Positions 1 to 64,000 of a stretch of DNA of 64,000 bases are shown here, one piece after another. Position 1 is the stretch's first letter, and each line of letters begins with the position of its first letter. Below the pieces are notes generated by a model. The model worked only from the letters and a program-made list of their open reading frames with translations, was not told where the DNA came from and searched no databases. Location: NCBI RefSeq assembly GCF_002251855.1, contig NZ_NOXW01000020.1:682001-746000 (forward strand). Direction: 5' to 3'. The DNA comes from Rhodoferax sp. TH121 (lineage in GTDB: Bacteria > Pseudomonadota > Gammaproteobacteria > Burkholderiales > Burkholderiaceae_C). The position numbers and the translations under genes are program-made.

Positions 1-188
1 GTGAAGAAGCGCTGGCCGCGTATGCCGAGCGCACCGGCTCGCAAGTGCTACCCCCGCAAGTGCAAAACCTGGCCGACCGCATGATCAGCGCCAACCTCAT
101 TGCCCGCCCGGGCCACGGCGTTTACACCGTGGCCGACCCCTTTGTGCGCAAAGTCTGGCTGGACCGGCACAAGCTGCTCAAGTTGTAA
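1..188 (+). CDS. C-terminal fragment of an unidentified protein, possibly a P-loop ATPase
   Basis: An open frame enters from the left edge (codons in phase with base 3) and ends at TAA 186-188, giving about 61 residues. The tail contains NLIARPGHGVYTVADPFVRK, followed by a Leu/Lys-rich end. This resembles the winged-helix tail of AAA/archaeal-type ATPases (an 'end of a helix, then G-x-Y-x-x-x-D-P' pattern), but that is only an impression. The start and all catalytic motifs lie outside the window. The gene converges on the SNF2 helicase gene, and a copy of the dispersed repeat lies between the two stops. Confidence 0.5.
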   Translation, partial: EEALAAYAERTGSQVLPPQVQNLADRMISANLIARPGHGVYTVADPFVRKVWLDRHKLLKL

Positions 189-211
189 ATATGCGCTTGC
201 AGAGATGAATA

Positions 212-266
212 TGCTATTGATTTGGTAGCTGCTTGCGCACATTCCATGAGGGCTAGAGGCCGATTT
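212..266 (+). repeat. Dispersed intergenic element, copy 1
   Basis: A 55-base element begins TGCTATTGA, has AGCTGCTTGCGCA in the middle and ends GGGCTAGAGGCC. It fills most of the gap between the stop codons of the convergent flanking genes. Six other recognisable copies occur in the window; this one is close to the apparent consensus. Confidence 0.8.
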
Positions 267-271
267 AATAC

Positions 272-2875
272 CTAAACCCCTTCCACCCGGCTCCCCGTCC
301 GCCCCCAGCGCCGTGCGGCTTCTTCCGGCCTTTGGCCTTGCTCCATGAGCGCGCCTAGCGGCGCCAACAGGGCCTTCAAATCTGCTTCGTCAAACTTGGC
401 GGCACCCTCGGTGTCATGGCCGAGCACGCTGTCGGACAGGGCGAGTTTGCGGGCCTGCAGTTCCAGCATGCGTTCTTCGATGCTGCCTTCGACCACCAGC
501 TTGTAGACGAACACTGGCTGGTCCTGGCCGATGCGGTGGGCGCGGGCGGTGGCCTGGTCTTCCACCGCCGGGTTCCACCACGGGTCCATGTGGATGACGG
601 TATCGGCGGCGGTGAGGTTCAGGCCCACGCCACCGGCTTTGAGGCTGACCAGCAGCACCGGCACCTCTAGGTTTTGAAAACGCTGCACGACCTTGCCGCG
701 TTGGCCCGGTGAGGTGTTGCCGGTCAGGCTCAAAAACGGCAGACGCAGGGCGGAGAAGGTATCCGCAATCAGCTCCAGCAGCTCGGTAAACTGCGAGAAC
801 ACCAGCACGCGGCGGCCTTCATCGACCAGCGGGACCAATAGGTCCGTGAGCGCATGCAGTTTGGCGCGTTCCATGTCGGGCGCGATGTCGCTGCCTTTCA
901 CCAAATAGGGATCGCAACACACCTGCCGCAGCTTGAGCAGGGCATCGAGGATGCTGATCTGTGCCCCGGCAAAGTTCTGGCGTTGCAGCACGCGGCGCAC
1001 TTGTTTGTCGGCGGCAACGCGCACGCTCTCGTACAGCTCGCGCTGGCGGCCCTGCAGTTGCACGCGCTGGATGACTTCGGTGCGCGGTGGCAGCTCGGTG
1101 GCCACGTCTTGCTTGCGGCGGCGCAGGATGAAGGGGCGCACGCGCTGGGCGAGCAGGGCGGCGCGCACCGTTTCGCCGTTTTCTTCAATCGGCTTGCGCC
1201 AGCGGGCGGCAAAGCTGCGCTGATCGCCCAGAAAGCCGGGCATCAGCCAGTCGAACTGGGCCCAGAGTTCGCCCAGGTGGTTTTCCAGCGGCGTGCCGGT
1301 CAGGCACAGGCGGTGGCGGCTATGCAACTGGCGCAGGGCGCGGGCGCTGCGGCTGGCCGCGTTTTTGACCATTTGCGCCTCATCCAGAATGACCAGATGA
1401 AAAGGCTGCGCGGCCAGCGCCTCGATGTCGCGCCACAACAGCGGGTAGGTGGTGAGCACCAGGTCGTGCGCGGGCATGGCTGCAAACAGCGCGGCGCGGT
1501 CCGGGCCGTGCAAGTTCAGCACCCGCAAATCCGGCGCCATGCGGCGGGCCTCGGCCTGCCAGTTGAACAGCAGCGAGGTGGGCAGCACGACCAGCACCGG
1601 GCGGTCCAGCCTGCCAGCCTGTTTCTCCAGCAGCACATGGGCCAGCGCTTGGGCGGTTTTGCCCAAGCCCATGTCGTCGGCCAAGATGCCGCCCAAGTGT
1701 TGTGCGCGCAGGTATTGCAGCCAAGCCAGGCCTTCGAGTTGGTAGGGGCGCAGTTGTACCTGCAAACCGGTAGGCGCAGCTACCGGCTGGGGCTGGCCTA
1801 TGGTGTGCAGGCGTTGGGCCAGCGCGGCCAGGCCCACATCGCCTTCCAACTGCCAGCCTTGGTGTGCGCCTACGCGCGAGGCGTCCAGCAAGCTGGCGCG
1901 CAGGGTGTTGATGCGGCGGGCTTCCCATGCGCCAAGCTGGATGGGGCCCTTGGTCGCCATGCGTTGCGGGTCGGTGAGCAAGTCCACCATGGCGCCCACG
2001 ATGGCTTTGAGCGGGCCCGCTTCGGCGTCGATGCGCTTGCCACCTGGTGCGCGCAGCGACACGGTGGCCAGGTCGTCCAGCGTGTCGAGGTAGTTGCGGA
2101 CCAGCCAGCGCGGGTCGCGCTTGATGAGGTTGGCCAGCATGGGGGCGAGGTCCAGCGTCTCGCCGTCAATCTCAATGCCCAAGCTCAGCAGCCATTCACC
2201 CTCGCGCCCGAGCAGGGCCAGCTTTTCGACGCCGCGTGCGGGTTTGGCCAAGGGGCTGTCCAGCTCTTTGCCCAGCACCTCGCCGGTGTCGGGGCTGAGG
2301 ATGAGCTTCCAGCGCTCCACGGGCACGCTCTCGTGCGCAAAACCGGGTTGCACCACCACCGTCCAGCCTTTGGCCTGCAGCTGAGGCACCTGGTCGCCCC
2401 AGAAGTCGCCAAAGTGGTCTTCCTGCGGCAGTGTCCACACGCTGCCCAGATGCGGGCGCTGCTTCTGGCTGCGCCACTGGAGGGTGGCGTCGGCCAGCGG
2501 CATAAAGCCCATGTCCCACACCGCGTCCATGGCGTCGGCCTCGGCCACCAGGTTGCGCTGCAGGCGTACCAGCGGGCCGCCGGTGTCGAACAGGTCTTCA
2601 AACTCCGCCGGGCGGCTGTTGAGGATGGAGCTGGGGGCGGGCGTCTCCCAGCGGTCGCCGGCCGGGGTGCGGTACGTCCAGTCGAACTGCGCCAGCGTCA
2701 CGCTGTCGCCGCGTGGGCCCAACTTGCCTTGGGGCTTGAGCCCCAGCAGGCCTTCGCCCCGGCCCAGCGTCATCAGCGTGATGCGGGGGCGGAACTCGCC
2801 GATGACGGGGCCATCCGCGTCGGGCTCCGGGGGGCTGGGGTTGGCAGGCAAATGCGGTGTGCGCTTGCGGTTCAT
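272..2875 (-). CDS. SNF2-family DEAD/DEAH-box helicase
   Basis: A large ATP-dependent DNA translocase of the SNF2/RapA-like superfamily 2. Helicase motif I (DDMGLGKT) is at about residues 399-407 and the motif II DEAQ box at 498-501. The C-terminal helicase lobe contains LKAGGVGLNLTAADTVIH and the DQATARAHRIGQ motif typical of SNF2 proteins. The first 370 residues are a family-specific N-terminal region with no motif I recognise. An in-frame TTG lies two codons upstream at 2881, but the ATG at 2875 is the better start. A repeat copy lies directly upstream. The product probably acts on chromosomal DNA during transcription or repair, but the exact substrate cannot be told from sequence. Length (867 residues) fits the family. 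Confidence 0.9.
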   Translation of the reverse strand: MNRKRTPHLPANPSPPEPDADGPVIGEFRPRITLMTLGRGEGLLGLKPQGKLGPRGDSVTLAQFDWTYRTPAGDRWETPAPSSILNSRPAEFEDLFDTGGPLVRLQRNLVAEADAMDAVWDMGFMPLADATLQWRSQKQRPHLGSVWTLPQEDHFGDFWGDQVPQLQAKGWTVVVQPGFAHESVPVERWKLILSPDTGEVLGKELDSPLAKPARGVEKLALLGREGEWLLSLGIEIDGETLDLAPMLANLIKRDPRWLVRNYLDTLDDLATVSLRAPGGKRIDAEAGPLKAIVGAMVDLLTDPQRMATKGPIQLGAWEARRINTLRASLLDASRVGAHQGWQLEGDVGLAALAQRLHTIGQPQPVAAPTGLQVQLRPYQLEGLAWLQYLRAQHLGGILADDMGLGKTAQALAHVLLEKQAGRLDRPVLVVLPTSLLFNWQAEARRMAPDLRVLNLHGPDRAALFAAMPAHDLVLTTYPLLWRDIEALAAQPFHLVILDEAQMVKNAASRSARALRQLHSRHRLCLTGTPLENHLGELWAQFDWLMPGFLGDQRSFAARWRKPIEENGETVRAALLAQRVRPFILRRRKQDVATELPPRTEVIQRVQLQGRQRELYESVRVAADKQVRRVLQRQNFAGAQISILDALLKLRQVCCDPYLVKGSDIAPDMERAKLHALTDLLVPLVDEGRRVLVFSQFTELLELIADTFSALRLPFLSLTGNTSPGQRGKVVQRFQNLEVPVLLVSLKAGGVGLNLTAADTVIHMDPWWNPAVEDQATARAHRIGQDQPVFVYKLVVEGSIEERMLELQARKLALSDSVLGHDTEGAAKFDEADLKALLAPLGALMEQGQRPEEAARRWGRTGSRVEGV

Positions 2876-2879
2876 GGTC

Positions 2880-2934
2880 AAAATGGCTGCTAGCGCTCGT
2901 GGAGTGTGCGCAAGCAGCTATCAAAAGAAGAGCA
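2880..2934 (-). repeat. Dispersed intergenic element, copy 2
   Basis: Read on the minus strand it starts TGCTCTTC, has AGCTGCTTGCGCA and ends in CGCTAGCAGCC. It fills the space between the end of the glyoxalase-fold gene and the start of the helicase gene, so a transcript of both would carry it in the sense orientation. Confidence 0.75.
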
Positions 2935-2956
2935 AATCTCCGTCAACACCCGCAGG

Positions 2957-3664
2957 TTAAAGGCCCATGCTTTGCAGCGTGACCAGGCCCTTGGGCGTCT
3001 TGAGCGTGGCGCTCAGGTTGGCCGGGCCTTCGGTAATGGCCACGCCTTCCAGACCGATGGCCGCGTAAGCGGCTTGCAGCTTGGCCGCGCTTGGGTGGCT
3101 CACCGCGATGCTGTCCAGGCTGACGCGGCTGCGCGGCAGGCTGTTGCGTGGGTGCAGGCGCAGGGGCTCGGCGTCGTCCGGCTTGCCCCATTGGATGAGC
3201 GTGGGCAGGCAGCCTTCAAAGAGGCGGTAGCCGTCTTCACGCACGGTAATTTGCCAGTGCAGCACGCCTTTGCGCGAGTGGCGGCTGGCGGGCATGGCCG
3301 GGCCGCGGTCGATGCCGATGTTCTTGAGGGCAATGCGGGCGGCTTGCAGTTCATCGGTGCCGGCCACAAAGTGCACCAGTCGCGGCTCTTGGGCCACTGC
3401 GGCACGAAGCTCGGGGTTGTCCAGGTCAAACCAGCGTTTGGCGTGGGGGTTGGCCGGGCCTTTGGCGCCGGGGTTGATGGCAATGATCTCGAAATACGCC
3501 AACGGGTGGGCGGGCGTGGCGATCTTGAAGAGCTTGTTGTGGGTGCCGAACTGACTGTGTTCACCGCCGGCTTCCGGGGTGATGCCGAGGGTGGCTTCGC
3601 ACCACTGCACACCCTGCTCCAGGGTGTGGGCTGCAACGACGAGGTGGTCTATCTGTGTTTTCAT
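2957..3664 (-). CDS. VOC superfamily (glyoxalase-like domain) protein
   Basis: The 235-residue protein begins MKTQIDHLVVAAHTLEQG, the first beta strand and conserved His of vicinal-oxygen-chelate domains. It fits the Glyoxalase_3 type (a long single domain with a second half resembling the first). Likely metal-binding positions are the His in IDHLV and the Glu in AYFEII. The reaction is unknown; members include dioxygenases, lyases and resistance proteins. It lies on the same strand as the helicase gene with a 75-base gap holding a repeat. The ATG at 3664 is preceded by a short gap from the aldehyde dehydrogenase gene (3701), so the two could be co-transcribed. Confidence 0.85.
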   Translation of the reverse strand: MKTQIDHLVVAAHTLEQGVQWCEATLGITPEAGGEHSQFGTHNKLFKIATPAHPLAYFEIIAINPGAKGPANPHAKRWFDLDNPELRAAVAQEPRLVHFVAGTDELQAARIALKNIGIDRGPAMPASRHSRKGVLHWQITVREDGYRLFEGCLPTLIQWGKPDDAEPLRLHPRNSLPRSRVSLDSIAVSHPSAAKLQAAYAAIGLEGVAITEGPANLSATLKTPKGLVTLQSMGL

Positions 3665-3700
3665 CGCCGCACGATACCACCCCGGCGCAGCCCCAACGCT

Positions 3701-5137
3701 TTAGCGGCTGACCCAGCTCACCAGGAAGTTCAGCAGCTTGGTGCGGCCCGGTGTGTAGGGCGGGAAGAACATGCGGATGCTGGGCAGCCAGCCGCCCTTG
3801 AGCACAGCACGCTCGTGCGAGAAGGCCTTGAAGCCGTAAATGCCGTGCGAGCTGCCGATGCCGGAGTTGTTGACCCCGCCGAAGGGCAGGTTGCCGTGGG
3901 CCACGTGCAGCACGCAGTGGTTCACACAGGCGCCCCCGGAGCTGGTGTTGGTGAGCACGGTGTCGATGTTGCTCTGGTTGCTGCTCCAGATATACAGGGC
4001 CAGCGGCTTTTGGTCGGCATTGATGGAGGCAATCACCTGCTGTAAGTCGGTGTAGGGGATGATGGGCAGCACCGGACCGAAGATTTCTTCCTGCATCAGG
4101 GTGGAGTCCATGGGCACGTTGTCGACCAGGGTCGGGGCGATGTAGTTGCCGGCGGTGTCCACCTCGCCGCCACTCAGCACCCGTGCGCCGCGCGACGTGG
4201 CGTCTTTGAGCAGGCCTTCGATGCGCTGGGTGTGGCGCTGGTTGATGATGTGGGTGAAGTCCGCGTTGCTGCGCTGGCGCTGGGCGCTGTCGCCATAGCG
4301 GGCCTTGATGACGGCCTGGCAGGCGGCCACAAATGCATCGCGTACCGAGGCGTGCACATACAGGTAGTCGGGCGCCACGCAGGTCTGGCCGGCGTTGACG
4401 AACTTGCCCCACAGGATGGTTTCAGCCGCCTTTTGCAGGTCGGCGGTCTCGTCCACGATGGTGGGGGACTTGCCGCCCAGCTCCAGGGTCACGCTGGTCA
4501 GGTTCTTGGCTGCAGCCGCCATGACCACCTTGCCCACAGCGGGTGAGCCGGTAAAGAAGATATGGTCAAACGGCATGGCCAGCAGGGCCTGCGAGGTGGC
4601 CAGTGCCCCTTCAAACAAGGCCACTTCATGGGCAGGGAAGGCCTTGGCCACGATGCTGGCCAGCACCTGGGCCACGCGCGGCGCCATCTCAGAGGGCTTG
4701 AGGATGGCGGTATTGCCTGCCGCCAAGGCCGACACCAGCGGGCTGAGCATCAGGTACAGCGGGTAATTCCAGGGCGCAATGATCAGGCAGCGGCCGCGGG
4801 GCTGGTACTGCACATGGGCACTGTTGCCCATGGTGAGTTCGGTGGCGCGGATGCGGGTAGGGCGCATCCAGCCTTTCAGGTGGCTGATGTTGTGGCGGAT
4901 TTCGTCCAGGCTGGGCACGAGTTCGGTGCCGTCCACTTCGAAGCGGGGTTTGTGAAAGTCGGCGGCAAAGGCTTCGTAAAGGGCCTCTTTGTGAGCCAGC
5001 AAGCTGGTGCGTAGCCGCTCCAAACGTTCAATGCGCTCCGCTGCGGTGGACCGGCGCCAGGCGAGGGCAGTGGCCCGCTGTGCCTCGAAGGTGGTTTCCA
5101 TCCGTTGCGGGTCGGCATCTTGAATCGCTTGGCTCAT
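3701..5137 (-). CDS. Aldehyde dehydrogenase family protein (ALDH3-like)
   Basis: NAD(P)-dependent oxidation of an aldehyde to a carboxylate. The 478-residue protein has the Rossmann segment APWNYPLYLMLSPLVSALAAG, the conserved Glu of LELGGK at residue 219 and the catalytic Cys of GQTC at residue 253. The GPVLP and NLPFGG blocks follow. The shorter N-terminus and the hydrophobic C-terminal tail (LLNFLVSWVSR) place it nearer class 3/fatty-aldehyde and coniferyl-aldehyde dehydrogenases than class 1 enzymes, and the tail could touch the membrane. The substrate is not determinable. The gene is probably expressed from its own promoter, since about 190 non-coding bases separate it from the next minus-strand gene upstream. 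Confidence 0.92.
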   Translation of the reverse strand: MSQAIQDADPQRMETTFEAQRATALAWRRSTAAERIERLERLRTSLLAHKEALYEAFAADFHKPRFEVDGTELVPSLDEIRHNISHLKGWMRPTRIRATELTMGNSAHVQYQPRGRCLIIAPWNYPLYLMLSPLVSALAAGNTAILKPSEMAPRVAQVLASIVAKAFPAHEVALFEGALATSQALLAMPFDHIFFTGSPAVGKVVMAAAAKNLTSVTLELGGKSPTIVDETADLQKAAETILWGKFVNAGQTCVAPDYLYVHASVRDAFVAACQAVIKARYGDSAQRQRSNADFTHIINQRHTQRIEGLLKDATSRGARVLSGGEVDTAGNYIAPTLVDNVPMDSTLMQEEIFGPVLPIIPYTDLQQVIASINADQKPLALYIWSSNQSNIDTVLTNTSSGGACVNHCVLHVAHGNLPFGGVNNSGIGSSHGIYGFKAFSHERAVLKGGWLPSIRMFFPPYTPGRTKLLNFLVSWVSR

Positions 5138-5168
5138 GCGGGCTCCAAAGGTGAGGTGTGCGAGGAAG

Positions 5169-5189
5169 GCACGCCCGGGTTAGGCGTGC
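5169..5189. other. Hairpin in the aldh / NlpC intergenic gap
   Basis: GCACGCC and GGCGTGC form a perfect 7-bp stem around the loop CGGGTTA. It lies between the aldehyde dehydrogenase start and the end of the peptidase gene, both on the minus strand. It may be a terminator or leader structure; there is no T-run. Confidence 0.35.
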
Positions 5190-5308
5190 AGGGTGTCAGC
5201 CGGCATTGTGGGGGCGAAGCAGCGCCGAGTCTGTCGCATGCGCTGTGTTTTGAGCGCCCGCTCCAAACGGACTGCGGGTTGACCCTAGGGGCGTCTGGCT
5301 GGGGCGAA

Positions 5309-5322
5309 ACGGCGTGCGCCGT
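5309..5322 (-). terminator. Possible terminator of the NlpC/P60 gene
   Basis: The palindrome ACGGCG-TG-CGCCGT lies five bases past the peptidase stop codon. On the minus strand it is followed by TTTCG. The T-run is short, so termination is only plausible. Confidence 0.35.
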
Positions 5323-5327
5323 GAGGT

Positions 5328-5879
5328 TCAGCGGGCGGTGGCCTGCTGCTGGGTGTCTTCGGGGCTGACGCGGCGTGCGCCGTCGAAGCGCTTGGCCCAG
5401 TAGCTCACGCCCATGTCTTCGACACGCACTTCTGCGCCGGGCTTGGGTGAGTGGATAAACTTGCCGTTGCCCACATAGATGCCTACGTGGCTGAAGGCGC
5501 GGCGCATGGTGTTGAAGAACACCAGATCGCCGGGCTTGAGTTCGGTTTTGTCGATTTTTTGGGTGGCGGCAGCTTGTTGCTCGGCGCGTCGCGGCAAGAG
5601 CAAACCAGCAGTTTGCTCATAAATGGCGCGGACGAAGCCGCTGCAGTCGAAGCCGGTGTCTGCGTTGTTGCCACCGCGTTTGTAAGGCACGCCCAGAAAG
5701 GCCATGGAGTTCATGACCAACTCCGTGGCACTGGCTTCCACCTTTTCACCCACAGAACCAATCCTCGACAACAGGCCACGTTCGTTCATGAAGTGCCCCA
5801 TCTCATCACCTGTGCCTTGGGGGCTGGCCTGGACAGATGCGCAGGCGGCGAGCAGGGAAGTGAGGATGATTTTTCGCAT
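5328..5879 (-). CDS. NlpC/P60 (C40) family cell-wall peptidase
   Basis: A secreted cysteine peptidase that should cleave peptide stems of peptidoglycan. From the ATG at 5879 the protein starts MRKIILTSLLAACASVQA, a typical signal peptide. The reading frame extends 12 codons further upstream, but that would spoil the signal. The NlpC/P60 domain fills the C-terminal two thirds: catalytic Cys79 in FDCSGFV, His131 in SHVGIYVG, and a following polar segment at HSPKPGAEV. Total 183 residues, normal for single-domain members. It is divergent from the TetR gene, with an AT-rich 150-base promoter region between them that contains a 15-base palindrome. Confidence 0.9.
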   Translation of the reverse strand: MRKIILTSLLAACASVQASPQGTGDEMGHFMNERGLLSRIGSVGEKVEASATELVMNSMAFLGVPYKRGGNNADTGFDCSGFVRAIYEQTAGLLLPRRAEQQAAATQKIDKTELKPGDLVFFNTMRRAFSHVGIYVGNGKFIHSPKPGAEVRVEDMGVSYWAKRFDGARRVSPEDTQQQATAR

Positions 5880-5904
5880 GCGGCGCACTGTAGAGGGCGG
5901 GGTC

Positions 5905-5919
5905 TTGCTTGTCAAGCAA
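5905..5919. promoter_or_regulatory. Palindrome upstream of the NlpC/P60 gene
   Basis: TTGCTTG-T-CAAGCAA is a perfect 7+1+7 inverted repeat, centred about 33 bases upstream of the peptidase start codon (minus strand). It could be an operator or a leader stem-loop. Confidence 0.4.
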
Positions 5920-6044
5920 AGTGACTTCTCAAATTGCTTCTCTAAGTGATTGATTTATAACAACTCGGACTGAATATACAAAAGTGTATGCAGTTGTTTG
6001 TAATTAAATTTGAACAAAGTTTAATAATTAAAACAAAAAGTTTT

Positions 6045-6050
6045 TTGACA
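6045..6050 (+). promoter_or_regulatory. Possible -35 element for the TetR gene
   Basis: A perfect TTGACA sits in a strongly AT-rich stretch (about 5940-6066) between the divergent peptidase and TetR genes. No good -10 hexamer is seen at 17 bases. Transcription from here would begin near or past the first ATG (6067), which would favour the later TetR start at 6136. Confidence 0.3.
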
Positions 6051-6066
6051 AACAGAGTTTGCAATA

Positions 6067-6777
6067 ATGGACTCATGTTTGAAAGCAGGGCCTTCTCCTT
6101 CTGTGAATGATTCCCGTCGATCCCGGCAAGAGGCTATGGCGCAAACTCGGCGCGACTTGGTGCTACGTGCCGTGCGCCAGGCGGTGGCAGACGGCGGCGT
6201 GACCAACGCCAATGTGCGCGACATTGCCAAGCGGGCGGGTTACACCGCAGGTGCGCTGTACGCTTACTTTCCGAGTAAGCAGGCGTTGTTTGAAGCGGTA
6301 CTGGCCGACAGCTTGGCGCGGGCGCAGGCGGCTGCCCAGTCCGCCAAGGTAGCCAAGGGCGCACCGGAAGGCGCCTTTGCCGCGCGTGCTCAGGCCTGGT
6401 TTGCCTACTTTCTGGCGCATCCGGCTGAGGCGCATTTGCTGCTGCATGTGTTGTCCAGTGACGGGCGCGGGCTAGGGTGTGTGGGGGAAGAGCTGGCCAC
6501 GGCACTCATGGCGTCGCTGGCGCCAGTGACCCAGGCTTTGGTAGTGCTGGGTTGTAGCCCGATGCTGCTGCAGCGCGAAACCATGGCTTTGTTGTCCATG
6601 GCCATGGGGGTCCTGCTCATCCACGACCCTAGCAAGCTTAGTGGCACCAACGCATTGGCGGTAGAGGCATTGGCCTCTTATATAGAGAGTGTGCAGTTGC
6701 GTCTGGTGGCGGCGCCAGAGCAGCCAGCCCAGGCACTTGCCCCAGAGGGGTTTGCACAGGTAGATCTGTTTGCTTGA
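6067..6777 (+). CDS. TetR/AcrR family transcriptional regulator
   Basis: DNA-binding repressor with the N-terminal TetR helix-turn-helix: the segment TNANVRDIAKRAGYTAGALYAYFPSKQALFEAVL lies at about residues 48-81. The C-terminal ligand domain is not classifiable. There are two credible starts. ATG 6067 gives 236 residues. ATG 6136 (MAQTRRDL) gives 213, starts just before helix 1 and is preceded by AAGAGG; I lean to the later one but record the longer frame. The gene lies directly upstream of an isochorismatase-fold hydrolase gene on the same strand (about 60-base gap), so the two may be co-transcribed. Target genes are unknown; the neighbouring palindrome at 5905 is one possibility. Confidence 0.88.
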   Translation: MDSCLKAGPSPSVNDSRRSRQEAMAQTRRDLVLRAVRQAVADGGVTNANVRDIAKRAGYTAGALYAYFPSKQALFEAVLADSLARAQAAAQSAKVAKGAPEGAFAARAQAWFAYFLAHPAEAHLLLHVLSSDGRGLGCVGEELATALMASLAPVTQALVVLGCSPMLLQRETMALLSMAMGVLLIHDPSKLSGTNALAVEALASYIESVQLRLVAAPEQPAQALAPEGFAQVDLFA

Positions 6778-6837
6778 GGCTTGCCCGCACGGCGTTGGCT
6801 GGCGGTTATGCTCACACGCAACGCAAGGAGAGTGGCG

Positions 6838-7446
6838 ATGTTGATTGAATTGGAAGAGAGCCAGCTGGTGCTGGTGGACTATCAGGTACGCCTGATGCCG
6901 GCCATGTTTGAGCAGGCCGCGGTGGTGGCCAATGCCGTGCGCCTGGCGAAGTGGGCGGCCCTGCTGGAGGTGCCGGTGTTCTACACCGAACAATACCCCA
7001 GTGGTCTGGGCGCCACGGTGCCCGAGTTGGCGCCGGCGCTGCAATCGGCGAATGCCCGTTTGCTGAGCAAAATGCAGTTCAGTGCGGTGGAAGAGGGGCT
7101 GGGCGAATGGCTGCGTCCACCGGCCAAGCCGGTGCAGGGCAATGCCCGTAGCCTGCCCAAACACCTGCAGAAACCTGCGGCCTCTGAGCGTGGCATGGTG
7201 GTGATTGCCGGCTGTGAGGCCCATGTTTGCCTGCTGCAAACGGCCTTGAATTTGCTGGAAGACGAATTTGACGTGTGGGTGGTTACGGATGCCTGCACCT
7301 CCCGTACCGAGCGCAACCGCGATGCTGCGTTTGACCGCCTTGCTGGTGCGGGCGCCGAACTCGTGACTACCGAGATGGTGGGCTTTGAATGGCTGCGTTC
7401 GGCCGAACATCCGGCCTTCAAGGAAATGCAAGCGCTGATCAAATAG
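6838..7446 (+). CDS. Isochorismatase-family cysteine hydrolase
   Basis: Single-domain 202-residue hydrolase of the isochorismatase/nicotinamidase fold. The likely catalytic triad is Asp14 in LVLVDYQ, a Lys in SKMQFSAV (about residue 81) and Cys131 in GCEAHVCLL. It lacks the extra carrier domain of siderophore isochorismatases and resembles YcaC-like hydrolases, whose physiological substrate is uncertain. The start ATG 6838 has AAGGAGAG nine bases upstream; the frame could extend upstream to 6781 but without ribosome binding support. It follows the TetR gene on the same strand. Confidence 0.88.
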   Translation: MLIELEESQLVLVDYQVRLMPAMFEQAAVVANAVRLAKWAALLEVPVFYTEQYPSGLGATVPELAPALQSANARLLSKMQFSAVEEGLGEWLRPPAKPVQGNARSLPKHLQKPAASERGMVVIAGCEAHVCLLQTALNLLEDEFDVWVVTDACTSRTERNRDAAFDRLAGAGAELVTTEMVGFEWLRSAEHPAFKEMQALIK

Positions 7447-7551
7447 CGCGGTCTGGGTCTTTGAGGGTGTTTTCTGGGCGCGGTGGGCACGCCGCGTCCC
7501 GGTGTCGGTGGACAGAATTCGGGCAAGTCAGCTTGTAGCAAGTTGCTTATC

Positions 7552-7561
7552 CATAATTATG
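7552..7561. promoter_or_regulatory. AT-rich promoter region with palindrome upstream of prpE
   Basis: CATAATTATG is a perfect 10-base palindrome in the short AT-rich stretch 7530-7575 before prpE. It overlaps plausible -10 sequence (TAATTATG) with TTGTAG about 15 bases upstream. It may be core promoter, operator or both. Confidence 0.35.
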
Positions 7562-7596
7562 AATTCAGTTTTGATAGGCCCGACCGGAGACACACA

Positions 7597-9498
7597 ATGA
7601 CAGGCTACGCCGACTTTCACCGCCGTTCCATCGATGACCGCGATGGCTTTTGGGCTGAGCAATCGGCCCTGATCGACTGGAACACCCCGCCCCAGCAGGT
7701 GTGTGATTACAGCAATCCGCCCTTTGCCCGCTGGTTTGTGGGTGGCACCACCAACCTGTGCCACAACGCGGTCGATCGCCATCTGGCCAGCCGGCCCGAC
7801 CAGGCGGCCCTGATCGCTGTCTCTACCGAAACCAATACCGAGCAGGTCTACAGCTTTCGGCAGCTGCACGCCGAGGTGCAGCGCATGGCGGCCAGCCTGC
7901 TGGCCTTAGGGGTGCGCCAGGGCGACCGGGTGCTGATATACATGCCCATGGTGGCTGAAGCGGCTTTCGCCATGCTGGCCTGTGCGCGCATTGGTGCTAT
8001 CCACTCCGTAGTATTTGGTGGTTTTGCTTCGGGCTCGCTCGCCTCCCGTATTGAAGATGCGTCACCCACAGTCATCGTGAGTGCCGATGCTGGCTCGCGC
8101 GGCGGCAAGGTGGTGGCGTACAAGCCGCTGCTGGACGAGGCCATTCGTCTGTCCAGCCACAAGCCAACTGCGGTGCTCTTGGTAGATCGGTCACTCGCTG
8201 CTATGGATTGGGTCGCTGGCCGCGACCATTTGTGGGCGGACATGCGGCAAAAACACATGGAAACGCAAGTGCCTTGCACATGGGTAGACGCCACCCACCC
8301 GAGCTACACGCTTTACACCAGCGGGACCACGGGCAAGCCCAAAGGTGTGCAGCGCGATACCGGCGGTTATGCCGTGGCGCTGGCGGCCAGCATGAAGCAC
8401 ATTTACTGCGGTAACGCAGGGGAGACCTATTTCTCGACCAGCGACATTGGCTGGGTCGTGGGGCACAGCTACATCATCTATGGTCCGCTGATTGCTGGCA
8501 TGGCCACCATCATGTACGAGGGCCTGCCCACCCGGCCGGACGGCGGCGTATGGTGGAGTCTGGTGGAGAAGTACAAGGTGACGGTGATGTTCAGCGCGCC
8601 CACGGCGGTGCGGGTGCTCAAGAAGCAGGACCCGGCGCTGCTCCACAAATACGATCTGTCCAGCCTTCGCGCCCTGTTCTTGGCGGGCGAGCCGTTGGAC
8701 GAGCCGACCGCGCAGTGGATTAGCAGTGCGCTGGGCAAGCCCATCATCGACAACTATTGGCAGACCGAGACGGGCTGGCCGATTCTCAGCATTGCCAATG
8801 GCGTGGAAACAGCCGCAAGCAAGTTTGGAAGCCCGGGCGTAGCCATGTATGGCTACAACGTGAAGCTGCTGGACGAAAACACGGGCGAGGAGCTGACCGG
8901 GGCTGATCAAAAAGGCGTGGTGGCGATTGAAGGCCCACTGCCACCAGGTTGCATGCAGACCGTCTGGCAAGACGATGCACGTTTTGTCAAAACCTACTGG
9001 AGCAGCATTCCCGGCAAGCTGGTGTACAGCACGTTTGACTGGGGTGTGCGCGACAAGGATGGCTATTACTTCATCCTGGGCCGTACCGATGACGTGATCA
9101 ATGTGGCGGGCCACCGCCTGGGCACGCGTGAAATCGAGGAGAGCATTTCCAGCCATCCCAATATCTCGGAGGTTGCGGTGGTGGGGGTGGCCGATGCGCT
9201 GAAGGGCCAGGTTGCCATGGCCTTTGCGGTGGTGAAAGATGCCAACATGCTGGTGGATGATGCTGCCCGCCTCAAGCTCGAAGGCGAGGTCATGAAAGTG
9301 GTGGATCAGACCATAGGTGCGGTCGGGCGCCCCGCACGTGTGCGCTTTGTGAGTGTCTTGCCGAAAACGCGCAGTGGCAAGCTCCTGCGTCGCGCCATTC
9401 AGGCGGTGTGCGAGGGGCGGGACCCTGGCGACTTGACGACGATGGAAGATCCTGCAGCCTTGCAGCAGATCCGGGATCAGGCAGGAAGCCCGGCCTAG
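7597..9498 (+). CDS. prpE: Propionyl-CoA synthetase
   Basis: Activates propionate (and probably acetate) to the acyl-CoA through an acyl-adenylate. The 633-residue protein matches the PrpE branch of the acetyl-CoA synthetase family. It has an N-terminal ACAS segment, the phosphate loop YTLYTSGTTGKPKGV at about residues 240-254, the NYWQTETGWP adenine-binding motif, and the C-terminal lysine Lys595 in RSGKLLRR that is normally acetyl-regulated. Start ATG 7597 is preceded by GGAGA at a good distance; upstream in-frame codons lack support. The stop codon lies on the CTAG tetranucleotide shared with the stop of the opposing FecR-domain gene, leaving no untranslated space between them. No prpB/prpC/prpD genes are seen nearby. 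Confidence 0.93.
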   Translation: MTGYADFHRRSIDDRDGFWAEQSALIDWNTPPQQVCDYSNPPFARWFVGGTTNLCHNAVDRHLASRPDQAALIAVSTETNTEQVYSFRQLHAEVQRMAASLLALGVRQGDRVLIYMPMVAEAAFAMLACARIGAIHSVVFGGFASGSLASRIEDASPTVIVSADAGSRGGKVVAYKPLLDEAIRLSSHKPTAVLLVDRSLAAMDWVAGRDHLWADMRQKHMETQVPCTWVDATHPSYTLYTSGTTGKPKGVQRDTGGYAVALAASMKHIYCGNAGETYFSTSDIGWVVGHSYIIYGPLIAGMATIMYEGLPTRPDGGVWWSLVEKYKVTVMFSAPTAVRVLKKQDPALLHKYDLSSLRALFLAGEPLDEPTAQWISSALGKPIIDNYWQTETGWPILSIANGVETAASKFGSPGVAMYGYNVKLLDENTGEELTGADQKGVVAIEGPLPPGCMQTVWQDDARFVKTYWSSIPGKLVYSTFDWGVRDKDGYYFILGRTDDVINVAGHRLGTREIEESISSHPNISEVAVVGVADALKGQVAMAFAVVKDANMLVDDAARLKLEGEVMKVVDQTIGAVGRPARVRFVSVLPKTRSGKLLRRAIQAVCEGRDPGDLTTMEDPAALQQIRDQAGSPA

Positions 9499-10814
9499 GG
9501 GCTATAGGCGCTTTCAGCACCTTTGGCCAATCCGGCTGCACCTTTGATGTCACCAATAGCGGTACCGGTAATTTTGTAGGTGAGGGCGGCTTTGGCTGCT
9601 CCTGCACCGCTGAAAATGCCGTTGACTATCAGGGAGCCAGACGTTGAAAAACTTGCATCGCTTCCAGAGCCGTAGCCGCTACCGCTGTAGCTTGTGCCAT
9701 TGAAGACGGTATTTATGGTGATGCTGTTGATAGAGGTGTATCCGCCGCTGAAATTCACCGTCATGGATGCGCTGGAGAGCGTACCTACCTGAAGCACGCC
9801 GTTGGAAAGTGCGGTTGGTGCTGTGCCACCTATCAGGTTGTAGTCGAAAGTGCCTGTGTTGGGCATGGACAACGTGGGTGTTGGTCGCGCCAGTGCGTAG
9901 TGGGTATCGCTCAGGTTGGTCGTGTTCGCGCCCGCCGTTTTGCTGCCGACCGCCCAATAGCCCCAGCCCACATAGTCTGCGGCGAAGGGATCGCCAGATG
10001 TATTGAAGCTGGAGACACCGGTGGTCCCTGCTTTGTATAGCGTGCCGTCGGAACCGGTGTAACTCACCATGGGCAGGTCTGCCACGATGGCGACGGCAGC
10101 GCCATTGGTGTTGCTGGCCGAACCGCTGAGGGGATTGCCTTCAAAGATTGCCTGTAGTCCATTGGCGATGAAAATTTTGTCGCCCGACACGGCCTGACTC
10201 TGGGGGGCAGGAACCGCCGTCGCCGTGCTGGCGCGCTCGGTGGTACGTGCTGGATCCTCGTTCTTGTCTTTGACGACTACGGTCTCCCCTGCGGTCAGGC
10301 CAGTGCAGCCCGTGTTGGTACAGACCACAATTGCGTCCTGTTCTGCGTTCACCGTAACGGAGCCGTCGGCGTTGTAGCTGATCAAGAAAGACGATCCACG
10401 TATTCCGATAGTGGCTGTGCTGGTGATGACTTTGTAGTTGTCACGGTTGCGCTTGCCGATCAGGCCGGTGATGGCACGCATGCCGCCTTTGGCCAGTTCC
10501 ACCAGAAAGCTGTCGGTCTTGGCGTCATTTTTGTCAGCATAACTTGCCAGTTTGAATTGGGAGTTGGGCTGGATGGCTACCATGCCGCCATCACTAAAAC
10601 GGATCTGGGCTTGGGCACCTGCCCCTGTGACAATGTCATCCCCACTTTGTACCGAACTGCCTTTCTGGAGTGGGCTCGTGCCGCCATTGGCAGAGCGGAC
10701 AGCGACATCACCAAACACGAAATTTGCGATACCGGCATTGGCCAGTGCGCTGGCAGGGAGCGCCAGGGCCAACAGCAAACTGATGGAGAGGAGGCTTGGG
10801 CGAGGTGTGAACAT
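9495..10814 (-). CDS. FecR-domain exported protein with C-terminal TbpB-like beta domain
   Basis: 439 residues. It begins with a Sec signal peptide (LLLALALPASALA, no lipobox). A FecR domain covers about residues 30-180 (GDDIVTGAGAQAQIRFSDGG and the block TATIGIRGSSFLISY). Then comes a Pro/Ser/Ala-rich linker and a Gly/Ser/Thr-rich beta domain, about 300-439. The last part (FDYNLIGGTAP, then short strands, then FSGAGAAKAALTYKI with a final IKGAAGLAKG) follows the pattern of the C-terminal eight-stranded barrels of TbpB/HphA-type Slam cargo proteins; this match is by eye. It is co-transcribed behind the TPR/barrel gene with a 15-base gap and AAGGAC as ribosome binding site. Despite the FecR domain there is no sigma factor gene or TonB receptor beside it, so classical FecIR signalling is unlikely. 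Its stop overlaps that of prpE. Confidence 0.75.
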   Translation of the reverse strand: MFTPRPSLLSISLLLALALPASALANAGIANFVFGDVAVRSANGGTSPLQKGSSVQSGDDIVTGAGAQAQIRFSDGGMVAIQPNSQFKLASYADKNDAKTDSFLVELAKGGMRAITGLIGKRNRDNYKVITSTATIGIRGSSFLISYNADGSVTVNAEQDAIVVCTNTGCTGLTAGETVVVKDKNEDPARTTERASTATAVPAPQSQAVSGDKIFIANGLQAIFEGNPLSGSASNTNGAAVAIVADLPMVSYTGSDGTLYKAGTTGVSSFNTSGDPFAADYVGWGYWAVGSKTAGANTTNLSDTHYALARPTPTLSMPNTGTFDYNLIGGTAPTALSNGVLQVGTLSSASMTVNFSGGYTSINSITINTVFNGTSYSGSGYGSGSDASFSTSGSLIVNGIFSGAGAAKAALTYKITGTAIGDIKGAAGLAKGAESAYSP

Positions 10815-10829
10815 GCCGATGTCCTTGTG

Positions 10830-12113
10830 TCAGAACTCGCGTCGGGCCGAGACCGACAGAGTGTGCTTCTCGGAGGAGGATGTGCTGATGTTGGACACCG
10901 TTTGCAGGTAGTTCCATTGCGGCGTAATGCGCCAGGCTTTGGCTGGTATCCAATGCATACCAGCGGAAAGCCCCCATTGCTGGTCGTGGCGGGTATCCAG
11001 AAAGAAAGGGTCAGGGCCGTTGTAGCGGCGGTCTTCCACGTTGAGTGCTCCAAACAGAGCCAACGTGCTGCCAAAAGGCTGCTGCATGCCAAGCCGCCCG
11101 CCCACCAGTCGGTGGCCGAGATGCCCAACGCCGGGTTGGCTGGTAACCTCTTGGCCTAGGTAGGCGCTGGCGTAGACCGATAGCTCGGACCGAAACTGCT
11201 GTCCGTAGGCTGCGCCGAATACGTACCGATCGACATTGCGTGTTTTTTGGGGGTAGCTCAATTGGCCAATCTGGGCGTAAGCGTTGAATTGCCGGAACGC
11301 GTCCAACCGGTGGGTCCACTCTCCTGTGATGTTCCAGCCTGAGCGGGCTGGTGCATTCGCAATGGTGCTGTTGTCTATTTGCAAGGCTGCCGTGTACTCG
11401 TTGCGACCCGCACGGTAGCTGGCGCCCAGCGACGCATCCAATTGATTGGAATCGTAGGTTAGGGCGTTGGCATCATGTGCCCGGCTCACCGCCCCGAAGC
11501 TGCCAATGGCAGACCAGCGTGGCGCAATCGCTTTGCGGCCCGATACTTGAAACCCCAAGCCCGAGAAGCCGCTGGCGATAGGTTTCAAGCCAAACACCTT
11601 GCTTGTAGGTCCACTGTTCACGTTGTTGTCATGGCCCAGTATGGCTTCAACGTAGGCGCGGGTCGAAGATCCAGCTTCAGATTCAATGCGGTCAATGGTT
11701 TGCAGGAGCTGGTCGATGGTACGGGCGGCTTCGATGGGGATTCCTTGGGCTTTTGCTTGGCCCAACATGGATTTGGCGCTCGTGTTGTCGCCCACGGCAT
11801 ACAGTGCTCGCCCCAGCTCCGCCCGGGCCCGCGCGTTATTGGGCGACACCATCAGGGCTCGCTCCAGTGCGAATATGGCGCGCGTATAGTGCCCGGCCTG
11901 ATTGGCAGCGATGCCCAATACCAAATCAAAGTCTGGGTCGCCCGACCGCTCCATCTCCTTCGCCTCCAGAAGTTCGAAGGCTTGCTGGGCTCTTCCTGCC
12001 TCTGTCAAGGCCAAGGCCTGGTCCAGTGACGCATCCCAAGCGGCATGGGCTGGTATGCCGAGTAGCAGGCCTGAGAGCGTTAGGAGCGCTAACGAGCGGG
12101 TTGGCAAGCGCAT
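10830..12113 (-). CDS. TPR plus outer-membrane beta-barrel protein, Slam-like (DUF560-type)
   Basis: 427 residues. Signal peptide (MRLPTRSLALLTLSGLLLG, cleavage near AHA/AWD), then about 130 residues of TPR-type helices (AIFALERALMVSPNNARARAELGRALY). A beta-rich barrel of about 260 residues follows, starting at AILGHDNNVNSGP and ending in Arg-Glu-Phe, the terminal aromatic of outer-membrane barrels. This architecture is that of surface lipoprotein assembly modulators (Slam, type XI secretion). The gene leads a two-gene operon whose second product has a TbpB-like domain, as Slam cargo does. Start ATG 12113 gives the signal peptide; the frame is open 24 codons further upstream. Divergent from sucA, with about 290 bases between them. 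The alternative is a generic TPR porin-like protein. Confidence 0.7.
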   Translation of the reverse strand: MRLPTRSLALLTLSGLLLGIPAHAAWDASLDQALALTEAGRAQQAFELLEAKEMERSGDPDFDLVLGIAANQAGHYTRAIFALERALMVSPNNARARAELGRALYAVGDNTSAKSMLGQAKAQGIPIEAARTIDQLLQTIDRIESEAGSSTRAYVEAILGHDNNVNSGPTSKVFGLKPIASGFSGLGFQVSGRKAIAPRWSAIGSFGAVSRAHDANALTYDSNQLDASLGASYRAGRNEYTAALQIDNSTIANAPARSGWNITGEWTHRLDAFRQFNAYAQIGQLSYPQKTRNVDRYVFGAAYGQQFRSELSVYASAYLGQEVTSQPGVGHLGHRLVGGRLGMQQPFGSTLALFGALNVEDRRYNGPDPFFLDTRHDQQWGLSAGMHWIPAKAWRITPQWNYLQTVSNISTSSSEKHTLSVSARREF

Positions 12114-12243
12114 GGAGCGGGCTCTCCGTCGATAAATGCAGGGGGAAAAGCGGCTTTTTGGCTCGACCAGGCCGCGCCAGTGCAATGAATTTTAAGTCCG
12201 TGGAGCGCTGGCAGTGGGAGAAATCCGTGTCGAAAAATTAGCT

Positions 12244-12272
12244 TTGCCCGCTCACGCATATGGTGGCACAAT
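12244..12272 (+). promoter_or_regulatory. Candidate sigma-70 promoter of sucA-sucB-lpd
   Basis: TTGCCC (12244-12249) and CACAAT (12267-12272) are separated by exactly 17 bases. The -10 lies about 130 bases upstream of the sucA ATG, so the transcript would have a long leader. The rest of the 289-base gap before sucA holds the tandem TAACCAGCT motif and the hairpin listed separately. Confidence 0.45.
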
Positions 12273-12348
12273 CCGCCCTGCAATGAAGGCCCTTCCCATG
12301 CCACAGTCGCATCCGCCAATCGGTTCAGCCGTGTCGCGGAAGGTTAAT

Positions 12349-12387
12349 TAACCAGCTTTAACCAGCTAATGTTCCCTGAAGGGGAAC
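12349..12387 (+). promoter_or_regulatory. sucA leader: tandem motif and hairpin before the Shine-Dalgarno
   Basis: TAACCAGCT occurs twice with a 10-base period (12349-12357, 12359-12367). Immediately after, GTTCCC-TGAAG-GGGAAC (12371-12387) forms a 6-bp stem ending one base before the strong ribosome site GGAGGT (12388-12393) of sucA (ATG 12403). The position suggests protein or RNA-structure control of sucA translation. Confidence 0.4.
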
Positions 12388-12402
12388 GGAGGTCAGCGAA
12401 AT

Positions 12403-15297
12403 ATGAGTGATTCCAGCTCCAATGGTTCTGGTACGGCTTCGTCCGTGTACCAAACCTACCAAGGCAATACCTACCTGTTTGGTGGCAATGCCCCGTACGT
12501 CGAAGAGATGTACGAAAACTACCTGGCCAATCCTGGCAGCGTTCCCGATACTTGGCGCGATTACTTCGACGCACTGCAGAACGTACCCGCTGCAGACGGT
12601 TCGACCTCCAAAGACGTTGCCCACATGCCAGTGATCAACGCTTTTGTTGATCTTGCCAAAAAGGGCGTTAAGCAGACAGTGATGGCGACGGGCGCGGATT
12701 CCGAAATGGGCCGCAAGCGTACGGCAGTGCAGCAGTTAATTGCGGCTTACCGCAATGTCGGCGCTCGCTGGGCGGACCTCGACCCCCTCAAACGCATGGA
12801 ACGCGACAAGATTCCTGAATTGGAGCCATCTTTCTACGGCTTCAGTGATGCAGACCAGGAAACGGTCTTCAACATCAGCAACACTTTCTTCGGCAAAGAG
12901 TCCATGAGCCTGCGTGAGCTCATGAACGCTTTGCGGGAAACCTACTGTGGCACCATCGGCGTGGAGTACATGTACACCACCGACCAAAACCAGAAGCGTT
13001 GGTGGCAGCAGAAACTGGAGGCCAGCCGTAGCAAGCCCCAGTTCAACGCAGAAAAGAAAAAACACATCTTGGAGCGCCTGACCGCAGCGGAAGGCCTGGA
13101 GCGCTATTTGCACACCAAGTATGTGGGTCAAAAGCGTTTCTCGCTTGAAGGTGGTGAAAGCTTTATAGCCGCCATGGACGAGCTGATCCAGCAAGCTGGT
13201 GCCAAAGGCATTCAGGAAATTGTGATTGGCATGGCGCACCGTGGCCGCTTGAACGTGTTGGTCAACACCTTGGGCAAGATGCCTGCGGACTTGTTTGCCG
13301 AATTCGATCACACTGCCCCAGAGGATCTGCCTGCCGGTGACGTGAAGTACCACCAAGGCTTCAGCTCGGACGTATCGACTGCTGGCGGCCCCGTTCACCT
13401 GTCCTTGGCCTTCAATCCGTCTCACCTCGAAATCGTGAATCCGGTGGTGGAAGGTTCTGTGCGCGCCCGCATGGATCGCCGTGATGACCCCAAGGGTTCC
13501 CAAGTGCTTCCCGTGCTGGTCCATGGCGATGCAGCCTTCGGCGGCCAGGGTGTCAACCAGGAAACTTTGGCGCTGGCCCAGACCCGTGGCTACACCACCG
13601 GCGGTACGGTTCATCTGATCATCAACAACCAGATCGGTTTCACCACCTCTGATCCGCGCGACATGCGCTCTAGTGCGTTTTGTACCGACATCGTGAAAAT
13701 GGTGGAGTCGCCCGTCTTGCACGTGAATGGTGATGACCCTGAAGCCGTGGTGTTGGCGACCCAGCTGGCGTTGGAGTTCCGTATGGAGTTCCGCCAGGAT
13801 GTGGTGGTGGACATCACTTGCTACCGCAAACTGGGTCATAACGAGCAAGATACGCCTGCGCTGACCCAGCCTTTGATGTACAAAAAAATTGGTGCCCACC
13901 CTGGTACCCGCAAGCTGTACGCCGACAAACTGGCTGCCCAAGGCCTGGGTGCTGAGCTGGGCGATGCCATGGTCAAAGAATACCGCGCTGCCATGGATGC
14001 TGGCAAGCACACGGTGGACCCTGTGCTCACCAACTTCAAGAGCAAGTATTCCGTGGACTGGTCTCCATTCCTCGGCAAAAAATGGACGGACGCTGGCGAC
14101 ACCGCTATTCCATTGACGGAGTGGAAGCGCCTGTCTGAAAAATTGACGACTATCCCGGAGAGCGTGACTCCTCACCAGCTGGTGAAAAAGGTCTACGACG
14201 ATCGCGCGGCCATGGGCCGCGGCGAAATCAACGTCGACTGGGGCATGGGCGAGCACATGGCCTTCGCGTCCTTGGTCGCCAGTGGTTACCCCGTGCGCTT
14301 GTCGGGTGAAGACTGCGGACGCGGTACCTTTACCCACCGCCACGCCGTGATTCACGATCAAAAGCGCGAGAAGTGGGATGCCGGCACCTACGTGCCTTTG
14401 CAGAATGTGGCTGACAACCAGGCTCCGTTTGTTGTGATCGACTCCATCCTGTCTGAAGAGGCGGTGTTGGGCTTTGAGTACGGTTACGCGTCTAACGATC
14501 CCAATACCTTGGTGATCTGGGAGGCCCAGTTCGGCGACTTCGCCAACGGTGCCCAGGTGGTGATTGACCAGTTCATTGCATCCGGTGAAGTGAAGTGGGG
14601 CCGTGTGAACGGCATCACCTTGATGTTGCCGCACGGTTACGAAGGCCAGGGCCCCGAGCACAGCTCGGCTCGCTTGGAGCGCTTCATGCAATTGGCCGCT
14701 GATACCAACATGCAGATCGTGCAGCCCACCACGGCCAGCCAGATCTTCCACGTGTTGCGTCGTCAGATGGTGCGCAATCTGCGCAAGCCGCTGATCATCA
14801 TGACGCCCAAGAGCCTGCTGCGTAACAAGGACGCGACATCTCCGCTCTCCGAGTTCACCAAAGGCGCATTCCAGACGGTCATTCCCGAAAGCAAGGAACT
14901 CAAGGCCGACAAGGTCAAGCGTGTGATTGCCTGCTCCGGCAAGGTGTATTACGACCTGGTGAAGAAGCGCGAAGAAAAGGGCGAGAACGATGTCGCCATC
15001 ATCCGTGTGGAGCAGCTGTACCCCTTCCCGCACAAGGCATTTGCGACCGAACTGAAGAAGTACCCCAATGCCACTGACGTGGTGTGGTGCCAAGACGAGC
15101 CTCAGAACCAAGGTGCATGGTTCTTCGTGCAGCACTACATCCACGAAAACATGTTGGAAGGCCAGAAGCTCGGCTACTCCGGACGCGCAGCGTCCGCGTC
15201 GCCGGCAGTGGGCTACTCCCACTTGCACCAAGAGCAACAAAAAGCTCTGGTCGAAGGCGCATTCGGCAAGTTGAAGGGCTTTGTTCTGACCAAGTAA
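12403..15297 (+). CDS. sucA: 2-oxoglutarate dehydrogenase E1 component
   Basis: Thiamine-diphosphate-dependent decarboxylase of the 2-oxoglutarate dehydrogenase complex of the TCA cycle. The 964 residues match the family length. The N-terminal segment FGGNAPYVEEMYENYLANP is the region that docks on E2. The ThDP/Mg site HVNGDDPEAV begins at about residue 440, followed by CYRKLGHNEQD. The C-terminal transketolase-like region has PHGYEGQGPEHSSARLERFM. It leads the operon sucA-sucB-lpd, with a strong GGAGGT ribosome site. Codon use is biased as expected of a highly expressed gene. Confidence 0.98.
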   Translation: MSDSSSNGSGTASSVYQTYQGNTYLFGGNAPYVEEMYENYLANPGSVPDTWRDYFDALQNVPAADGSTSKDVAHMPVINAFVDLAKKGVKQTVMATGADSEMGRKRTAVQQLIAAYRNVGARWADLDPLKRMERDKIPELEPSFYGFSDADQETVFNISNTFFGKESMSLRELMNALRETYCGTIGVEYMYTTDQNQKRWWQQKLEASRSKPQFNAEKKKHILERLTAAEGLERYLHTKYVGQKRFSLEGGESFIAAMDELIQQAGAKGIQEIVIGMAHRGRLNVLVNTLGKMPADLFAEFDHTAPEDLPAGDVKYHQGFSSDVSTAGGPVHLSLAFNPSHLEIVNPVVEGSVRARMDRRDDPKGSQVLPVLVHGDAAFGGQGVNQETLALAQTRGYTTGGTVHLIINNQIGFTTSDPRDMRSSAFCTDIVKMVESPVLHVNGDDPEAVVLATQLALEFRMEFRQDVVVDITCYRKLGHNEQDTPALTQPLMYKKIGAHPGTRKLYADKLAAQGLGAELGDAMVKEYRAAMDAGKHTVDPVLTNFKSKYSVDWSPFLGKKWTDAGDTAIPLTEWKRLSEKLTTIPESVTPHQLVKKVYDDRAAMGRGEINVDWGMGEHMAFASLVASGYPVRLSGEDCGRGTFTHRHAVIHDQKREKWDAGTYVPLQNVADNQAPFVVIDSILSEEAVLGFEYGYASNDPNTLVIWEAQFGDFANGAQVVIDQFIASGEVKWGRVNGITLMLPHGYEGQGPEHSSARLERFMQLAADTNMQIVQPTTASQIFHVLRRQMVRNLRKPLIIMTPKSLLRNKDATSPLSEFTKGAFQTVIPESKELKADKVKRVIACSGKVYYDLVKKREEKGENDVAIIRVEQLYPFPHKAFATELKKYPNATDVVWCQDEPQNQGAWFFVQHYIHENMLEGQKLGYSGRAASASPAVGYSHLHQEQQKALVEGAFGKLKGFVLTK

Positions 15298-15341
15298 GTC
15301 AGTAGCACTTCATTCCCAACACATTACGGAAAGAATTTGAT

Positions 15342-16592
15342 ATGGCAATCGTAGAAGTCAAAGTCCCACAGCTGTCTGAATCTGTGGCGGAAGCAACCTT
15401 GTTGCAATGGAAAAAGAAAGTCGGCGAGGCAGTTGCTGTCGACGAAATCCTGATCGAAGTCGAAACCGACAAGGTTGTGATGGAAGTGCCCGCTCCAGCA
15501 GCCGGTGTTCTGGTGGAATTGGTGGCCGCCGATGGCGCTACTGTGGCTGCCGAGCAGCTGATCGCCCGCATTGACACTGCTGCCGTCGCTGGTGCCGTGG
15601 CACCTGCTGCTGCTCCCGCTGCTGCGCCTGCAGCTGCAGCTCCAGTGGCCGCTGCTGCCGCAGCCGGCAACTCCAAGGCCGGCGTGGCCATGCCCGCGGC
15701 AGCCAAATTGTTGGCTGACAACGGCATTGCTGCTTCCAGCGTTGAAGGCACAGGCAAAGACGGTCGCATCACCAAGGGTGACGTGTTGGCCGCCGCCGCT
15801 GCTCCTAAAGTGGTAGCTGCTGCCGCAATCCCCACGGGCGTTCCCACCAAATCCTTGCCTCAAGTGGCGGCGCCTTCCGTGAACCTGGGCGACCGCCCTG
15901 AGCAGCGCGTGCCCATGAGCCGTTTGCGTGCGCGCGTGGCTGAGCGTCTGCTGCAGTCCCAGTCCACCAACGCGATCCTGACCACCTTCAACGAAATCAA
16001 CATGGCTCCGGTCATGGAAATGCGCAAGCGCATGCAAGAGCGTTTTGAGAAGGAACATAGTGTGAAGCTGGGCTTCATGAGCTTCTTCGTCAAGGCGGCT
16101 GTGCACGCCCTGAAGAAGTTCCCTGTGTTGAACGCGTCGGTGGACGGTACGGACATCGTCTATCACGGCTACTTCGACATCGGTATCGCCGTGGGTTCCC
16201 CCCGTGGCTTGGTGGTGCCCATCCTGCGCAATGCGGACCAGATGAGCTTTGCTGACATCGAGAAGAAGATTGCCGAGTTCGGTCAGAAGGCCAAGGACGG
16301 CAAGCTGGGCATTGAAGAAATGACCGGGGGTACCTTCTCCATCTCCAACGGTGGCACCTTCGGTTCCATGATGTCCACCCCCATCATCAACCCGCCCCAG
16401 TCTGCCATTCTGGGTGTGCACGCCACCAAGGACCGCGCCATGGTCGAGAACGGCCAAGTGGTGGTTCGCCCCATGAACTATTTCGCCATGTCCTACGACC
16501 ACCGCATCATCGACGGCCGCGAAGCTGTGCTGGGCTTGGTGGCCATGAAGGAAGCGCTGGAAGATCCCGCACGACTCCTGTTTGACATCTAA
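15342..16592 (+). CDS. sucB: Dihydrolipoyllysine-residue succinyltransferase (E2)
   Basis: Core E2 subunit of the 2-oxoglutarate dehydrogenase complex. Domains in order: one lipoyl domain with the acceptor Lys44 in ETDKVVME, an Ala/Pro-rich swinging linker (about 85-110), an E1/E3-binding domain ([14 protein letters not shown] to DVLAAAA), a second short linker, and the catalytic domain with the active His387 in [11 protein letters not shown]. 416 residues, usual for single-lipoyl E2. It follows sucA by 44 bases and precedes lpd, with a strong hairpin in the intervening gap. Confidence 0.97.
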
Positions 16593-16599
16593 GACGGTT

Positions 16600-16625
16600 T
16601 CAAGGGCAGCCAGGGCTGCCCTTGA
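16600..16625 (+). other. Strong hairpin between sucB and lpd
   Basis: TCAAGGGCAGC and GCTGCCCTTGA form a perfect 11-bp stem around CAGG, starting eight bases after the sucB stop. There is no following T-run. It could act as an mRNA 3'-end stabiliser or processing site, or as a partial terminator setting E3 level separately from E1/E2. Confidence 0.55.
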
Positions 16626-16660
16626 TCTATGTGTCTGCGTACATTTGATTGGAATTTTTC

Positions 16661-18088
16661 ATGAGCAAGAACTTTGACGTGATCGTCATTGGCGGTGGCC
16701 CCGGTGGCTACATCGCCGCTATCCGTGCCGCCCAGTTGGGCTTCAACGTGGCCTGTATCGATGAGTGGAAGAACGCCGCTGGCGGTCCTGCTCCAGGTGG
16801 TACCTGCACCAACGTGGGCTGCATTCCTTCCAAGGCGCTGCTGCAATCGTCTGAGCACTTCAACCACGCCAACCACCACTTTGCCGAGCATGGCATCGAG
16901 GTGAAGGGTGTGAGCATGGATGTGGCCAAGATGATTGCCCGCAAGAACACCGTGGTGAAGCAGAACAACGACGGCATCCTGTACCTCTTCAAGAAGAACA
17001 AGGTGGCGTTCTTCCATGGTCGCGGTTCATTCGTTAAGGCGGCGGAAGGTGGCTACGAGATCAAGGTGGCCGGCGCGGCTGAGGAGGTCATCACGGGCAA
17101 GCAAATCATCATCGCCACCGGCTCCAATGCCCGCGCGTTGCCCGGCACACCGTTCGACGAAATCAACGTGCTGTCCAACGACGGTGCGTTGAACATCGGC
17201 GCGGTCCCCAAGAAGCTGGGCCTGATTGGTTCCGGCGTTATTGGCCTGGAAATGGGCTCGGTGTGGAAGCGCTTGGGCGCAGAGGTCACCATCCTCGAAG
17301 GTCTGCCCACCTTCCTGGGTGCGGTGGACGAAGGCGTGGCCAAGGAAGCCTTCAAGTCCTTTACCAAGCAGGGTCTCAAGATTGAGCTGGGCGTGAAAGT
17401 CGGCGAGATCAAGAACGGCAAGAAGGGCGTGTCCGTCGCCTACACCAACGCCAAGGGCGAAGCCCAGACGCTGGATGTGGACAAGCTTATTGTCTCCATT
17501 GGTCGCGTGCCCAATACCATCGGCCTGAACACCGAAGCCGTCGGCTTGGCGCTGGACGAGCGCGGTGCGATTGTGGTGGACGCAGACTGCAAAACCAATC
17601 TGCCCGGCGTGTGGGCGGTGGGCGACGTGGTGCGTGGCCCCATGCTGGCGCACAAGGCGGAAGAAGAGGGCGTTGCCGTAGCGGAGCGTATTGCTGGCCA
17701 ACAGGGTCACGTCAACTTCAACACCATCCCTTGGGTCATCTACACCAGCCCCGAGATCGCGTGGGTGGGTCGCACCGAGCAGCAGCTCAAGGCGGATGGC
17801 GTGGCTTACAAGGCTGGCCAGTTCCCGTTCCTGGCCAACGGCCGTGCACGCGCATTGGGTGACACCACTGGTTTCGTGAAGTTCCTGGCCGACGCCACGA
17901 CGGATGAAATCTTGGGTGTTCACATCGTAGGCCCTCAAGCCTCCGAGTTGATCTCTGAAGCCGTGGTAGCGATGGAGTTCAAGGCCAGCGCGGAAGACAT
18001 CGCACGCATTTGCCACGCCCACCCCTCGTTGAGTGAAGCCACGAAAGAGGCTGCGTTGGCGGTCGACAAGCGCACATTGAACTTCTGA
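16661..18088 (+). CDS. lpdA: Dihydrolipoyl dehydrogenase (E3)
   Basis: FAD-dependent disulfide oxidoreductase that reoxidises dihydrolipoyl groups of E2 with NAD+. 475 residues. N-terminal FAD loop [17 protein letters not shown], redox-active Cys49 and Cys54 in [18 protein letters not shown]-binding [13 protein letters not shown], and the C-terminal His-Glu segment HAHPSLSEA. Third gene of the operon. The ATG at 16661 follows GGAA; an in-frame TTG four codons upstream is not needed. Its stop is followed by a repeat copy. Confidence 0.97.
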
Positions 18089-18099
18089 TCAAAATTAGT

Positions 18100-18157
18100 G
18101 CCAAATAAGCTGCTAGGTCGCATGAATAGTGCGCTAGCAGCTTCTCTTTTTGTAGCA
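18100..18157 (-). repeat. Dispersed intergenic element, copy 3 (diverged)
   Basis: Read on the minus strand it starts TGCTACAAAAAG, has AAGCTGCTAGCGCA and ends in ACCTAGCAGC. It fills the lpd-zapE gap and lies antisense to the presumed transcript. Both the inner (CTTGC to CTAGC) and outer boxes have changed, in a way that makes the two ends pair (GCTGCTAG with CTAGCAGC). Confidence 0.65.
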
Positions 18158-18171
18158 TACCGGAGCTTGTT

Positions 18172-19269
18172 TTGAGCGTCAAAGAAGCCTATTCGGCGGA
18201 GTTGAAGGCCCGTGGATACACCGCAGACCCCGCACAATTGCGGGCCGTCGACGCGCTGGAGCGCTGCGCGCATGACTGGGCGGTGTACAAATCCAAGCGC
18301 TCCAATGCCCTGAAGAAACTGATCAATCGGCCTGAAATCCCGCGTGGGGTTTACATGTACGGTGGCGTCGGCAGGGGCAAGAGTTTTTTGATGGACTGCT
18401 TTTTCAACGCAGTCCCCTTGAAGCGCAAGACCCGATTGCACTTCCATGAATTCATGCGCGAGGTGCACCGCGAGCTGGTGGATTTGCAGGGGACGGTGAA
18501 TCCCCTGGACGAATTGGGCAAACGCATGGCGAAGCGCTATCGCCTGATTTGCTTTGACGAGTTTCACGTGGCGGATATCACCGATGCCATGATCCTGCAC
18601 CGCTTGCTGAATGCCTTGTTTGACAATGGCGTGGGCTTTGTGACCACGTCCAATTTCAAGCCTGACGACCTGTACCCCGGTGGACTGCACCGCGACCGTA
18701 TATTGCCAGCCATTGCACTGTTAAATGCCAAGTTGGAAGTGCTGAACGTGGATAACGGCACCGATTACCGCCGCCGGACTTTGGAGGACGCCAAGCTTTA
18801 CCACGTGCCCTGCGGTTCTGAGGCTGACGAAGCCATGGCTGCCACCTTCAGCGCGTTGGCCGAGATGCACGATGAAGATCCTTTGCTGCACATTGAGTCG
18901 CGTGAAATCAGGGCGAGACGCAAAGCAGGTGGCGTCGTATGGTTTGATTTCAAAACCCTCTGCGGGGGGCCTCGCTCACAAAACGACTACCTGGAGATTG
19001 CTTCGCAATTTCATACGGTTTTTTTGAGCGACGTTCCCCACATGCCCGTGCGTATGGCGTCTGAAGCAAGACGTTTTACTTGGCTGGTGGACGTGTTGTA
19101 TGACCGGCGCGTCAAACTCATCATGTCGGCTGCGGTAGCGCCCGAAGCGCTTTACACCGAAGGGCCCATGTCGCATGAGTTTCCGCGCACGGTGTCCCGC
19201 TTGACGGAGATGCAGTCCAAGGAGTTTTTGGACCTGGAGCGTCGAACGGTGGATACCCGACTGACATGA
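18172..19269 (+). CDS. zapE: Cell division protein ZapE (AFG1-like ATPase)
   Basis: AAA-type ATPase that associates with the Z ring at constriction. 365 residues. Walker A GGVGRGKS at residues 64-71 and Walker B LICFDEFHVAD, followed by the family segment MILHRLLNALFDNG and the C-terminal LSDVPHMP and FTWLVDVLYD blocks. The start is a TTG at 18172 with GGAG eight bases upstream; no upstream ATG exists in frame. The end overlaps the next gene by ATGA. Its position next to the suc/lpd genes is common in Burkholderiales. Confidence 0.93.
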   Translation: MSVKEAYSAELKARGYTADPAQLRAVDALERCAHDWAVYKSKRSNALKKLINRPEIPRGVYMYGGVGRGKSFLMDCFFNAVPLKRKTRLHFHEFMREVHRELVDLQGTVNPLDELGKRMAKRYRLICFDEFHVADITDAMILHRLLNALFDNGVGFVTTSNFKPDDLYPGGLHRDRILPAIALLNAKLEVLNVDNGTDYRRRTLEDAKLYHVPCGSEADEAMAATFSALAEMHDEDPLLHIESREIRARRKAGGVVWFDFKTLCGGPRSQNDYLEIASQFHTVFLSDVPHMPVRMASEARRFTWLVDVLYDRRVKLIMSAAVAPEALYTEGPMSHEFPRTVSRLTEMQSKEFLDLERRTVDTRLT

Positions 19270-19853
19270 TTCGCACGCGCATGATCGGGCTTGTGTTGGT
19301 CTGCGGGGGATGCATTTGGGCCCCGGTGCTTGGCTTGGCGCAGGAGGCAGCCCAGTCCCAGTATGACGACATCACCTCAGCGCGCACGCGCGCAGAGGCC
19401 GACTTTGCCGAACAAGAGCAGGCGTGTTACGGGCGTTTCACGGTCCAGTCTTGCCTGGACCGGGTTGCCGCCAAGCGTCGAGCGCTGGAGCGTGATCTCA
19501 AAAAACAAGAGGACTCATTGAACGCTGCCCGGCGCCAGCAGCGTGCCCAAGAGCAGTTGCAGCGCAGCGCAGAGAAGGCGCGTGACCGGGAAACCCCTAT
19601 TGTTGAGTCGCCGGACTTTGCTGCGCGACGCCAGCTGGTTCAGAATGAGAAACAAGAAGCCCATCGTCGGCTACCGTTACCTTCCGTGGCTGTCAGCAAA
19701 CCGTTGCCAACAGCGCCATCATTGGCTGAGCAGTCTGCTATGAAAGACGCTCATGCTGCCAAGCAGCGTGCCGCGCAAGAGCGGCGCACAGCGCGCGACG
19801 AGCGCTTACGAGACGCCAAGGAAACAACACCCGTCTTGCCTCTGCCCCAGTAA
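19266..19853 (+). CDS. Exported coiled-coil protein of unknown function
   Basis: 195 residues with a Sec signal peptide (LVCGGCIWAPVLGLA, cut about GLA/QEA). The body is charged and mostly helical, rich in Arg, Gln, Ala and Glu (for example KQEDSLNAARRQQRAQEQLQ), with two Cys in a short segment (ACYGRFTVQSCLDR) that may form a disulfide. The C-terminal third is Pro-rich, then helical again. It starts within the zapE stop (ATGA overlap), so it is translationally coupled to zapE. I recognise no named family. A periplasmic structural role in division is conceivable from the context, but unsupported. Confidence 0.8.
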   Translation: MIRTRMIGLVLVCGGCIWAPVLGLAQEAAQSQYDDITSARTRAEADFAEQEQACYGRFTVQSCLDRVAAKRRALERDLKKQEDSLNAARRQQRAQEQLQRSAEKARDRETPIVESPDFAARRQLVQNEKQEAHRRLPLPSVAVSKPLPTAPSLAEQSAMKDAHAAKQRAAQERRTARDERLRDAKETTPVLPLPQ

Positions 19854-19880
19854 GCGGGCGGCGGATTCCGCATGTACAAA

Positions 19881-20645
19881 TCAGGCGTGAAGGGATTCGA
19901 CTTTCACGACCACCAGCGACAAATTGTCGCCCCCACCGTGGGCACGTGAACGCGCCTTCTCGATCAGGAATTCGGTGGCTTCGCGTGCCGACAAGGTGGA
20001 CAGCACAGAGCCCAACTCGCCGTTGTTGAAGTAGTGCCAGACGCCATCGCTGCAAGCCAATAGGACGTCCCCCGCGCGCAGCTTGGGTATGAAATGGAAG
20101 TCCACGGGCGGATCACTCTCGGTCCCTAGGCAGCCCATCAGGATGTTGGACTGGGGGTGTACGGCAGCCTGTTCTTCGGTGAGTTCTCCGCGGTTCACCA
20201 GTGCCTGCACATACGAATGATCCATGGTGCGCTTCACGAAGCGATTGCCGTGGTAGTGGTAGACCCGGGAGTCGCCTGTATGGGCCCAGTGGCAGTCGCC
20301 ACCTGGGTTGATCAGGAATGCGGCCAGTGTGCTGTGGGGCTCCTCCTCAGAGGAGATGGCCGTCAGCTTAATAACAATATGGGCTTCCTGCACCACCTGC
20401 ATCAGGGTGGCTGCAGCGTCATCGGTATCCGGGTCGTAGCGCTCAAACAGTTGCTTGGCCGTCATCATCACCTGGTCTGAAGCCTTGCGTCCACCGCTGC
20501 GGCCACCCATGCCATCGGCGACTACGGCCAACAGACAGCCGTTCACCCGAGGGTGCTTGAGCAGAGCCACCTGGTCCTGCTGGTATTCGCGGTCACCCTT
20601 GTGGATGCCGGTAGAGGCGGTAAGACGGTATCCGGTCGTGGCCAT
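19881..20645 (-). CDS. PP2C-family serine/threonine phosphatase
   Basis: Metal-dependent protein phosphatase of the PPM/PP2C type, 254 residues. Motifs in order: GDREYQQDQ, VVADGMGG, HTGDSRVYHY, CSDGVWHYF and GGDNLSLVVV, which carry the conserved Asp residues that bind two Mn/Mg ions. No transmembrane or FHA region is present. Cognate kinase and substrates are not in the window. The gene converges on the coiled-coil gene to its left and is divergent from the DUF465 gene to its right. Confidence 0.93.
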   Translation of the reverse strand: MATTGYRLTASTGIHKGDREYQQDQVALLKHPRVNGCLLAVVADGMGGRSGGRKASDQVMMTAKQLFERYDPDTDDAAATLMQVVQEAHIVIKLTAISSEEEPHSTLAAFLINPGGDCHWAHTGDSRVYHYHGNRFVKRTMDHSYVQALVNRGELTEEQAAVHPQSNILMGCLGTESDPPVDFHFIPKLRAGDVLLACSDGVWHYFNNGELGSVLSTLSAREATEFLIEKARSRAHGGGDNLSLVVVKVESLHA

Positions 20646-20706
20646 GGTGTGCGAACAAATAGGGTGTTTGGGGTTGTGGGGTGCAGTCCGGCCGTATTAT
20701 CGAGCG

Positions 20707-20727
20707 GGCACCTTGTAGTTCGGTGCC
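20707..20727. other. Hairpin between the PP2C and DUF465 genes
   Basis: GGCACC and GGTGCC pair around a nine-base loop, then ATTT. It lies in the 112-base divergent gap about 30 bases before the DUF465 start, downstream of a TATTAT that could be a -10 element. It is probably a leader structure. Confidence 0.3.
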
Positions 20728-20757
20728 ATTTAACCACGTACTTCTCCCCATTTACCC

Positions 20758-20961
20758 TTGGAAACGAATCACCACTCCCCGCAGCGCCGCCTGATTGAAT
20801 TGCGCATGGAGCACAGCGATCTGGATGCGCTGATTGACCGTGCCCATGAGGACGCTCCGACCGACGAGTTGATGATGCGCAGGCTTAAAAAGCGCCGGCT
20901 TGCCCTGCGTGATGAGATTGCGCGTTTGCAAGGCGCTTTGCAACCCGACGAACCTGCCTGA
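20758..20961 (+). CDS. DUF465 (YdcH-family) small protein
   Basis: 67 residues, helical, matching the DUF465 pattern: RRLIELRMEHSDLDALIDRA, then LKKRRLALRDEIARL. The function is unknown; family members are small coiled-coil dimers. A stop codon precedes the frame at 20731, and the only usual start before the conserved part is TTG 20758, without a good Shine-Dalgarno. The first Met at residue 17 would cut into the domain. It is followed after three bases by the helicase gene. Confidence 0.8.
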   Translation: METNHHSPQRRLIELRMEHSDLDALIDRAHEDAPTDELMMRRLKKRRLALRDEIARLQGALQPDEPA

Positions 20962-20964
20962 ATC

Positions 20965-22977
20965 GTGACGCTTACCCAAGCCGTTGAGCAGGCCATGGCG
21001 GCCCAAGGTCCACTGGCACGTTCGGTAGAGGGGTTCAGGCCGCGCGAAGGCCAGCGGGTGATGGCCGATGCCATCGCAAAGACGCTGGAACAGGGGGGGG
21101 TGATGGTGGTGGAGGCTGGGACCGGGGTTGGTAAGACCTTTGCGTATTTGTTGCCGGCCTTGTTGAGTGGTGGGCGTACCCTGATCTCAACGGCAACCAA
21201 GGCCTTGCAAGACCAGCTGTTTGGCCGCGACATTCCGCAGTTGCTCGCTGCCCTGGGGCTGCCCACCCGCGTGGCGCTGCTCAAGGGCCGAACCAGCTAC
21301 CTGTGCCTGAGTCGCCTGCAACAGGCAAGGCATAGCGGTATGTTGCCCCGCCCTGCAGATCTGCGAGCATTGGCATCTGTAGAGCACTGGGCCTTGGTGA
21401 CACGCAACGGTGATTTGGCGGAGCTGGCGGCTCTGGATGAACAGTCACCAGTCATTCCGCTGGTTACATCGACCCGGGAGAACTGCACAGGTACACAGTG
21501 TTCCCAGTTCCAAGGCTGTCATGTCTACCGGGCCAGGCGTGAGGCGATGGCTGCCGACGTGGTAGTGATAAACCACCACCTGTTTTTTGCAGACTGGAAT
21601 GTGCGCGAATCTGGGGTTGCAGAGTTGTTGCCCACCGTAAACGCCGTTGTGTTTGATGAAGCGCACCAACTCAATGAAATTGGCATCCAGTTTCTGGGCC
21701 GCCAGTTGGGAACGGGGCAGTTGCTGGCGTGGGGGAGGGATTTGGTCACGCTCGGGCTGCTGCATGCGCGGGGATTTGCCGATTGGCAAGAGCTTGCCAT
21801 GCGCCTGGAAGGGGCGCTGGCAGAGTGGCAACTGGCGTGCAAGGCACCAGCTGCCCCTCAAACCCGATTGCGATGGGTAGGGGAGGCACCTCAGGGTGTT
21901 GTGCCTGCGCAGTGGCATCAGGTCCTGGCTCAAGTGGATAGGGCTTTGGCTGATGCCATTGCCGCATTGACCAGCGTGGCAGGGGCAGCAGAGGCCCTTG
22001 TTGCCCTGCATTCACGGGCCCTGGCGCTAGTAGAGCAGCTGACGCATTTCCGTCAGCCCCCAACAGACGGCGGTGTGCGGTGGATTGAAAGTGGCATACG
22101 CTTGCGGATGCAGGAGTCGCCGTTGACGATTGCGGATGCACTGCGTGAGCGTCTGATCGAGAGTGGCGACGTGCACGCAGGCCCTGCGTGGGTTTTTACG
22201 TCTGCGACCCTGGGTCAGGATGCCGGTTTGGCTTCTTTCGTGTCTACGCATGGACTGGAAGGGGCCCAAGTCCTGCAAGTTTCAAGTCCCTTTGACTATG
22301 CGCGACAAGCGTGCCTCTATGTTCCTGCAGGCTTTCCCAAGCCTTCAGATACGCGCCATAGCGACGAGGTCGCAGAATTGGTCGGGCAGGCAGCGCATCT
22401 ATTGGGGGGGCGGACCCTCGTTCTGACGACCACCTTGAGGGCAATGCGGCGCATTGCTGACATATTGCGCGCCCGCTTGCCCGAATCCGGCTCCTTGCAG
22501 GTGCTGTTGCAAGGCGAGGCATCCAAACGCGAATTGTTGGCCCGCTTTACAGGAGCGGGTGAGTCTGGCTATGTCCTGGTCGCTACGGGCTCCTTTTGGG
22601 AAGGTGTGGATGTGCCTGGCGATGCTTTGCAGTTGGTGGTGATTGACAAAATTCCTTTTGCCCCTCCCGATGACCCGGTGGTGGAGGCGCGCTGCCTTCA
22701 GCTGGAAGCAGAGGGTAAAAGTCCCTTCACCTGTTACCAGCTACCCCAAGCAGCCATGGCGCTCAAACAAGGCGTTGGGCGCTTGATCCGGCGTGAGACA
22801 GACCGTGGCGTGTTGGTGATTTGTGACGTGCGGTTGCTGCAGATGGGTTATGGCCGAAGTCTGCTGGCGAGCTTGCCAGACATGCCTCTGCTGGGACATG
22901 TCGAAGAGTTTCACCAAGCGCTGCGTGCGCTTACCAAACCTTCCACCATGGATCCGTATTCGTCTTTCCGCCTCTGA
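20965..22977 (+). CDS. ATP-dependent DNA helicase, DinG/YoaA family
   Basis: XPD-like superfamily 2 helicase with a predicted 4Fe-4S cluster. 670 residues, GTG start at 20965. Motif I EAGTGVGKTFAYL at about 47-58. The four cluster cysteines are Cys114, Cys174, Cys179 and Cys185 (ENCTGTQCSQFQGC). Motif II FDEAHQLNE, motif V/VI region QGVGRLIRRETDRG. Expected to unwind R-loops or damaged DNA. The 3' end overlaps the opposing bamD gene by 47 bases. An eight-G run lies at 21093-21100 inside codons 43-46. Confidence 0.93.
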   Translation: MTLTQAVEQAMAAQGPLARSVEGFRPREGQRVMADAIAKTLEQGGVMVVEAGTGVGKTFAYLLPALLSGGRTLISTATKALQDQLFGRDIPQLLAALGLPTRVALLKGRTSYLCLSRLQQARHSGMLPRPADLRALASVEHWALVTRNGDLAELAALDEQSPVIPLVTSTRENCTGTQCSQFQGCHVYRARREAMAADVVVINHHLFFADWNVRESGVAELLPTVNAVVFDEAHQLNEIGIQFLGRQLGTGQLLAWGRDLVTLGLLHARGFADWQELAMRLEGALAEWQLACKAPAAPQTRLRWVGEAPQGVVPAQWHQVLAQVDRALADAIAALTSVAGAAEALVALHSRALALVEQLTHFRQPPTDGGVRWIESGIRLRMQESPLTIADALRERLIESGDVHAGPAWVFTSATLGQDAGLASFVSTHGLEGAQVLQVSSPFDYARQACLYVPAGFPKPSDTRHSDEVAELVGQAAHLLGGRTLVLTTTLRAMRRIADILRARLPESGSLQVLLQGEASKRELLARFTGAGESGYVLVATGSFWEGVDVPGDALQLVVIDKIPFAPPDDPVVEARCLQLEAEGKSPFTCYQLPQAAMALKQGVGRLIRRETDRGVLVICDVRLLQMGYGRSLLASLPDMPLLGHVEEFHQALRALTKPSTMDPYSSFRL

Positions 22978-23737
22978 GTACATAGTCAGATTGCGGATAG
23001 TTCTTTTCCAGAATTCGCTTGGCATCATCACGCAGTTGCTCCATGCCCAATGCGTCATACGATTTGTACAAGATGAACAGCGCCTCCTCGATGGCGGGCA
23101 CGTCGCGGTAGTCCGTGACCGCTTGTTGAGCCCGGTTGGCAGCAGCAAGGTAGGCACCACGCTTGTAGTAGTAGCGGGCCACATGCACTTCGTACTGTGC
23201 CAGGGAGCCAACGATATAGGCCATGCGTTGCCGAGCGTCGGGTGTATAGCGTGAATCGGGAAAGCGCGAACTCAACTCTTTGAAGGATTCAAACGATTCT
23301 TTTGCCGCCTTCTGGTCCCGCTCAGACAGGTCCTGTCGCGTAATGGACGAGAGCAGTCCCAGGTCATCGTTGAAGTTGATGATGCCCTTGAGGTAGAGGG
23401 CGTAGTCTAGTGCCGGACTCGCAGGGTGCAGTTTGAGAAAGCGGTCTAGTGTCGCAAGGGCTTGCGCAGGCTCGGCCGCTTTGTAGTGCGCATATGCTTT
23501 ATCCAGCTGTGCCTGTTGGGCCAGCGGTGTACCGGCAGCACGAGCCTCCAGTTTTTCAAGCAACGGAACAGCCTTGTCCCATTGGGAGGAGCCCATTTCA
23601 TCTTTGGCTTCGGCGTACAGGCGGTTGGGGCTCATGCCGGCTGTCTTGTCGATAGGGGTCGATGAACATCCGGCTACGACCAGCGATACGGCCGCCCATA
23701 GTGAGGCATAAACGACCGATAATTTCACACGCAGCAT
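22931..23737 (-). CDS. bamD: Outer-membrane assembly lipoprotein BamD
   Basis: Essential lipoprotein of the BAM complex that inserts outer-membrane proteins. 268 residues. Lipobox VVAGC with the lipidated Cys24, then five TPR-like repeats (for example ALATLDRFLKLHPASPALDYALYLKG and FKELSSRFPDSRY). It ends with the typical WWKVW tail. Transcribed from the minus strand behind a perfect TATAAT. Its last 16 codons overlap the end of the DinG-type helicase gene on the other strand. BamB, another BAM part, is encoded at 33.5 kb. Confidence 0.97.
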   Translation of the reverse strand: MLRVKLSVVYASLWAAVSLVVAGCSSTPIDKTAGMSPNRLYAEAKDEMGSSQWDKAVPLLEKLEARAAGTPLAQQAQLDKAYAHYKAAEPAQALATLDRFLKLHPASPALDYALYLKGIINFNDDLGLLSSITRQDLSERDQKAAKESFESFKELSSRFPDSRYTPDARQRMAYIVGSLAQYEVHVARYYYKRGAYLAAANRAQQAVTDYRDVPAIEEALFILYKSYDALGMEQLRDDAKRILEKNYPQSDYVLRGGKTNTDPWWKVW

Positions 23738-23738
23738 C

Positions 23739-24782
23739 TTGGGGACCTTCTTGAATCAGACCGGCGGAATTATATCGACGCATACCAGTGAGCCCGATTC
23801 GGAAGACGAGGCATTGGATGGGGTTTCTGAGGTTGAGCTTCGCAAGGTTTCGGTCAATGCGGAACAGCATGGTGAGCGTATCGATCGTGCCCTGGCTCTT
23901 GCTGCTGGCGAGTTTTCTCGCAATTACCTGCAGCAATTGATCGATGAAGGGGCCGTGACCCTCAATGGCCGGGCGGTTGGCAAACCCGCTCTGCGCGTCA
24001 AGGCTGGCGACGTCATTGCAGTGGAGCTGCGACCTACCCAGCAAAGCCAAGCCTTCAAGGCCCAGGCCATGGATTTGGAAGTTGTCTACGAAGACGCCCA
24101 CCTTTTGGTCATCAATAAGCCAGCCGGTTTGGTGGTGCATCCTGCACCGGGGAACTGGAGCGGGACCCTGCTCAATGGTTTGTTGGCCAGAGATCCTGAG
24201 TTCGCAAGTGTTCCGCGAGCCGGTATCGTGCATCGGCTGGACAAGGACACCAGTGGATTGATGGTTGTTGCTCGTACGCGTGCGGCTATGGATGCCTTGG
24301 TCAAGGCGATCGCCGCACGTGAAGTCAGTCGGCAATATTTGGCGCTGGCCCACCAGCCTTGGAGGGGTGGGGCACAGGTAACTGTGGACAAACCCATCGG
24401 ACGAGACCCCCGCAATCGCTTGCGTATGGCTGTGGTGGATTTATCGGTTTCCCCGGGTAAGCAGGCCAAGACGGATGTGTTTTGGCAGGCCAATTCGGTC
24501 GCAGGATGTTGGGTCCGTTGTGCCTTGCATACTGGGCGAACACACCAGATTCGCGTGCATATGGCCTCGCTGGGGCATCCCTTGGTCGGTGATGTGCTGT
24601 ACGGAGGGCGCCCCGAGTCCGGTATGCACCGGCAGGCCTTGCATGCATTTCGTCTGGCTTTTCACCACCCGGTTACCGGGGTGTGGCAGGAATTCCATGC
24701 CGAACCGGCCGCTGATTTTCTGGCTCTTTTGGCCTTGTGGGGGCTCAGTTACAATCCCAACGCAGGTCCGGGAGGACACTGA
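23739..24782 (+). CDS. rluD: 23S rRNA pseudouridine(1911/1915/1917) synthase
   Basis: Converts three uridines of helix 69 of 23S rRNA to pseudouridine. S4-like RNA-binding domain at about 40-95 (ERIDRALALAAGEFSRNYLQQLI), catalytic core with the active Asp168 in VHRLDKDTSGL, and the late HQIRVHMASLGHPLVGD block. The start is uncertain. TTG 23739 is the longest form but leaves one base to bamD. TTG 23814, preceded by GGAAGACGAGG, keeps the whole S4 domain and lies downstream of the bamD promoter; it may be the real one. The divergent bamD/rluD arrangement is common in Proteobacteria. Confidence 0.9.
   Translation: MGTFLNQTGGIISTHTSEPDSEDEALDGVSEVELRKVSVNAEQHGERIDRALALAAGEFSRNYLQQLIDEGAVTLNGRAVGKPALRVKAGDVIAVELRPTQQSQAFKAQAMDLEVVYEDAHLLVINKPAGLVVHPAPGNWSGTLLNGLLARDPEFASVPRAGIVHRLDKDTSGLMVVARTRAAMDALVKAIAAREVSRQYLALAHQPWRGGAQVTVDKPIGRDPRNRLRMAVVDLSVSPGKQAKTDVFWQANSVAGCWVRCALHTGRTHQIRVHMASLGHPLVGDVLYGGRPESGMHRQALHAFRLAFHHPVTGVWQEFHAEPAADFLALLALWGLSYNPNAGPGGH
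23769..23774 (-). promoter_or_regulatory. -10 element of bamD
   Basis: On the minus strand the sequence reads TATAAT, a perfect sigma-70 -10 box, 31 bases before the bamD ATG. AAGGT serves as ribosome site. The -35 is weak. It lies inside the longest possible reading of rluD. Confidence 0.5.
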
Positions 24783-24877
24783 TGCGCCCAAGCCCACCGC
24801 TTGTGGCCAGCCACCCATGCGCTGCCAACGCGCCGATTGCCAACGACGATCATTGTGATCGCTCAATTTGCTGGTGA
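24782..24877 (+). CDS. Possible 31-residue small ORF between rluD and scpB
   Basis: An ATG overlaps the rluD stop (TGATG) and is preceded by GGGAGG at ideal distance. The frame reads MRPSPPLVASHPCAAN, then a Cys/Asp/His-containing tail, and stops at 24875-24877. The ribosome site is stronger than that of either flanking gene. There is no known family; it could be a coupling leader for scpB rather than a functional peptide. Confidence 0.3.
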   Translation: MRPSPPLVASHPCAANAPIANDDHCDRSICW

Positions 24878-24898
24878 CTTTTTCGAAACGTCGTGACT

Positions 24899-25558
24899 AT
24901 GAACATGGTCGATGCCAAGCGAGTCCTTGAGACCGCTTTGATGTGTGCACAACAACCATTGCCGCTGAAAAACATGCGGGAGCTGTTTGCGGATGCGATT
25001 GGTGTGGATTCCATCAAGCAAATGCTGGAGGATTTGCGCAATGATTGGGCCGGGCGCGGCATGGAGTTAGTCAATGTGGCTACAGGGTGGCGCTTTCAGA
25101 GTCGTCCCGAAATGCGGGAATTCCTTGATCGCCTGCACCCTGAAAAACCTCCCAAGTACACCCGCGCCACGTTGGAAACTTTGGCCATCATTGCGTACCG
25201 CCAGCCTGTGACCCGGGGTGATATGGAGGATATTCGCGGGGTAACGATTAGCTCTTTGTTGATCAAGCAGTTGGAAGACCGGGGTTGGGTCGAGGTGATT
25301 GGTCACCGTGAGGCGCCCGGCAGACCTGCCCTGTTTGCTACCACCAAGCAGTTTTTGGATGATTTAGGGATTGCTTCTCTAGACCAGTTGCCTTTGCTGG
25401 AGCCCCCTGCCCAAGCAGGTGATGCACTCGTTGAGATGGCATCGGCCCTGGAAGACCCCGTCAGCCCAGCTACAGCAGGTGATGCGGGTCCTCAAATGAC
25501 GATGTCCCTCGACGCACCCCTTACCCTTGAATCTGAAATGGGTCCCACACATGAATGA
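24899..25558 (+). CDS. scpB: Segregation and condensation protein B
   Basis: Kleisin-associated subunit of the SMC-ScpAB condensin, made of two winged helices. The C-terminal winged helix is visible at [29 protein letters not shown] and the following [19 protein letters not shown]. 219 residues. The start could also be GTG 24893 or ATG 24905; I chose the middle ATG. The C-terminal 50 residues are an acidic, low-complexity tail typical of beta-proteobacterial ScpB. The stop overlaps the start of rluB by eight bases, so the two are coupled. No scpA or smc is in the window. Confidence 0.93.
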
Positions 25559-26813
25559 AGCCCCTGAAATCATGCCTTCTGATGCCACCGAGCAGGTCCA
25601 GACGCCGTCTGTAGCTGGGGTGGCGCCGCCCGTGGAGGCAAAGGTAGCTACCGATAACAGCACCGTGTACCGGTTTGAGGACGTGGTGTCCGGCCAGTTT
25701 GATGCTGACGATGCTGCCGAAGAGTTGTCTCCCCCAAAACGGGTGTTGCAACCTCAGGCAGAGACTCCCAAGTTACACAAGGTCCTTGCGCAGTCCGGAA
25801 TGGGATCTCGCCTTGAGATGGAGCAACTTATTCTTGAGGGCCGTATATCCGTCAATAACGAACCGGCCCATATCGGTCAGCGCATCCAGTTTGGCGACAG
25901 TATCAAGGTTAATGGCAAACCGATTCGCTACCGAATTGATCCGCCGCCAGCACGTGTAATTGCGTACCACAAGCCTGCGGGTGAGGTGGTGACCCATGAT
26001 GACCCGCAGAATCGCCCCACTGTATTTCGCAAGCTGCCCAAGTTACAGCAAGGCAAATGGCAATCGGTTGGGCGTTTGGACTTGAATACTGAAGGTCTCT
26101 TGCTCTTCACCAGCTCTGGCGAATTGGCCAACAACCTCATGCATCCGCGTTTTGGACTCGAGCGCGAATATGCAGTACGCGTTTTGGGGGCCTTGAGCAA
26201 GGAAGAGAAGCAGGCTTTGCTCGATGGTGTTCAGTTGGACGATGGCATGGCGCAATTCGGCTCTATCGAGGAGGGCGGTGGCGAAGGGTCCAACTGTTGG
26301 TACCGTGTCACGATTTCGGAGGGGCGCAACCGAGAAGTGCGCCGTATGCTGGAGTCTGTGGGACATGCAGTGAGTCGGCTGATCCGAATTCGCTATGGTG
26401 CCATGGTGCTGCCTCGTGGCCTGAAGCGAGGCGCTTGGATGGAGCTTGACGATGGAGATATCCGCGCCTTGGCGCAAGCCGCTGGAGCTGCGCGCCCTCG
26501 GGCAGATAGTCCCGGCGATGGTGCAGGGCGCACTGCAAGGGCGTCAGGCAAACGCAACCCCGCTCGCGGCCGATCGTCAGGGGGGCGAGGGCCTTCCCAT
26601 CCAAAAGCCAGTCCTGCTCCAGGCACGAATTCTGGCCGTGCGGGCAGTCGCAAAGAAAAGCCTGTCGATCGCCAGGCAAGCGCCCAACCTGATCCCATGA
26701 AAACGTCTTTTGGGTATATCGGTGCCGACAGTTTCTCACGTCAACGCCAAGAGGGCACTGGCCGACCCCGCGGCGGGCAGGGTGGGCAGCGCAGAGGCGG
26801 CCGGAGTCGTTAA
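25551..26813 (+). CDS. rluB: 23S rRNA pseudouridine(2605) synthase
   Basis: Modifies U2605 of 23S rRNA. 420 residues from ATG 25551. A long acidic N-terminal extension (about 70 residues) precedes the S4 domain ([20 protein letters not shown]). The catalytic core has Asp177 in [13 protein letters not shown]. The last 100 residues are a Gly/Arg/Ser-rich basic tail, ending GGRSR, which probably gives non-specific RNA affinity and is usual in Burkholderiales. Overlaps scpB. Confidence 0.93.
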
Positions 26814-26821
26814 TCGCAGTG

Positions 26822-26827
26822 TAAAAT
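26822..26827 (+). promoter_or_regulatory. Candidate -10 box of ndk
   Basis: TGTAAAAT, an extended -10 (TG-TAAAAT), lies 55 bases before the ndk ATG and just past the rluB stop. A small TTTGCC/GGCAAA hairpin follows in the leader. No clear -35. Confidence 0.35.
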
Positions 26828-26881
26828 CCAGCGCTTTGCCTTTGCTAGGGCAAATGTCTCTTCACTCATAACAGGAATCCT

Positions 26882-27307
26882 ATGGCTATCGAACGCACAC
26901 TCTCCATCATCAAGCCCGACGCAGTTGCCAAAAACGTGATCGGCCAAATCTACGCCCGCTTTGAGGCTGCTGGCCTGAAGGTTGTTGCTGCGCGTATGGC
27001 GCACCTGTCTCGCGGTGAAGCAGAGGCTTTTTACGCAGTTCACAAAGCTCGTCCTTTTTTCAAGGATTTGGTCGATTTCATGGTTTCCGGTCCCGTGATG
27101 ATCCAAACCCTGGAAGGTGAAAACGCCATCCTGAAAAACCGTGACCTGATGGGCGCTACCGATCCCAAGAAGGCTGCTCCCGGCACCATTCGTGCTGATT
27201 TTGCAGACAGCATTGATGCCAACGCCGTGCATGGTTCTGACGCAGCGGAAACCGCCGCTGCCGAAATCGCGTTCTTCTTCGCTGGCATGAACGTGTACTC
27301 CCGCTAA
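26882..27307 (+). CDS. ndk: Nucleoside diphosphate kinase
   Basis: Transfers the gamma-phosphate from NTPs to NDPs via a phospho-histidine. 141 residues, standard length. N-terminal [15 protein letters not shown], and the active His117 in [12 protein letters not shown]. Start ATG 26882 with AGGAA upstream. It heads the long run of same-strand genes that continues to purA, with an eight-base gap to rlmN. Confidence 0.98.
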
Positions 27308-27315
27308 GACATGCA

Positions 27316-28476
27316 ATGACGGCCAATCTTCTTGAATTCGATCTTGAGGGATTGGCCGCTTTTTGCGAGCGGCTTGGGGAGAAGCGTTTCCGGGCTACGC
27401 AGCTGTTTCGCTGGATTCACCAAAGAGGGGCCTCATCCTTCGATGACATGAGCGACCTAGCCAAGTCTTTGCGCGAAAAACTGAAGACTTGTGCCGAGAT
27501 GAAGCCGCTGGCGGTGATTACCCAGCACATATCGGCAGATGGCACCATCAAGTGGTTGTTCGACGTTGGTGGTGGTGACGCTGTGGAGGCGGTTTTCATT
27601 CCGGAAGATGATCGCGGTACGTTATGCATCTCCTCCCAGGCGGGCTGTGCGGTCGGTTGTCGTTTTTGTTCCACCGGGCACCAGGGCTTTAGCCGCAATC
27701 TGACTACTGGCGAGATTATTGCCCAGTTGTGGTTCGCGGAACATTTTTTGCGCAAACACCTTGGTGTTAGTCAGCGCGTTATTTCGAACGTGGTGATGAT
27801 GGGAATGGGTGAGCCGCTGCAAAACTATGCAGCGTTGGTTCCCGCACTGCATGTGATGCTCAATGACAATGCCTATGGGCTGTCGCGGCGCCGGGTCACA
27901 GTATCAACCTCGGGCGTAGTGCCCATGATGGATCGCTTGGGTGCTGACTGCCCCGTCGCATTGGCTGTCTCTCTGCATGCGCCCAATGACGCTCTGCGCG
28001 ACAACTTGGTTCCTTTGAACCGCAAATACCCTTTGTCTGAGTTGCTGGATGCTTGTCGCCGTTACTTGGCTTTTGCACCAAGGGATTTCATTACCTTTGA
28101 ATACTGCATGCTCGACGGTGTCAACGACACTCCCGCGCATGCGCGAGAACTGGTTGCGTTGGTGAAGCTTGTAGATGGGCATGCTGTTTCCTGCAAGTTC
28201 AACCTGATCCCTTTCAATCCGTTTCCGGCCTCCGGGCTCAAGCGCTCCAGCGCAGCTCAGGTGCAGGCCTTCTCCAAGATTCTGAGTGACGCTGGTATCG
28301 TGACCACCGTACGGAAAACACGCGGTGATGACATTGACGCTGCCTGCGGTCAGTTGGCGGGTGATGTGAAAGACCGTACGGATGTAGCGAAGCGCATGTC
28401 CAAGCAGCGAACCGTTATGCTCCAGCCGGTAATGGAAATAGCTCGCACTGAGCCGACAAAGGGAACCAATGCCTGA
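27316..28476 (+). CDS. rlmN: Dual-specificity 23S rRNA/tRNA (adenine-C2) methyltransferase
   Basis: Radical-SAM enzyme that makes 2-methyladenosine at A2503 of 23S rRNA and A37 of some tRNAs. 386 residues. The cluster cysteines are Cys111, Cys115 and Cys118 in GCAVGCRFC. An N-terminal helical domain ([14 protein letters not shown]) binds RNA, and a late Cys is expected near the C-terminus ([10 protein letters not shown]). It overlaps the pilF start by eight bases. Confidence 0.97.
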
Positions 28477-29296
28477 TTTGTTTTTCTCTGCCCGTTCGTT
28501 ATGGCACTGCCTTAAAAGTCTATTGGTGCTGGGTGCCTTGGCGCTGATAATTTCAGGTTGTGCCTCCAGTTCGCAGCCCGCAGCCCCCGGAAGTGATTTG
28601 TTGACAGAGTCGGATGAGACTTTGGCACGAAAACGTGCTCGAATCCGACTAGAACTGGCAGTGGGGTATTACAACAACGGGCAGACTACGATCGCGCTAG
28701 ATGAATTGAAGCAATCTATTGCCGCGGATCCCACCTTGTTGGAGGCCCACAATTTACGTGGCCTCATATACATGCGATTGAATGATGCCTCACTGGCGGA
28801 AGAGAGTTTTCGCAAGGCCCTGCAAATCAACCCGCAAGCTTCCTCCGTGCAACACAATTTCGGTTGGTTGTTGTGTCAGCAAGGGCGCATGGCAGAGTCG
28901 AGCCGTCAATTTCTTGCCGCCATCTCTGAGCCAAGCTATGTGGACAAGGCCAAGTCTTGGATGGCCATGGGCGTCTGCCAAGCCAAGGCCGGACAGCGGA
29001 TGGAGGCTGAAGCTAGCTTGCAACGCGCATATGAACTAGACGCCGGTAGCCCTGTGACAGGCTACAACTTGGCCTTGGTACTTTTTCAACGTGGAGAGTA
29101 TGTACGCGCGCAGTTCTACATCCGCCGCATCAATAACGCGGATTTGGCCAATGCAGAGTCTCTGTGGTTGGGTATCAAGGTGGAGCGAGCGTTGGGTAAT
29201 CGCGATGCGGTTGCGCAGTTGGGGGCGCAGCTCAGCAAGCGCTTTCCGCAATCCAAGGAAGTAGGCTTGTTTGAACGCGGGGCATTTGATGAGTGA
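28469..29296 (+). CDS. pilF: Type IV pilus biogenesis/stability lipoprotein
   Basis: TPR lipoprotein needed for assembly of the PilQ secretin. 275 residues. Signal with lipobox IISGC (lipidated Cys31), then several TPRs ([41 protein letters not shown]). Also called PilW. The order rlmN-pilF-rodZ-ispG-hisS is conserved in beta- and gammaproteobacteria. Both ends overlap neighbours by eight bases, so translation is coupled. Confidence 0.93.
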
Positions 29297-30215
29297 GGTC
29301 AGTTCTTTGCCGACGGCAGATTCGGTAGTGTCAGACGAATCGCCTGCTCTTGTTACTGCCGGGGCCTTGTTGCGGGCCGCACGCGAGGCCGCGGGGCTGC
29401 ATGTGGCGGCATTGGCCGTGTCGATGAAGGTGCCAGTCAAAAAATTGGAAGCGCTGGAGGCAGATCGTTTTGACTTGCTTCCGGATGCCGTTTTTGTACG
29501 TGCCTTGGCTTCCAGTGTGTGCCGTACGCTGAAAATAGACCCGGCGCCAGTCTTGTCCAAATTGCCGCATCAACACGTTCCTCGCTTGGGGGCCAGTGAG
29601 GGCGGCATCAATACGCCTTTTCACGCAGCGGGAGAAAGGCGTTCATTTTCTGTACCTGCAGCCCTCAGGCAGCCTGCGGTCATTGTCGTGATGGTTTTGT
29701 TGGCGGCAGCACTGGGGGTCTTTCTCTTCCCGGAATGGCAAGCTGACACAGCAACCAATGCAGTGTCCATTTCCCCAGAGACTGTGCAGCTGATGCCGAC
29801 AAGCAGCAGCGATGCACCGGATCCCGTTCCGCCAGTGGCGGTGGAGCCGGTTGCAATAGCCGCTGTGGCTGTCGCGTCGGCGCCAGAGGTATTGACCCAG
29901 TCCCCACCAGTCGTTGTTGCACCGGTTGCGGTCGCTGCGCCTCCATTGGGTGTGGGCAGTGCGCCTGTGCCGCTTGTCGGACAACACTTGGTGTTTCGTG
30001 TGAAAGGTGCGTCATGGGTGGAGGTTACTGACGCCAAGGGTCAAGTTTTGATGCGTAGAAACTTGATACAAGGCGATGATGTAGGCGTCTCTGGAGCGCT
30101 GCCTTTGTCGGTGGTCGTTGGGCGTGCTGACGTCACTGACGTGGAGGTAAAAGGTAAGCCCTTTAATTTGGCTGCGATTGCCAAAGACAATGTTGCAAGA
30201 TTTGAGGTGAAGTAG
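29289..30215 (+). CDS. rodZ: RodZ-like helix-turn-helix membrane protein
   Basis: Bitopic cell-shape protein that links MreB to the wall machinery. 308 residues from ATG 29289, chosen because it overlaps the pilF stop. The N-terminal HTH_25 domain ([31 protein letters not shown]) faces the cytoplasm. One membrane helix ([18 protein letters not shown]) is at about residue 120. Then comes a Pro/Val/Ala-rich periplasmic linker and a C-terminal DUF4115 beta domain ([13 protein letters not shown]). The stop shares its last G with the GTG of ispG. Confidence 0.88.
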
Positions 30216-31483
30216 TGGAAAGCGGCTCTCCTGTTCCGATGATTGTTCCCCAGTTGCGCGACTCCTTGCAAGCGCGTGTGGTATGGGGTGGGAATGTGGT
30301 AACCGTGGGCGGCGGTGCCCCTGTGCGCATCCAGTCAATGACCAATACTGACACAGTTGATGCAATTGCCACAGCGATTCAGGTCAAGGAATTGGCCTTG
30401 GCCGGTTCTGAAATGGTGCGCATAACGGTTAACACACCGGAAGCCGCTCAGGCAGTGCCTTACATCCGTGAACAGTTGGATCGCATGGGCATAGCGGTTC
30501 CGCTTGTTGGGGATTTTCACTATAACGGCCATCGTCTGCTCAGTGAATTTCCAGACTGTGCCCAGGCACTGTCCAAGTACCGCATCAACCCTGGCAATGT
30601 GGGCAAAGGCGACAAACGGGATAAGCAGTTTGGCCAAATGATCGAGGCCGCTGTGAAGTGGGATAAAGCCGTTCGTATTGGCGTGAATTGGGGCAGTTTG
30701 GATCAAGATTTGCTGGCGTCTTTGATGGACAAGAACAGCAAGCGCATCGAACCTTGGGATGCCAAGCAGGTGATGTACGAGGCATTGATCCTTTCGGCCT
30801 TAGAGTCTGCCGAGCGTGCTCAGGAGATCGGCCTAGCTGCGGAGCAAATCATTCTGTCTTGCAAGGTCAGTGGTGTGCAGGATTTGATCTCGGTGTATCG
30901 GGCATTGGCACAGCGTTCACGTTATGCCCTGCACTTGGGTTTGACCGAGGCCGGAATGGGCACGAAAGGAACGGTGGCGTCTACCGCTGCTTTGTCGGTA
31001 CTGTTGCAGGATGGTATCGGCGACACCATTCGAGTCTCTCTGACACCAGCTCCCGGTGAAGCTCGAACTCAGGAGGTAGTGGTCGCCTCCGAAATCTTGC
31101 AGTCTCTCGGCTTGCGAAAGTTTGTGCCAAGCGTTACAGCATGCCCTGGATGCGGGCGGACAACGAGTACCACCTTTCAGGAACTCACGAAGCAGATTGA
31201 TGATTTCTTGCGAGAAAAGATGCCGGTCTGGCGTTCTGCCTACCCAGGGGTAGAGAGTTTGAAGGTTGCGGTGATGGGCTGTATCGTGAATGGCCCTGGT
31301 GAAAGTAAACATGCGGATATTGGCATCAGCTTGCCAGGAACTGGCGAGGCGCCCGCCGCCCCGGTTTTTATTGATGGTGAAAAGCGCATGACCCTTCGTG
31401 GTGACGCTATCGCTGCGGAGTTTCAGGCGGTAGTCGAAGACTACATTCGGCAACGGTTCGCGCCGTCCTCCCAAAACACTTGA
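30215..31483 (+). CDS. ispG: 4-hydroxy-3-methylbut-2-enyl diphosphate synthase
   Basis: Penultimate enzyme of the MEP isoprenoid pathway, a 4Fe-4S protein. 422 residues with GTG start (TAGTG overlap with rodZ); an ATG eight codons later is the alternative. The TIM-barrel segment [14 protein letters not shown] is near the N-terminus, and cluster ligands are Cys310, Cys313 and Cys356 in TACPGCGRT and [10 protein letters not shown]. The long form with a middle insertion is normal for betaproteobacteria. Confidence 0.97.
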
Positions 31484-31494
31484 TTTGATTGCAT

Positions 31495-32820
31495 ATGGAT
31501 GAGAAGGCAGTTCCGCGCAAGGCGGAGAAGTTGGTTGGCGTAAAAGGGATGAATGACATCCTGCCGCCAGAGTCGGCACGTTGGGAGTGGTTCGAGTCGA
31601 TGATTCGTGTCTGTATGGCGCGTTATGCCTTTCGCAATATCCGAACACCTATCCTTGAACACACTGCACTGTTTGTGCGCGGCATCGGTGAGGTCACAGA
31701 TATCGTTGAGAAGGAAATGTACTCCTTCGAGGACCGCTCTGACAAACATGGCCAAGCCGAACATCTGAGCATGCGTCCGGAAGGGACTGCCGCTGTTGTG
31801 CGTGCAGTGGTTGAGAGCAATTTGCTCTATGACGGTGGCAAGCGATTGTTCTACATGGGGCCGATGTTTCGGCGCGAAAAGCCCCAGCGTGGCCGTTACC
31901 GTCAGTTTCACCAGGTCGGTGTCGAAGCGCTGGGGTTTGCCGGCCCGGATACCGATGCGGAAGTGATTTTGCTTGCCACTTCTCTTTGGAAAATGATTGG
32001 CCTTACCGATGTTCGCCTGGAGTTAAACAGCTTGGGTCAACCTGCAGAGCGGGCGCAACATCGTGCACAACTGATTGCTTATTTTGAGAAGCACGTAGAC
32101 CAACTGGATGAAGAAGCGAAGCGCAGACTACACAGCAACCCCTTGCGCATCCTAGACACCAAAAACCCGGCTATGCAGGAATTGGTCGCTGGAGCACCGC
32201 GTCTATTGGATTTCTTGGGTACCGAGTCTCTTGCTCACTTTGAAGGACTCAAAGCCATTCTCGATGCCAACGGTATTGCCTACACCATCAATCCGCGTCT
32301 GGTGCGTGGACTCGACTACTACAACCTGACAGTTTTCGAGTTTGTTACGGACCGTTTGGGGTCTCAAGGCACGGTTTGTGCGGGTGGCCGTTATGACGAT
32401 CTGGTTGTGCAGATCGGTGGCAAGCCAACACCTGCCGTTGGCTGGGCCTTGGGCATTGAACGTGTGCTCGAACTCTTGAAGGAGCAAGGCGGGCAAACCC
32501 CTCTGCAGGTGCCACATGCGTATGCTGTGGTGCCTGATGCCGCTGCCATGCCGCAGGTGTTGCGGACATTGCAACAACTGCGTGAGCTGGGCGTTTGCGT
32601 ACAAATGCATGCCGCTGGTTCTGAAGGGATGGGTAGTTTCAAGTCGCAGTTCAAGAAAGCGGATGCCAGTGGCGCTGCATTTGCCTTGGTGTTCGGTGCC
32701 GACGAGTTGGCGCAGGGCCAGGTTACGGTGAAGCATCTGCGCGATGGTGTGGGAACCCAGACTATGCAGCCACTGGCTCATGTCGCGCAATGGGCGTCCA
32801 GCCTACAATTCAACGCTTAA
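31495..32820 (+). CDS. hisS: Histidyl-tRNA synthetase
   Basis: Class II aminoacyl-tRNA synthetase, 441 residues. Motif 1 region ([14 protein letters not shown]), motif 2 ([22 protein letters not shown]), histidine-specific motif [15 protein letters not shown], motif 3 ([15 protein letters not shown]) and a C-terminal anticodon-binding domain. ATG 31495 chosen over the TTG two codons upstream. A diverged paralogue, hisZ, is at 40.1 kb. Confidence 0.97.
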
Positions 32821-32833
32821 ACGGATACCTTTT

Positions 32834-33487
32834 ATGGCAAATCACCTCGATCTCGAAGAACAAGAACAACTCGACCAGCTGAAGCATTTCTGGAACCAAT
32901 ATGGCAACCTGATTACGGGCTTGCTGATCGTGGTGCTGGGCGCATTCGCCGCCTGGAACGGTTACCAATACTGGCAAAAACGCACAACAGCCCAAGCCTC
33001 GGTGATGTTCGAGGAGGTCGAAAAAGTCTTGCGCAGTGGTGATTTGGTGTTGGCTGAGCGTGTGTTCAGTGATATGAAAGAGCGCTTTGGTTCGACGGTG
33101 TATGCGCAGCAGGCCGGTCTTTCGCTCGCCAAACTGGCCTACCAGGGGGGCAAGGTCGACTTGGCCAGAGGTGCCTTGACCTGGGTGGGTGCAAGCCAAG
33201 CAGATGCGGCCTATGCAGCGGTGGCCAAGCTGCGACTTGCAGGGGTTCATATCGACGCCAAGGAGTTCGAGCTTGCCTCCAAGGTTCTGGCTGAAAGTTA
33301 CCCTGCATCGTTCAATGCGTTGGTGTCAGACAAGAAGGGTGATTTGTTGGTAGCGCAAGGAAAAGGCGCGGAGGCTATCCCCGAGTACCGTAAAGCTTGG
33401 GCTGGATTGGATGCCCGGGCGGAATACCGTCGTTTAGTGTCTGTGAAACTGGGGGCCTTGGGAGCATCCGAAACGGCGGTTGATTAA
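32834..33487 (+). CDS. yfgM: YfgM-family ancillary SecYEG translocon subunit
   Basis: 217-residue bitopic membrane protein: short cytoplasmic N-terminus (LDLEEQEQLDQLKHFW), one membrane helix (LITGLLIVVLGAFAAW), then a periplasmic TPR-like domain. In E. coli YfgM couples SecYEG to periplasmic chaperones. Start ATG 32834 is 14 bases past hisS. The stop shares a base with the bamB ATG (TAATG). Order hisS-yfgM-bamB-der is widely conserved. Confidence 0.92.
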   Translation: MANHLDLEEQEQLDQLKHFWNQYGNLITGLLIVVLGAFAAWNGYQYWQKRTTAQASVMFEEVEKVLRSGDLVLAERVFSDMKERFGSTVYAQQAGLSLAKLAYQGGKVDLARGALTWVGASQADAAYAAVAKLRLAGVHIDAKEFELASKVLAESYPASFNALVSDKKGDLLVAQGKGAEAIPEYRKAWAGLDARAEYRRLVSVKLGALGASETAVD

Positions 33488-34623
33488 TGATGGTGTTGTC
33501 TGTGTTGCGTCAAGTGTGCCGGAGCCTCTGTGTTGTCGCATTCGCTGCGGCGGTCGCTGCATGTTCTGGTCCGAGCAAGCCGGTACCCAAAGAATTGGGT
33601 GCCAACATCGGGCTTATCGGGGTGAAATCTGCTTGGACCGCCCAAGTCGGCCCTCTGGATGCGACCACGCAAGCGCATGTGGTTGGCGCGCAGGTCTTGC
33701 TCTCATCTGCAAATGGAACTGTGACGGCCCTGCAAGGTGAGACGGGACGTGTGGTGTGGCAATTGGGTGTTGGTGCTCCCTTGGTCTCAGGTGTGGGGGG
33801 CGACGGTCAGACGTTCGCTGTCGTTTCGGAGGCTGGTGAACTGATTGCCTTGTCTTCTGACAAGGTGCTGTGGCGCCAGCGCATGGGGGCTTTGAGTTTG
33901 ACAACCCCCCTAGTTGCAGGCGCACGCGTTTTTACCCTTTCAGCGGATCGCACTGTCACGGCTTTTGATGCCGCGAGTGGTCAACGTCTGTGGCAAATGC
34001 AACGCACTTCGGATCCATTGGTATTGGGACAAGCAGGCGTCCTGATGGCTGTTGGGGACACCTTGGTGGTGGGTGTTGCAGGCCGTCTTTTGGGCTTGAA
34101 TCCTCTGAATGGAGCCGCACGATGGGAGGTGCCCGTAGCCGTGAGTCGCGGTACCAACGAGGTTGAGCGCCTCGTTGACCTGGTGGCAGGCGTAAGCCGG
34201 CTGCAGAGCAATGTATGTGTCCGCTCTTACCAAGCTGCGGTTGCCTGTGTCGATGCCAGCAAAGGAGCCCTGTTGTGGAACAAGGCGGCTGCGGGGATGA
34301 CAGGATTGGCAGGAGATTCCGAGTATGTTTTCGGTACCGAGGCAGATAGCAAGCTGATGGCTTGGAGTAGAAGCTCGGGTGAACGTGTTTGGGTATCTGA
34401 GACCCTGCGCTGGCGCGGCTTGGGGACGCCGTTGGTGGCTGGCCAAACCTTGGTGGTCGGCGACAGCTCAGGTTTGTTGCATTTTCTCTCGCGGACCGAT
34501 GGTGCTCCGATGGATCGCGCTAGCACGGATGGTTCGTCGATCGTGGGTGCCCCGGTGCTCGTTGGTAAGACATTAATTGCCGTTACGCAAAAGGGCGGCG
34601 TTTTTGCGTTCCGACCCGAATAA
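33487..34623 (+). CDS. bamB: Outer-membrane assembly lipoprotein BamB
   Basis: Eight-bladed beta-propeller lipoprotein of the BAM complex, 378 residues. Lipobox with lipidated Cys26 ([10 protein letters not shown]). The repeated propeller pattern is visible as recurrent A-D-G/Q-R-x-W blades (for example [32 protein letters not shown]). Start ATG 33487, coupled to yfgM. Confidence 0.95.
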
Positions 34624-34642
34624 GTTTGAAGGGTCTAGAAGC

Positions 34643-35986
34643 ATGAAACCAGTGATTGCCTTGGTGGGGCGCCCCAACGTGGGTAAGTCCACGCTATTCA
34701 ATCGATTAACCAAAACGCGGGATGCGATCGTTGCAGACTACGCAGGTTTGACGCGGGATCGCCACTACGGCAACGGCAAACAAGGTAAACACGAATTCAT
34801 CGTGATTGATACCGGAGGTTTTGAGCCTGACGCCAGCAGCGGTATTTATCGTGAAATGGCTAAGCAGACTCAGCAAGCGGTGGCTGAGGCGGACGTGGTT
34901 GTATTTGTCGTGGATGCGCGCGGCGGATTGTCGGCACAAGACCATGACATCGCCAAATACCTCCGCAAGTTGGGTAAGCCTTGTCTGGTGATTGCCAACA
35001 AAGCCGAAGGCATGAAAGAGGGCGTCCAGCTTGTCGAGTTTTATGAACTGGGACTGGGCGAGGTTTTTCCCGTGTCTGCAGCGCATGGCCAAGGCATTCG
35101 CTCTTTGGTGGACATGGCCTTGGACCGATTGGGTTGGACCTTGCCCGATGAGACCGATACGGTTGAAGACCCAGCAGTCATCAAGCTTGCTGTCGCAGGC
35201 CGACCCAATGTTGGTAAATCCACCCTCATCAATACGTGGCTGGGTGAAGAGCGATTGGTCGCCTTTGACATGCCAGGAACGACCAGAGATGCCATTTCTG
35301 TGCCTTTTGAGCGTGGTGGGCAGCGATTCGAACTCATTGACACGGCAGGATTGCGCCGCAAGGGCAAGGTTTTTGAGGCGATTGAGAAGTTTTCTGTTGT
35401 CAAAACTTTGCAGGCCATTGAGTCGGCCAGTGTGGTGCTGTTGCTCATCGATGCGACCCAAGGCGTGACTGACCAGGACGCCCACATTGCTGGCTACATC
35501 TTGGAGTCCGGTCGTGCCGTAGTCGTAGCCGTCAACAAATGGGATGCAGTGGACGATTATCAGCGGGAGCTGGTCCGCCGTTCGTTGGAAACTCGACTGG
35601 GTTTTCTCAAATTTGCTGCGTTGCACATGATTTCTGCGCAGAAACGTCAAGGCTTGGGGCCTGTGTGGGACTCAATCGCCCAGGCGCACCGTGCCGCCAA
35701 CTGCAAAATGCCAACACCTGTGCTTACGCGCTTGCTGTTGGAGGCCGTACAGTTTCAGACCCCTAAGAAAAATGGCGCATATCGCCCCAAGCTGCGATAC
35801 GCCCATCAGGGGGGCATGAATCCGCCCATTATCGTGATCCATGGCAACTCGCTGGAGCACGTGACGGAGGCCTACAAGCGCTTTCTGGAGGGGCGTTTCC
35901 GCAAGGAGTTCAATCTTATTGGTACCCCCTTGCGCATTGAAATGAAGTCCTCCACCAATCCTTACGCAGACAAGGATGACCGCTAG
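34643..35986 (+). CDS. der: Ribosome assembly GTPase Der (EngA)
   Basis: Essential GTPase for 50S maturation, with two tandem G domains and a KH-like C-terminus. The two P-loops read GRPNVGKST (about residues 8-16 and again near 187). DTGG/DTAG and NKAE/NKWD motifs follow in each. 447 residues from ATG 34643, 20 bases after bamB with TGAAGGG upstream. Confidence 0.97.
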
Positions 35987-35999
35987 GCCTGTGGCGATC

Positions 36000-36020
36000 A
36001 GCCCGGGCCAAGTCCGGGCT
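36000..36020 (+). terminator. Hairpin after der
   Basis: AGCCCGG and CCGGGCT pair around GCCAAGT, 14 bases past the der stop. No T-run follows. It may end or attenuate transcription before hfq, which in many bacteria has its own promoter. Confidence 0.35.
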
Positions 36021-36073
36021 TGCGCGGCTGTGGTATCGTCCAACTTCATTCACTCTTGAACACGGAGAATATC

Positions 36074-36319
36074 GTGAGCAACAAAGGCCAACTTTTACAA
36101 GATCCGTTCCTCAATGCCTTGCGCAGGGAACATGTGCCGGTGTCCATTTATTTGGTTAACGGCATCAAACTTCAAGGCCAGATCGAATCGTTTGACCAGT
36201 ACGTGGTGCTTTTGCGTAACACCGTGACCCAAATGGTCTACAAACACGCCATCTCTACCATCGTTCCCGGGCGGGCTGTGAATTTGGCAGCTGTTCCAGA
36301 AGACAACGCCACTGCGTGA
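36074..36319 (+). CDS. hfq: RNA chaperone Hfq
   Basis: Hexameric Sm-like protein that pairs small RNAs with mRNAs. 81 residues from a GTG start at 36074 (GGAG seven bases upstream). Sm1 motif region [23 protein letters not shown] and Sm2 region [14 protein letters not shown] are intact. The short C-terminal tail is typical of betaproteobacteria. The stop overlaps the hflX ATG (TGATG). Confidence 0.97.
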
Positions 36320-37545
36320 TGCGGGGGGCTGTTGCCCCATCCGCTTGCGCTGGTCCAGACGCCTTCACCCGTTTGACATCCCGAACTCCGCCAATCGTTG
36401 CGCCCACCATATTGGTTGGCGTCGATTTGGGTGTACCCAACTTTGATGCAGAGCTGGAGGAGTTGGGCTTGCTGGCGCAGACCGCAGGCCTGACCCCGGT
36501 AGCCCGTATTACGTGCAAACGCCGTGCACCTGACGCTGCCTTGTTTGTAGGGTCGGGCAAGGCGGATGAAATCAAGCTACTTGCACAGCAGCATGGTGCT
36601 ACAGAAGTCCTGTTCGACCAGAGCCTAAGCCCTGGCCAACAGCGCAATCTGGAGCGGCACCTTGAGCTGCCAGTCAATGACCGCACTTACCTGATTCTGG
36701 AGATTTTTGCCCAGCGTGCGCGTAGTCATGAAGGCAAACTCCAGGTGGAATTGGCACGTTTGCAGTACCTCAGCACCCGTTTGGTTCGTCGTTGGTCGCA
36801 CTTGGAGCGGCAGACGGGTGGGGCAGGTGTGCGCGGTGGTCCGGGAGAGAAGCAGATCGAGTTGGACCGCCGCATGATCGATGAGACCATCAAGCGCACC
36901 AAAGAGCGTCTCTCCAAAGTCAAGCGCCAGCGCCAGACACAGCGCCGTCAGCGCGAACGTCGAGATGCCTTCAATATTTCGCTGATTGGGTATACCAACG
37001 CAGGCAAGTCCACATTGTTTAACGCCATGGTCAAGGCTCGCGCCTACGCGGCCGATCAGCTGTTTGCGACTTTGGATACCACGACACGCCAACTCTATTT
37101 GGGTGATGCACAGCGCACAGTGTCCCTGTCGGATACCGTAGGTTTCATCCGAGACCTTCCGCACGGGCTGGTAGATGCTTTCCAGGCGACTTTGCAGGAG
37201 GCCATCGATGCGGACTTGCTGCTGCATGTTGTCGATGCATCCAACTCCAACTTCACTGAGCAAATTGAACAAGTTCAATCCGTGCTGGCGGAAATCGGTG
37301 CGGACCAGATTCCGCAGTTGCTGGTATTTAACAAAGTGGATGCCTTGCCGCCAGAGCTGCAGCCGCTGCGGATGGAAGATACTTACGATTTGCATGGGGT
37401 ACAAACCCCCCGCGTGTTTGTGAGCGCTCGTGAAAACTTGGGCCTCCCGCTTTTGCGCCAGCACTTGGCGGCTTTTGCCAGCGCGGGCCCCAAGGCAAGC
37501 CTTGCTGATGAGTATTCCCCTGAGCCCCATGGGGCCGGTTCGTAA
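36319..37545 (+). CDS. hflX: Ribosome-associated GTPase HflX
   Basis: GTPase that rescues and splits stalled ribosomes. 408 residues. N-terminal glycine-rich HflX domain (LFVGSGKADEIKLLA), coiled coil with basic residues (IKRTKERLSKVKRQ), then the G domain with P-loop GYTNAGKST and SDTVGFIRDLPHGLV. A GTG one codon upstream is also possible. Coupled to hfq. Confidence 0.95.
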   Translation: MRGAVAPSACAGPDAFTRLTSRTPPIVAPTILVGVDLGVPNFDAELEELGLLAQTAGLTPVARITCKRRAPDAALFVGSGKADEIKLLAQQHGATEVLFDQSLSPGQQRNLERHLELPVNDRTYLILEIFAQRARSHEGKLQVELARLQYLSTRLVRRWSHLERQTGGAGVRGGPGEKQIELDRRMIDETIKRTKERLSKVKRQRQTQRRQRERRDAFNISLIGYTNAGKSTLFNAMVKARAYAADQLFATLDTTTRQLYLGDAQRTVSLSDTVGFIRDLPHGLVDAFQATLQEAIDADLLLHVVDASNSNFTEQIEQVQSVLAEIGADQIPQLLVFNKVDALPPELQPLRMEDTYDLHGVQTPRVFVSARENLGLPLLRQHLAAFASAGPKASLADEYSPEPHGAGS

Positions 37546-37584
37546 TTGGGCACAATCCCGAACTGTTGTACGCGAGACAAAAAC

Positions 37585-38958
37585 ATGAAACTATCCCTGC
37601 CAAATCCCCCCAAGGTCTGCTGGCCTCAGTGGATGCGCAATATGTTCAACCTGAACGACTCCCGCTGGGGCCGTGGAGATGATTCTTCTGCGCCTTCCGA
37701 GCGGCCAGAAGGCGCAGCACCGGAGAGCGATCCCCCCAAACCTGCGAATCCCCCGCAAACGCAACCAGACCGTCGCGGTGCCGCGCAGTCGGGCCCACCG
37801 GATCTCGACGAGTTGTGGCGGGATTTCAGCCGCAAGCTTGGCGGTTTGTTTGGTGGAGGCTCTGGTCCAAGGGGCGGCAACGGCGGTGCTTCGGGCGGCG
37901 GGTTTCAGCCCGACATGAAGAGCGCCGGGATTGGCGTGGGACTGATCCTGGGGGTTTTGGCCCTGATTTGGTTGGGTACTGGCTTCTTCATTGTGCAAGA
38001 AGGCCAGCAGGCTGTGATCACCCAGTTTGGCAAGTACAAGTCCACGGTCAATGCCGGTTTCAACTGGCGCCTGCCGTTTCCGATTGAAAAGCATGAGCTG
38101 GTGTTTGTCAGCCAGATCCGCTCGGTGGACGTGGGACGCGACACCGTGCTCAAGGCGACCGGACTGAAAGAGTCCGCCATGCTGACGGAGGATGAAAACA
38201 TTCTCGACATCAAGTTTGCTGTGCAATACCGTTTGAGTGACGCCCGCGCATTCCTGTTCGAGAGTAAAAACCCGAACGACGCTGTGGTGCAAGCTGCAGA
38301 AACTGCGGTACGCGAGGTCTTGGGCAAAATGAAAATGGACGCAGCCTTGTCAGAAGAGCGTGATCAGATTGCGCCACGCGTCCGTGCCCTGATGCAAACC
38401 ATCCTGGATCGCTACAAGGTGGGCGTGGAAATTGTGGGCATCAACTTGCAGCAAGGCGGCGTGCGTCCTCCTGAGCAAGTGCAGTCGTCTTTTGATGATG
38501 TGCTCAAGGCGGGCCAAGAGCGTGAGCGCGCCAAGAACGAGGCCGAGGCCTATGCGAATGATGTCGTGCCTCGCGCGGTGGGTACCGCATCGCGCTTGAA
38601 AGAGGAGGCGGATGCCTACAAGGCCCGTGTGGTCGCGCAAGCACAGGGTGATGCGCAGCGCTTCCGCTCGGTGTTAGCAGAGTACCAGAAGGCGCCTCAG
38701 GTCACCCGTGACCGCATGTACCTGGACACCATGCAACAAATCTATGGCAACGTGACCAAAGTGTTGGTGGAGTCTCGCCAAGGCAACAGCATGTTGTATT
38801 TGCCGCTCGAGAAAATTCTGCAGATGAATGCAGCCCCGGCTTCAGATGCATCAACACCTTCCACTGCCGCCCAGCCGGCTACCCCTGCCGCGCCCATTGT
38901 GAACAATGATGCCCGCAGCCGTGACGCTGCCCGCTCGCGCGAACGCGATTCCCGCTAG
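37585..38958 (+). CDS. hflK: HflK, SPFH-domain modulator of FtsH
   Basis: Membrane protein that with HflC forms a cage around the FtsH protease. 457 residues from ATG 37585. A later ATG at 37633 (MRNMFNLNDSRWGRG) is nearer the usual start and may be right. N-terminal Gly/Pro-rich cytoplasmic part, one membrane helix (IGVGLILGVLALIWLGTGFF), then the SPFH domain and a helical segment with AKNEAEAYANDV. The C-terminal tail is Ala/Pro/Arg-rich. Confidence 0.93.
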   Translation: MKLSLPNPPKVCWPQWMRNMFNLNDSRWGRGDDSSAPSERPEGAAPESDPPKPANPPQTQPDRRGAAQSGPPDLDELWRDFSRKLGGLFGGGSGPRGGNGGASGGGFQPDMKSAGIGVGLILGVLALIWLGTGFFIVQEGQQAVITQFGKYKSTVNAGFNWRLPFPIEKHELVFVSQIRSVDVGRDTVLKATGLKESAMLTEDENILDIKFAVQYRLSDARAFLFESKNPNDAVVQAAETAVREVLGKMKMDAALSEERDQIAPRVRALMQTILDRYKVGVEIVGINLQQGGVRPPEQVQSSFDDVLKAGQERERAKNEAEAYANDVVPRAVGTASRLKEEADAYKARVVAQAQGDAQRFRSVLAEYQKAPQVTRDRMYLDTMQQIYGNVTKVLVESRQGNSMLYLPLEKILQMNAAPASDASTPSTAAQPATPAAPIVNNDARSRDAARSRERDSR

Positions 38959-38967
38959 GACCCGACC

Positions 38968-39873
38968 ATGAACCGCATTGGATTTATTCTCTCTTCGCTG
39001 CTGGTGTTGCTGGCTTTGGCCAGCTCCACCTTGTTTGTGGTGGATCAGCGCCAATTTGGCGTGGTCTACGCCTTGGGTCAGATCAAAGAAGTTATTACCG
39101 AACCCGGTTTGAACTTCAAGCTGCCCCCGCCTTTCCAAAATGTTTCTTACATCGACAAACGACTGCTGACCTTGGACAGCACCGACGCTGAGCCGATGTT
39201 GACGGCGGAAAAGCAGCGTGTTGTGATCGACTGGTACGTACGTTGGCGCATCACAGAGCCAACCGAGTACATCCGCAACGTGGGCTTGAACGAAAGTGCG
39301 GGCGCCAGCCAGTTGAACCGCGTGGTGCGCAACGCTTTCCAAGAAGAAATCAACAAGCGTACGGTCAAAGAGCTGCTGTCGCTCAAGCGCGAAGCGCTGA
39401 TGGCTGACGTCAAGGCCGAGGTGCTGGACAAGGTCCGTGGCGCCAAGCCGTGGGGGGTAGATGTCGTGGATGTGCGCATTACGCGTGTGGACTATGTAGA
39501 GGCCATCACCGAGTCGGTGTACCGCCGTATGGAAGCTGAACGCAAACGCGTGGCCAATGAGTTGCGTTCCACCGGTGGTGCTGAGGGTGAAAAAATCCGT
39601 GCGGATGCAGACCGCCAGCGCGAAATCACCATCGCCAATGCCTACCGCGATGCCCAGAAGATCAAGGGTGAGGGCGATGCCGAAGCTGCGCGTATTTACG
39701 CCGAGGCGTTTGGCAAAGACCCACAGTTCGCCCAGTTCTACCGCAGCCTGGAGGCCTACAAGTCCAGCTTTGCGAACAAGAGTGACGTGATGGTGCTGGA
39801 CCCTTCGTCTTCCGAATTCTTCAAGGTGTTTCGCAACGGTGGTGGCAGCGGCCCCGGTGCTGCCAAGAAATAA
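38968..39873 (+). CDS. hflC: HflC, SPFH-domain modulator of FtsH
   Basis: Partner of HflK, 301 residues. N-terminal membrane helix (ILSSLLVLLALASSTLFVV), SPFH domain (DQRQFGVVYALGQIKEVI), then a long helix (RMEAERKRVANELRSTG). It ends in a short Gly-rich tail. Nine bases separate it from hflK. Confidence 0.95.
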   Translation: MNRIGFILSSLLVLLALASSTLFVVDQRQFGVVYALGQIKEVITEPGLNFKLPPPFQNVSYIDKRLLTLDSTDAEPMLTAEKQRVVIDWYVRWRITEPTEYIRNVGLNESAGASQLNRVVRNAFQEEINKRTVKELLSLKREALMADVKAEVLDKVRGAKPWGVDVVDVRITRVDYVEAITESVYRRMEAERKRVANELRSTGGAEGEKIRADADRQREITIANAYRDAQKIKGEGDAEAARIYAEAFGKDPQFAQFYRSLEAYKSSFANKSDVMVLDPSSSEFFKVFRNGGGSGPGAAKK

Positions 39874-39876
39874 GCC

Positions 39877-40068
39877 TTGAGCGCCGACACCCTGTGGATG
39901 GCGCTCGCCCTGGTGCTGGTGGTGGAGGGGCTTTTCCCTTTTCTGTCACCCGCCAGGTGGCGGCGCATGTTCACCCAGCTCTTGCAACTCAACGATGGCC
40001 AGATCCGCTTTTTCGGATTGGCGAGCATCTTGTTGGGCTTGTTGACGATTTGGTGGCTGCTGCCCTGA
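39877..40068 (+). CDS. DUF2065 family small membrane protein
   Basis: 63 residues with two membrane helices (LWMALALVLVVEGLFPFLS and FGLASILLGLLTIWWLL) joined by a basic loop (PARWRRMFTQLLQL). Same family as E. coli YjeT, which also follows hflC. Starts at TTG 39877, three bases past hflC; no ATG is available. Function unknown; a role near the HflKC-FtsH complex is suggested only by position. Confidence 0.82.
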   Translation: MSADTLWMALALVLVVEGLFPFLSPARWRRMFTQLLQLNDGQIRFFGLASILLGLLTIWWLLP

Positions 40069-40073
40069 AATCC

Positions 40074-40113
40074 GGGTCTCAAGCCCGGTAAAATCGCTGT
40101 TTTAACAGCCCCC
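40074..40113 (+). promoter_or_regulatory. Promoter-like region before hisZ
   Basis: A CCGGG/CCCGG hairpin (40074-40090) directly precedes GGTAAAAT, a plausible -10. GCTGTTTTAACAGC, a near-perfect 14-base palindrome, follows. This suggests separate initiation of hisZ-purA. Confidence 0.35.
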
Positions 40114-40122
40114 TCCAATTCC

Positions 40123-42659
<2,537 letters not shown>

Positions 42660-42675
42660 TGCTCCTTTTTTAAGT

Positions 42676-42731
42676 CAAATAGCCCTCTAGCCCCCGTAAA
42701 TACTGCGCAAGCAGCTATAAATTTAGGAGTA
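42676..42731 (-). repeat. Dispersed intergenic element, copy 4
   Basis: Minus-strand reading: TACTCCTAAA, then AGCTGCTTGCGCA, then GGGGGCTAGAGGG. It fills the gap between purA and the phosphoribosyltransferase gene. Its terminal TACTCCTA read on the plus strand is TAGGAGTA, the Shine-Dalgarno of the next gene. Confidence 0.8.
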
Positions 42732-42736
42732 TTCTG

Positions 42737-43261
42737 ATGTTGACAGAAGACGGCAAGCACCTCTATGTGAGCTACGACGAGTACCACAACCTGATCGAAA
42801 AACTCGCCATCAAGGTGTTTCAGTCGGGTTGGGAGTTCGACACCATCCTGTGCCTGGCCCGTGGTGGCATGCGGCCTGGCGACATCCTGTCGCGCGTGTT
42901 CGACAAGCCCTTGGCCATCATGTCCACCAGCTCATACCGTGCCGAAGCCGGCACGCAACAAGGCAATCTGGACATTGCGCGCTTCATCACCACCCCCAAG
43001 GGTGAGATCGCTGGGCGTGTGCTGCTGGTCGATGACCTGGCTGACTCTGGCCACACGCTCAATGCGGTGATCAACCAGCTCAAGAACAATTACAAGCCCA
43101 TCACCGAGCTGCGTAGCGCCGTGATCTGGACCAAGGCGGTTTCGGTGTTCACACCGGACTACTCGGTTGAATTCCTGCCCACCAACCCCTGGATTCACCA
43201 GCCTTTTGAGGGCTATGACTCGCTGCGTCCGCAGCAATTGATCCAGAAATGGAGCGTGTAG
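42737..43261 (+). CDS. Phosphoribosyltransferase (purine/xanthine type)
   Basis: 174-residue type I PRTase. The PRPP loop VLLVDDLADSGHTL is at about residues 95-108. An earlier CLARGGMRPGDIL and a later hood segment (VEFLPTNPWIHQPFEGYDS) resemble xanthine/hypoxanthine PRTases. It follows purA on the same strand, consistent with purine salvage. Its ribosome site TAGGAG at 42724-42729 lies in the end of repeat copy 4. Confidence 0.88.
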   Translation: MLTEDGKHLYVSYDEYHNLIEKLAIKVFQSGWEFDTILCLARGGMRPGDILSRVFDKPLAIMSTSSYRAEAGTQQGNLDIARFITTPKGEIAGRVLLVDDLADSGHTLNAVINQLKNNYKPITELRSAVIWTKAVSVFTPDYSVEFLPTNPWIHQPFEGYDSLRPQQLIQKWSV

Positions 43262-43315
43262 AGCCCCCACGCTCTACCGCTGCGCGGGTCGCTGCCCCCC
43301 ACGGGGGCTAATTTT
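43262..43315 (+). terminator. GC-rich intergenic repeat/terminator after the PRTase gene
   Basis: GCCCCC-CAC-GGGGGC (43294-43308) is followed by TAATTTT, a reasonable intrinsic terminator. The preceding segment (GAGCCCCCACGCTC, CCGCTGCGCGGGTCGC) resembles a second dispersed intergenic motif that I associate with Comamonadaceae genomes; only one copy is in this window. Confidence 0.55.
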
Positions 43316-43365
43316 GCTTGGGGCGGCCCGGCGCAAAATTGTCTTTTTCTCCGAGAGCTTTTCCC

Positions 43366-44571
43366 ATGACCCAGCAGATCACCGATCTGATCCACCACCC
43401 CTACGTTCCCCCCGAGGGCTTTGAAGCGCCGCAGCCCGGCGTTTTCAAGGCTTCGACCGTGTTCTTTCCGACTGTGGCCGCCATGCGCAGCCGTGAGTGG
43501 AAAGACAAGTCCGCCTACACCTACGGCCTGCACGGCACACCGACCAGCTACGCGCTGGAAGAACGTTTGGCCACGCTCGAAGGTGGCAGGCAGTGTTTGC
43601 TGGTGCCCAGCGGTTTGGCTGCGTTGGGTCTGGTGGCTTTGTCCCTGCTCAAGAGCGGTGATGAAGTGCTGTTGCCCGACAACGTGTATGGCCCCAACAA
43701 GTCGTTGGTCGAGGGCGAGTTGATGGGCTGGGGCATCACGCACCAGTACTACAACCCCATGGACCCCGAGGACCTAGAGGCACAAATCTCCAGCCGCACC
43801 AAGCTGGTCTGGCTGGAAGCAGCTGGCTCCGTGTCGCTGGAGTTTCCCAATCTGGTGGAGATGGTGCGCATTTGCCAGCGCCGCAAAGTGCTGACCGCGC
43901 TGGACAACACCTGGGGCGCAGGCCTGGCCTTTTGTCCGTTTGACCTCGTACCAGGCGCCAGCCCGGCCGTGGGTGTCGATGTCTCCGCCCACGCGCTGAC
44001 CAAATACCCTAGCGGCGGCGGTGATGTCCTGATGGGTAGCGTCATCACGCGCGACGCTGGCTTGCATCTCAAACTCAAGCTCACCCACATGCGCTTTGGC
44101 ATTGGTGTGGGCATGAACGATGTGGAACTGGTGCTGCGCTCCCTGCCCAGCATCGCCTTGCGCTACCGCGCCCACGACGCAACCACCCGCGCTTTGGCGA
44201 CCTGGGCGCAGACGCAGCCTGAGTTTGTGCAGGTGCTACATCCGGCGCTTGAAGAGTCTCCCGGCCACGCGCACTGGAAGGCCCTGTGCGGTGGTGCCGA
44301 GGGCACGGCAGCCGGCTTGTTCAGCGTCATTCTGGACCAGCGCTTCACCCAGGCGCAGACCGATGCGTTCTGCGACGCCCTCAAGCTCTTCCGCCTGGGT
44401 TACAGCTGGGGCGGGCCCATCAGCTTGGTGGTGCCTTACGAGCTGGAAACCATGCGCAGCGGTTGGCCAGCGCATTTGCTGCCCGGCACCTTGGTACGTT
44501 TTTCCATTGGCCTGGAAGACGTGGCCGACCTGCAGGCCGACATTGCGCAAGCGCTGAACGTGCTGCGCTGA
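43366..44571 (+). CDS. metC: Cystathionine beta-lyase
   Basis: PLP enzyme of the Cys/Met-metabolism family that cleaves cystathionine to homocysteine, pyruvate and ammonia. 401 residues. The PLP lysine is Lys213 in ALTKYPSGGGD. The ALEERLATLEGG and LDNTWGAGLAF segments fit bacterial MetC better than gamma-lyase. Start ATG 43366. A 7-bp stem follows the stop. Confidence 0.9.
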   Translation: MTQQITDLIHHPYVPPEGFEAPQPGVFKASTVFFPTVAAMRSREWKDKSAYTYGLHGTPTSYALEERLATLEGGRQCLLVPSGLAALGLVALSLLKSGDEVLLPDNVYGPNKSLVEGELMGWGITHQYYNPMDPEDLEAQISSRTKLVWLEAAGSVSLEFPNLVEMVRICQRRKVLTALDNTWGAGLAFCPFDLVPGASPAVGVDVSAHALTKYPSGGGDVLMGSVITRDAGLHLKLKLTHMRFGIGVGMNDVELVLRSLPSIALRYRAHDATTRALATWAQTQPEFVQVLHPALEESPGHAHWKALCGGAEGTAAGLFSVILDQRFTQAQTDAFCDALKLFRLGYSWGGPISLVVPYELETMRSGWPAHLLPGTLVRFSIGLEDVADLQADIAQALNVLR

Positions 44572-44576
44572 GCCAA

Positions 44577-44605
44577 CCAGGCGCAGCTGCCGGGTGTTCG
44601 CCTGG
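44577..44605 (+). terminator. Hairpin after metC
   Basis: CCAGGCG and CGCCTGG pair perfectly around a 15-base loop, five bases after the metC stop. No immediate T-run follows (GTGTTTT is 13 bases later), so it is a weak terminator call. Confidence 0.35.
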
Positions 44606-44660
44606 CATCTGCGTGTTTTCCTCAGTAGGCAAGGGGCCGCAGCGTCTTTAAGCTGTGGCC

Positions 44661-45515
44661 ATGCAGCCCTCGCCCCCCCCAGAGTCTCCCGAGCAAAGTC
44701 TCCCCGTGATGGCACAGCCGTATGTGCCACCGCCTTCCGACGCACCGCGCAAGACCATTGTTGCGCTGGGCTGGGTGCAGCCTTTTGTCTGGCTGCGCAA
44801 GGGCGGAGCGGACCTGATGGCGCACCCCGGCATCGCCGCCTTTTACGGCGTGGCCTTTTGCACCATGGCCATCGTGCTGGCCGCAGTGTTTCGCTCCAAG
44901 CCTGAATACACCATGTCGATCGCCTCAGGCTGCCTGCTGGTGGGGCCGTTTTTGGCCATGGGCCTGTACGAGGTGAGTCGTCGGCGAGAACTGGGCATTG
45001 CGCCGGAACTCGGGGCGTCGGTCACCTGCTGGGACCGCCACCTGGGCAGCATGGGCCTGCTGGTCTTGGTGCTGGTGGTGCTGGAGCTGCTGTGGGGCAG
45101 GGCGTCACTGGTGGTGTTTGCCGTGTTCTTCAACACCGGCATGCCATCCACCACCGGGGTGCTGGAGGCGGTATTCAACCCGCAGAATTGGGAATTTGTG
45201 GCTGCCTATGCGGCAGTGGGTGGCGCGTTTGCCATGTTGGTCTTCTCCACGGCGGTGGTCTCCATCCCCATGATTCTGGACCGCGATACCGATGCCATCT
45301 CCGCCGCCATCACCAGCCTGGAGGTGGTGTTCCACAACACCGGCGTAATGGTGCTGTGGGGGCTGTTGCTCACCGCGTTGGTGGTGTTGGCCATGTTGCT
45401 GCCCTGGAGTCTGGGCTTGGTGGTGGTGGGGCCTTGGCTCGGCCACGCCAGTTGGCACGCCTACCGTGGCGCCGTGCAATGGCCCGGGGATGTTACAGTG
45501 GCTTCCACACATTGA
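44661..45515 (+). CDS. DUF2189 integral membrane protein
   Basis: 284 residues, about six membrane helices (for example GIAAFYGVAFCTMAIVLAAVF, LLVLVLVVLELLW, GLLLTALVVLAML). It starts with a Pro-rich cytoplasmic segment. The pattern VFRSKPEYTMSIASGCLLVGPFLA fits the DUF2189 family of unknown function, found in cytochrome-rich proteobacteria. ATG 44661 preferred over the GTG two codons upstream. Confidence 0.85.
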   Translation: MQPSPPPESPEQSLPVMAQPYVPPPSDAPRKTIVALGWVQPFVWLRKGGADLMAHPGIAAFYGVAFCTMAIVLAAVFRSKPEYTMSIASGCLLVGPFLAMGLYEVSRRRELGIAPELGASVTCWDRHLGSMGLLVLVLVVLELLWGRASLVVFAVFFNTGMPSTTGVLEAVFNPQNWEFVAAYAAVGGAFAMLVFSTAVVSIPMILDRDTDAISAAITSLEVVFHNTGVMVLWGLLLTALVVLAMLLPWSLGLVVVGPWLGHASWHAYRGAVQWPGDVTVASTH

Positions 45516-45524
45516 AAGAACACC

Positions 45525-45707
45525 TTGGCAACACCCAATTACGGTTACGAAAAACGTCAGAAAGAACTGGCCAAAAAGAAGAAGAAAGAAGACAAGCTCA
45601 AGAGCAAAGCCGAGCGCAAGCAGCTCGGCGAGATGCCCGAGTCCGAGGGCACTGACGAAGCATCCGACTCCCCTGCGCCTGACGCTGCGGGCAGCGACAA
45701 CACCTGA
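45525..45707 (+). CDS. Small lysine-rich conserved protein
   Basis: 60 residues. A very basic first half (YEKRQKELAKKKKKEDKLKS) and an acidic, Ser/Asp-rich tail (PESEGTDEASDSPAPDAAGS). Homologues with the same beginning are common in Burkholderiales but have no known role; the charge pattern suggests nucleic-acid or ribosome contact. Starts at TTG 45525, nine bases after the DUF2189 gene. Confidence 0.7.
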   Translation: MATPNYGYEKRQKELAKKKKKEDKLKSKAERKQLGEMPESEGTDEASDSPAPDAAGSDNT

Positions 45708-45749
45708 GGCCGCGCCTCAGACTCCCCCAACTGTTTACGCCTGGCGCTT

Positions 45750-46805
45750 TTAGTGCGCCAACAAGGCCTTGGCCACCGCTTGCATCGCTTGCGGTGAGCG
45801 CTCTGTTGCCTCAATGCTGCGGGCCGTGCCGAAATGCCGAAAGTTGTTCTGCATGGACTTGAGGTAACTCGGGTCGTAGTGCTGGGTCAGCAGGTCTTGC
45901 ACCACGGGGCGGAAGTCGCCAGCCGCCACCAGGTCTTTCCAGCCTTGCACCACCACCTTGCCACGGAAGTCGGCCATCACGTCCAGCCGTTGGCAAAAGT
46001 AGGCCGTGTCCTGCACCAGGTGGTGGTAATCCTCCAGCAGCAGCGCGATGCGCTCTGCCGTGGGCAGGCTCAGCTGGATACAGGGGCTGTTGTGCATGCG
46101 CTCCACCAGCGCTGTTGGCAGGGTCAGGTTGCCAATCTTTTTGCTTTCGCTCTCCACATACACGGGCTGGCTGGCGTCGAACTTGCGTAGGGCGTCCCAC
46201 ACCAGCGTGTCAAAGCGTTTTTGGGTGGGCTGTGGCAGGCCAGGTACGGCGCCCAAGAGGGAGCTGCGGTGGTTGGCCAGGCCTTCCAGGTCCAGCACCT
46301 GCGCGCCCTCGGCCGCCAGGGCGTGCAACAGGCGGGTTTTGCCACAGCCCGTGGTACCGCATACCACCTCAAACTGCAGGCGCTGGGCCTGCAGCACGGT
46401 GTCCTCCAGCATGGCGGCGCGAAAGGCCTTGTAGCCGCCTTCCACCAGCGTGACCTTGAAACCAATCTGGTCCAGCACCAAGCTGAGCGAGCCGCTGCGC
46501 TGGCCGCCGCGCCAGCAGTAGGTCAGCGGCGCCCAGTGTTTGGGTTTGTCCAGCGCGTGGGCTTCGATGTTGCCGGCGATGTTGCGTGCCGCCAGGATGC
46601 CGCCCAGTTTGCGCGCCTCAAACGGGCTGACCTGCTTGTACATGGTGCCCACAGTCACGCGCTCGTCATCGTGCAGCGTGGGCCAGTTTTGCGCACCGGG
46701 GAGGTGGTCCAGCGCATATTCACCCTCGCTGCGCGCATCAATCACCGCGTCAAACTGATCCAGTTGGGCCAGTGCCTGGGCGGCCGGCATCAATTTCAAA
46801 CTCAT
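45750..46805 (-). CDS. mnmH: tRNA 2-selenouridine synthase
   Basis: Replaces sulfur of 2-thiouridine with selenium at the wobble position of certain tRNAs, through a geranylated intermediate (also called SelU/YbbB). 351 residues. The N-terminal rhodanese domain has the catalytic Cys97 in TYCWRGGQ. A P-loop domain follows (GTTGCGKTRLLHALAAEG). It requires selenophosphate from SelD; no selD, selA or selB lies in the window. It converges on the lysine-rich gene. Confidence 0.93.
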   Translation of the reverse strand: MSLKLMPAAQALAQLDQFDAVIDARSEGEYALDHLPGAQNWPTLHDDERVTVGTMYKQVSPFEARKLGGILAARNIAGNIEAHALDKPKHWAPLTYCWRGGQRSGSLSLVLDQIGFKVTLVEGGYKAFRAAMLEDTVLQAQRLQFEVVCGTTGCGKTRLLHALAAEGAQVLDLEGLANHRSSLLGAVPGLPQPTQKRFDTLVWDALRKFDASQPVYVESESKKIGNLTLPTALVERMHNSPCIQLSLPTAERIALLLEDYHHLVQDTAYFCQRLDVMADFRGKVVVQGWKDLVAAGDFRPVVQDLLTQHYDPSYLKSMQNNFRHFGTARSIEATERSPQAMQAVAKALLAH

Positions 46806-46811
46806 GAGGGC

Positions 46812-47453
46812 CTAGCGCAGCAGCGCGCGCACGGCGGGCCACATGGTGTTCAGGATGGTCGGGTGCGCCGACTCGTTGGGGTGGATGCGGTCGGCCTGGA
46901 ACAGTTTGGCCGCGTTGGATACGTCCGCCACGCCCTTCAGCAAAAACGGCACCAAGGCGGCCTTGTTGGCCTTGGCCACGGTGGCGAAGGTGTCGCTGAA
47001 GCGCTTGGTGTAGTCCTGCCCGTAGTTGGGTGGCACCTGCATGCCTGCCAGCAATACCTTGGCACCGGCGGCCTGGGCGGCCTGGGTCATGGCTTGCAGG
47101 TTGTCTTGCGTCATGGCCAGTGGCAGGCCGCGCAAGGCGTCGTTGCCGCCCAGTTCAATCACCACCACTGTAGGCTTGTGCTGGGCCAGCAGTGCGGGCA
47201 AGCGGGAGCGGCCACCCGAGGTGGTGTCGCCGCTGATGCTGGCGTTCACCACCTTAGTTTGCGGGCTCTCCTTGGCCAGGCGTTGCTCCATGAGCGCCAC
47301 CCAGCCGGTGCCGCGCTTGAGGCCGTATTCGGCACTGAGCGAGTCGCCCACCACCAAAATGGTGTGTGGCTTGGCCTGCGCCAGAGAAGCCCCTGCAAAT
47401 CCCGCCAAAATAAGCAGCGCGATACAGTGTCGTCGAACTACAGAGAGCCCCAT
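46812..47453 (-). CDS. tesA: Arylesterase / acyl-CoA thioesterase I, GDSL type
   Basis: Periplasmic SGNH hydrolase, 213 residues. Signal peptide ALLILAGFAGASLAQA, then Ser38 in VVGDSLSAEYG (block I), ELGGNDALRG (block III) and DRIHPNESAH (block V, catalytic Asp/His). The ATG at 47453 lies in a CATG shared with the ybbA start on the other strand; an alternative ATG at 47465 would overlap more. tesA and ybbA are also divergent neighbours in E. coli. Confidence 0.93.
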   Translation of the reverse strand: MGLSVVRRHCIALLILAGFAGASLAQAKPHTILVVGDSLSAEYGLKRGTGWVALMEQRLAKESPQTKVVNASISGDTTSGGRSRLPALLAQHKPTVVVIELGGNDALRGLPLAMTQDNLQAMTQAAQAAGAKVLLAGMQVPPNYGQDYTKRFSDTFATVAKANKAALVPFLLKGVADVSNAAKLFQADRIHPNESAHPTILNTMWPAVRALLR

Positions 47454-48141
47454 GTCTGATTCCATCATTTCGGTTGACCATGTTTTCAAGGCGGTGACTG
47501 ATTCCACCGGCACGCTGGAGATCCTGCGCGACATTGATTTTGCACTCAAAGCCCGCGAGACCGCGGCCATCGTCGGAGCATCCGGGTCTGGCAAGAGCAC
47601 ATTGCTCTCTATCATCGCCGGGCTAGACACCCCCACCAGTGGCACCGTGCGCCTAGCCGGGCACGACATATTTGCCATCGACGAAGACGCCCGCGCCGCG
47701 CTTCGCGCCAAGCAGGTGGGTTTTGTGTTTCAGAGTTTTCAGCTGCTGGGCAACCTCACGGCGCTAGAAAATGTGATGCTGCCGCTGGAACTGGATGGCC
47801 GCAAAGACGCCCGCAGCGCCGCCACCGAGATGTTGGCCCGCGTGGGCTTGTCGCAGCGCCTCAATTCGTACCCCAAGGTGCTGAGCGGTGGCGAGCAGCA
47901 GCGCGTGGCGCTGGCGCGTGCCTTTGTGGTGAAGCCTGCCGTGCTGCTGGCCGACGAACCCACCGGCAGCCTGGACTTCGCCACCGGCGAAAAAATCATG
48001 GAGCTGATGTTTGACCTGAACCGCGAACAGGGAACGACCCTGGTGCTGGTCACCCACGACCGCGGCATTGCCGCCCGCTGCGACCGCCGCATCACCATCG
48101 AGGCGGGCAGGGTGGTCGCAGAGCCGGTGGCTGAGGTTTAA
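47452..48141 (+). CDS. ybbA: ABC transporter ATP-binding protein, YbbA/LolD type
   Basis: 229 residues. Walker A GASGSGKST at 42-50, Q-loop in FVFQSFQLLGNLT, signature LSGGEQQRVALARA from about residue 144, Walker B LLADEPTGSLD, and H-loop VTHD. It belongs to the MacB/LolD-like class that normally works with a large FtsX-type permease (YbbP in E. coli). No permease gene follows here; the next gene is a 2OG oxygenase. Its start codon overlaps that of tesA by two bases on the opposite strand. Confidence 0.93.
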   Translation: MSDSIISVDHVFKAVTDSTGTLEILRDIDFALKARETAAIVGASGSGKSTLLSIIAGLDTPTSGTVRLAGHDIFAIDEDARAALRAKQVGFVFQSFQLLGNLTALENVMLPLELDGRKDARSAATEMLARVGLSQRLNSYPKVLSGGEQQRVALARAFVVKPAVLLADEPTGSLDFATGEKIMELMFDLNREQGTTLVLVTHDRGIAARCDRRITIEAGRVVAEPVAEV

Positions 48142-48199
48142 GCCATTTTGGCCTCTAGAGCCCGTGGATATTGCGCGAACAGCTCCTGAAAACGTAGCA
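48142..48199 (-). repeat. Dispersed intergenic element, copy 5
   Basis: Minus-strand reading: TGCTACG, then AGGAGCTGTTCGCGCAATA, then GGGCTCTAGAGGCC and AAAATGGC. It begins at the base after the ybbA stop codon. It is the copy most like the coding copy 6 (both have AGGAGCT, TTCGCGCAATAT). Confidence 0.8.
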
Positions 48200-48213
48200 A
48201 ACATGGTGCCTTT

Positions 48214-48585
48214 GTGACCTGGAATGGTGTGCGCAAGTACCTGCAAACCGCTTGGCGCTGGCAGCGTGGCCGCCAAGGAACGGGCTACGACAAGATGCTG
48301 CTGCTCACCGCACGCTGGCCGCTGCCCTTTGACAGCTATTTGATCCGCTACCCCGAGGGCTCGGAGATCCCGCCGCACACCGACCCGGTGCAAGCCGGGC
48401 GCCACTACCGGCTCAACATCGTGCTCAAGTCGTCCCCATCGGGGGGCGAGTTTGTCTGTGCCACGCCCATCTACGCCAGCCGCCGCATCAAGCTGTTTCG
48501 CCCCGATGCCTGCGAGCACAGTGTGACCCGGGTGGTGGGTGGCAGCCGTTATGTGTTGTCGGTGGGCTGGGTGCGCAAGGCGTAG
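48214..48585 (+). CDS. Small 2-oxoglutarate/Fe(II) dioxygenase-fold protein
   Basis: 123 residues, a compact jelly-roll. The iron facial triad is visible as His55 and Asp57 in PPHTDPV and His102 in CEHSVTRV. A 2OG-binding Arg candidate is Arg112 (GGSRYVLSVGW). GTG start at 48214. The domain is short but seems complete for the 2OG-FeII_Oxy type. The substrate is unknown; it sits between ybbA and rlmB on the same strand. Confidence 0.8.
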   Translation: MTWNGVRKYLQTAWRWQRGRQGTGYDKMLLLTARWPLPFDSYLIRYPEGSEIPPHTDPVQAGRHYRLNIVLKSSPSGGEFVCATPIYASRRIKLFRPDACEHSVTRVVGGSRYVLSVGWVRKA

Positions 48586-48601
48586 GCCCGATAATCGGGG
48601 T

Positions 48602-49381
48602 ATGTCATCCCCCAAAGTGCTATTCGGCTTTCACGCCGTGGGCGTGCGCCTGAAGACCGCCCCCAAATCCATCATTGAAATCTTTTACGAGCCCACGCGC
48701 CGCGACGCGCGCATGCGCCAGTTTCTGGAAAAGGTCGCAGAAGCGGGCATTCGCGTGGTCGAAGCCGACGGCATGCGCCTGGCCAAGATTGCTGGTAGCC
48801 ACGGCCACCAGGGCGTGGCCGCCCGCGTGCAAGAGATCAAACAAGTCCATTCGCTGGACGAGCTGCTGGAAAACCTGGAAGCCGCCAACGCGGACCTGCC
48901 AGTGGCTGAACGCACCAACCCGCTGATCCTGGTGCTGGACGGCGTGACCGACCCGCACAACCTGGGTGCCTGCCTGCGTGTGGCCGATGGTGCGGGCGCC
49001 CATTGCGTCATCGCGCCCAAAGACCACGCAGCCGGCATCAACGCCACCGTGGCCAAGGTGGCCAGCGGCGCGGCCGAGACCGTGCCGTACTTCATGGTGA
49101 CCAACCTGGCGCGCACGCTCAATGAGCTGAAAGAACGCAACATCTGGATCATCGGCACCAGCGATCAGGCCACTGGCACGCTGTACCAGGCCGACCTCAA
49201 AGGCCCCGTGGCCCTGGTACTGGGTGCCGAGGGCGATGGCATGCGCCAGCTCACCGCCAAGACCTGCGACCAGCTCGTCAGCATTCCCATGCAAGGCGCG
49301 GTGGAAAGCCTGAACGTCTCGGTAGCCAGCGGCGTCTGCCTGTACGAGGCGCTGCGCCAGCGCACCGCAGTCGCTAAATAA
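48602..49381 (+). CDS. rlmB: 23S rRNA (guanosine-2'-O) methyltransferase RlmB
   Basis: SPOUT-class methyltransferase for Gm2251 in the peptidyl-transferase loop. 259 residues. N-terminal substrate-binding domain (LFGFHAVGVRLKTAP) and the knotted domain with LVLDGVTDPHNLGACLR, LVLGAEGDGMRQL and SLNVSVASGVCLYEAL. Start ATG 48602. Confidence 0.95.
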   Translation: MSSPKVLFGFHAVGVRLKTAPKSIIEIFYEPTRRDARMRQFLEKVAEAGIRVVEADGMRLAKIAGSHGHQGVAARVQEIKQVHSLDELLENLEAANADLPVAERTNPLILVLDGVTDPHNLGACLRVADGAGAHCVIAPKDHAAGINATVAKVASGAAETVPYFMVTNLARTLNELKERNIWIIGTSDQATGTLYQADLKGPVALVLGAEGDGMRQLTAKTCDQLVSIPMQGAVESLNVSVASGVCLYEALRQRTAVAK

Positions 49382-49401
49382 GGAATCGCCCAGGAAGTGC
49401 C

Positions 49402-49761
49402 ATGATTGCTATGAAATCAGGAGCTTTTCGCGCAATATTGGTGGGCCTCATGGCCACTTTTTTATTAATGGGCTGCACCCAGGAGCAGCAAAACAAGATC
49501 AGCCGCGACATCCAGAACTGGACCGGCACTGACGGCGTGCTGGAGTTTTATGCGGGCGACAAGCTGGTGCGCCGCTTCCTCAAGATCGACAAACTCAGCA
49601 CCGCCATGGGTACCGACGACGGCAAACCGCGCAACTACCGCTTTGGCTACGGCGTGCTGGACGAAAACCTGAACATGCAGGCCGACCCCGGCGAGAAGAA
49701 GGTCTACTTCGAGATCAGCGATTTCGGCTCGAACTACATCTTCTTCGAGAACCCGCGCTAA
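49402..49761 (+). CDS. Small lipoprotein whose signal peptide is encoded by a repeat copy
   Basis: 119 residues. A lipoprotein signal with lipobox LLMGC (Cys25), followed by a charged periplasmic domain of about 95 residues (FYAGDKLVRRFLKIDKLST, then YRFGYGVLDENLNMQADPGEKKVYFEISDF). The mature part looks like a real protein but belongs to no family I recognise. Residues 2-19 of the signal lie in copy 6 of the dispersed element. ATG 49402 has AGGAAG upstream; ATG 49411 is an alternative. It is followed after 11 bases by a membrane protein gene. Confidence 0.75.
   Translation: MIAMKSGAFRAILVGLMATFLLMGCTQEQQNKISRDIQNWTGTDGVLEFYAGDKLVRRFLKIDKLSTAMGTDDGKPRNYRFGYGVLDENLNMQADPGEKKVYFEISDFGSNYIFFENPR
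49407..49460 (+). repeat. Dispersed element, copy 6, inside a coding region
   Basis: TGCTATGAAATCAGGAGCT, then TTTCGCGCAATAT, then GGGCCTCATGGCC aligns along its whole length with copy 5 (shared AGGAGCT, TTCGCGCAATAT and the final GGCC). It supplies codons of the lipoprotein signal peptide. Confidence 0.7.
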
Positions 49762-49772
49762 ACGGCCCCGCC

Positions 49773-50267
49773 ATGCCCGCATCCACCGCGCCCCTGAAAT
49801 TGGCCGCCGTGGCCTGCGTGCTTTTGTTTGTTGGGCTGGGCGCGTACCTGGCCCCGCTACAACCCAGCGTGGTGGCACTGCAGCTCACCTTCACGCCTGA
49901 AGCCTTTGCCCGAGTGCTGCAAGCCTGGGGCCCCGAAGGCGTGCAGCGCTTTCGCAACCACTTGGTCGTGGACGGGCTCCTGATGCTGAGTTACGGCGCA
50001 GCAGGTTATTTGGCCGTGGTACGCACCCATTTTTTTGAACCCCTGGCGAATAGGCTACCCCTGCGCTGGGTAGCTCTGCTGTTGCCAGTGGCGGCGGTGT
50101 GTGATGCGGGGGAGAACCTGCTGCACTGGGAGCTGACGGGTATCGACGCGTTGGCTGCGCCTGCGGTCGCCGCTTGGTACTTGGCAGCGGGGCTTTGCGC
50201 GGCGTTCAAATGGGTCGGTATTGGGGTGTTTGCATTGGCCGCATTGATCGCGCGGTTGCGGCGCTAG
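49773..50267 (+). CDS. Hypothetical four-helix membrane protein
   Basis: 164 residues with about four membrane helices (AAVACVLLFVGLGAYLAPL, LLMLSYGAAGYLAVV, WVALLLPVAAVCDAGENLL, and two near the end). A conserved-looking CDAGENLLHWEL motif sits after helix three. I do not recognise the family. It is on the same strand as the lipoprotein gene and may share its transcript. After it begin 180 bases (50268-50450) with no supportable gene. Confidence 0.7.
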   Translation: MPASTAPLKLAAVACVLLFVGLGAYLAPLQPSVVALQLTFTPEAFARVLQAWGPEGVQRFRNHLVVDGLLMLSYGAAGYLAVVRTHFFEPLANRLPLRWVALLLPVAAVCDAGENLLHWELTGIDALAAPAVAAWYLAAGLCAAFKWVGIGVFALAALIARLRR

Positions 50268-50450
50268 TTGGACTTTGAGTTAGCAGATCTCCATTGGCTG
50301 ATTGCGACCCAAAACGGAAATCAGTCGGTTCATACTGATTGCTTGACAGCAGTCATTCTCCTCCGGCCCATTATGGTGGATCGATTGACGGCCGGTATGG
50401 GGCGGAATTGGTACGAGAATAAGTTGACGCTGGGGTCTCCAGGACTTTTC

Positions 50451-50777
50451 CTATGCGCCTAGTCCGAAGATTGCCCAGACAGCGGTATCTGGCGTGTGGT
50501 TCACGAAGCAGTGTGACTCACCCTTGGCGGAAAATTGCAGATCACCAGTAGAAAACCCAACACGCACCGTCCCGCGCACGAACTCACCTTGTCCGGTCAC
50601 GACAACATAGACCGCGTCGCGATCATGCGGGGATTGTGGATCCGGATCCGGTGGACGGTACCAATGCGCTTCAAGACCGGAGGTGTTCAGCACCTGTTTG
50701 CTCAGTCGGTCATCTGGCACCGGCAGCGCGTCGCCCTGAGCAGTGGTCACGCGAGTGGGCATAGGCGGCGTGTTCAT
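50451..50777 (-). CDS. Cupin-domain protein
   Basis: 108 residues, one small beta-barrel. The pattern DAVYVVVTGQGEFVRG and SAKGESHCFVNHT carries the cupin Gly and metal-binding His positions. Function unknown. Its ATG overlaps the stop of the upstream broken GNAT gene (ATGA), so it was probably translated by coupling with that gene and may now be poorly expressed. Confidence 0.78.
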   Translation of the reverse strand: MNTPPMPTRVTTAQGDALPVPDDRLSKQVLNTSGLEAHWYRPPDPDPQSPHDRDAVYVVVTGQGEFVRGTVRVGFSTGDLQFSAKGESHCFVNHTPDTAVWAIFGLGA

Positions 50778-51211
50778 ATCAGCTTTCGGTGCTGGACAAA
50801 GCTGCTCTTGTCGGCGATCTTGTCGTAGAGGTGCATGGCATCGGTGTTGGTCTCGTGCGTAAGCCAATGCACGCGGCTTGCTCCTTTCGCCTCGGCTGTG
50901 GCATAAACATAATCAATCAGAGCCCGTCCCATGCCCTTACCACGCTGCTCTGGCGAAGCAAACAGGTCTTGTAGGTATACGTAATCTCCCGCTGTCCAGC
51001 AACTACGGTGAAAGATGTAATGGACCATGCCGACCAGCATACCGTCTTGCTCGGCCACGGCGCAGTGCATGGGTTCTGCGGGATCGAGAAATCGGGCCTA
51101 AGTTGTCTGATTGACAGCCTCAGTGAGGCTCAACTTGTAAAAGGTTTTGTAACCCTGCCACAAGGGAAGCCACTGCGCATAGTCTTGTTCTGTTGCAATA
51201 CGAATGTCCAT
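50774..51211 (-). pseudogene. GNAT acetyltransferase interrupted by an amber codon
   Basis: From ATG 51211 the frame reads MDIRIATEQDYAQWLPLW, continues to a TAG at 51098-51100 (codon 38), and then stays in the same frame to the TGA at 50774. The total is 145 codons, the usual length of a small GNAT. After the stop comes ARFLDPAEPMHCAVAEQDG, then the acetyl-CoA loop SPEQRGKGMGRALIDYVY. The position suits a Trp in relatives (TGG to TAG would be one base), which is an inference. A 98-residue product starting at Met 51070 lacks the first strand and helices and is unlikely to fold. Confidence 0.8.
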
Positions 51212-51241
51212 GGTTTTTCGTTCAGAGTAGGTCGAGTGGAC

Positions 51242-51991
51242 TTACTGTCGTGCTGTCGGAAGGCCAGTGGGAACGCGAGATACCAGCCTCTGGCGGATGT
51301 TTACCAATGACATGCATTGCGTGCCATCCGGCTCAAAATTGTCTTCCGAGAGCCAGGTTTCCAATGCGGCTTTGATGACGGGCCACTCACTATTAATGAT
51401 GGAGAACCACGCAGTGTCGCGTGAACGGCTCTTGTAGATCACTGCTTGACGGAAGATGCCCTCAAACGTGAAACCGAGACGCAGTGCTGCGCTGCGCGAA
51501 GGTGCGTTGAAGCTGTCGCACTTCCACTCATAACGGCGGTAGCCGAGTGTCTCGAACACATGCTTCATCAACATGTATTGCACTTCAGTGGCGGCTGGAG
51601 TCCGTTGCAACAGGGGCGAGTAATAGACGTTGCCAACTTCCACCACGCCAAAGTTTGGATCAACACGCATCAAGGTGAGGTAACCCACGGCAGACTGGGT
51701 CTTACTGTCAACGATGGCAAAGAACAGAGGGTCTCGGCTTGATTGTATGGATTCCAGATATGCCATTAGAGCCCCCATTGTGGCGAAGGGTTCACTGAAG
51801 AGGTACGTCCAGTCGCGATCATCAGGAGCGGTCGAGAGGGCGGCAAACAGTTCGGGACCATGGCGCTTTGCGTTGATAGGCTCAAGGCGGCAGAACTGCC
51901 CTTGCAGGGTGGTGGGTGTTGGTGCCTGACGGGGCGTCCATTGGAGTAATGGATCACCGATCGGCTGGTTGAATTCATTGAGGCGTGGCAT
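51242..51991 (-). CDS. GNAT-family acetyltransferase (RimJ/RimL type)
   Basis: 249 residues. N-acetyltransferase fold of the RimL/RimJ group: FCRLEPINAKRHGPELFAAL, then FFAIVDSKTQSAVGYLTLM, then the C-terminal YEWKCDSFNAPSRSAALRLGF (acetyl-CoA pocket and Asn/Ser helix) and FEGIFRQAV. Substrate unknown, possibly an amine or peptide N-terminus. ATG 51991 chosen because the frame upstream has no ribosome site. Divergent from a MocR regulator gene, which probably controls it. Confidence 0.87.
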   Translation of the reverse strand: MPRLNEFNQPIGDPLLQWTPRQAPTPTTLQGQFCRLEPINAKRHGPELFAALSTAPDDRDWTYLFSEPFATMGALMAYLESIQSSRDPLFFAIVDSKTQSAVGYLTLMRVDPNFGVVEVGNVYYSPLLQRTPAATEVQYMLMKHVFETLGYRRYEWKCDSFNAPSRSAALRLGFTFEGIFRQAVIYKSRSRDTAWFSIINSEWPVIKAALETWLSEDNFEPDGTQCMSLVNIRQRLVSRVPTGLPTARQ

Positions 51992-52049
51992 GGTTTGGAA
52001 GCTCTTGCGGAAGTGAGAAGAGCACACTGTAAGCACATCATGGCCTGAT

Positions 52050-52084
52050 ATAAAGTGCCAATAACAATGATTCTTATAGTGCCA
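52050..52084 (+). promoter_or_regulatory. Direct repeats in the GNAT/MocR divergent gap
   Basis: AGTGCCA occurs at 52054-52060 and 52078-52084, each preceded by an AT-rich stretch (ATAA/TTAT), with 24 bases between equivalent points. MocR-type regulators such as PdxR bind direct repeats, so this is a candidate operator for the regulator on itself and on the divergent acetyltransferase gene. Confidence 0.45.
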
Positions 52085-52090
52085 CGAACC

Positions 52091-53584
52091 ATGAACTCTC
52101 AGCCTTCACTGTTGGAAGCGCCTCTCGACAAAAGTAGCACCGAGCCTTTGCAGCGACAACTATGTGCTCGCATCAAGAGTGCCATCGTGGACGGGCGCCT
52201 ACCTGCGGGTGTGCGCTTGCCGGCCACACGGGTGCTCGCACAAACTCTAGCCATATCTCGCAATACTGTCAGCATTGCATATGAACAGTTACTGACTGAA
52301 GGCTATGTGTTGTCCGATCGCCAAGGCACGGTAGTCGCAACGCTACGCCCTTCTGTGTTCCCACACGCGCGTCGTCATGACCTGCCCCGCAGCGAGGCAC
52401 TACTTTCCCATCCAAATCTGGCCGATCGTCTTAAGAGCCTGCGTCCCACAGCATCAGTGGCGGCCGACCTGACCGCTATGCGCCCGGGCGTGCCTGCACT
52501 CAACCAGTTTCCGCTGGCGCAATGGCGCAAGGCTTTGGACAACGTTACCCGCACTGACACACCCTACATGCTCAATTACGGTGACCCGTTGGGGCAAAGT
52601 GCACTGCGCTCTGCGATTGCCGAACATTTGGCGCTTACTCGGGGCGTGCACTGTGAAGCAGCGCAGGTGGTCATAACCGAAGGAGCGCAAGAAGCACTGG
52701 CGTTGTGCGTGCGCTTGCTTACCAATCCGGGTGACACGGTTTGGATGGAGGACCCTGGCTATCGGGGTGCTAAGTCCGCTTTCTACGCTGGTGATGTTCG
52801 CGTACGTCCCATGCGACTGGACACTGAGGGCTTGCAGTTCACCAGCAGTGACTGGCGCAATCACACGCCGCGGGTGGTCTACACAACGCCATCGCATCAA
52901 TACCCTCTGGGCAACGTGATGTCGGTGGCGCGCAGACTTGCGCTGATAGCAGCAGCGCAAGCGCACAACGCATGGATTATTGAAGACGACTACGACAGCG
53001 AGTTTCGGTTGGAGGGCGCACCCATAGGTGCCATGCAAGGTCTGGTGGATGACGCCCCAGTGCTATACGTGGGCACGTTTTCGAAAACTATGTTCCCCGC
53101 CTTGCGCTTAGGATTTTTGGTCTTACCCACCCGATTGCTCGCAAGGTTGGAATCGCCTTTGCGCGAACTGCTTCGCGGTGGCCACAGCCACGAACAGTTA
53201 GCGATGGCGAAGTTCATCACGTCCGGCCAATTTGCCCGCCATCTGGCCCGCATGCGCCGCTTGTACAGAGAGCGCCAGCAAGTCCTTCGGCATGCTCTTA
53301 CACAACATTTGGGTGTGCCGCACAGTCTAGAGGGCGGACGTTGCGGATTGCATTTTTGCGTACGATTTGATGCGATGTACCCGGATACAGCTGTCGCCGA
53401 AGCCGCTCGGCGCTACGGTATGGCGCCGCAAGCCCTGTCTGCCTTCGCGCTCTCAGCCACACCAGAAGACAACGGGCTGGTTTTAGGCTACGGCAACACG
53501 CCGATTGAGACCATGGTATCTTTGGTATCTCGCTTGCGACGAATTCTTCACAGTGTCGAATTGAAGCCAAATTTCACTGGCTAG
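52091..53584 (+). CDS. MocR-family PLP-dependent transcriptional regulator
   Basis: 497 residues. An N-terminal GntR winged helix (LCARIKSAIVDGRLPAGVRLPATRVLAQTL) is fused to an aminotransferase-I-like domain that binds pyridoxal phosphate, with Lys332 in GTFSKTMFPALRLG. The usual aspartate is in WIIEDDYDSEFR. Members control B6, GABA, taurine or ectoine genes; here no such genes are next to it. Divergent from the RimL-type gene. Its 3' end overlaps the NAD(P)-binding gene by 11 bases. Confidence 0.93.
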   Translation: MNSQPSLLEAPLDKSSTEPLQRQLCARIKSAIVDGRLPAGVRLPATRVLAQTLAISRNTVSIAYEQLLTEGYVLSDRQGTVVATLRPSVFPHARRHDLPRSEALLSHPNLADRLKSLRPTASVAADLTAMRPGVPALNQFPLAQWRKALDNVTRTDTPYMLNYGDPLGQSALRSAIAEHLALTRGVHCEAAQVVITEGAQEALALCVRLLTNPGDTVWMEDPGYRGAKSAFYAGDVRVRPMRLDTEGLQFTSSDWRNHTPRVVYTTPSHQYPLGNVMSVARRLALIAAAQAHNAWIIEDDYDSEFRLEGAPIGAMQGLVDDAPVLYVGTFSKTMFPALRLGFLVLPTRLLARLESPLRELLRGGHSHEQLAMAKFITSGQFARHLARMRRLYRERQQVLRHALTQHLGVPHSLEGGRCGLHFCVRFDAMYPDTAVAEAARRYGMAPQALSAFALSATPEDNGLVLGYGNTPIETMVSLVSRLRRILHSVELKPNFTG

Positions 53585-54254
53585 AAGCACGCAACCACAC
53601 GGGAATTGAGCCGTCATCGTCCCCAAACACGTCCCAGATGCTGCCGTGCGGGGCCGATTTCGCAGCGGCCACCAACGTCTTCGCGAGTTCGCGCCGGGCA
53701 ATGGTTCGCTTCATGTCTAGACGGTGCGTCGCCGGGGTGACTGCGATTGCACGTGCCTGACCCATGGTGTCATCCGCGTTGACCAGCCTTGCCGCTCTCA
53801 CAATGACGTAAGGCAGTCCACTTTGAGCCAGCGCGGCTTCGCGATCCACCACGTTTTTCTGCATTCCTCGCTTGGCAAGGTTGAGCAAATGCCAGACCCA
53901 TGAAGGCTTGTCCGGTCCAATCACGGACAGCAGCACGATCTTGGGATGTTTGGTTTGTTTTTTGGCTGCATGGATTGAATTCATGAATCCGTCGAACATC
54001 AAGGATCGAACTTCCTGCCGGGATGCAAACCGCTTGTGAATGTCCGCCGTAAAGAAGACAGCATCGAAGTCTCCATCCAACGCTCGTGCTATGGCATTTG
54101 GTTCGGTCACATCGGCGCTGTACGGCTCGATAAATTCTGTTGCGGGTAGCGGCCGCCGAGAGATTGCTCGAACGTGCTGCCCACGGCTAGCAAGAAGGCG
54201 GACGATCTCCAGCCCAGTCCCACTGCTGGCGCCAATCACTGCAAATTTCTTCAT
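53574..54254 (-). CDS. NAD(P)-binding atypical SDR / NmrA-like protein
   Basis: 226 residues. Rossmann start AVIGASSGTGLEIVRLLASRG, then VTEPNAIARALDGDFDAVFF. It lacks the classical SDR Tyr-x-x-x-Lys and resembles atypical SDRs that bind NADP(H) as redox sensors or small-molecule reductases. Start ATG 54254. Downstream of the inositol-monophosphatase-fold gene with a gap of about 37 bases; probably the same transcript. Confidence 0.87.
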   Translation of the reverse strand: MKKFAVIGASSGTGLEIVRLLASRGQHVRAISRRPLPATEFIEPYSADVTEPNAIARALDGDFDAVFFTADIHKRFASRQEVRSLMFDGFMNSIHAAKKQTKHPKIVLLSVIGPDKPSWVWHLLNLAKRGMQKNVVDREAALAQSGLPYVIVRAARLVNADDTMGQARAIAVTPATHRLDMKRTIARRELAKTLVAAAKSAPHGSIWDVFGDDDGSIPVWLRASSQ

Positions 54255-54291
54255 TGAGATGCCTTTGGTATCGTTTAGTCTTTCTGGGTGT

Positions 54292-55104
54292 TCAGGCAAC
54301 TTGCTGTAGCACTTTGACTGCAGCAGTGTGCAAACCTGGTGCGGCGGCAACAAAATCGGAGCTGGCCAGCGTCCACGGCGCGCCATGCCAGTCCGTCACT
54401 ACGCCACCGGCCTCGCGCACCAGAAGCGCTCCAGCTACCAGACCTGAGAGAACGTTGCTGGATTGCCAAAAAGCGTCCAGACGTCCAGTCGCCACGTGCA
54501 CCAGTTGCATGGTGGCGGGTACTGCTGTTTTGACCAATAAGGCCTGTTCCAGCATGGCTGCCATTGAACGGGCCAGACGAGCCCGTGTAGACGTATCTTC
54601 ATCTGGTGTGGCTTGACCTGTGCTAACGAGCGCCGCTCGTAAATCTTGTTTGCAGGATGTTTGCAGTGGCTGGCCATTCAGAAAGGCTCCATGACCGCGC
54701 AGCGCGGTGTAGACCCTGAAGGTCAATGGCTCGTCCACCACCGTTAGTACGACTTCGTTATCACGCACCAAAGTGGCGGTCACACTCCAGTCGCCCATGC
54801 CATGGATGTGGTTTACGTTGCCCTCCACCGGGTCCACTACCCACCATTCGCCAACCGGCAGAGGTCCTGTGGCTTTCTCATCCTCCAGCCAGTTGGCCTT
54901 GGGGCGGATCGCCTGCAGCAATTGACGCAAATGGCCTGTGGCCGCCTCGTCATTGGCATCGATCATCGCAAGCAGACTGGGCAAGTCTGCTGGGCGAGCA
55001 CTGGCGTCAAAACGCTGGAGAAGGACCTGCCCCGTCTGGTGGACGGCTTGCGCCGTCTGCGCCAGCAGTAGAGCGTCTTCAGAATGGGAGAGAGGCTTGT
55101 TCAT
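54292..55104 (-). CDS. Inositol-monophosphatase-fold protein with altered active site
   Basis: 270 residues of the IMPase/FBPase superfamily. The canonical DP-(I/L)-D-G-T motif reads DPVEGN (Asp91, Glu94), and the C-terminal W-D-x-A-A-G motif reads LSGLVAG, losing the catalytic Asp. LEDEKATG and VREAGGVVTD are kept. These changes suggest altered metal binding or a different phosphoester. The same substitutions seem familiar from a CysQ-labelled actinobacterial and rhizobial subfamily, so this is probably a real subfamily and not decay. Divergent from the TetR gene; the shared gap holds a palindrome. Confidence 0.82.
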   Translation of the reverse strand: MNKPLSHSEDALLLAQTAQAVHQTGQVLLQRFDASARPADLPSLLAMIDANDEAATGHLRQLLQAIRPKANWLEDEKATGPLPVGEWWVVDPVEGNVNHIHGMGDWSVTATLVRDNEVVLTVVDEPLTFRVYTALRGHGAFLNGQPLQTSCKQDLRAALVSTGQATPDEDTSTRARLARSMAAMLEQALLVKTAVPATMQLVHVATGRLDAFWQSSNVLSGLVAGALLVREAGGVVTDWHGAPWTLASSDFVAAAPGLHTAAVKVLQQVA

Positions 55105-55143
55105 AAATTTGTCCTTGCGCTGTGATTGCGATACCTCAATAAT

Positions 55144-55159
55144 ATGAGCCATCGCTCAT
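55144..55159. promoter_or_regulatory. TetR operator candidate
   Basis: ATGAGC-CATC-GCTCAT is a perfect 6+4+6 inverted repeat, flanked by further AT-rich complementary bases (CAATAAT and TTATTG). It lies between the divergent IMPase-fold and TetR genes and covers the upstream ATG of the TetR frame. This suits repression of both genes. Confidence 0.6.
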
Positions 55160-55176
55160 TATTGAAACTCGCATTT

Positions 55177-55800
55177 ATGCCAAACACCCAGCACCGGGCC
55201 GCAACTGCCTTGGCCCCTCGGAAAAAGCCATTGCAGGCACGATCTGCGGCGACCGTGCAAGCCATCTTGGAGGCCGCCGCTCACATTCTGGACACAGATG
55301 GCTTGACGGCTTGCTCCACCAACGCAGTGGCATTGAAGGCTGGCGTCAGCATCGGCTCTCTGTACCAATACTTCCCTTCCCGCGATGCCATCACCAAGGC
55401 GCTAATCCTGGCACAAACAACTGCGTTACTCGAACAGGTGGAAGCCATTGACACCCGCCAGGGGGGCCGAGCCGCAATGCGGCAGTTAGTGGGGGTTGCC
55501 ATCGCACAGCAGCTCGATCGGCCGGCCCTAGCCAGAATTCTGGATGTTGAAGAGCAACGCCTCCCCATCGAACCAGACTTGCAAAGCTACGTTGCCAGGT
55601 TGCACGCTGCGATGCGCGGGATCCTGGCGCAACCAGACATGCCACCCGACGCACGGCAGCCCGAAGTCGCTGCCGACGTACTAGCCATCATCCGGGGCCT
55701 GGTGGATGCTGCGGGTGGACGTGGCGAGAGCAACTCTGAGTCCTTGGCACGGCGGGTGCTGCGCGCAGTTTTTGGTTATCTGGATGCCGGTGGTGGGTGA
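55177..55800 (+). CDS. TetR/AcrR family transcriptional regulator
   Basis: 207 residues from ATG 55177. The N-terminal DNA-binding domain reads AILEAAAHILDTDGLTACSTN, then GVSIGSLYQYFPSRDAITKALIL. The C-terminal part resembles TetR_C-type domains with a catalytic-free ligand pocket. Earlier starts (TTG 55126, ATG 55144) would lie on or before the operator palindrome, so the third start is preferred, although its ribosome site is weak. Probably controls itself and the divergent IMPase-fold/NAD(P)-binding genes. Confidence 0.85.
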   Translation: MPNTQHRAATALAPRKKPLQARSAATVQAILEAAAHILDTDGLTACSTNAVALKAGVSIGSLYQYFPSRDAITKALILAQTTALLEQVEAIDTRQGGRAAMRQLVGVAIAQQLDRPALARILDVEEQRLPIEPDLQSYVARLHAAMRGILAQPDMPPDARQPEVAADVLAIIRGLVDAAGGRGESNSESLARRVLRAVFGYLDAGGG

Positions 55801-56165
55801 GTGATGGCACATTCACTTGACGCACTTCCACTAAGATTCGTTTCTGTTTTAGAGCCCTGTTCGACCCCACGCAGTATTCGACAACGCCCAACCGCCCACC
55901 GGTAAGCGGTAATTGGTCACAGGATTGGCGGGTGAATTCAACGCTCGCAGCGCACCGACGTGATCGTGCGCTTGGCGTGGCGGGTCGATGGATGCTCGAC
56001 GAGTTGCGTCGAAACCTCGTCTCGTGATCCAACGGAACACCGGAAAGCGGCCCCTCGCGAACGCCTGCTCCTGGCCCCAAGCTGCCGTCGACCCATAGAG
56101 CAAATCCCTAGAACGGAAAAGTGGCCGCTCAACGCCCGCGTTAGGCGAAATAACCTATCTCCGAG
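55801..56165. other. 365-base non-coding stretch with attC-like half-sites
   Basis: No credible gene. GCTCAAC and GTTAGGC at 56127-56146, six bases apart, look like the right half of an integron attC site. RYYYAAC-type partners lie at 55887-55893 (GCCCAAC) and 56027-56033 (ATCCAAC). Pairing is partial: AGCGGCC at 56049 with GGCCGCT at 56123. Spacing is not that of a normal attC, so a decayed site is the most that can be said. Confidence 0.3.
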
Positions 56166-56723
56166 TCAGCGCGCACGTCGGTAGTGCATGGCGACCGCAC
56201 CGCAGCGCAGCGGCTTCGCCGTAATCAGTTCGAGCTGCCGGGTGCTGGGCAGCCCGCTCTCATACAGAGTAGGGCCGTGACCGGCAATCCTGGGGTGGAC
56301 GAGGAACTGGTACTCGTCGATCAAATCCAGCCTCTCCAGCTCGGTCGCAAGCTTGCCACTGCCGAGGAGCACGCCGCTAGGGGTCGCGTCTTTGAGTTTT
56401 TCTATGCTCCCGCGCAGGTCACCGGCAATGTGGTGGCTGTTGTTCCAAGGGAAGTCCTTTCGCGTGGAGGACACCACGTACTTTGGTTTGGCCTCCAGTT
56501 TGACCGCCCATTCGCGCAGGGCTAGTGGTGCTTCCGTATGACCGCGGGCGACAGCGGGCCAGTAGCTCTCCATCATCTCGTAAGTGATGCGCCCCCACAG
56601 CATCGCCCCGCTCTCGTCCATAAGCCGGGTGAAAAAGGCGTGTGTCTCGTCGTCGGCAATGCCTTCCTGGTGGTCGATGCAGCCGTCCAGGGTGACGTTG
56701 ATACTGAAGGTTAAGAGTCCCAT
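56166..56723 (-). CDS. Dihydrofolate reductase-fold protein (RibD C-terminal type)
   Basis: 185 residues. It starts LLTFSINVTLDGCIDHQ, the first strand of the RibD_C/DHFR-like domain, and later has MLWGRITYEMMESYW and GVLLGSGKLATELERLDLIDEYQFLVHP, typical of the stand-alone family. Probably an NADPH-dependent reductase of unknown substrate. It ends 20 bases from the attC-like GTTAGGC, on the opposite strand to that site's usual reading. Confidence 0.88.
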   Translation of the reverse strand: MGLLTFSINVTLDGCIDHQEGIADDETHAFFTRLMDESGAMLWGRITYEMMESYWPAVARGHTEAPLALREWAVKLEAKPKYVVSSTRKDFPWNNSHHIAGDLRGSIEKLKDATPSGVLLGSGKLATELERLDLIDEYQFLVHPRIAGHGPTLYESGLPSTRQLELITAKPLRCGAVAMHYRRAR

Positions 56724-56798
56724 GGTGTCCTCCGTTCAAGAGGCGCGATTTTTAATGATCGTTCGCGCCGTTGCCAAAAACCGTTTGGCGCCCCAGCC

Positions 56799-57395
56799 CT
56801 AAATCCACCCCATCCATCCCGCAATTGCCCCCGCACCCAATAGCCACAGCAGGTGAATGCGGGTTTTCCAGACCAGCAGGGTACTCACTGCGGTCACGGC
56901 CCACAGGGCCAGGTGGTGGGTGTCGGCCTTGTGGTTGGCGGCCAGGATCCAGCCGGTAGCGACCAGCAGGGCGATGACCAGCGGCGCCATGCCTTGTTTG
57001 AAGGCGCGCACGGCGCGCATCTCGCGGTTGCGGTGGCCCCAGCGCGATGCGGTGAAGGTGAGGATGCTGCTGGGCAGCATGATGCCCAGCATGGACAAAA
57101 ACACGCCCAGCATGGCCAGCGCCACCGCGTACCAGCCTGCGCCCAAGCCGCCTGCAGCGTTGAGGCCAATGGTCCAGCCCAGCAGGGGCACAAACAAGAT
57201 GTTGGGGCCGGGCGCAGCTTGCGCCAGTGCAATGCTGTTGCTGAACTGTTCTGCGTCCAGCCAGCCTTGCTCCACCACCAAAAAGCGCTGCATGTCAGGC
57301 GCAGTGGTGATGGCGCCGCCCACTGCCAGCAGCGAAAGCGACGCAAAGTGCATGAACAGCTCCAGCCACTGGGCTGCGGTCAGGGTGATGCTCAT
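56799..57395 (-). CDS. Chromate transporter, second half-size subunit
   Basis: 198 residues, about five or six membrane helices, CHR domain (SLLAVGGAITTAPDMQRFLVV, then ALAQAAPGPNILFVPLLGW). The FGG-P and AQ-x-x-PGP motifs are those of the chromate ion transporter family. It is paired with the preceding half-size gene; short-chain CHR pairs work as heterodimers to export chromate. Start overlaps the stop of its partner (ATGA). Confidence 0.9.
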   Translation of the reverse strand: MSITLTAAQWLELFMHFASLSLLAVGGAITTAPDMQRFLVVEQGWLDAEQFSNSIALAQAAPGPNILFVPLLGWTIGLNAAGGLGAGWYAVALAMLGVFLSMLGIMLPSSILTFTASRWGHRNREMRAVRAFKQGMAPLVIALLVATGWILAANHKADTHHLALWAVTAVSTLLVWKTRIHLLWLLGAGAIAGWMGWI

Positions 57396-58006
57396 GACGC
57401 CTCCTTGTGGGCCGCCAGGCGGCCCAGGCACACATAGGCCCAAGTGCAGCCCAAGCCGCCGATGCCCAGCAGCACCCACAGCAAGGGCACGCGCAGCAGG
57501 GCCACGGCCACAAAGGTGGCGGCCATCAGTGCCAGGCAGGCGCCCAGGCCCATTACATTGCTTTTAAGCGCCGGTACCAGGCGCAGCCCGGCCGCGATGA
57601 TGAGTCCCGCCGCCACGGCGCCCATGCCGCGCAGCGCGCCCTGGGCTTGCGGGTTGTCGGCCACGCCGGCAAAGGCCGCCCCCAGCAACAGCACCAAAAC
57701 CAGCGGAAAGCTCAGCATGCCGGCCACACCGGCCAGCGCGCCGCGCCAGCCAAAGTAGCGGTCGCCCAGCATGAGCGAGAGGTTGACCACATTGGGGCCG
57801 GGCAGGATTTGGGCCACGGCCCAGTCTTCGACAAACTCTTCGGCGGTGAGCCACTGTTTGCGTTCCACCAGCTCCCGCTGGGCCACGGCCAGCACGCCGC
57901 CAAAGCCTTGCAGGGCGAGCAGCGAGAAAGAGATGAACAGATCGGTTTTGGAGCGGGGTGCCGGGCGCGGGGCAGGGGGAATGGCGGGTGGGGTGCTGGG
58001 TGGCAT
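57392..58006 (-). CDS. Chromate transporter, first half-size subunit
   Basis: 204 residues. Pro-rich cytoplasmic start, then the CHR pattern FSLLALQGFGGVLAVAQRELV and AVAQILPGPNVVNLSLMLG. Forms the heterodimer with the next gene, to which it is translationally coupled. It follows the PF10118-type hydrolase gene by nine bases. No ChrB regulator is seen, so chromate-specific induction is unproven. Confidence 0.9.
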   Translation of the reverse strand: MPPSTPPAIPPAPRPAPRSKTDLFISFSLLALQGFGGVLAVAQRELVERKQWLTAEEFVEDWAVAQILPGPNVVNLSLMLGDRYFGWRGALAGVAGMLSFPLVLVLLLGAAFAGVADNPQAQGALRGMGAVAAGLIIAAGLRLVPALKSNVMGLGACLALMAATFVAVALLRVPLLWVLLGIGGLGCTWAYVCLGRLAAHKEAS

Positions 58007-58015
58007 GCAGGCGGT

Positions 58016-58840
58016 TTAGGTGGGTTGCCCCACCACAGTGAACTGGGCGCTATTGTCGCGCAGCCATTGTTCTGACCGTGAGCCGTCTTGCTGGCGCGGA
58101 TGAAAATCCTCGCGCAGGTAGGCGCGCCACTGCGCCCGGTTGCTGGAGATAAAGCCGTCTTTGCCAAACAAGAAGCGGCCCGCACTGCGCCAGGTGCTCC
58201 AGCGGAACAAGGCCTTGTCATGCCACAAATTGCGGATGGTCTGGCGCGTCACATCGCTGAAGAACGTGAAGGTGATGTAGCGAAACAGGCGCAAGCGCCA
58301 CTCGTGGTTGCCGCCAATGGCCTGGTACACGTCAAACGCGGTGCTGCGGTGCTCGCTCTCTTCGGCGCTGTGCCAGAGCCACAGGGTTTTGAGCCGCTCC
58401 TCGCTGCCCTCCAGCGCCTCGGGGTGGGCCAGCATCCAGTCGGCAAAGATGGCGGTGAGGTGTTCGGTGGCCGCCGTGGCGCCCACGTGCACACGCACGT
58501 CCATGTGCGCACTGGCCTGCATGCGTTTGGCGGCGCGGCGCTCCAGCGTGTTGGTAAAGCCTTGCGATTCCAGGTGCCCGTTGAACAGGCTGTGGATACG
58601 GCGGTGGGTGGCCTCTTGGCCCACAAAGCCCTGCACCTCGGCGGCAAAGCGTGCGCGCTGGTCCTCAGGCAGGGTCTTGAGCCCGGCGCGCACAGAGTCC
58701 ATGAAGTACTGCTCACCCAGCGGAAAACTCATGGACAGGGCGTTGAAGAACGCCGAGCGAAAGGCATCGCCCCCATTCCAACGCACGGCAAAGGGCGTGC
58801 TCAGGTCGATCAGCAGTTTGCGAACCACGAGGTCAGTCAT
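58016..58840 (-). CDS. Metal-dependent hydrolase (PF10118 type)
   Basis: 274 residues. The family pattern is His/Glu-rich: GQEATHRRIHSLFNGHLE, then HLTAIFADWML, then HSAEESEHRSTAFDVYQAIGG, which supplies likely metal ligands. This predicted metal-dependent hydrolase family is of unknown substrate; the helical, ferritin-like arrangement of the ligands suggests a di-iron site. Coupled at its start (TGATG) to the lipase-like gene, suggesting lipid-related work. Confidence 0.85.
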   Translation of the reverse strand: MTDLVVRKLLIDLSTPFAVRWNGGDAFRSAFFNALSMSFPLGEQYFMDSVRAGLKTLPEDQRARFAAEVQGFVGQEATHRRIHSLFNGHLESQGFTNTLERRAAKRMQASAHMDVRVHVGATAATEHLTAIFADWMLAHPEALEGSEERLKTLWLWHSAEESEHRSTAFDVYQAIGGNHEWRLRLFRYITFTFFSDVTRQTIRNLWHDKALFRWSTWRSAGRFLFGKDGFISSNRAQWRAYLREDFHPRQQDGSRSEQWLRDNSAQFTVVGQPT

Positions 58841-59736
58841 CACTGGGCTCCATCCAGGGTAGGTGGCAAGTCTGCCAGCTCGCGCAGCACCCAGGCATTC
58901 ACATCCGGGTCCAGGCACATTTGCAAATGGCCAATGCCGGGGAACACCGTGGCCGTGATGCCCGGCAGTGTTTGCGGCCGCTGCGGGTAAACAATATTGT
59001 CTTGCGGGGTGATGGCAATGCGCAGCAGGCTGCGAACTGCGTCATCCTCCCCCTGGGCCAGTGTTGCCAGCCAGGGGCTGCCCCATAGCATTTGCAGGCC
59101 ATTGGGCGTGCCGCTGCCTTTGGCAAGCTTGGTGCCCACGTGCGGGGTGCCCAGCGTGAGCACGCGGGCCACACGGTCGGTGCCGTGTTTGCGCATCCAG
59201 GCCCGGATGGCCAGGCCGCCCATGCTGTGGCCGACCAGAGCCACCTGGGTTTGCCCGCTGTTGAGCAGCGCGCTGGTCACAGCAGATTCAAGAATGGGGG
59301 CGTAGTCATCAATAGACGCAAACACTGGCTCCAGGTCCACCGCAAATACGGCGTGGCCCTGGGCGCGCAATTGGGCGGCCGTGGTGTCCCAAATGCGGTG
59401 GTTGCACAGGTAGCCGTGCACCAGCACCACCGGCACCCGCGGGGTGCTGCCGGTGGCGGCCTGGTAGCGGGGCGCACGGCGCTCCCACGGTTGGCGCAGC
59501 AAAAATACCACCACACCCGCCACCATTTCACCACCCAGCGCGCGCCACCAGTCGCGCCAGGGCTCAGGTGCGCGGGTGATCAGGGCGGTCAGCACATCAG
59601 TCAGCAGCATGGTGGCTACTGGCACCAGCAGCGCCAGCGCCAAGGCAGCCAGCGCCGAGCCCCATAGCCAGTAGCCCACCACGGCACCTGCCAGGGTTTG
59701 GACCAGCAAAATACGGCGCAGCAGTTGGGCAAGCAT
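58840..59736 (-). CDS. Membrane-anchored alpha/beta hydrolase (lipase-like)
   Basis: 298 residues. The N-terminus has one or two hydrophobic helices (LAALALALLVPVATMLL), then an alpha/beta hydrolase domain with VVLVHGYLCNHRIWD (oxyanion region), nucleophile Ser in VGHSMGGLAIR, and His near the end (GIGHLQM). Resembles triacylglycerol lipases/esterases. Stop overlaps the start of the next gene. It lies downstream of the beta-oxidation genes on the same strand. Confidence 0.87.
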   Translation of the reverse strand: MLAQLLRRILLVQTLAGAVVGYWLWGSALAALALALLVPVATMLLTDVLTALITRAPEPWRDWWRALGGEMVAGVVVFLLRQPWERRAPRYQAATGSTPRVPVVLVHGYLCNHRIWDTTAAQLRAQGHAVFAVDLEPVFASIDDYAPILESAVTSALLNSGQTQVALVGHSMGGLAIRAWMRKHGTDRVARVLTLGTPHVGTKLAKGSGTPNGLQMLWGSPWLATLAQGEDDAVRSLLRIAITPQDNIVYPQRPQTLPGITATVFPGIGHLQMCLDPDVNAWVLRELADLPPTLDGAQ

Positions 59737-59749
59737 GGGGCGGGGCTCT

Positions 59750-61909
59750 TTAGTACTGGGGTTGGTGGCGGCGGATGGCCGCCTTCACATCATCCCCCAA
59801 AGCAAAGCCCGGGCCAAATTGGGCTGCCAACTCAGCCGCGCGTGCCTCAAAGGCCTCGATGCCCATGCCGTAGATGAATTGCATGGCACCGCCCGTCCAG
59901 GCAGGAAAGCCGATGCCGAAGATGGAGCCGATGTTGGCGTCGTGCACGCTGGTGAGCACGCCCTCTGCCAAGCAGCGCGCAGTTTCCACGGCCTGCCGGT
60001 AGAGCAGGCGGTCTTTCAGGTCGGTGATGGTCCAGTGGGCATCGGGCTTTTCGAACAGGCCCTTGAGCTCGGGCCAGAGGAATTTCTTGGCGCCTTTCTC
60101 AGAAGGGTAATCGTAGAAGCCAGCACCGCCGGCGCGGCCGGGGCGCTTGTGCTGCTTCACCATTTTCTCGACCACGATTTCACCGGGGGTGGCGATGTAG
60201 CTTTTGCCCTCGGCTTCAAAGTCTTTTTTGGTCTGGTCCATCACGTGCAGGCTCAGCGTGAGTGCGGTTTCATCCAGCACGGCCAGCGGGCCCACGGGCA
60301 TGCCACTCTGGATACCGGCGTTCTCGATGGCGGCAGCAGGAATGCCCTCGCCCAGCATGGCCGCGCCTTCCATCACAAAGGTGCCAAATACCCGGCTGGT
60401 GAAGAAGCCGCGCGAGTCGTTCACCACAATGGGGAACTTGCCTAAGGCCTGCACATAGTCGTAGGCGCGGGCCACGGTTTCGTCGTCGGTCTCTTGGCCC
60501 TTGATGATTTCCACCAACTTCATCTTGTCCACGGGGCTGAAAAAGTGGATGCCGATGAACTTGCTGGCATCGCGGCTGGCCGTGGCCAGCCCGGTGATAG
60601 GCAGGGTGGAGGTGTTGGAGGCGAAGAAGCCACCGGGTGCCAGCAAGGGTTCTGCTTCTTGCGTGACCTTGGCCTTGAGTTCCCGGTTTTCAAACACGGC
60701 TTCAATGATGAGGTCGCAGCCCTGCAAGTCGGCAACGCTGCCGGTCGGGTGAATCAGGTCGAGGATCTGTTGCTGCGCCTCGGGCTTCATGCGGCCCTTG
60801 TCCACGCGACCCTGGGTGATCTTCGCGGTGTAGCTTTTCCCTAGGTCTGCCTTTTCCTGGCTCACGTCTTTGAGCACTGTTGCAATCCCTTTGCTGGCCT
60901 GGCTGTAGGCAATGCCAGCACCCATCATGCCGGCGCCCAGCAGGCCCACCTTGGCGGGCTTGAAGCGGGGCACGCCAGCCGGGCGGCTCTGGCCGCTTTT
61001 GATGGCGTTGAGGTTGAAGAAGAAGGTGTTGATCATGGCCTTGGCTTGCGAGCCGGACATGAGCTTGGCCAAATGGCGGCTCTCGATGCGCAGAGCCGTT
61101 TCAATATCCACCTGCAGGCCTTCCACCATGCAGGCGATGATGGCCTCGGGCGCGGGGTAGAGGCCACGGGTGTTCTTCTTGATGACGGCGGGCGCAATGG
61201 GCAGCATCCCGGCGACGGCGGGCGAGGAGGGTAGGCCTCCCGGCACCTTGTAGCCCTTGGCCTCCCAGGCGTGTTGGGCTGTGGGGTTGGCGGCAATCCA
61301 GGCCAGTGCCTTGGCTTTCATCTCGGAAGCTGCATCGGGCCCAGGCGCCACCAACTCGTGCACCAAGCCCAGGCCCTTGGCCTCGGCGGGGCTGAACGTT
61401 TTGCCCTCCACCAGGTAGGGCTGCGCGCCCATTAGCCCCAGGTGGCGGGTCATCTTGGTCACGCCGCTGGCGCCGGGCAGCAGGCCCAGCGTCACCTCGG
61501 GCAGGCCAAACTGGGTTTTCTTGTCATCCACGGCGATGCGGTAGTGGCCCACCAGCGCCACCTCCCAGCCGCCGCCCAGCGCAGTACCGTTGAGCAGGCT
61601 CACCACCGGCTTGCCCAGAGTCTCTATGGTGCGGAAGTTCTTCTTCACGCGCTCGATCTCTTCAAAGATGCGCGGCGCGTCGGCCGGCGTCAGGCGCATG
61701 GCGGCCTTGAGGTCGGCACCGGCGAAGAAGGTGGTTTTGGCGGAAGCGAGCAGGATGCCGGTGATGCTGTCCTTGTCCTGCAGCACCTGCGCAGCCACGG
61801 CATCCATGTCTTCCTGCCACTGCAGGCACATGGTGTTGACGGGGGAGTCGGGCTCGTCGAAGGTGATGGTGGCGATACCGGCGTCCAGGGAATAACGAAT
61901 GGTTTTCAT
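59750..61909 (-). CDS. 3-hydroxyacyl-CoA dehydrogenase / enoyl-CoA hydratase fusion (FadB-like)
   Basis: Bifunctional beta-oxidation enzyme, 719 residues. The N-terminal crotonase domain has the oxyanion segment AGADLKAAM and the glutamates in GGGWEVALVGHYRIA and LPEVTLGLLPGA. The NAD-binding domain begins VGLLGAGMMGAGIAYSQAS near residue 325, with dehydrogenase His/Glu in the FIGIHFFSPVDKM and following region. Closer to FadJ/FadB than to monofunctional enzymes. Upstream lies the thiolase gene, with a repeat copy between. Confidence 0.94.
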   Translation of the reverse strand: MKTIRYSLDAGIATITFDEPDSPVNTMCLQWQEDMDAVAAQVLQDKDSITGILLASAKTTFFAGADLKAAMRLTPADAPRIFEEIERVKKNFRTIETLGKPVVSLLNGTALGGGWEVALVGHYRIAVDDKKTQFGLPEVTLGLLPGASGVTKMTRHLGLMGAQPYLVEGKTFSPAEAKGLGLVHELVAPGPDAASEMKAKALAWIAANPTAQHAWEAKGYKVPGGLPSSPAVAGMLPIAPAVIKKNTRGLYPAPEAIIACMVEGLQVDIETALRIESRHLAKLMSGSQAKAMINTFFFNLNAIKSGQSRPAGVPRFKPAKVGLLGAGMMGAGIAYSQASKGIATVLKDVSQEKADLGKSYTAKITQGRVDKGRMKPEAQQQILDLIHPTGSVADLQGCDLIIEAVFENRELKAKVTQEAEPLLAPGGFFASNTSTLPITGLATASRDASKFIGIHFFSPVDKMKLVEIIKGQETDDETVARAYDYVQALGKFPIVVNDSRGFFTSRVFGTFVMEGAAMLGEGIPAAAIENAGIQSGMPVGPLAVLDETALTLSLHVMDQTKKDFEAEGKSYIATPGEIVVEKMVKQHKRPGRAGGAGFYDYPSEKGAKKFLWPELKGLFEKPDAHWTITDLKDRLLYRQAVETARCLAEGVLTSVHDANIGSIFGIGFPAWTGGAMQFIYGMGIEAFEARAAELAAQFGPGFALGDDVKAAIRRHQPQY

Positions 61910-61919
61910 GGTCGGTGAA

Positions 61920-61977
61920 TGCTATTGAATTAGGAGCTGCTTGCGCAATAGATACGGGTTCTAGAGGCCTAAAAGGC
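61920..61977 (+). repeat. Dispersed intergenic element, copy 7
   Basis: TGCTATTGAATTAGGAGCTGC, CTTGCGCAATA, GGGTTCTAGAGGCC, ending in AAAAGG. It fills the gap between the thiolase stop and the FadB-like start and is antisense to their transcript. AGAGGCCT and AGGCTCT at its end pair around AAA, next to the thiolase stop. Confidence 0.82.
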
Positions 61978-61978
61978 T

Positions 61979-63184
61979 CTAAATCCGCTCGACGATGGTG
62001 GCAATGCCCATGCCGCCGCCCACGCACAGCGTGGCCAAGCCGTAGCGCAGCTTGCGGCGGTGCAACTCGTCAATTAGCGTGCCCAGAATCATGGCGCCGG
62101 TAGCCCCCAGCGGGTGGCCCATCGCAATGGCGCCGCCGTTCACGTTCACCTTGTCGTGCGGCACCTTCATCTCTTTCATGAAACGCATCACCACGGCGGC
62201 AAAGGCTTCATTCACCTCAAACAGGTCGATGTCGTCCACCGTGAGCCCCGCCTTGGCCAGTGCTTTGCGGGTGGCAGGCATGGGGCCGGTGAGCATGATG
62301 GTCGGGTCGGCGCCGCTGAGGGCCGTAGCAACGATGCGCGCGCGCGGTGTCAGGTTGTGCGCCTTGGCGGCCGCCTCGTTGCCTACCAGCACGGCGGCTG
62401 CGCCGTCCACAATGCCTGACGAATTGCCCGCGTGGTGCACATGGTGGATGCGTTCCACCTGCGGGTAGCGGGTGAGGGCCACGGCGTCAAAACCCATGCC
62501 GCCCATGTCGGCAAACGCGGGCTTGAGCCCGGCCAGGCCTTCCAGTGTGGTGCCGGGTTTGATGAACTCGTCGCGCGCCAGGATGGTCAGGCCCAGTGTG
62601 TCTTTCACGGGGCGCACGGATGCGTCAAAGTAACCCGCCGCCTGTGCCTTGGTGGCGCGGCGTTGGGATTCGAGTGCGTAGGCGTCTACGTCGGCGCGGG
62701 TGAAGCCTTCGAGCGTGGCAATCAGGTCCGCGCCAATGCCCTGCGGCACAAAGGCGGTTTGCGAATTGGTCTCGGGGTCCATCGCCCAGGCGCCGCCGTC
62801 GGAGCCAATCGGCACGCGGCTCATGCTCTCCACACCGCCGGCCACCACCAGGTCTTCCCAGCCCGAGCGCACCTTTTGGGCGGCCATGTTCACGGCCTCC
62901 AGGCCGGAGGCACAAAACCGGTTGATCTGCACGCCCGCGGCCTGGAAGTCCCAGCCCGCCTTGAGCGCGGCCACTTTCGGTATGACCGAGCCCTGGTCGC
63001 CCACGGGGGACACCACGCCCATCACCACGTCGTCCACGCGGGCGGTGTCAAAGCCATTGCGCTCTTGCAGTTCGGTTAACAGGCCGGCCAACAGGGTGAC
63101 GGGCTTGACCTCGTGCAGGCTGCCATCTTTCTTGCCTTTGCCGCGCGGGGTGCGGATGGCGTCAAACACAAATGCTTCGCTCAT
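61979..63184 (-). CDS. Acetyl-CoA C-acyltransferase (thiolase, FadA-like)
   Basis: 401 residues. Last step of beta-oxidation. Active-site Cys in [17 protein letters not shown], His in [15 protein letters not shown], and the second Cys in [13 protein letters not shown]. It is of the type found with FadB-like partners. Start ATG 63184; divergent from the acyl-CoA dehydrogenase gene, with a strong palindrome in the shared gap. Confidence 0.95.
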
Positions 63185-63253
63185 GGGGTTGTCTCCTCGG
63201 GTTTTCGTTTGCAGGTCAGAGCCTGTCTTTGTGGGCTGATTTGCAGTATATTC

Positions 63254-63281
63254 TTTTTACCAAGCAAATGCTTTGTAAAAA
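63254..63281. promoter_or_regulatory. 28-base operator-like palindrome between the beta-oxidation genes
   Basis: TTTTTAC-C-AAGCA and TGCTT-T-GTAAAAA face each other about an AA centre: 12 of 14 base pairs match. It sits 70 bases from the thiolase start and 28 from the dehydrogenase start, and just beside GTATATTC, a possible -10. This fits a TetR-type repressor of fatty-acid degradation. Confidence 0.65.
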
Positions 63282-63308
63282 TAATACCCAACGACCCGAG
63301 GAAACCCC

Positions 63309-64000
63309 ATGATCGAACGCAGCCTGTTTTCCCCCGACCACGAGTCCTTCCGCGACAGCTTTCGCCGTTTTATGGAGAAAGAGATCGCGCCATTTCATGC
63401 CGACTGGGAAGAGCAGGGCTATGTGGCCCGCGAGGTGTGGAACAAGGCCGGCGAGAACGGCTACCTGTGCATGTCCATGCCTGAGGAATTTGGCGGCTCA
63501 GAGGCCGACAAGCTGTACTCCGTGATCCAGATGGAAGAGCTGGCGCGGGGGGGCTTCACTGGCATCGGCTTTGGTTTGCACAGTGAGATCGTGGCGCCCT
63601 ACATCCTGCACTACGGCACGCCCGAACAAAAAGCCAAGTACCTACCCAAGCTCGCCACCGGCGAGATGGTGGGCGCCATTGCGATGAGCGAGCCTGCTGC
63701 AGGCTCAGACTTGCAGGGCGTCAAGACCACGGCGTTGGAGCAAGCGGATGGCAGCTACCTGCTCAATGGCAGCAAGACCTTCATCACCAACGGCTGGCAT
63801 GCCGACTTGGTCATCGTGGTGGCTAAGACCAACCCCGCTGCGGGCGGCAAGGGCACCAGCCTGATGCTGGTGGAGCGCGGCATGCCGGGCTTTAGCGTGG
63901 GCAAACGCCTCAAGAAGGTGGGCATGAAGGCGCAGGACACCTCCGAGCTGTTCTTCGACAACGTGAAGCTGGGCCCCGAGCACCTGTTGGGCGGCGAAGC
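63309..64000 (+). CDS. Acyl-CoA dehydrogenase (5' part, cut by window edge)
   Basis: The frame starts at ATG 63309 (MIERSLFSPDHESFRDSFRR) and is open to the edge, giving 230 residues. FAD-dependent first step of beta-oxidation. Visible features: the N-terminal helical domain, EFGGSEADKLYSV, the flavin segment AIAMSEPAAGSDLQGVKT and the following FITNGWHADLVIVVAKT. The catalytic Glu lies beyond the window. Divergent from the thiolase/FadB-like operon, forming one locus with it. Confidence 0.94.
   Translation, partial: MIERSLFSPDHESFRDSFRRFMEKEIAPFHADWEEQGYVAREVWNKAGENGYLCMSMPEEFGGSEADKLYSVIQMEELARGGFTGIGFGLHSEIVAPYILHYGTPEQKAKYLPKLATGEMVGAIAMSEPAAGSDLQGVKTTALEQADGSYLLNGSKTFITNGWHADLVIVVAKTNPAAGGKGTSLMLVERGMPGFSVGKRLKKVGMKAQDTSELFFDNVKLGPEHLLGGE

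Follow-up and report, generated by a model that had tools for sequence, protein, structure and literature searches.

A lipoprotein gene of Rhodoferax sp. TH121 raises the question of whether a short dispersed repeat can become the signal peptide of an exported protein and, if so, whether it did so once or many times. We examined the gene within a window of 64,000 nt (contig NZ_NOXW01000020.1, positions 682,001-746,000, forward strand), to which all coordinates refer unless another record is named, and compared it with related loci and genomes.

A dispersed repeat is read as the signal peptide of a lipoprotein

The gene (49402..49761, + strand) is an open reading frame of 119 codons for amino acids with orthologues in other genomes of the family. 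Four bases 5' of its ATG at 49402 lies AGGAAG (49392..49397, +), from its sequence a likely ribosome binding site, and upstream is the conserved neighbour rlmB (48602..49381, +), which encodes a 23S rRNA 2'-O-methyltransferase (TIGR00186, 239.6 bits against a cut-off of 160.15). In searches with the lipoprotein no family of Pfam or NCBIfam reached its cut-off, and an AlphaFold model from 20 sequences had a mean pLDDT of 48.6, which is too low to support a fold search. The signal peptide, MIAMKSGAFRAILVGLMATFLLMG (49402..49473, +), was delimited by a cysteine whose position is conserved in 130 orthologous loci; this is Cys25 (49474-49476), the last residue of the lipobox LLMGC (49462..49476, +) and the first of the mature lipoprotein. 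By eye, MIAMKSGAFRAILVGLMATFLLMG-C has the charged n-region, the hydrophobic h-region and the Cys at +1 after a lipobox that are expected of a lipoprotein; Met at -2 is unusual and falls outside the classical lipobox consensus. The protein is probably exported through the repeat-derived peptide by Sec/Lgt/LspA.

A profile of 30 copies of the repeat from the same genome, from which the lipoprotein copy was left out, gave seven significant matches in the window, the next best having E=0.11. Six of these lie elsewhere, at 211..272 (+, 48.6 bits), 2877..2935 (-, 30.8 bits), 18096..18158 (-, 34.0 bits), 42670..42729 (-, 42.0 bits), 61920..61981 (+, 53.5 bits) and 48137..48201 (-, 70.9 bits); the last, itself one of the 30 profile copies, has the top score in the window and lies on the opposite strand, 1.2 kb away from the signal peptide. 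The seventh (49406..49457, +, 37.0 bits, E=1.1e-10) spans profile positions 2-53 and supplies codons 2-18 of the signal peptide. The initial annotation had taken bases 49407-49460 for a copy of an intergenic element seen six other times, including a copy at 48142-48199, had named AGGAGCT, TTCGCGCAATAT and GGCC as the clearest matches and had proposed that the frame of the element forms most of the signal peptide, and all of this is borne out, the three motifs being present in the lipoprotein copy. Its statement that the alignment runs along the whole length holds for the first 42 positions, of which 33 are identical to the consensus of the genome, but is generous for the remainder, because the 3' third is weak (43/65 identical overall across 49405-49469) and a multi-genome profile matches positions 2-42 only.

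Properties of the repeat family

The repeat is about 65 bp long, with the consensus TTTGCTATnnATTCAGGAGCTGnTCGCGCAATATCCACGGGGTCTAGAGGCCAATTTGGCTTnAA (30 copies from this genome) and a G+C content, counted on that consensus, of about 45%. Its open sense frame reads approximately F-A-I-K-S-G-A-A-R-A-I-S-T-G-A-R-G-Q-F-G, and is intrinsically signal-peptide-like. The TH121 genome, that of a Rhodoferax-like member of the Comamonadaceae, holds at least 150 copies (150 were scored, every one with E<1e-9; in all genomes a count of 150 means at least 150). In 28 other genomes of the family, searched with the first profile at E<=0.1, there were at least 50 matches in 17 and 0 to 4 in 11, and 15 genomes picked for a matching signal peptide each had at least 150. 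The density in stretches fetched from nine genomes was 70-215 per Mb, a range that is biased upward because the stretches were chosen mostly around matches.

Among 375 copies from nine genomes, 261 were intergenic and 114 overlapped genes called by a simple purpose-written caller, which clipped some starts. It can be seen that 103 of the 114 intragenic copies lie in the two mostly open frames (52 sense, 51 antisense). Some low-scoring internal copies, such as those in mutL (20 bits) and lolD (27-35 bits), both named by eye, resemble ordinary protein sequence and may be chance matches, so we also give the count at 40 bits or more, where 37 of 42 intragenic copies are in the two open frames.

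RNAalifold detected no conserved RNA fold in the 30 own-genome copies (two pairs, -0.72 kcal/mol), nor did their consensus fold contain the end-to-end pairing of terminal inverted repeats, a trait of MITEs. An RNA element was rejected as an identity for the repeat, since there was no consensus fold and Rfam at gathering thresholds found only sucA in the window; that sucA RNA motif lies at 12307-12398 (+, 81.3 bits). A search of a phage collection for the repeat gave no match. Two plasmid records matched, and in the better one, which was examined, the match lies between two annotated genes. A copy on a Diaphorobacter plasmid (NZ_CP049911.1:107813-107877; L384:2501-2565) has AGCGCTT/AAGCGCT arms, a palindrome that is absent from the Rhodoferax-like consensus. 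Elsewhere in the TH121 genome (C20:262708-266732, L229) four copies lie in a row on the same strand, spaced about 1.0-1.6 kb apart.

The lipoprotein gene is old and carries the repeat in most repeat-rich genomes

The lipoprotein was present in 54 of 299 sampled genomes of the family, TH121 included, and also in other genera, among them Noviherbaspirillum and Herbaspirillum records. We examined 130 loci, comprising 50 of the 54 from sampled genomes (G058, G185, G081 and G278 were left out) and the best 80 of 226 from named genomes; 12 were duplicates, leaving 118 distinct loci. From the cysteine on the mature lipoprotein is conserved, with 70-98% identity in the other 129 loci and the Cys itself in 130/130, and rlmB is directly upstream in 95/130, some loci being cut short. 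The gene is thus old, and the suggestion of gene birth in the initial annotation was wrong.

In contrast to the mature part, the signal peptide is of two kinds. Its DNA matched the multi-genome repeat profile at more than 6 bits in 63/130 loci (57/118 distinct), and in 67 it did not. The matched loci comprise 15/50 from sampled and 48/80 from named genomes, the latter overstating the general rate because the best 80 named loci were chosen for closeness to the window protein. Near-full-length matches of 48 bits were seen at L107 and L113, while seven of the 67 unmatched loci scored from -2.5 to 4.5 bits, two of which (L153 and L154) resemble decayed versions. When both strands were scored, all 63 matches were on the coding strand; the opposite strand gave two at 6.1 bits, at loci with 26-27 bits on the coding strand.

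Among the 50 sampled genomes the repeat was in the gene in 15 of 17 repeat-rich genomes (at least 50 matches) and in none of 33 repeat-poor ones (at most five matches), with a Fisher p=6e-11 that carries no correction for kinship and is optimistic because the genomes are related. Repeat counts came from the first profile for 27 of these genomes, TH121 included, and from a second profile at E<=0.01 for the other 23. An N-terminal exchange, which the initial annotation had offered beside gene birth, is therefore supported: repeat-poor genomes carry orthologues whose signal peptides gave no match to the repeat, so that the outcome named in the initial annotation as refuting it did not arise. The ancestral state was probably a non-repeat signal peptide. 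The repeat, open in one sense frame, would have come to lie at the 5' end of the old lipoprotein gene, where its translation would have replaced the previous signal peptide, and we consider this exchange very probable.

The opposite direction, in which the lipoprotein signal peptide gave rise to the dispersed copies, would account for the likeness between the two, and nothing beyond that likeness was found in its favour. Against it, most intergenic copies contain Gly, Gln and Arg codons together with a 3' tail, features that are missing or altered in the signal peptides. Moreover, in G125, which has at least 150 repeat matches, the lipoprotein gene was not detected, and in the repeat-rich genomes G113 and G064 (about 150 matches each) the gene is present without the repeat. 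We regard descent in this direction as exceedingly improbable.

The likeness lies in the DNA

Since the open frame of the repeat is itself signal-peptide-like, an abundance of Ala, Ile and Lys might make any signal peptide resemble its translation, and the likeness could then be convergence at the protein level only. The window signal peptide scores 30.3 bits, a value reached by none of 200 codon shuffles (maximum 5.8), the shuffled control that the initial annotation had proposed for this copy, and by none of 200 synonymous recodings (maximum 5.1). Strict recoding, in which synonymous codons follow the usage seen in the repeat-derived signal peptides, gave at most 18.2 bits in 200 trials. Synonymous recoding likewise removed the match in each of the 63 matched loci (0/200), codon shuffles reached the observed score at a single locus (L124, 1/200), and for the 57 loci above 12 bits strict recoding gave 0/200 in 47 and 1-6/200 in ten. 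In favour of convergence are a few loci, L119, L155 and L121, at which 3, 4 and 6, respectively, of the 200 strict recodings attained the observed score.

Silent positions point the same way. Alanine codons are position-specific, with GCT in 32/32 signal peptides at -51 and GCA in 25/32 at -42. Identity at four-fold sites among the register-31 signal peptides (the commonest alignment register, described below) is 0.70 against a shuffled expectation of 0.37, and in 62 pairs whose mature parts have a silent identity of only 0.37 that of the signal peptides is still 0.72. The 58 non-repeat signal peptides, in contrast, are little conserved at silent sites (0.386, with 0.353 expected). Because synonymous recoding destroys the match and silent bases are conserved, we conclude that the similarity is one of DNA and not of protein alone, and that convergence is highly unlikely. 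As its silent positions stay conserved, the repeat-derived stretch has not decayed in the manner of a neutral relic.

Capture or rewriting appears to have taken place several times

The 63 matched loci are aligned to the repeat on one strand and in one frame throughout, in registers 31, 52, 19, 34, 25 and 22, with 40, 10, 6, 5, 1 and 1 loci, respectively. Register 19 consists of three distinct sequences, of which one is strong (34.8 bits) and two are weak (8.2 and 8.5 bits), and register 52 ranges from 6.9 to 24.4 bits. A tree of 85 rows, built by a quick method from RlmB and the mature lipoprotein (351 columns), midpoint-rooted and with 20 of its 82 inner branches strongly supported, has one well supported group (SH-aLRT 99) in which register 31, register 52 and no repeat stand side by side. 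Over the whole tree 14 changes are needed across all classes, and nine for repeat against none.

We also asked whether each signal peptide fits the repeat subtype of its own genome, using subtype profiles from which the signal-peptide copies had been removed. Across 11 genomes the own subtype fits with p=5e-5 and ranks first in five, the signal being driven by G000, G035, G121, G207 and G305; some subtype profiles are thin, with 10 copies for G207 (G113 copies pooled in) and 11 for G305. In G035 (GAGCA..TGGGC) and in G207 with G113 (ATGCCGGC) the own-genome subtype ranks first, while in four of the eleven genomes it ranks only 4th to 9th. Leaving the signal-peptide copies in the profiles of two genomes gave first rank in 6/11; after their removal this was 5/11, with G304 falling from 4th to 9th. 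The test gives p=0.012 in the eight register-31 genomes and p=0.077, which is not significant, in the seven core Rhodoferax-like genomes.

As registers differ, five of 11 genomes match their own subtype best and silent bases are undecayed, the sequences suggest capture or rewriting several times rather than once. A continuing process may explain this pattern, in which the own repeat family of a genome keeps rewriting its signal peptides, with dispersed copies as donors for gene conversion or re-insertion, so that a selfish, pre-adapted repeat and the signal peptides would undergo concerted evolution. The frame of such a repeat would at times supply a start codon and a charged n-region along with a hydrophobic core, and in PldA and DsbD (below) also a likely signal peptidase I site. 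We put this forward tentatively.

A potential explanation that would need neither new captures nor conversion is that there was a single ancient capture followed by vertical descent, with the likeness in DNA kept by nucleotide selection, for example on mRNA structure or on a protein-binding site near the start codon. Register 31 is indeed common to 40 of the 63 matched loci, and the own-subtype signal is not significant in the seven core genomes, which with the four genomes ranking 4th to 9th means that a single shared capture is possible within the core Rhodoferax-like group. However, other registers in other genera fit local subtypes, as in G035 and in G207 with G113, the tree needs the many changes given above, and the 30 own-genome copies have no conserved fold; for the family as a whole we therefore think one ancient capture rather unlikely. 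We conclude that capture took place several times across genera, and that the core group underwent either conversion or nucleotide selection. The initial annotation saw one event; capture appears to be recurrent.

Position of the start codon and residue changes after capture

In 34 of the 40 register-31 loci a start codon lies immediately before the repeat; in five the ATG of the repeat itself is the apparent start, and in one neither applies. Given that the repeat is mostly intergenic (261/375 copies), it might be no more than 5' untranslated or intergenic DNA ahead of a true start further downstream. In the window, however, M17 is the first in-frame ATG beyond M4, and a start there would place eight residues ahead of the cysteine; starts at TTG13 and GTG14 would give 12 and 11 uncharged residues, respectively. 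Eight to 12 residues are too short for a signal peptide. The frame is moreover kept in 63/63 matched loci, the shifts between registers being multiples of three, and residues have shifted by position towards charge in the n-region and hydrophobicity in the h-region. A downstream start is thus very improbable indeed.

These shifts emerge from a codon-by-codon comparison of 32 non-redundant register-31 signal peptides with 249 intergenic copies. Lys at codon 4 is found in 27/32 signal peptides against 70/249 intergenic copies, and Arg at codon 16 in 0/32 against 124/249; Ala7 is kept in 32/32 signal peptides and Phe19 in 31/32. Mean hydropathy is higher in the signal peptides than in intergenic copies at codons 11, 12 and 16 to 21 and lower at codons 4 to 6, and the frame is free of stops in 32/32 as against 179/249. 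After capture, therefore, residues moved towards those of a proper signal peptide, polar ones being lost and hydrophobic ones kept.

The repeat at other genes

In the TH121 genome the pldA gene (PF02253, 1.1e-82; C1, L230:3656-4675, - strand) also begins with the repeat, which forms the signal peptide of PldA up to a likely signal peptidase I site between GAMA and QN. The protein is present in 15/61 genomes, and 12 loci were examined. Of the six from the same genus, TH121 included, four match the repeat at 30-46 bits and two have an unrelated signal peptide; six more distant loci gave no repeat match. DsbD in TH121 (C1, L230:13206-15446, -) has two in-frame copies, one as its likely signal peptide, with a likely cleavage site between GARA and QF, and one before the thioredoxin domain. 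Both cleavage sites were placed by eye.

A dihaem cytochrome c (L236:17893-18429, +) and a metallo-beta-lactamase-fold protein (L262:15913-17067, +) each begin with the repeat read in antisense, which is followed by a hydrophobic stretch. Two species have similar enoyl-CoA hydratases (L240:6183-7022 and L295:4219-5121) whose N-termini hold a sense and an antisense copy, respectively. Of these N-terminal cases, PldA is the one that was compared among relatives.

In-frame copies were also seen inside a helicase-like protein (L244:8702-8763, with a G217 copy at L293:7713-7773), an amidase-like protein (L252:18064-18003) and a ComEC-like protein (L254:14928-14990), all named by eye. By analogy, these may reflect invasion of the kind described for Rickettsia elements.

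Comparison with known elements

The closest precedent for the lipoprotein is the RU-2/YPAL repeat of Yersinia in YPO1552 (Delihas 2007, PMC2759123, PMC2229807), for which the available portions of these sources describe similar proteins from other genera whose signal sequences bear no relation to the repeat. That is the same idea at one locus, involving a 168-bp element reported there as 100% conserved in Y. pestis strains and Y. pseudotuberculosis, and those portions describe no repeated capture, whereas here many loci are involved. The text of PMC2759123 never uses the word lipoprotein. Rickettsia palindromic elements, as far as the accessible part of PMC2229807 describes them, likewise lie in frame inside many conserved protein genes, and the repeat shares this in-frame placement (103/114 intragenic copies). 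They are, however, long stem-loops with terminal inverted repeats, whereas the repeat here is 65 bp long, belongs to the Comamonadaceae and has neither a long palindrome nor, in the 30 own-genome copies, a conserved stem.

Two spaced motif pairs, dispersed and mostly intergenic, have been described in the family, GCTTAT(N)5AAGCG in Acidovorax ebreus and ATAGCT(N)22CAAAAG in Polaromonas naphthalenivorans (PMC5217627, in the sections available). The repeat is related to the former, which fits exactly inside its relative on the Diaphorobacter plasmid, and by our own count the spacing of the latter does not fit the repeat consensus; in those sections their role is not known and no coding use is described. 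The Beta-proteobacterial repeat element BRE (PMC3110155) is similar in being a small repeat of Betaproteobacteria with some copies in coding sequences, but as characterised in the accessible text it is set apart by its length (about 90 bp against about 65 bp), its G+C content (on average 69% in Bordetella against about 45%) and its copy number (at most 29 per genome against at least 150). Our literature search, which covered few subscription journals or supplements, found no description of the repeat as coding sequence. What is new with respect to the Yersinia and Rickettsia precedents is the scale, the repeated capture and, possibly, ongoing rewriting.

Implications

Simple gene finders may clip N-termini derived from the repeat, as our purpose-written caller did. 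Signal peptides evolve fast and are exchangeable, and the origin of new ones is, to our knowledge, mostly unknown. The repeat provides a concrete, abundant and recurrent source of them in bacteria, a short sequence that an old gene has taken up in dozens of genomes, as has the gene of at least one further exported protein. N-terminal exchange thereby becomes measurable in terms of donor, recipient, register and subtype, and dispersed repeats can time and again furnish segments of proteins.
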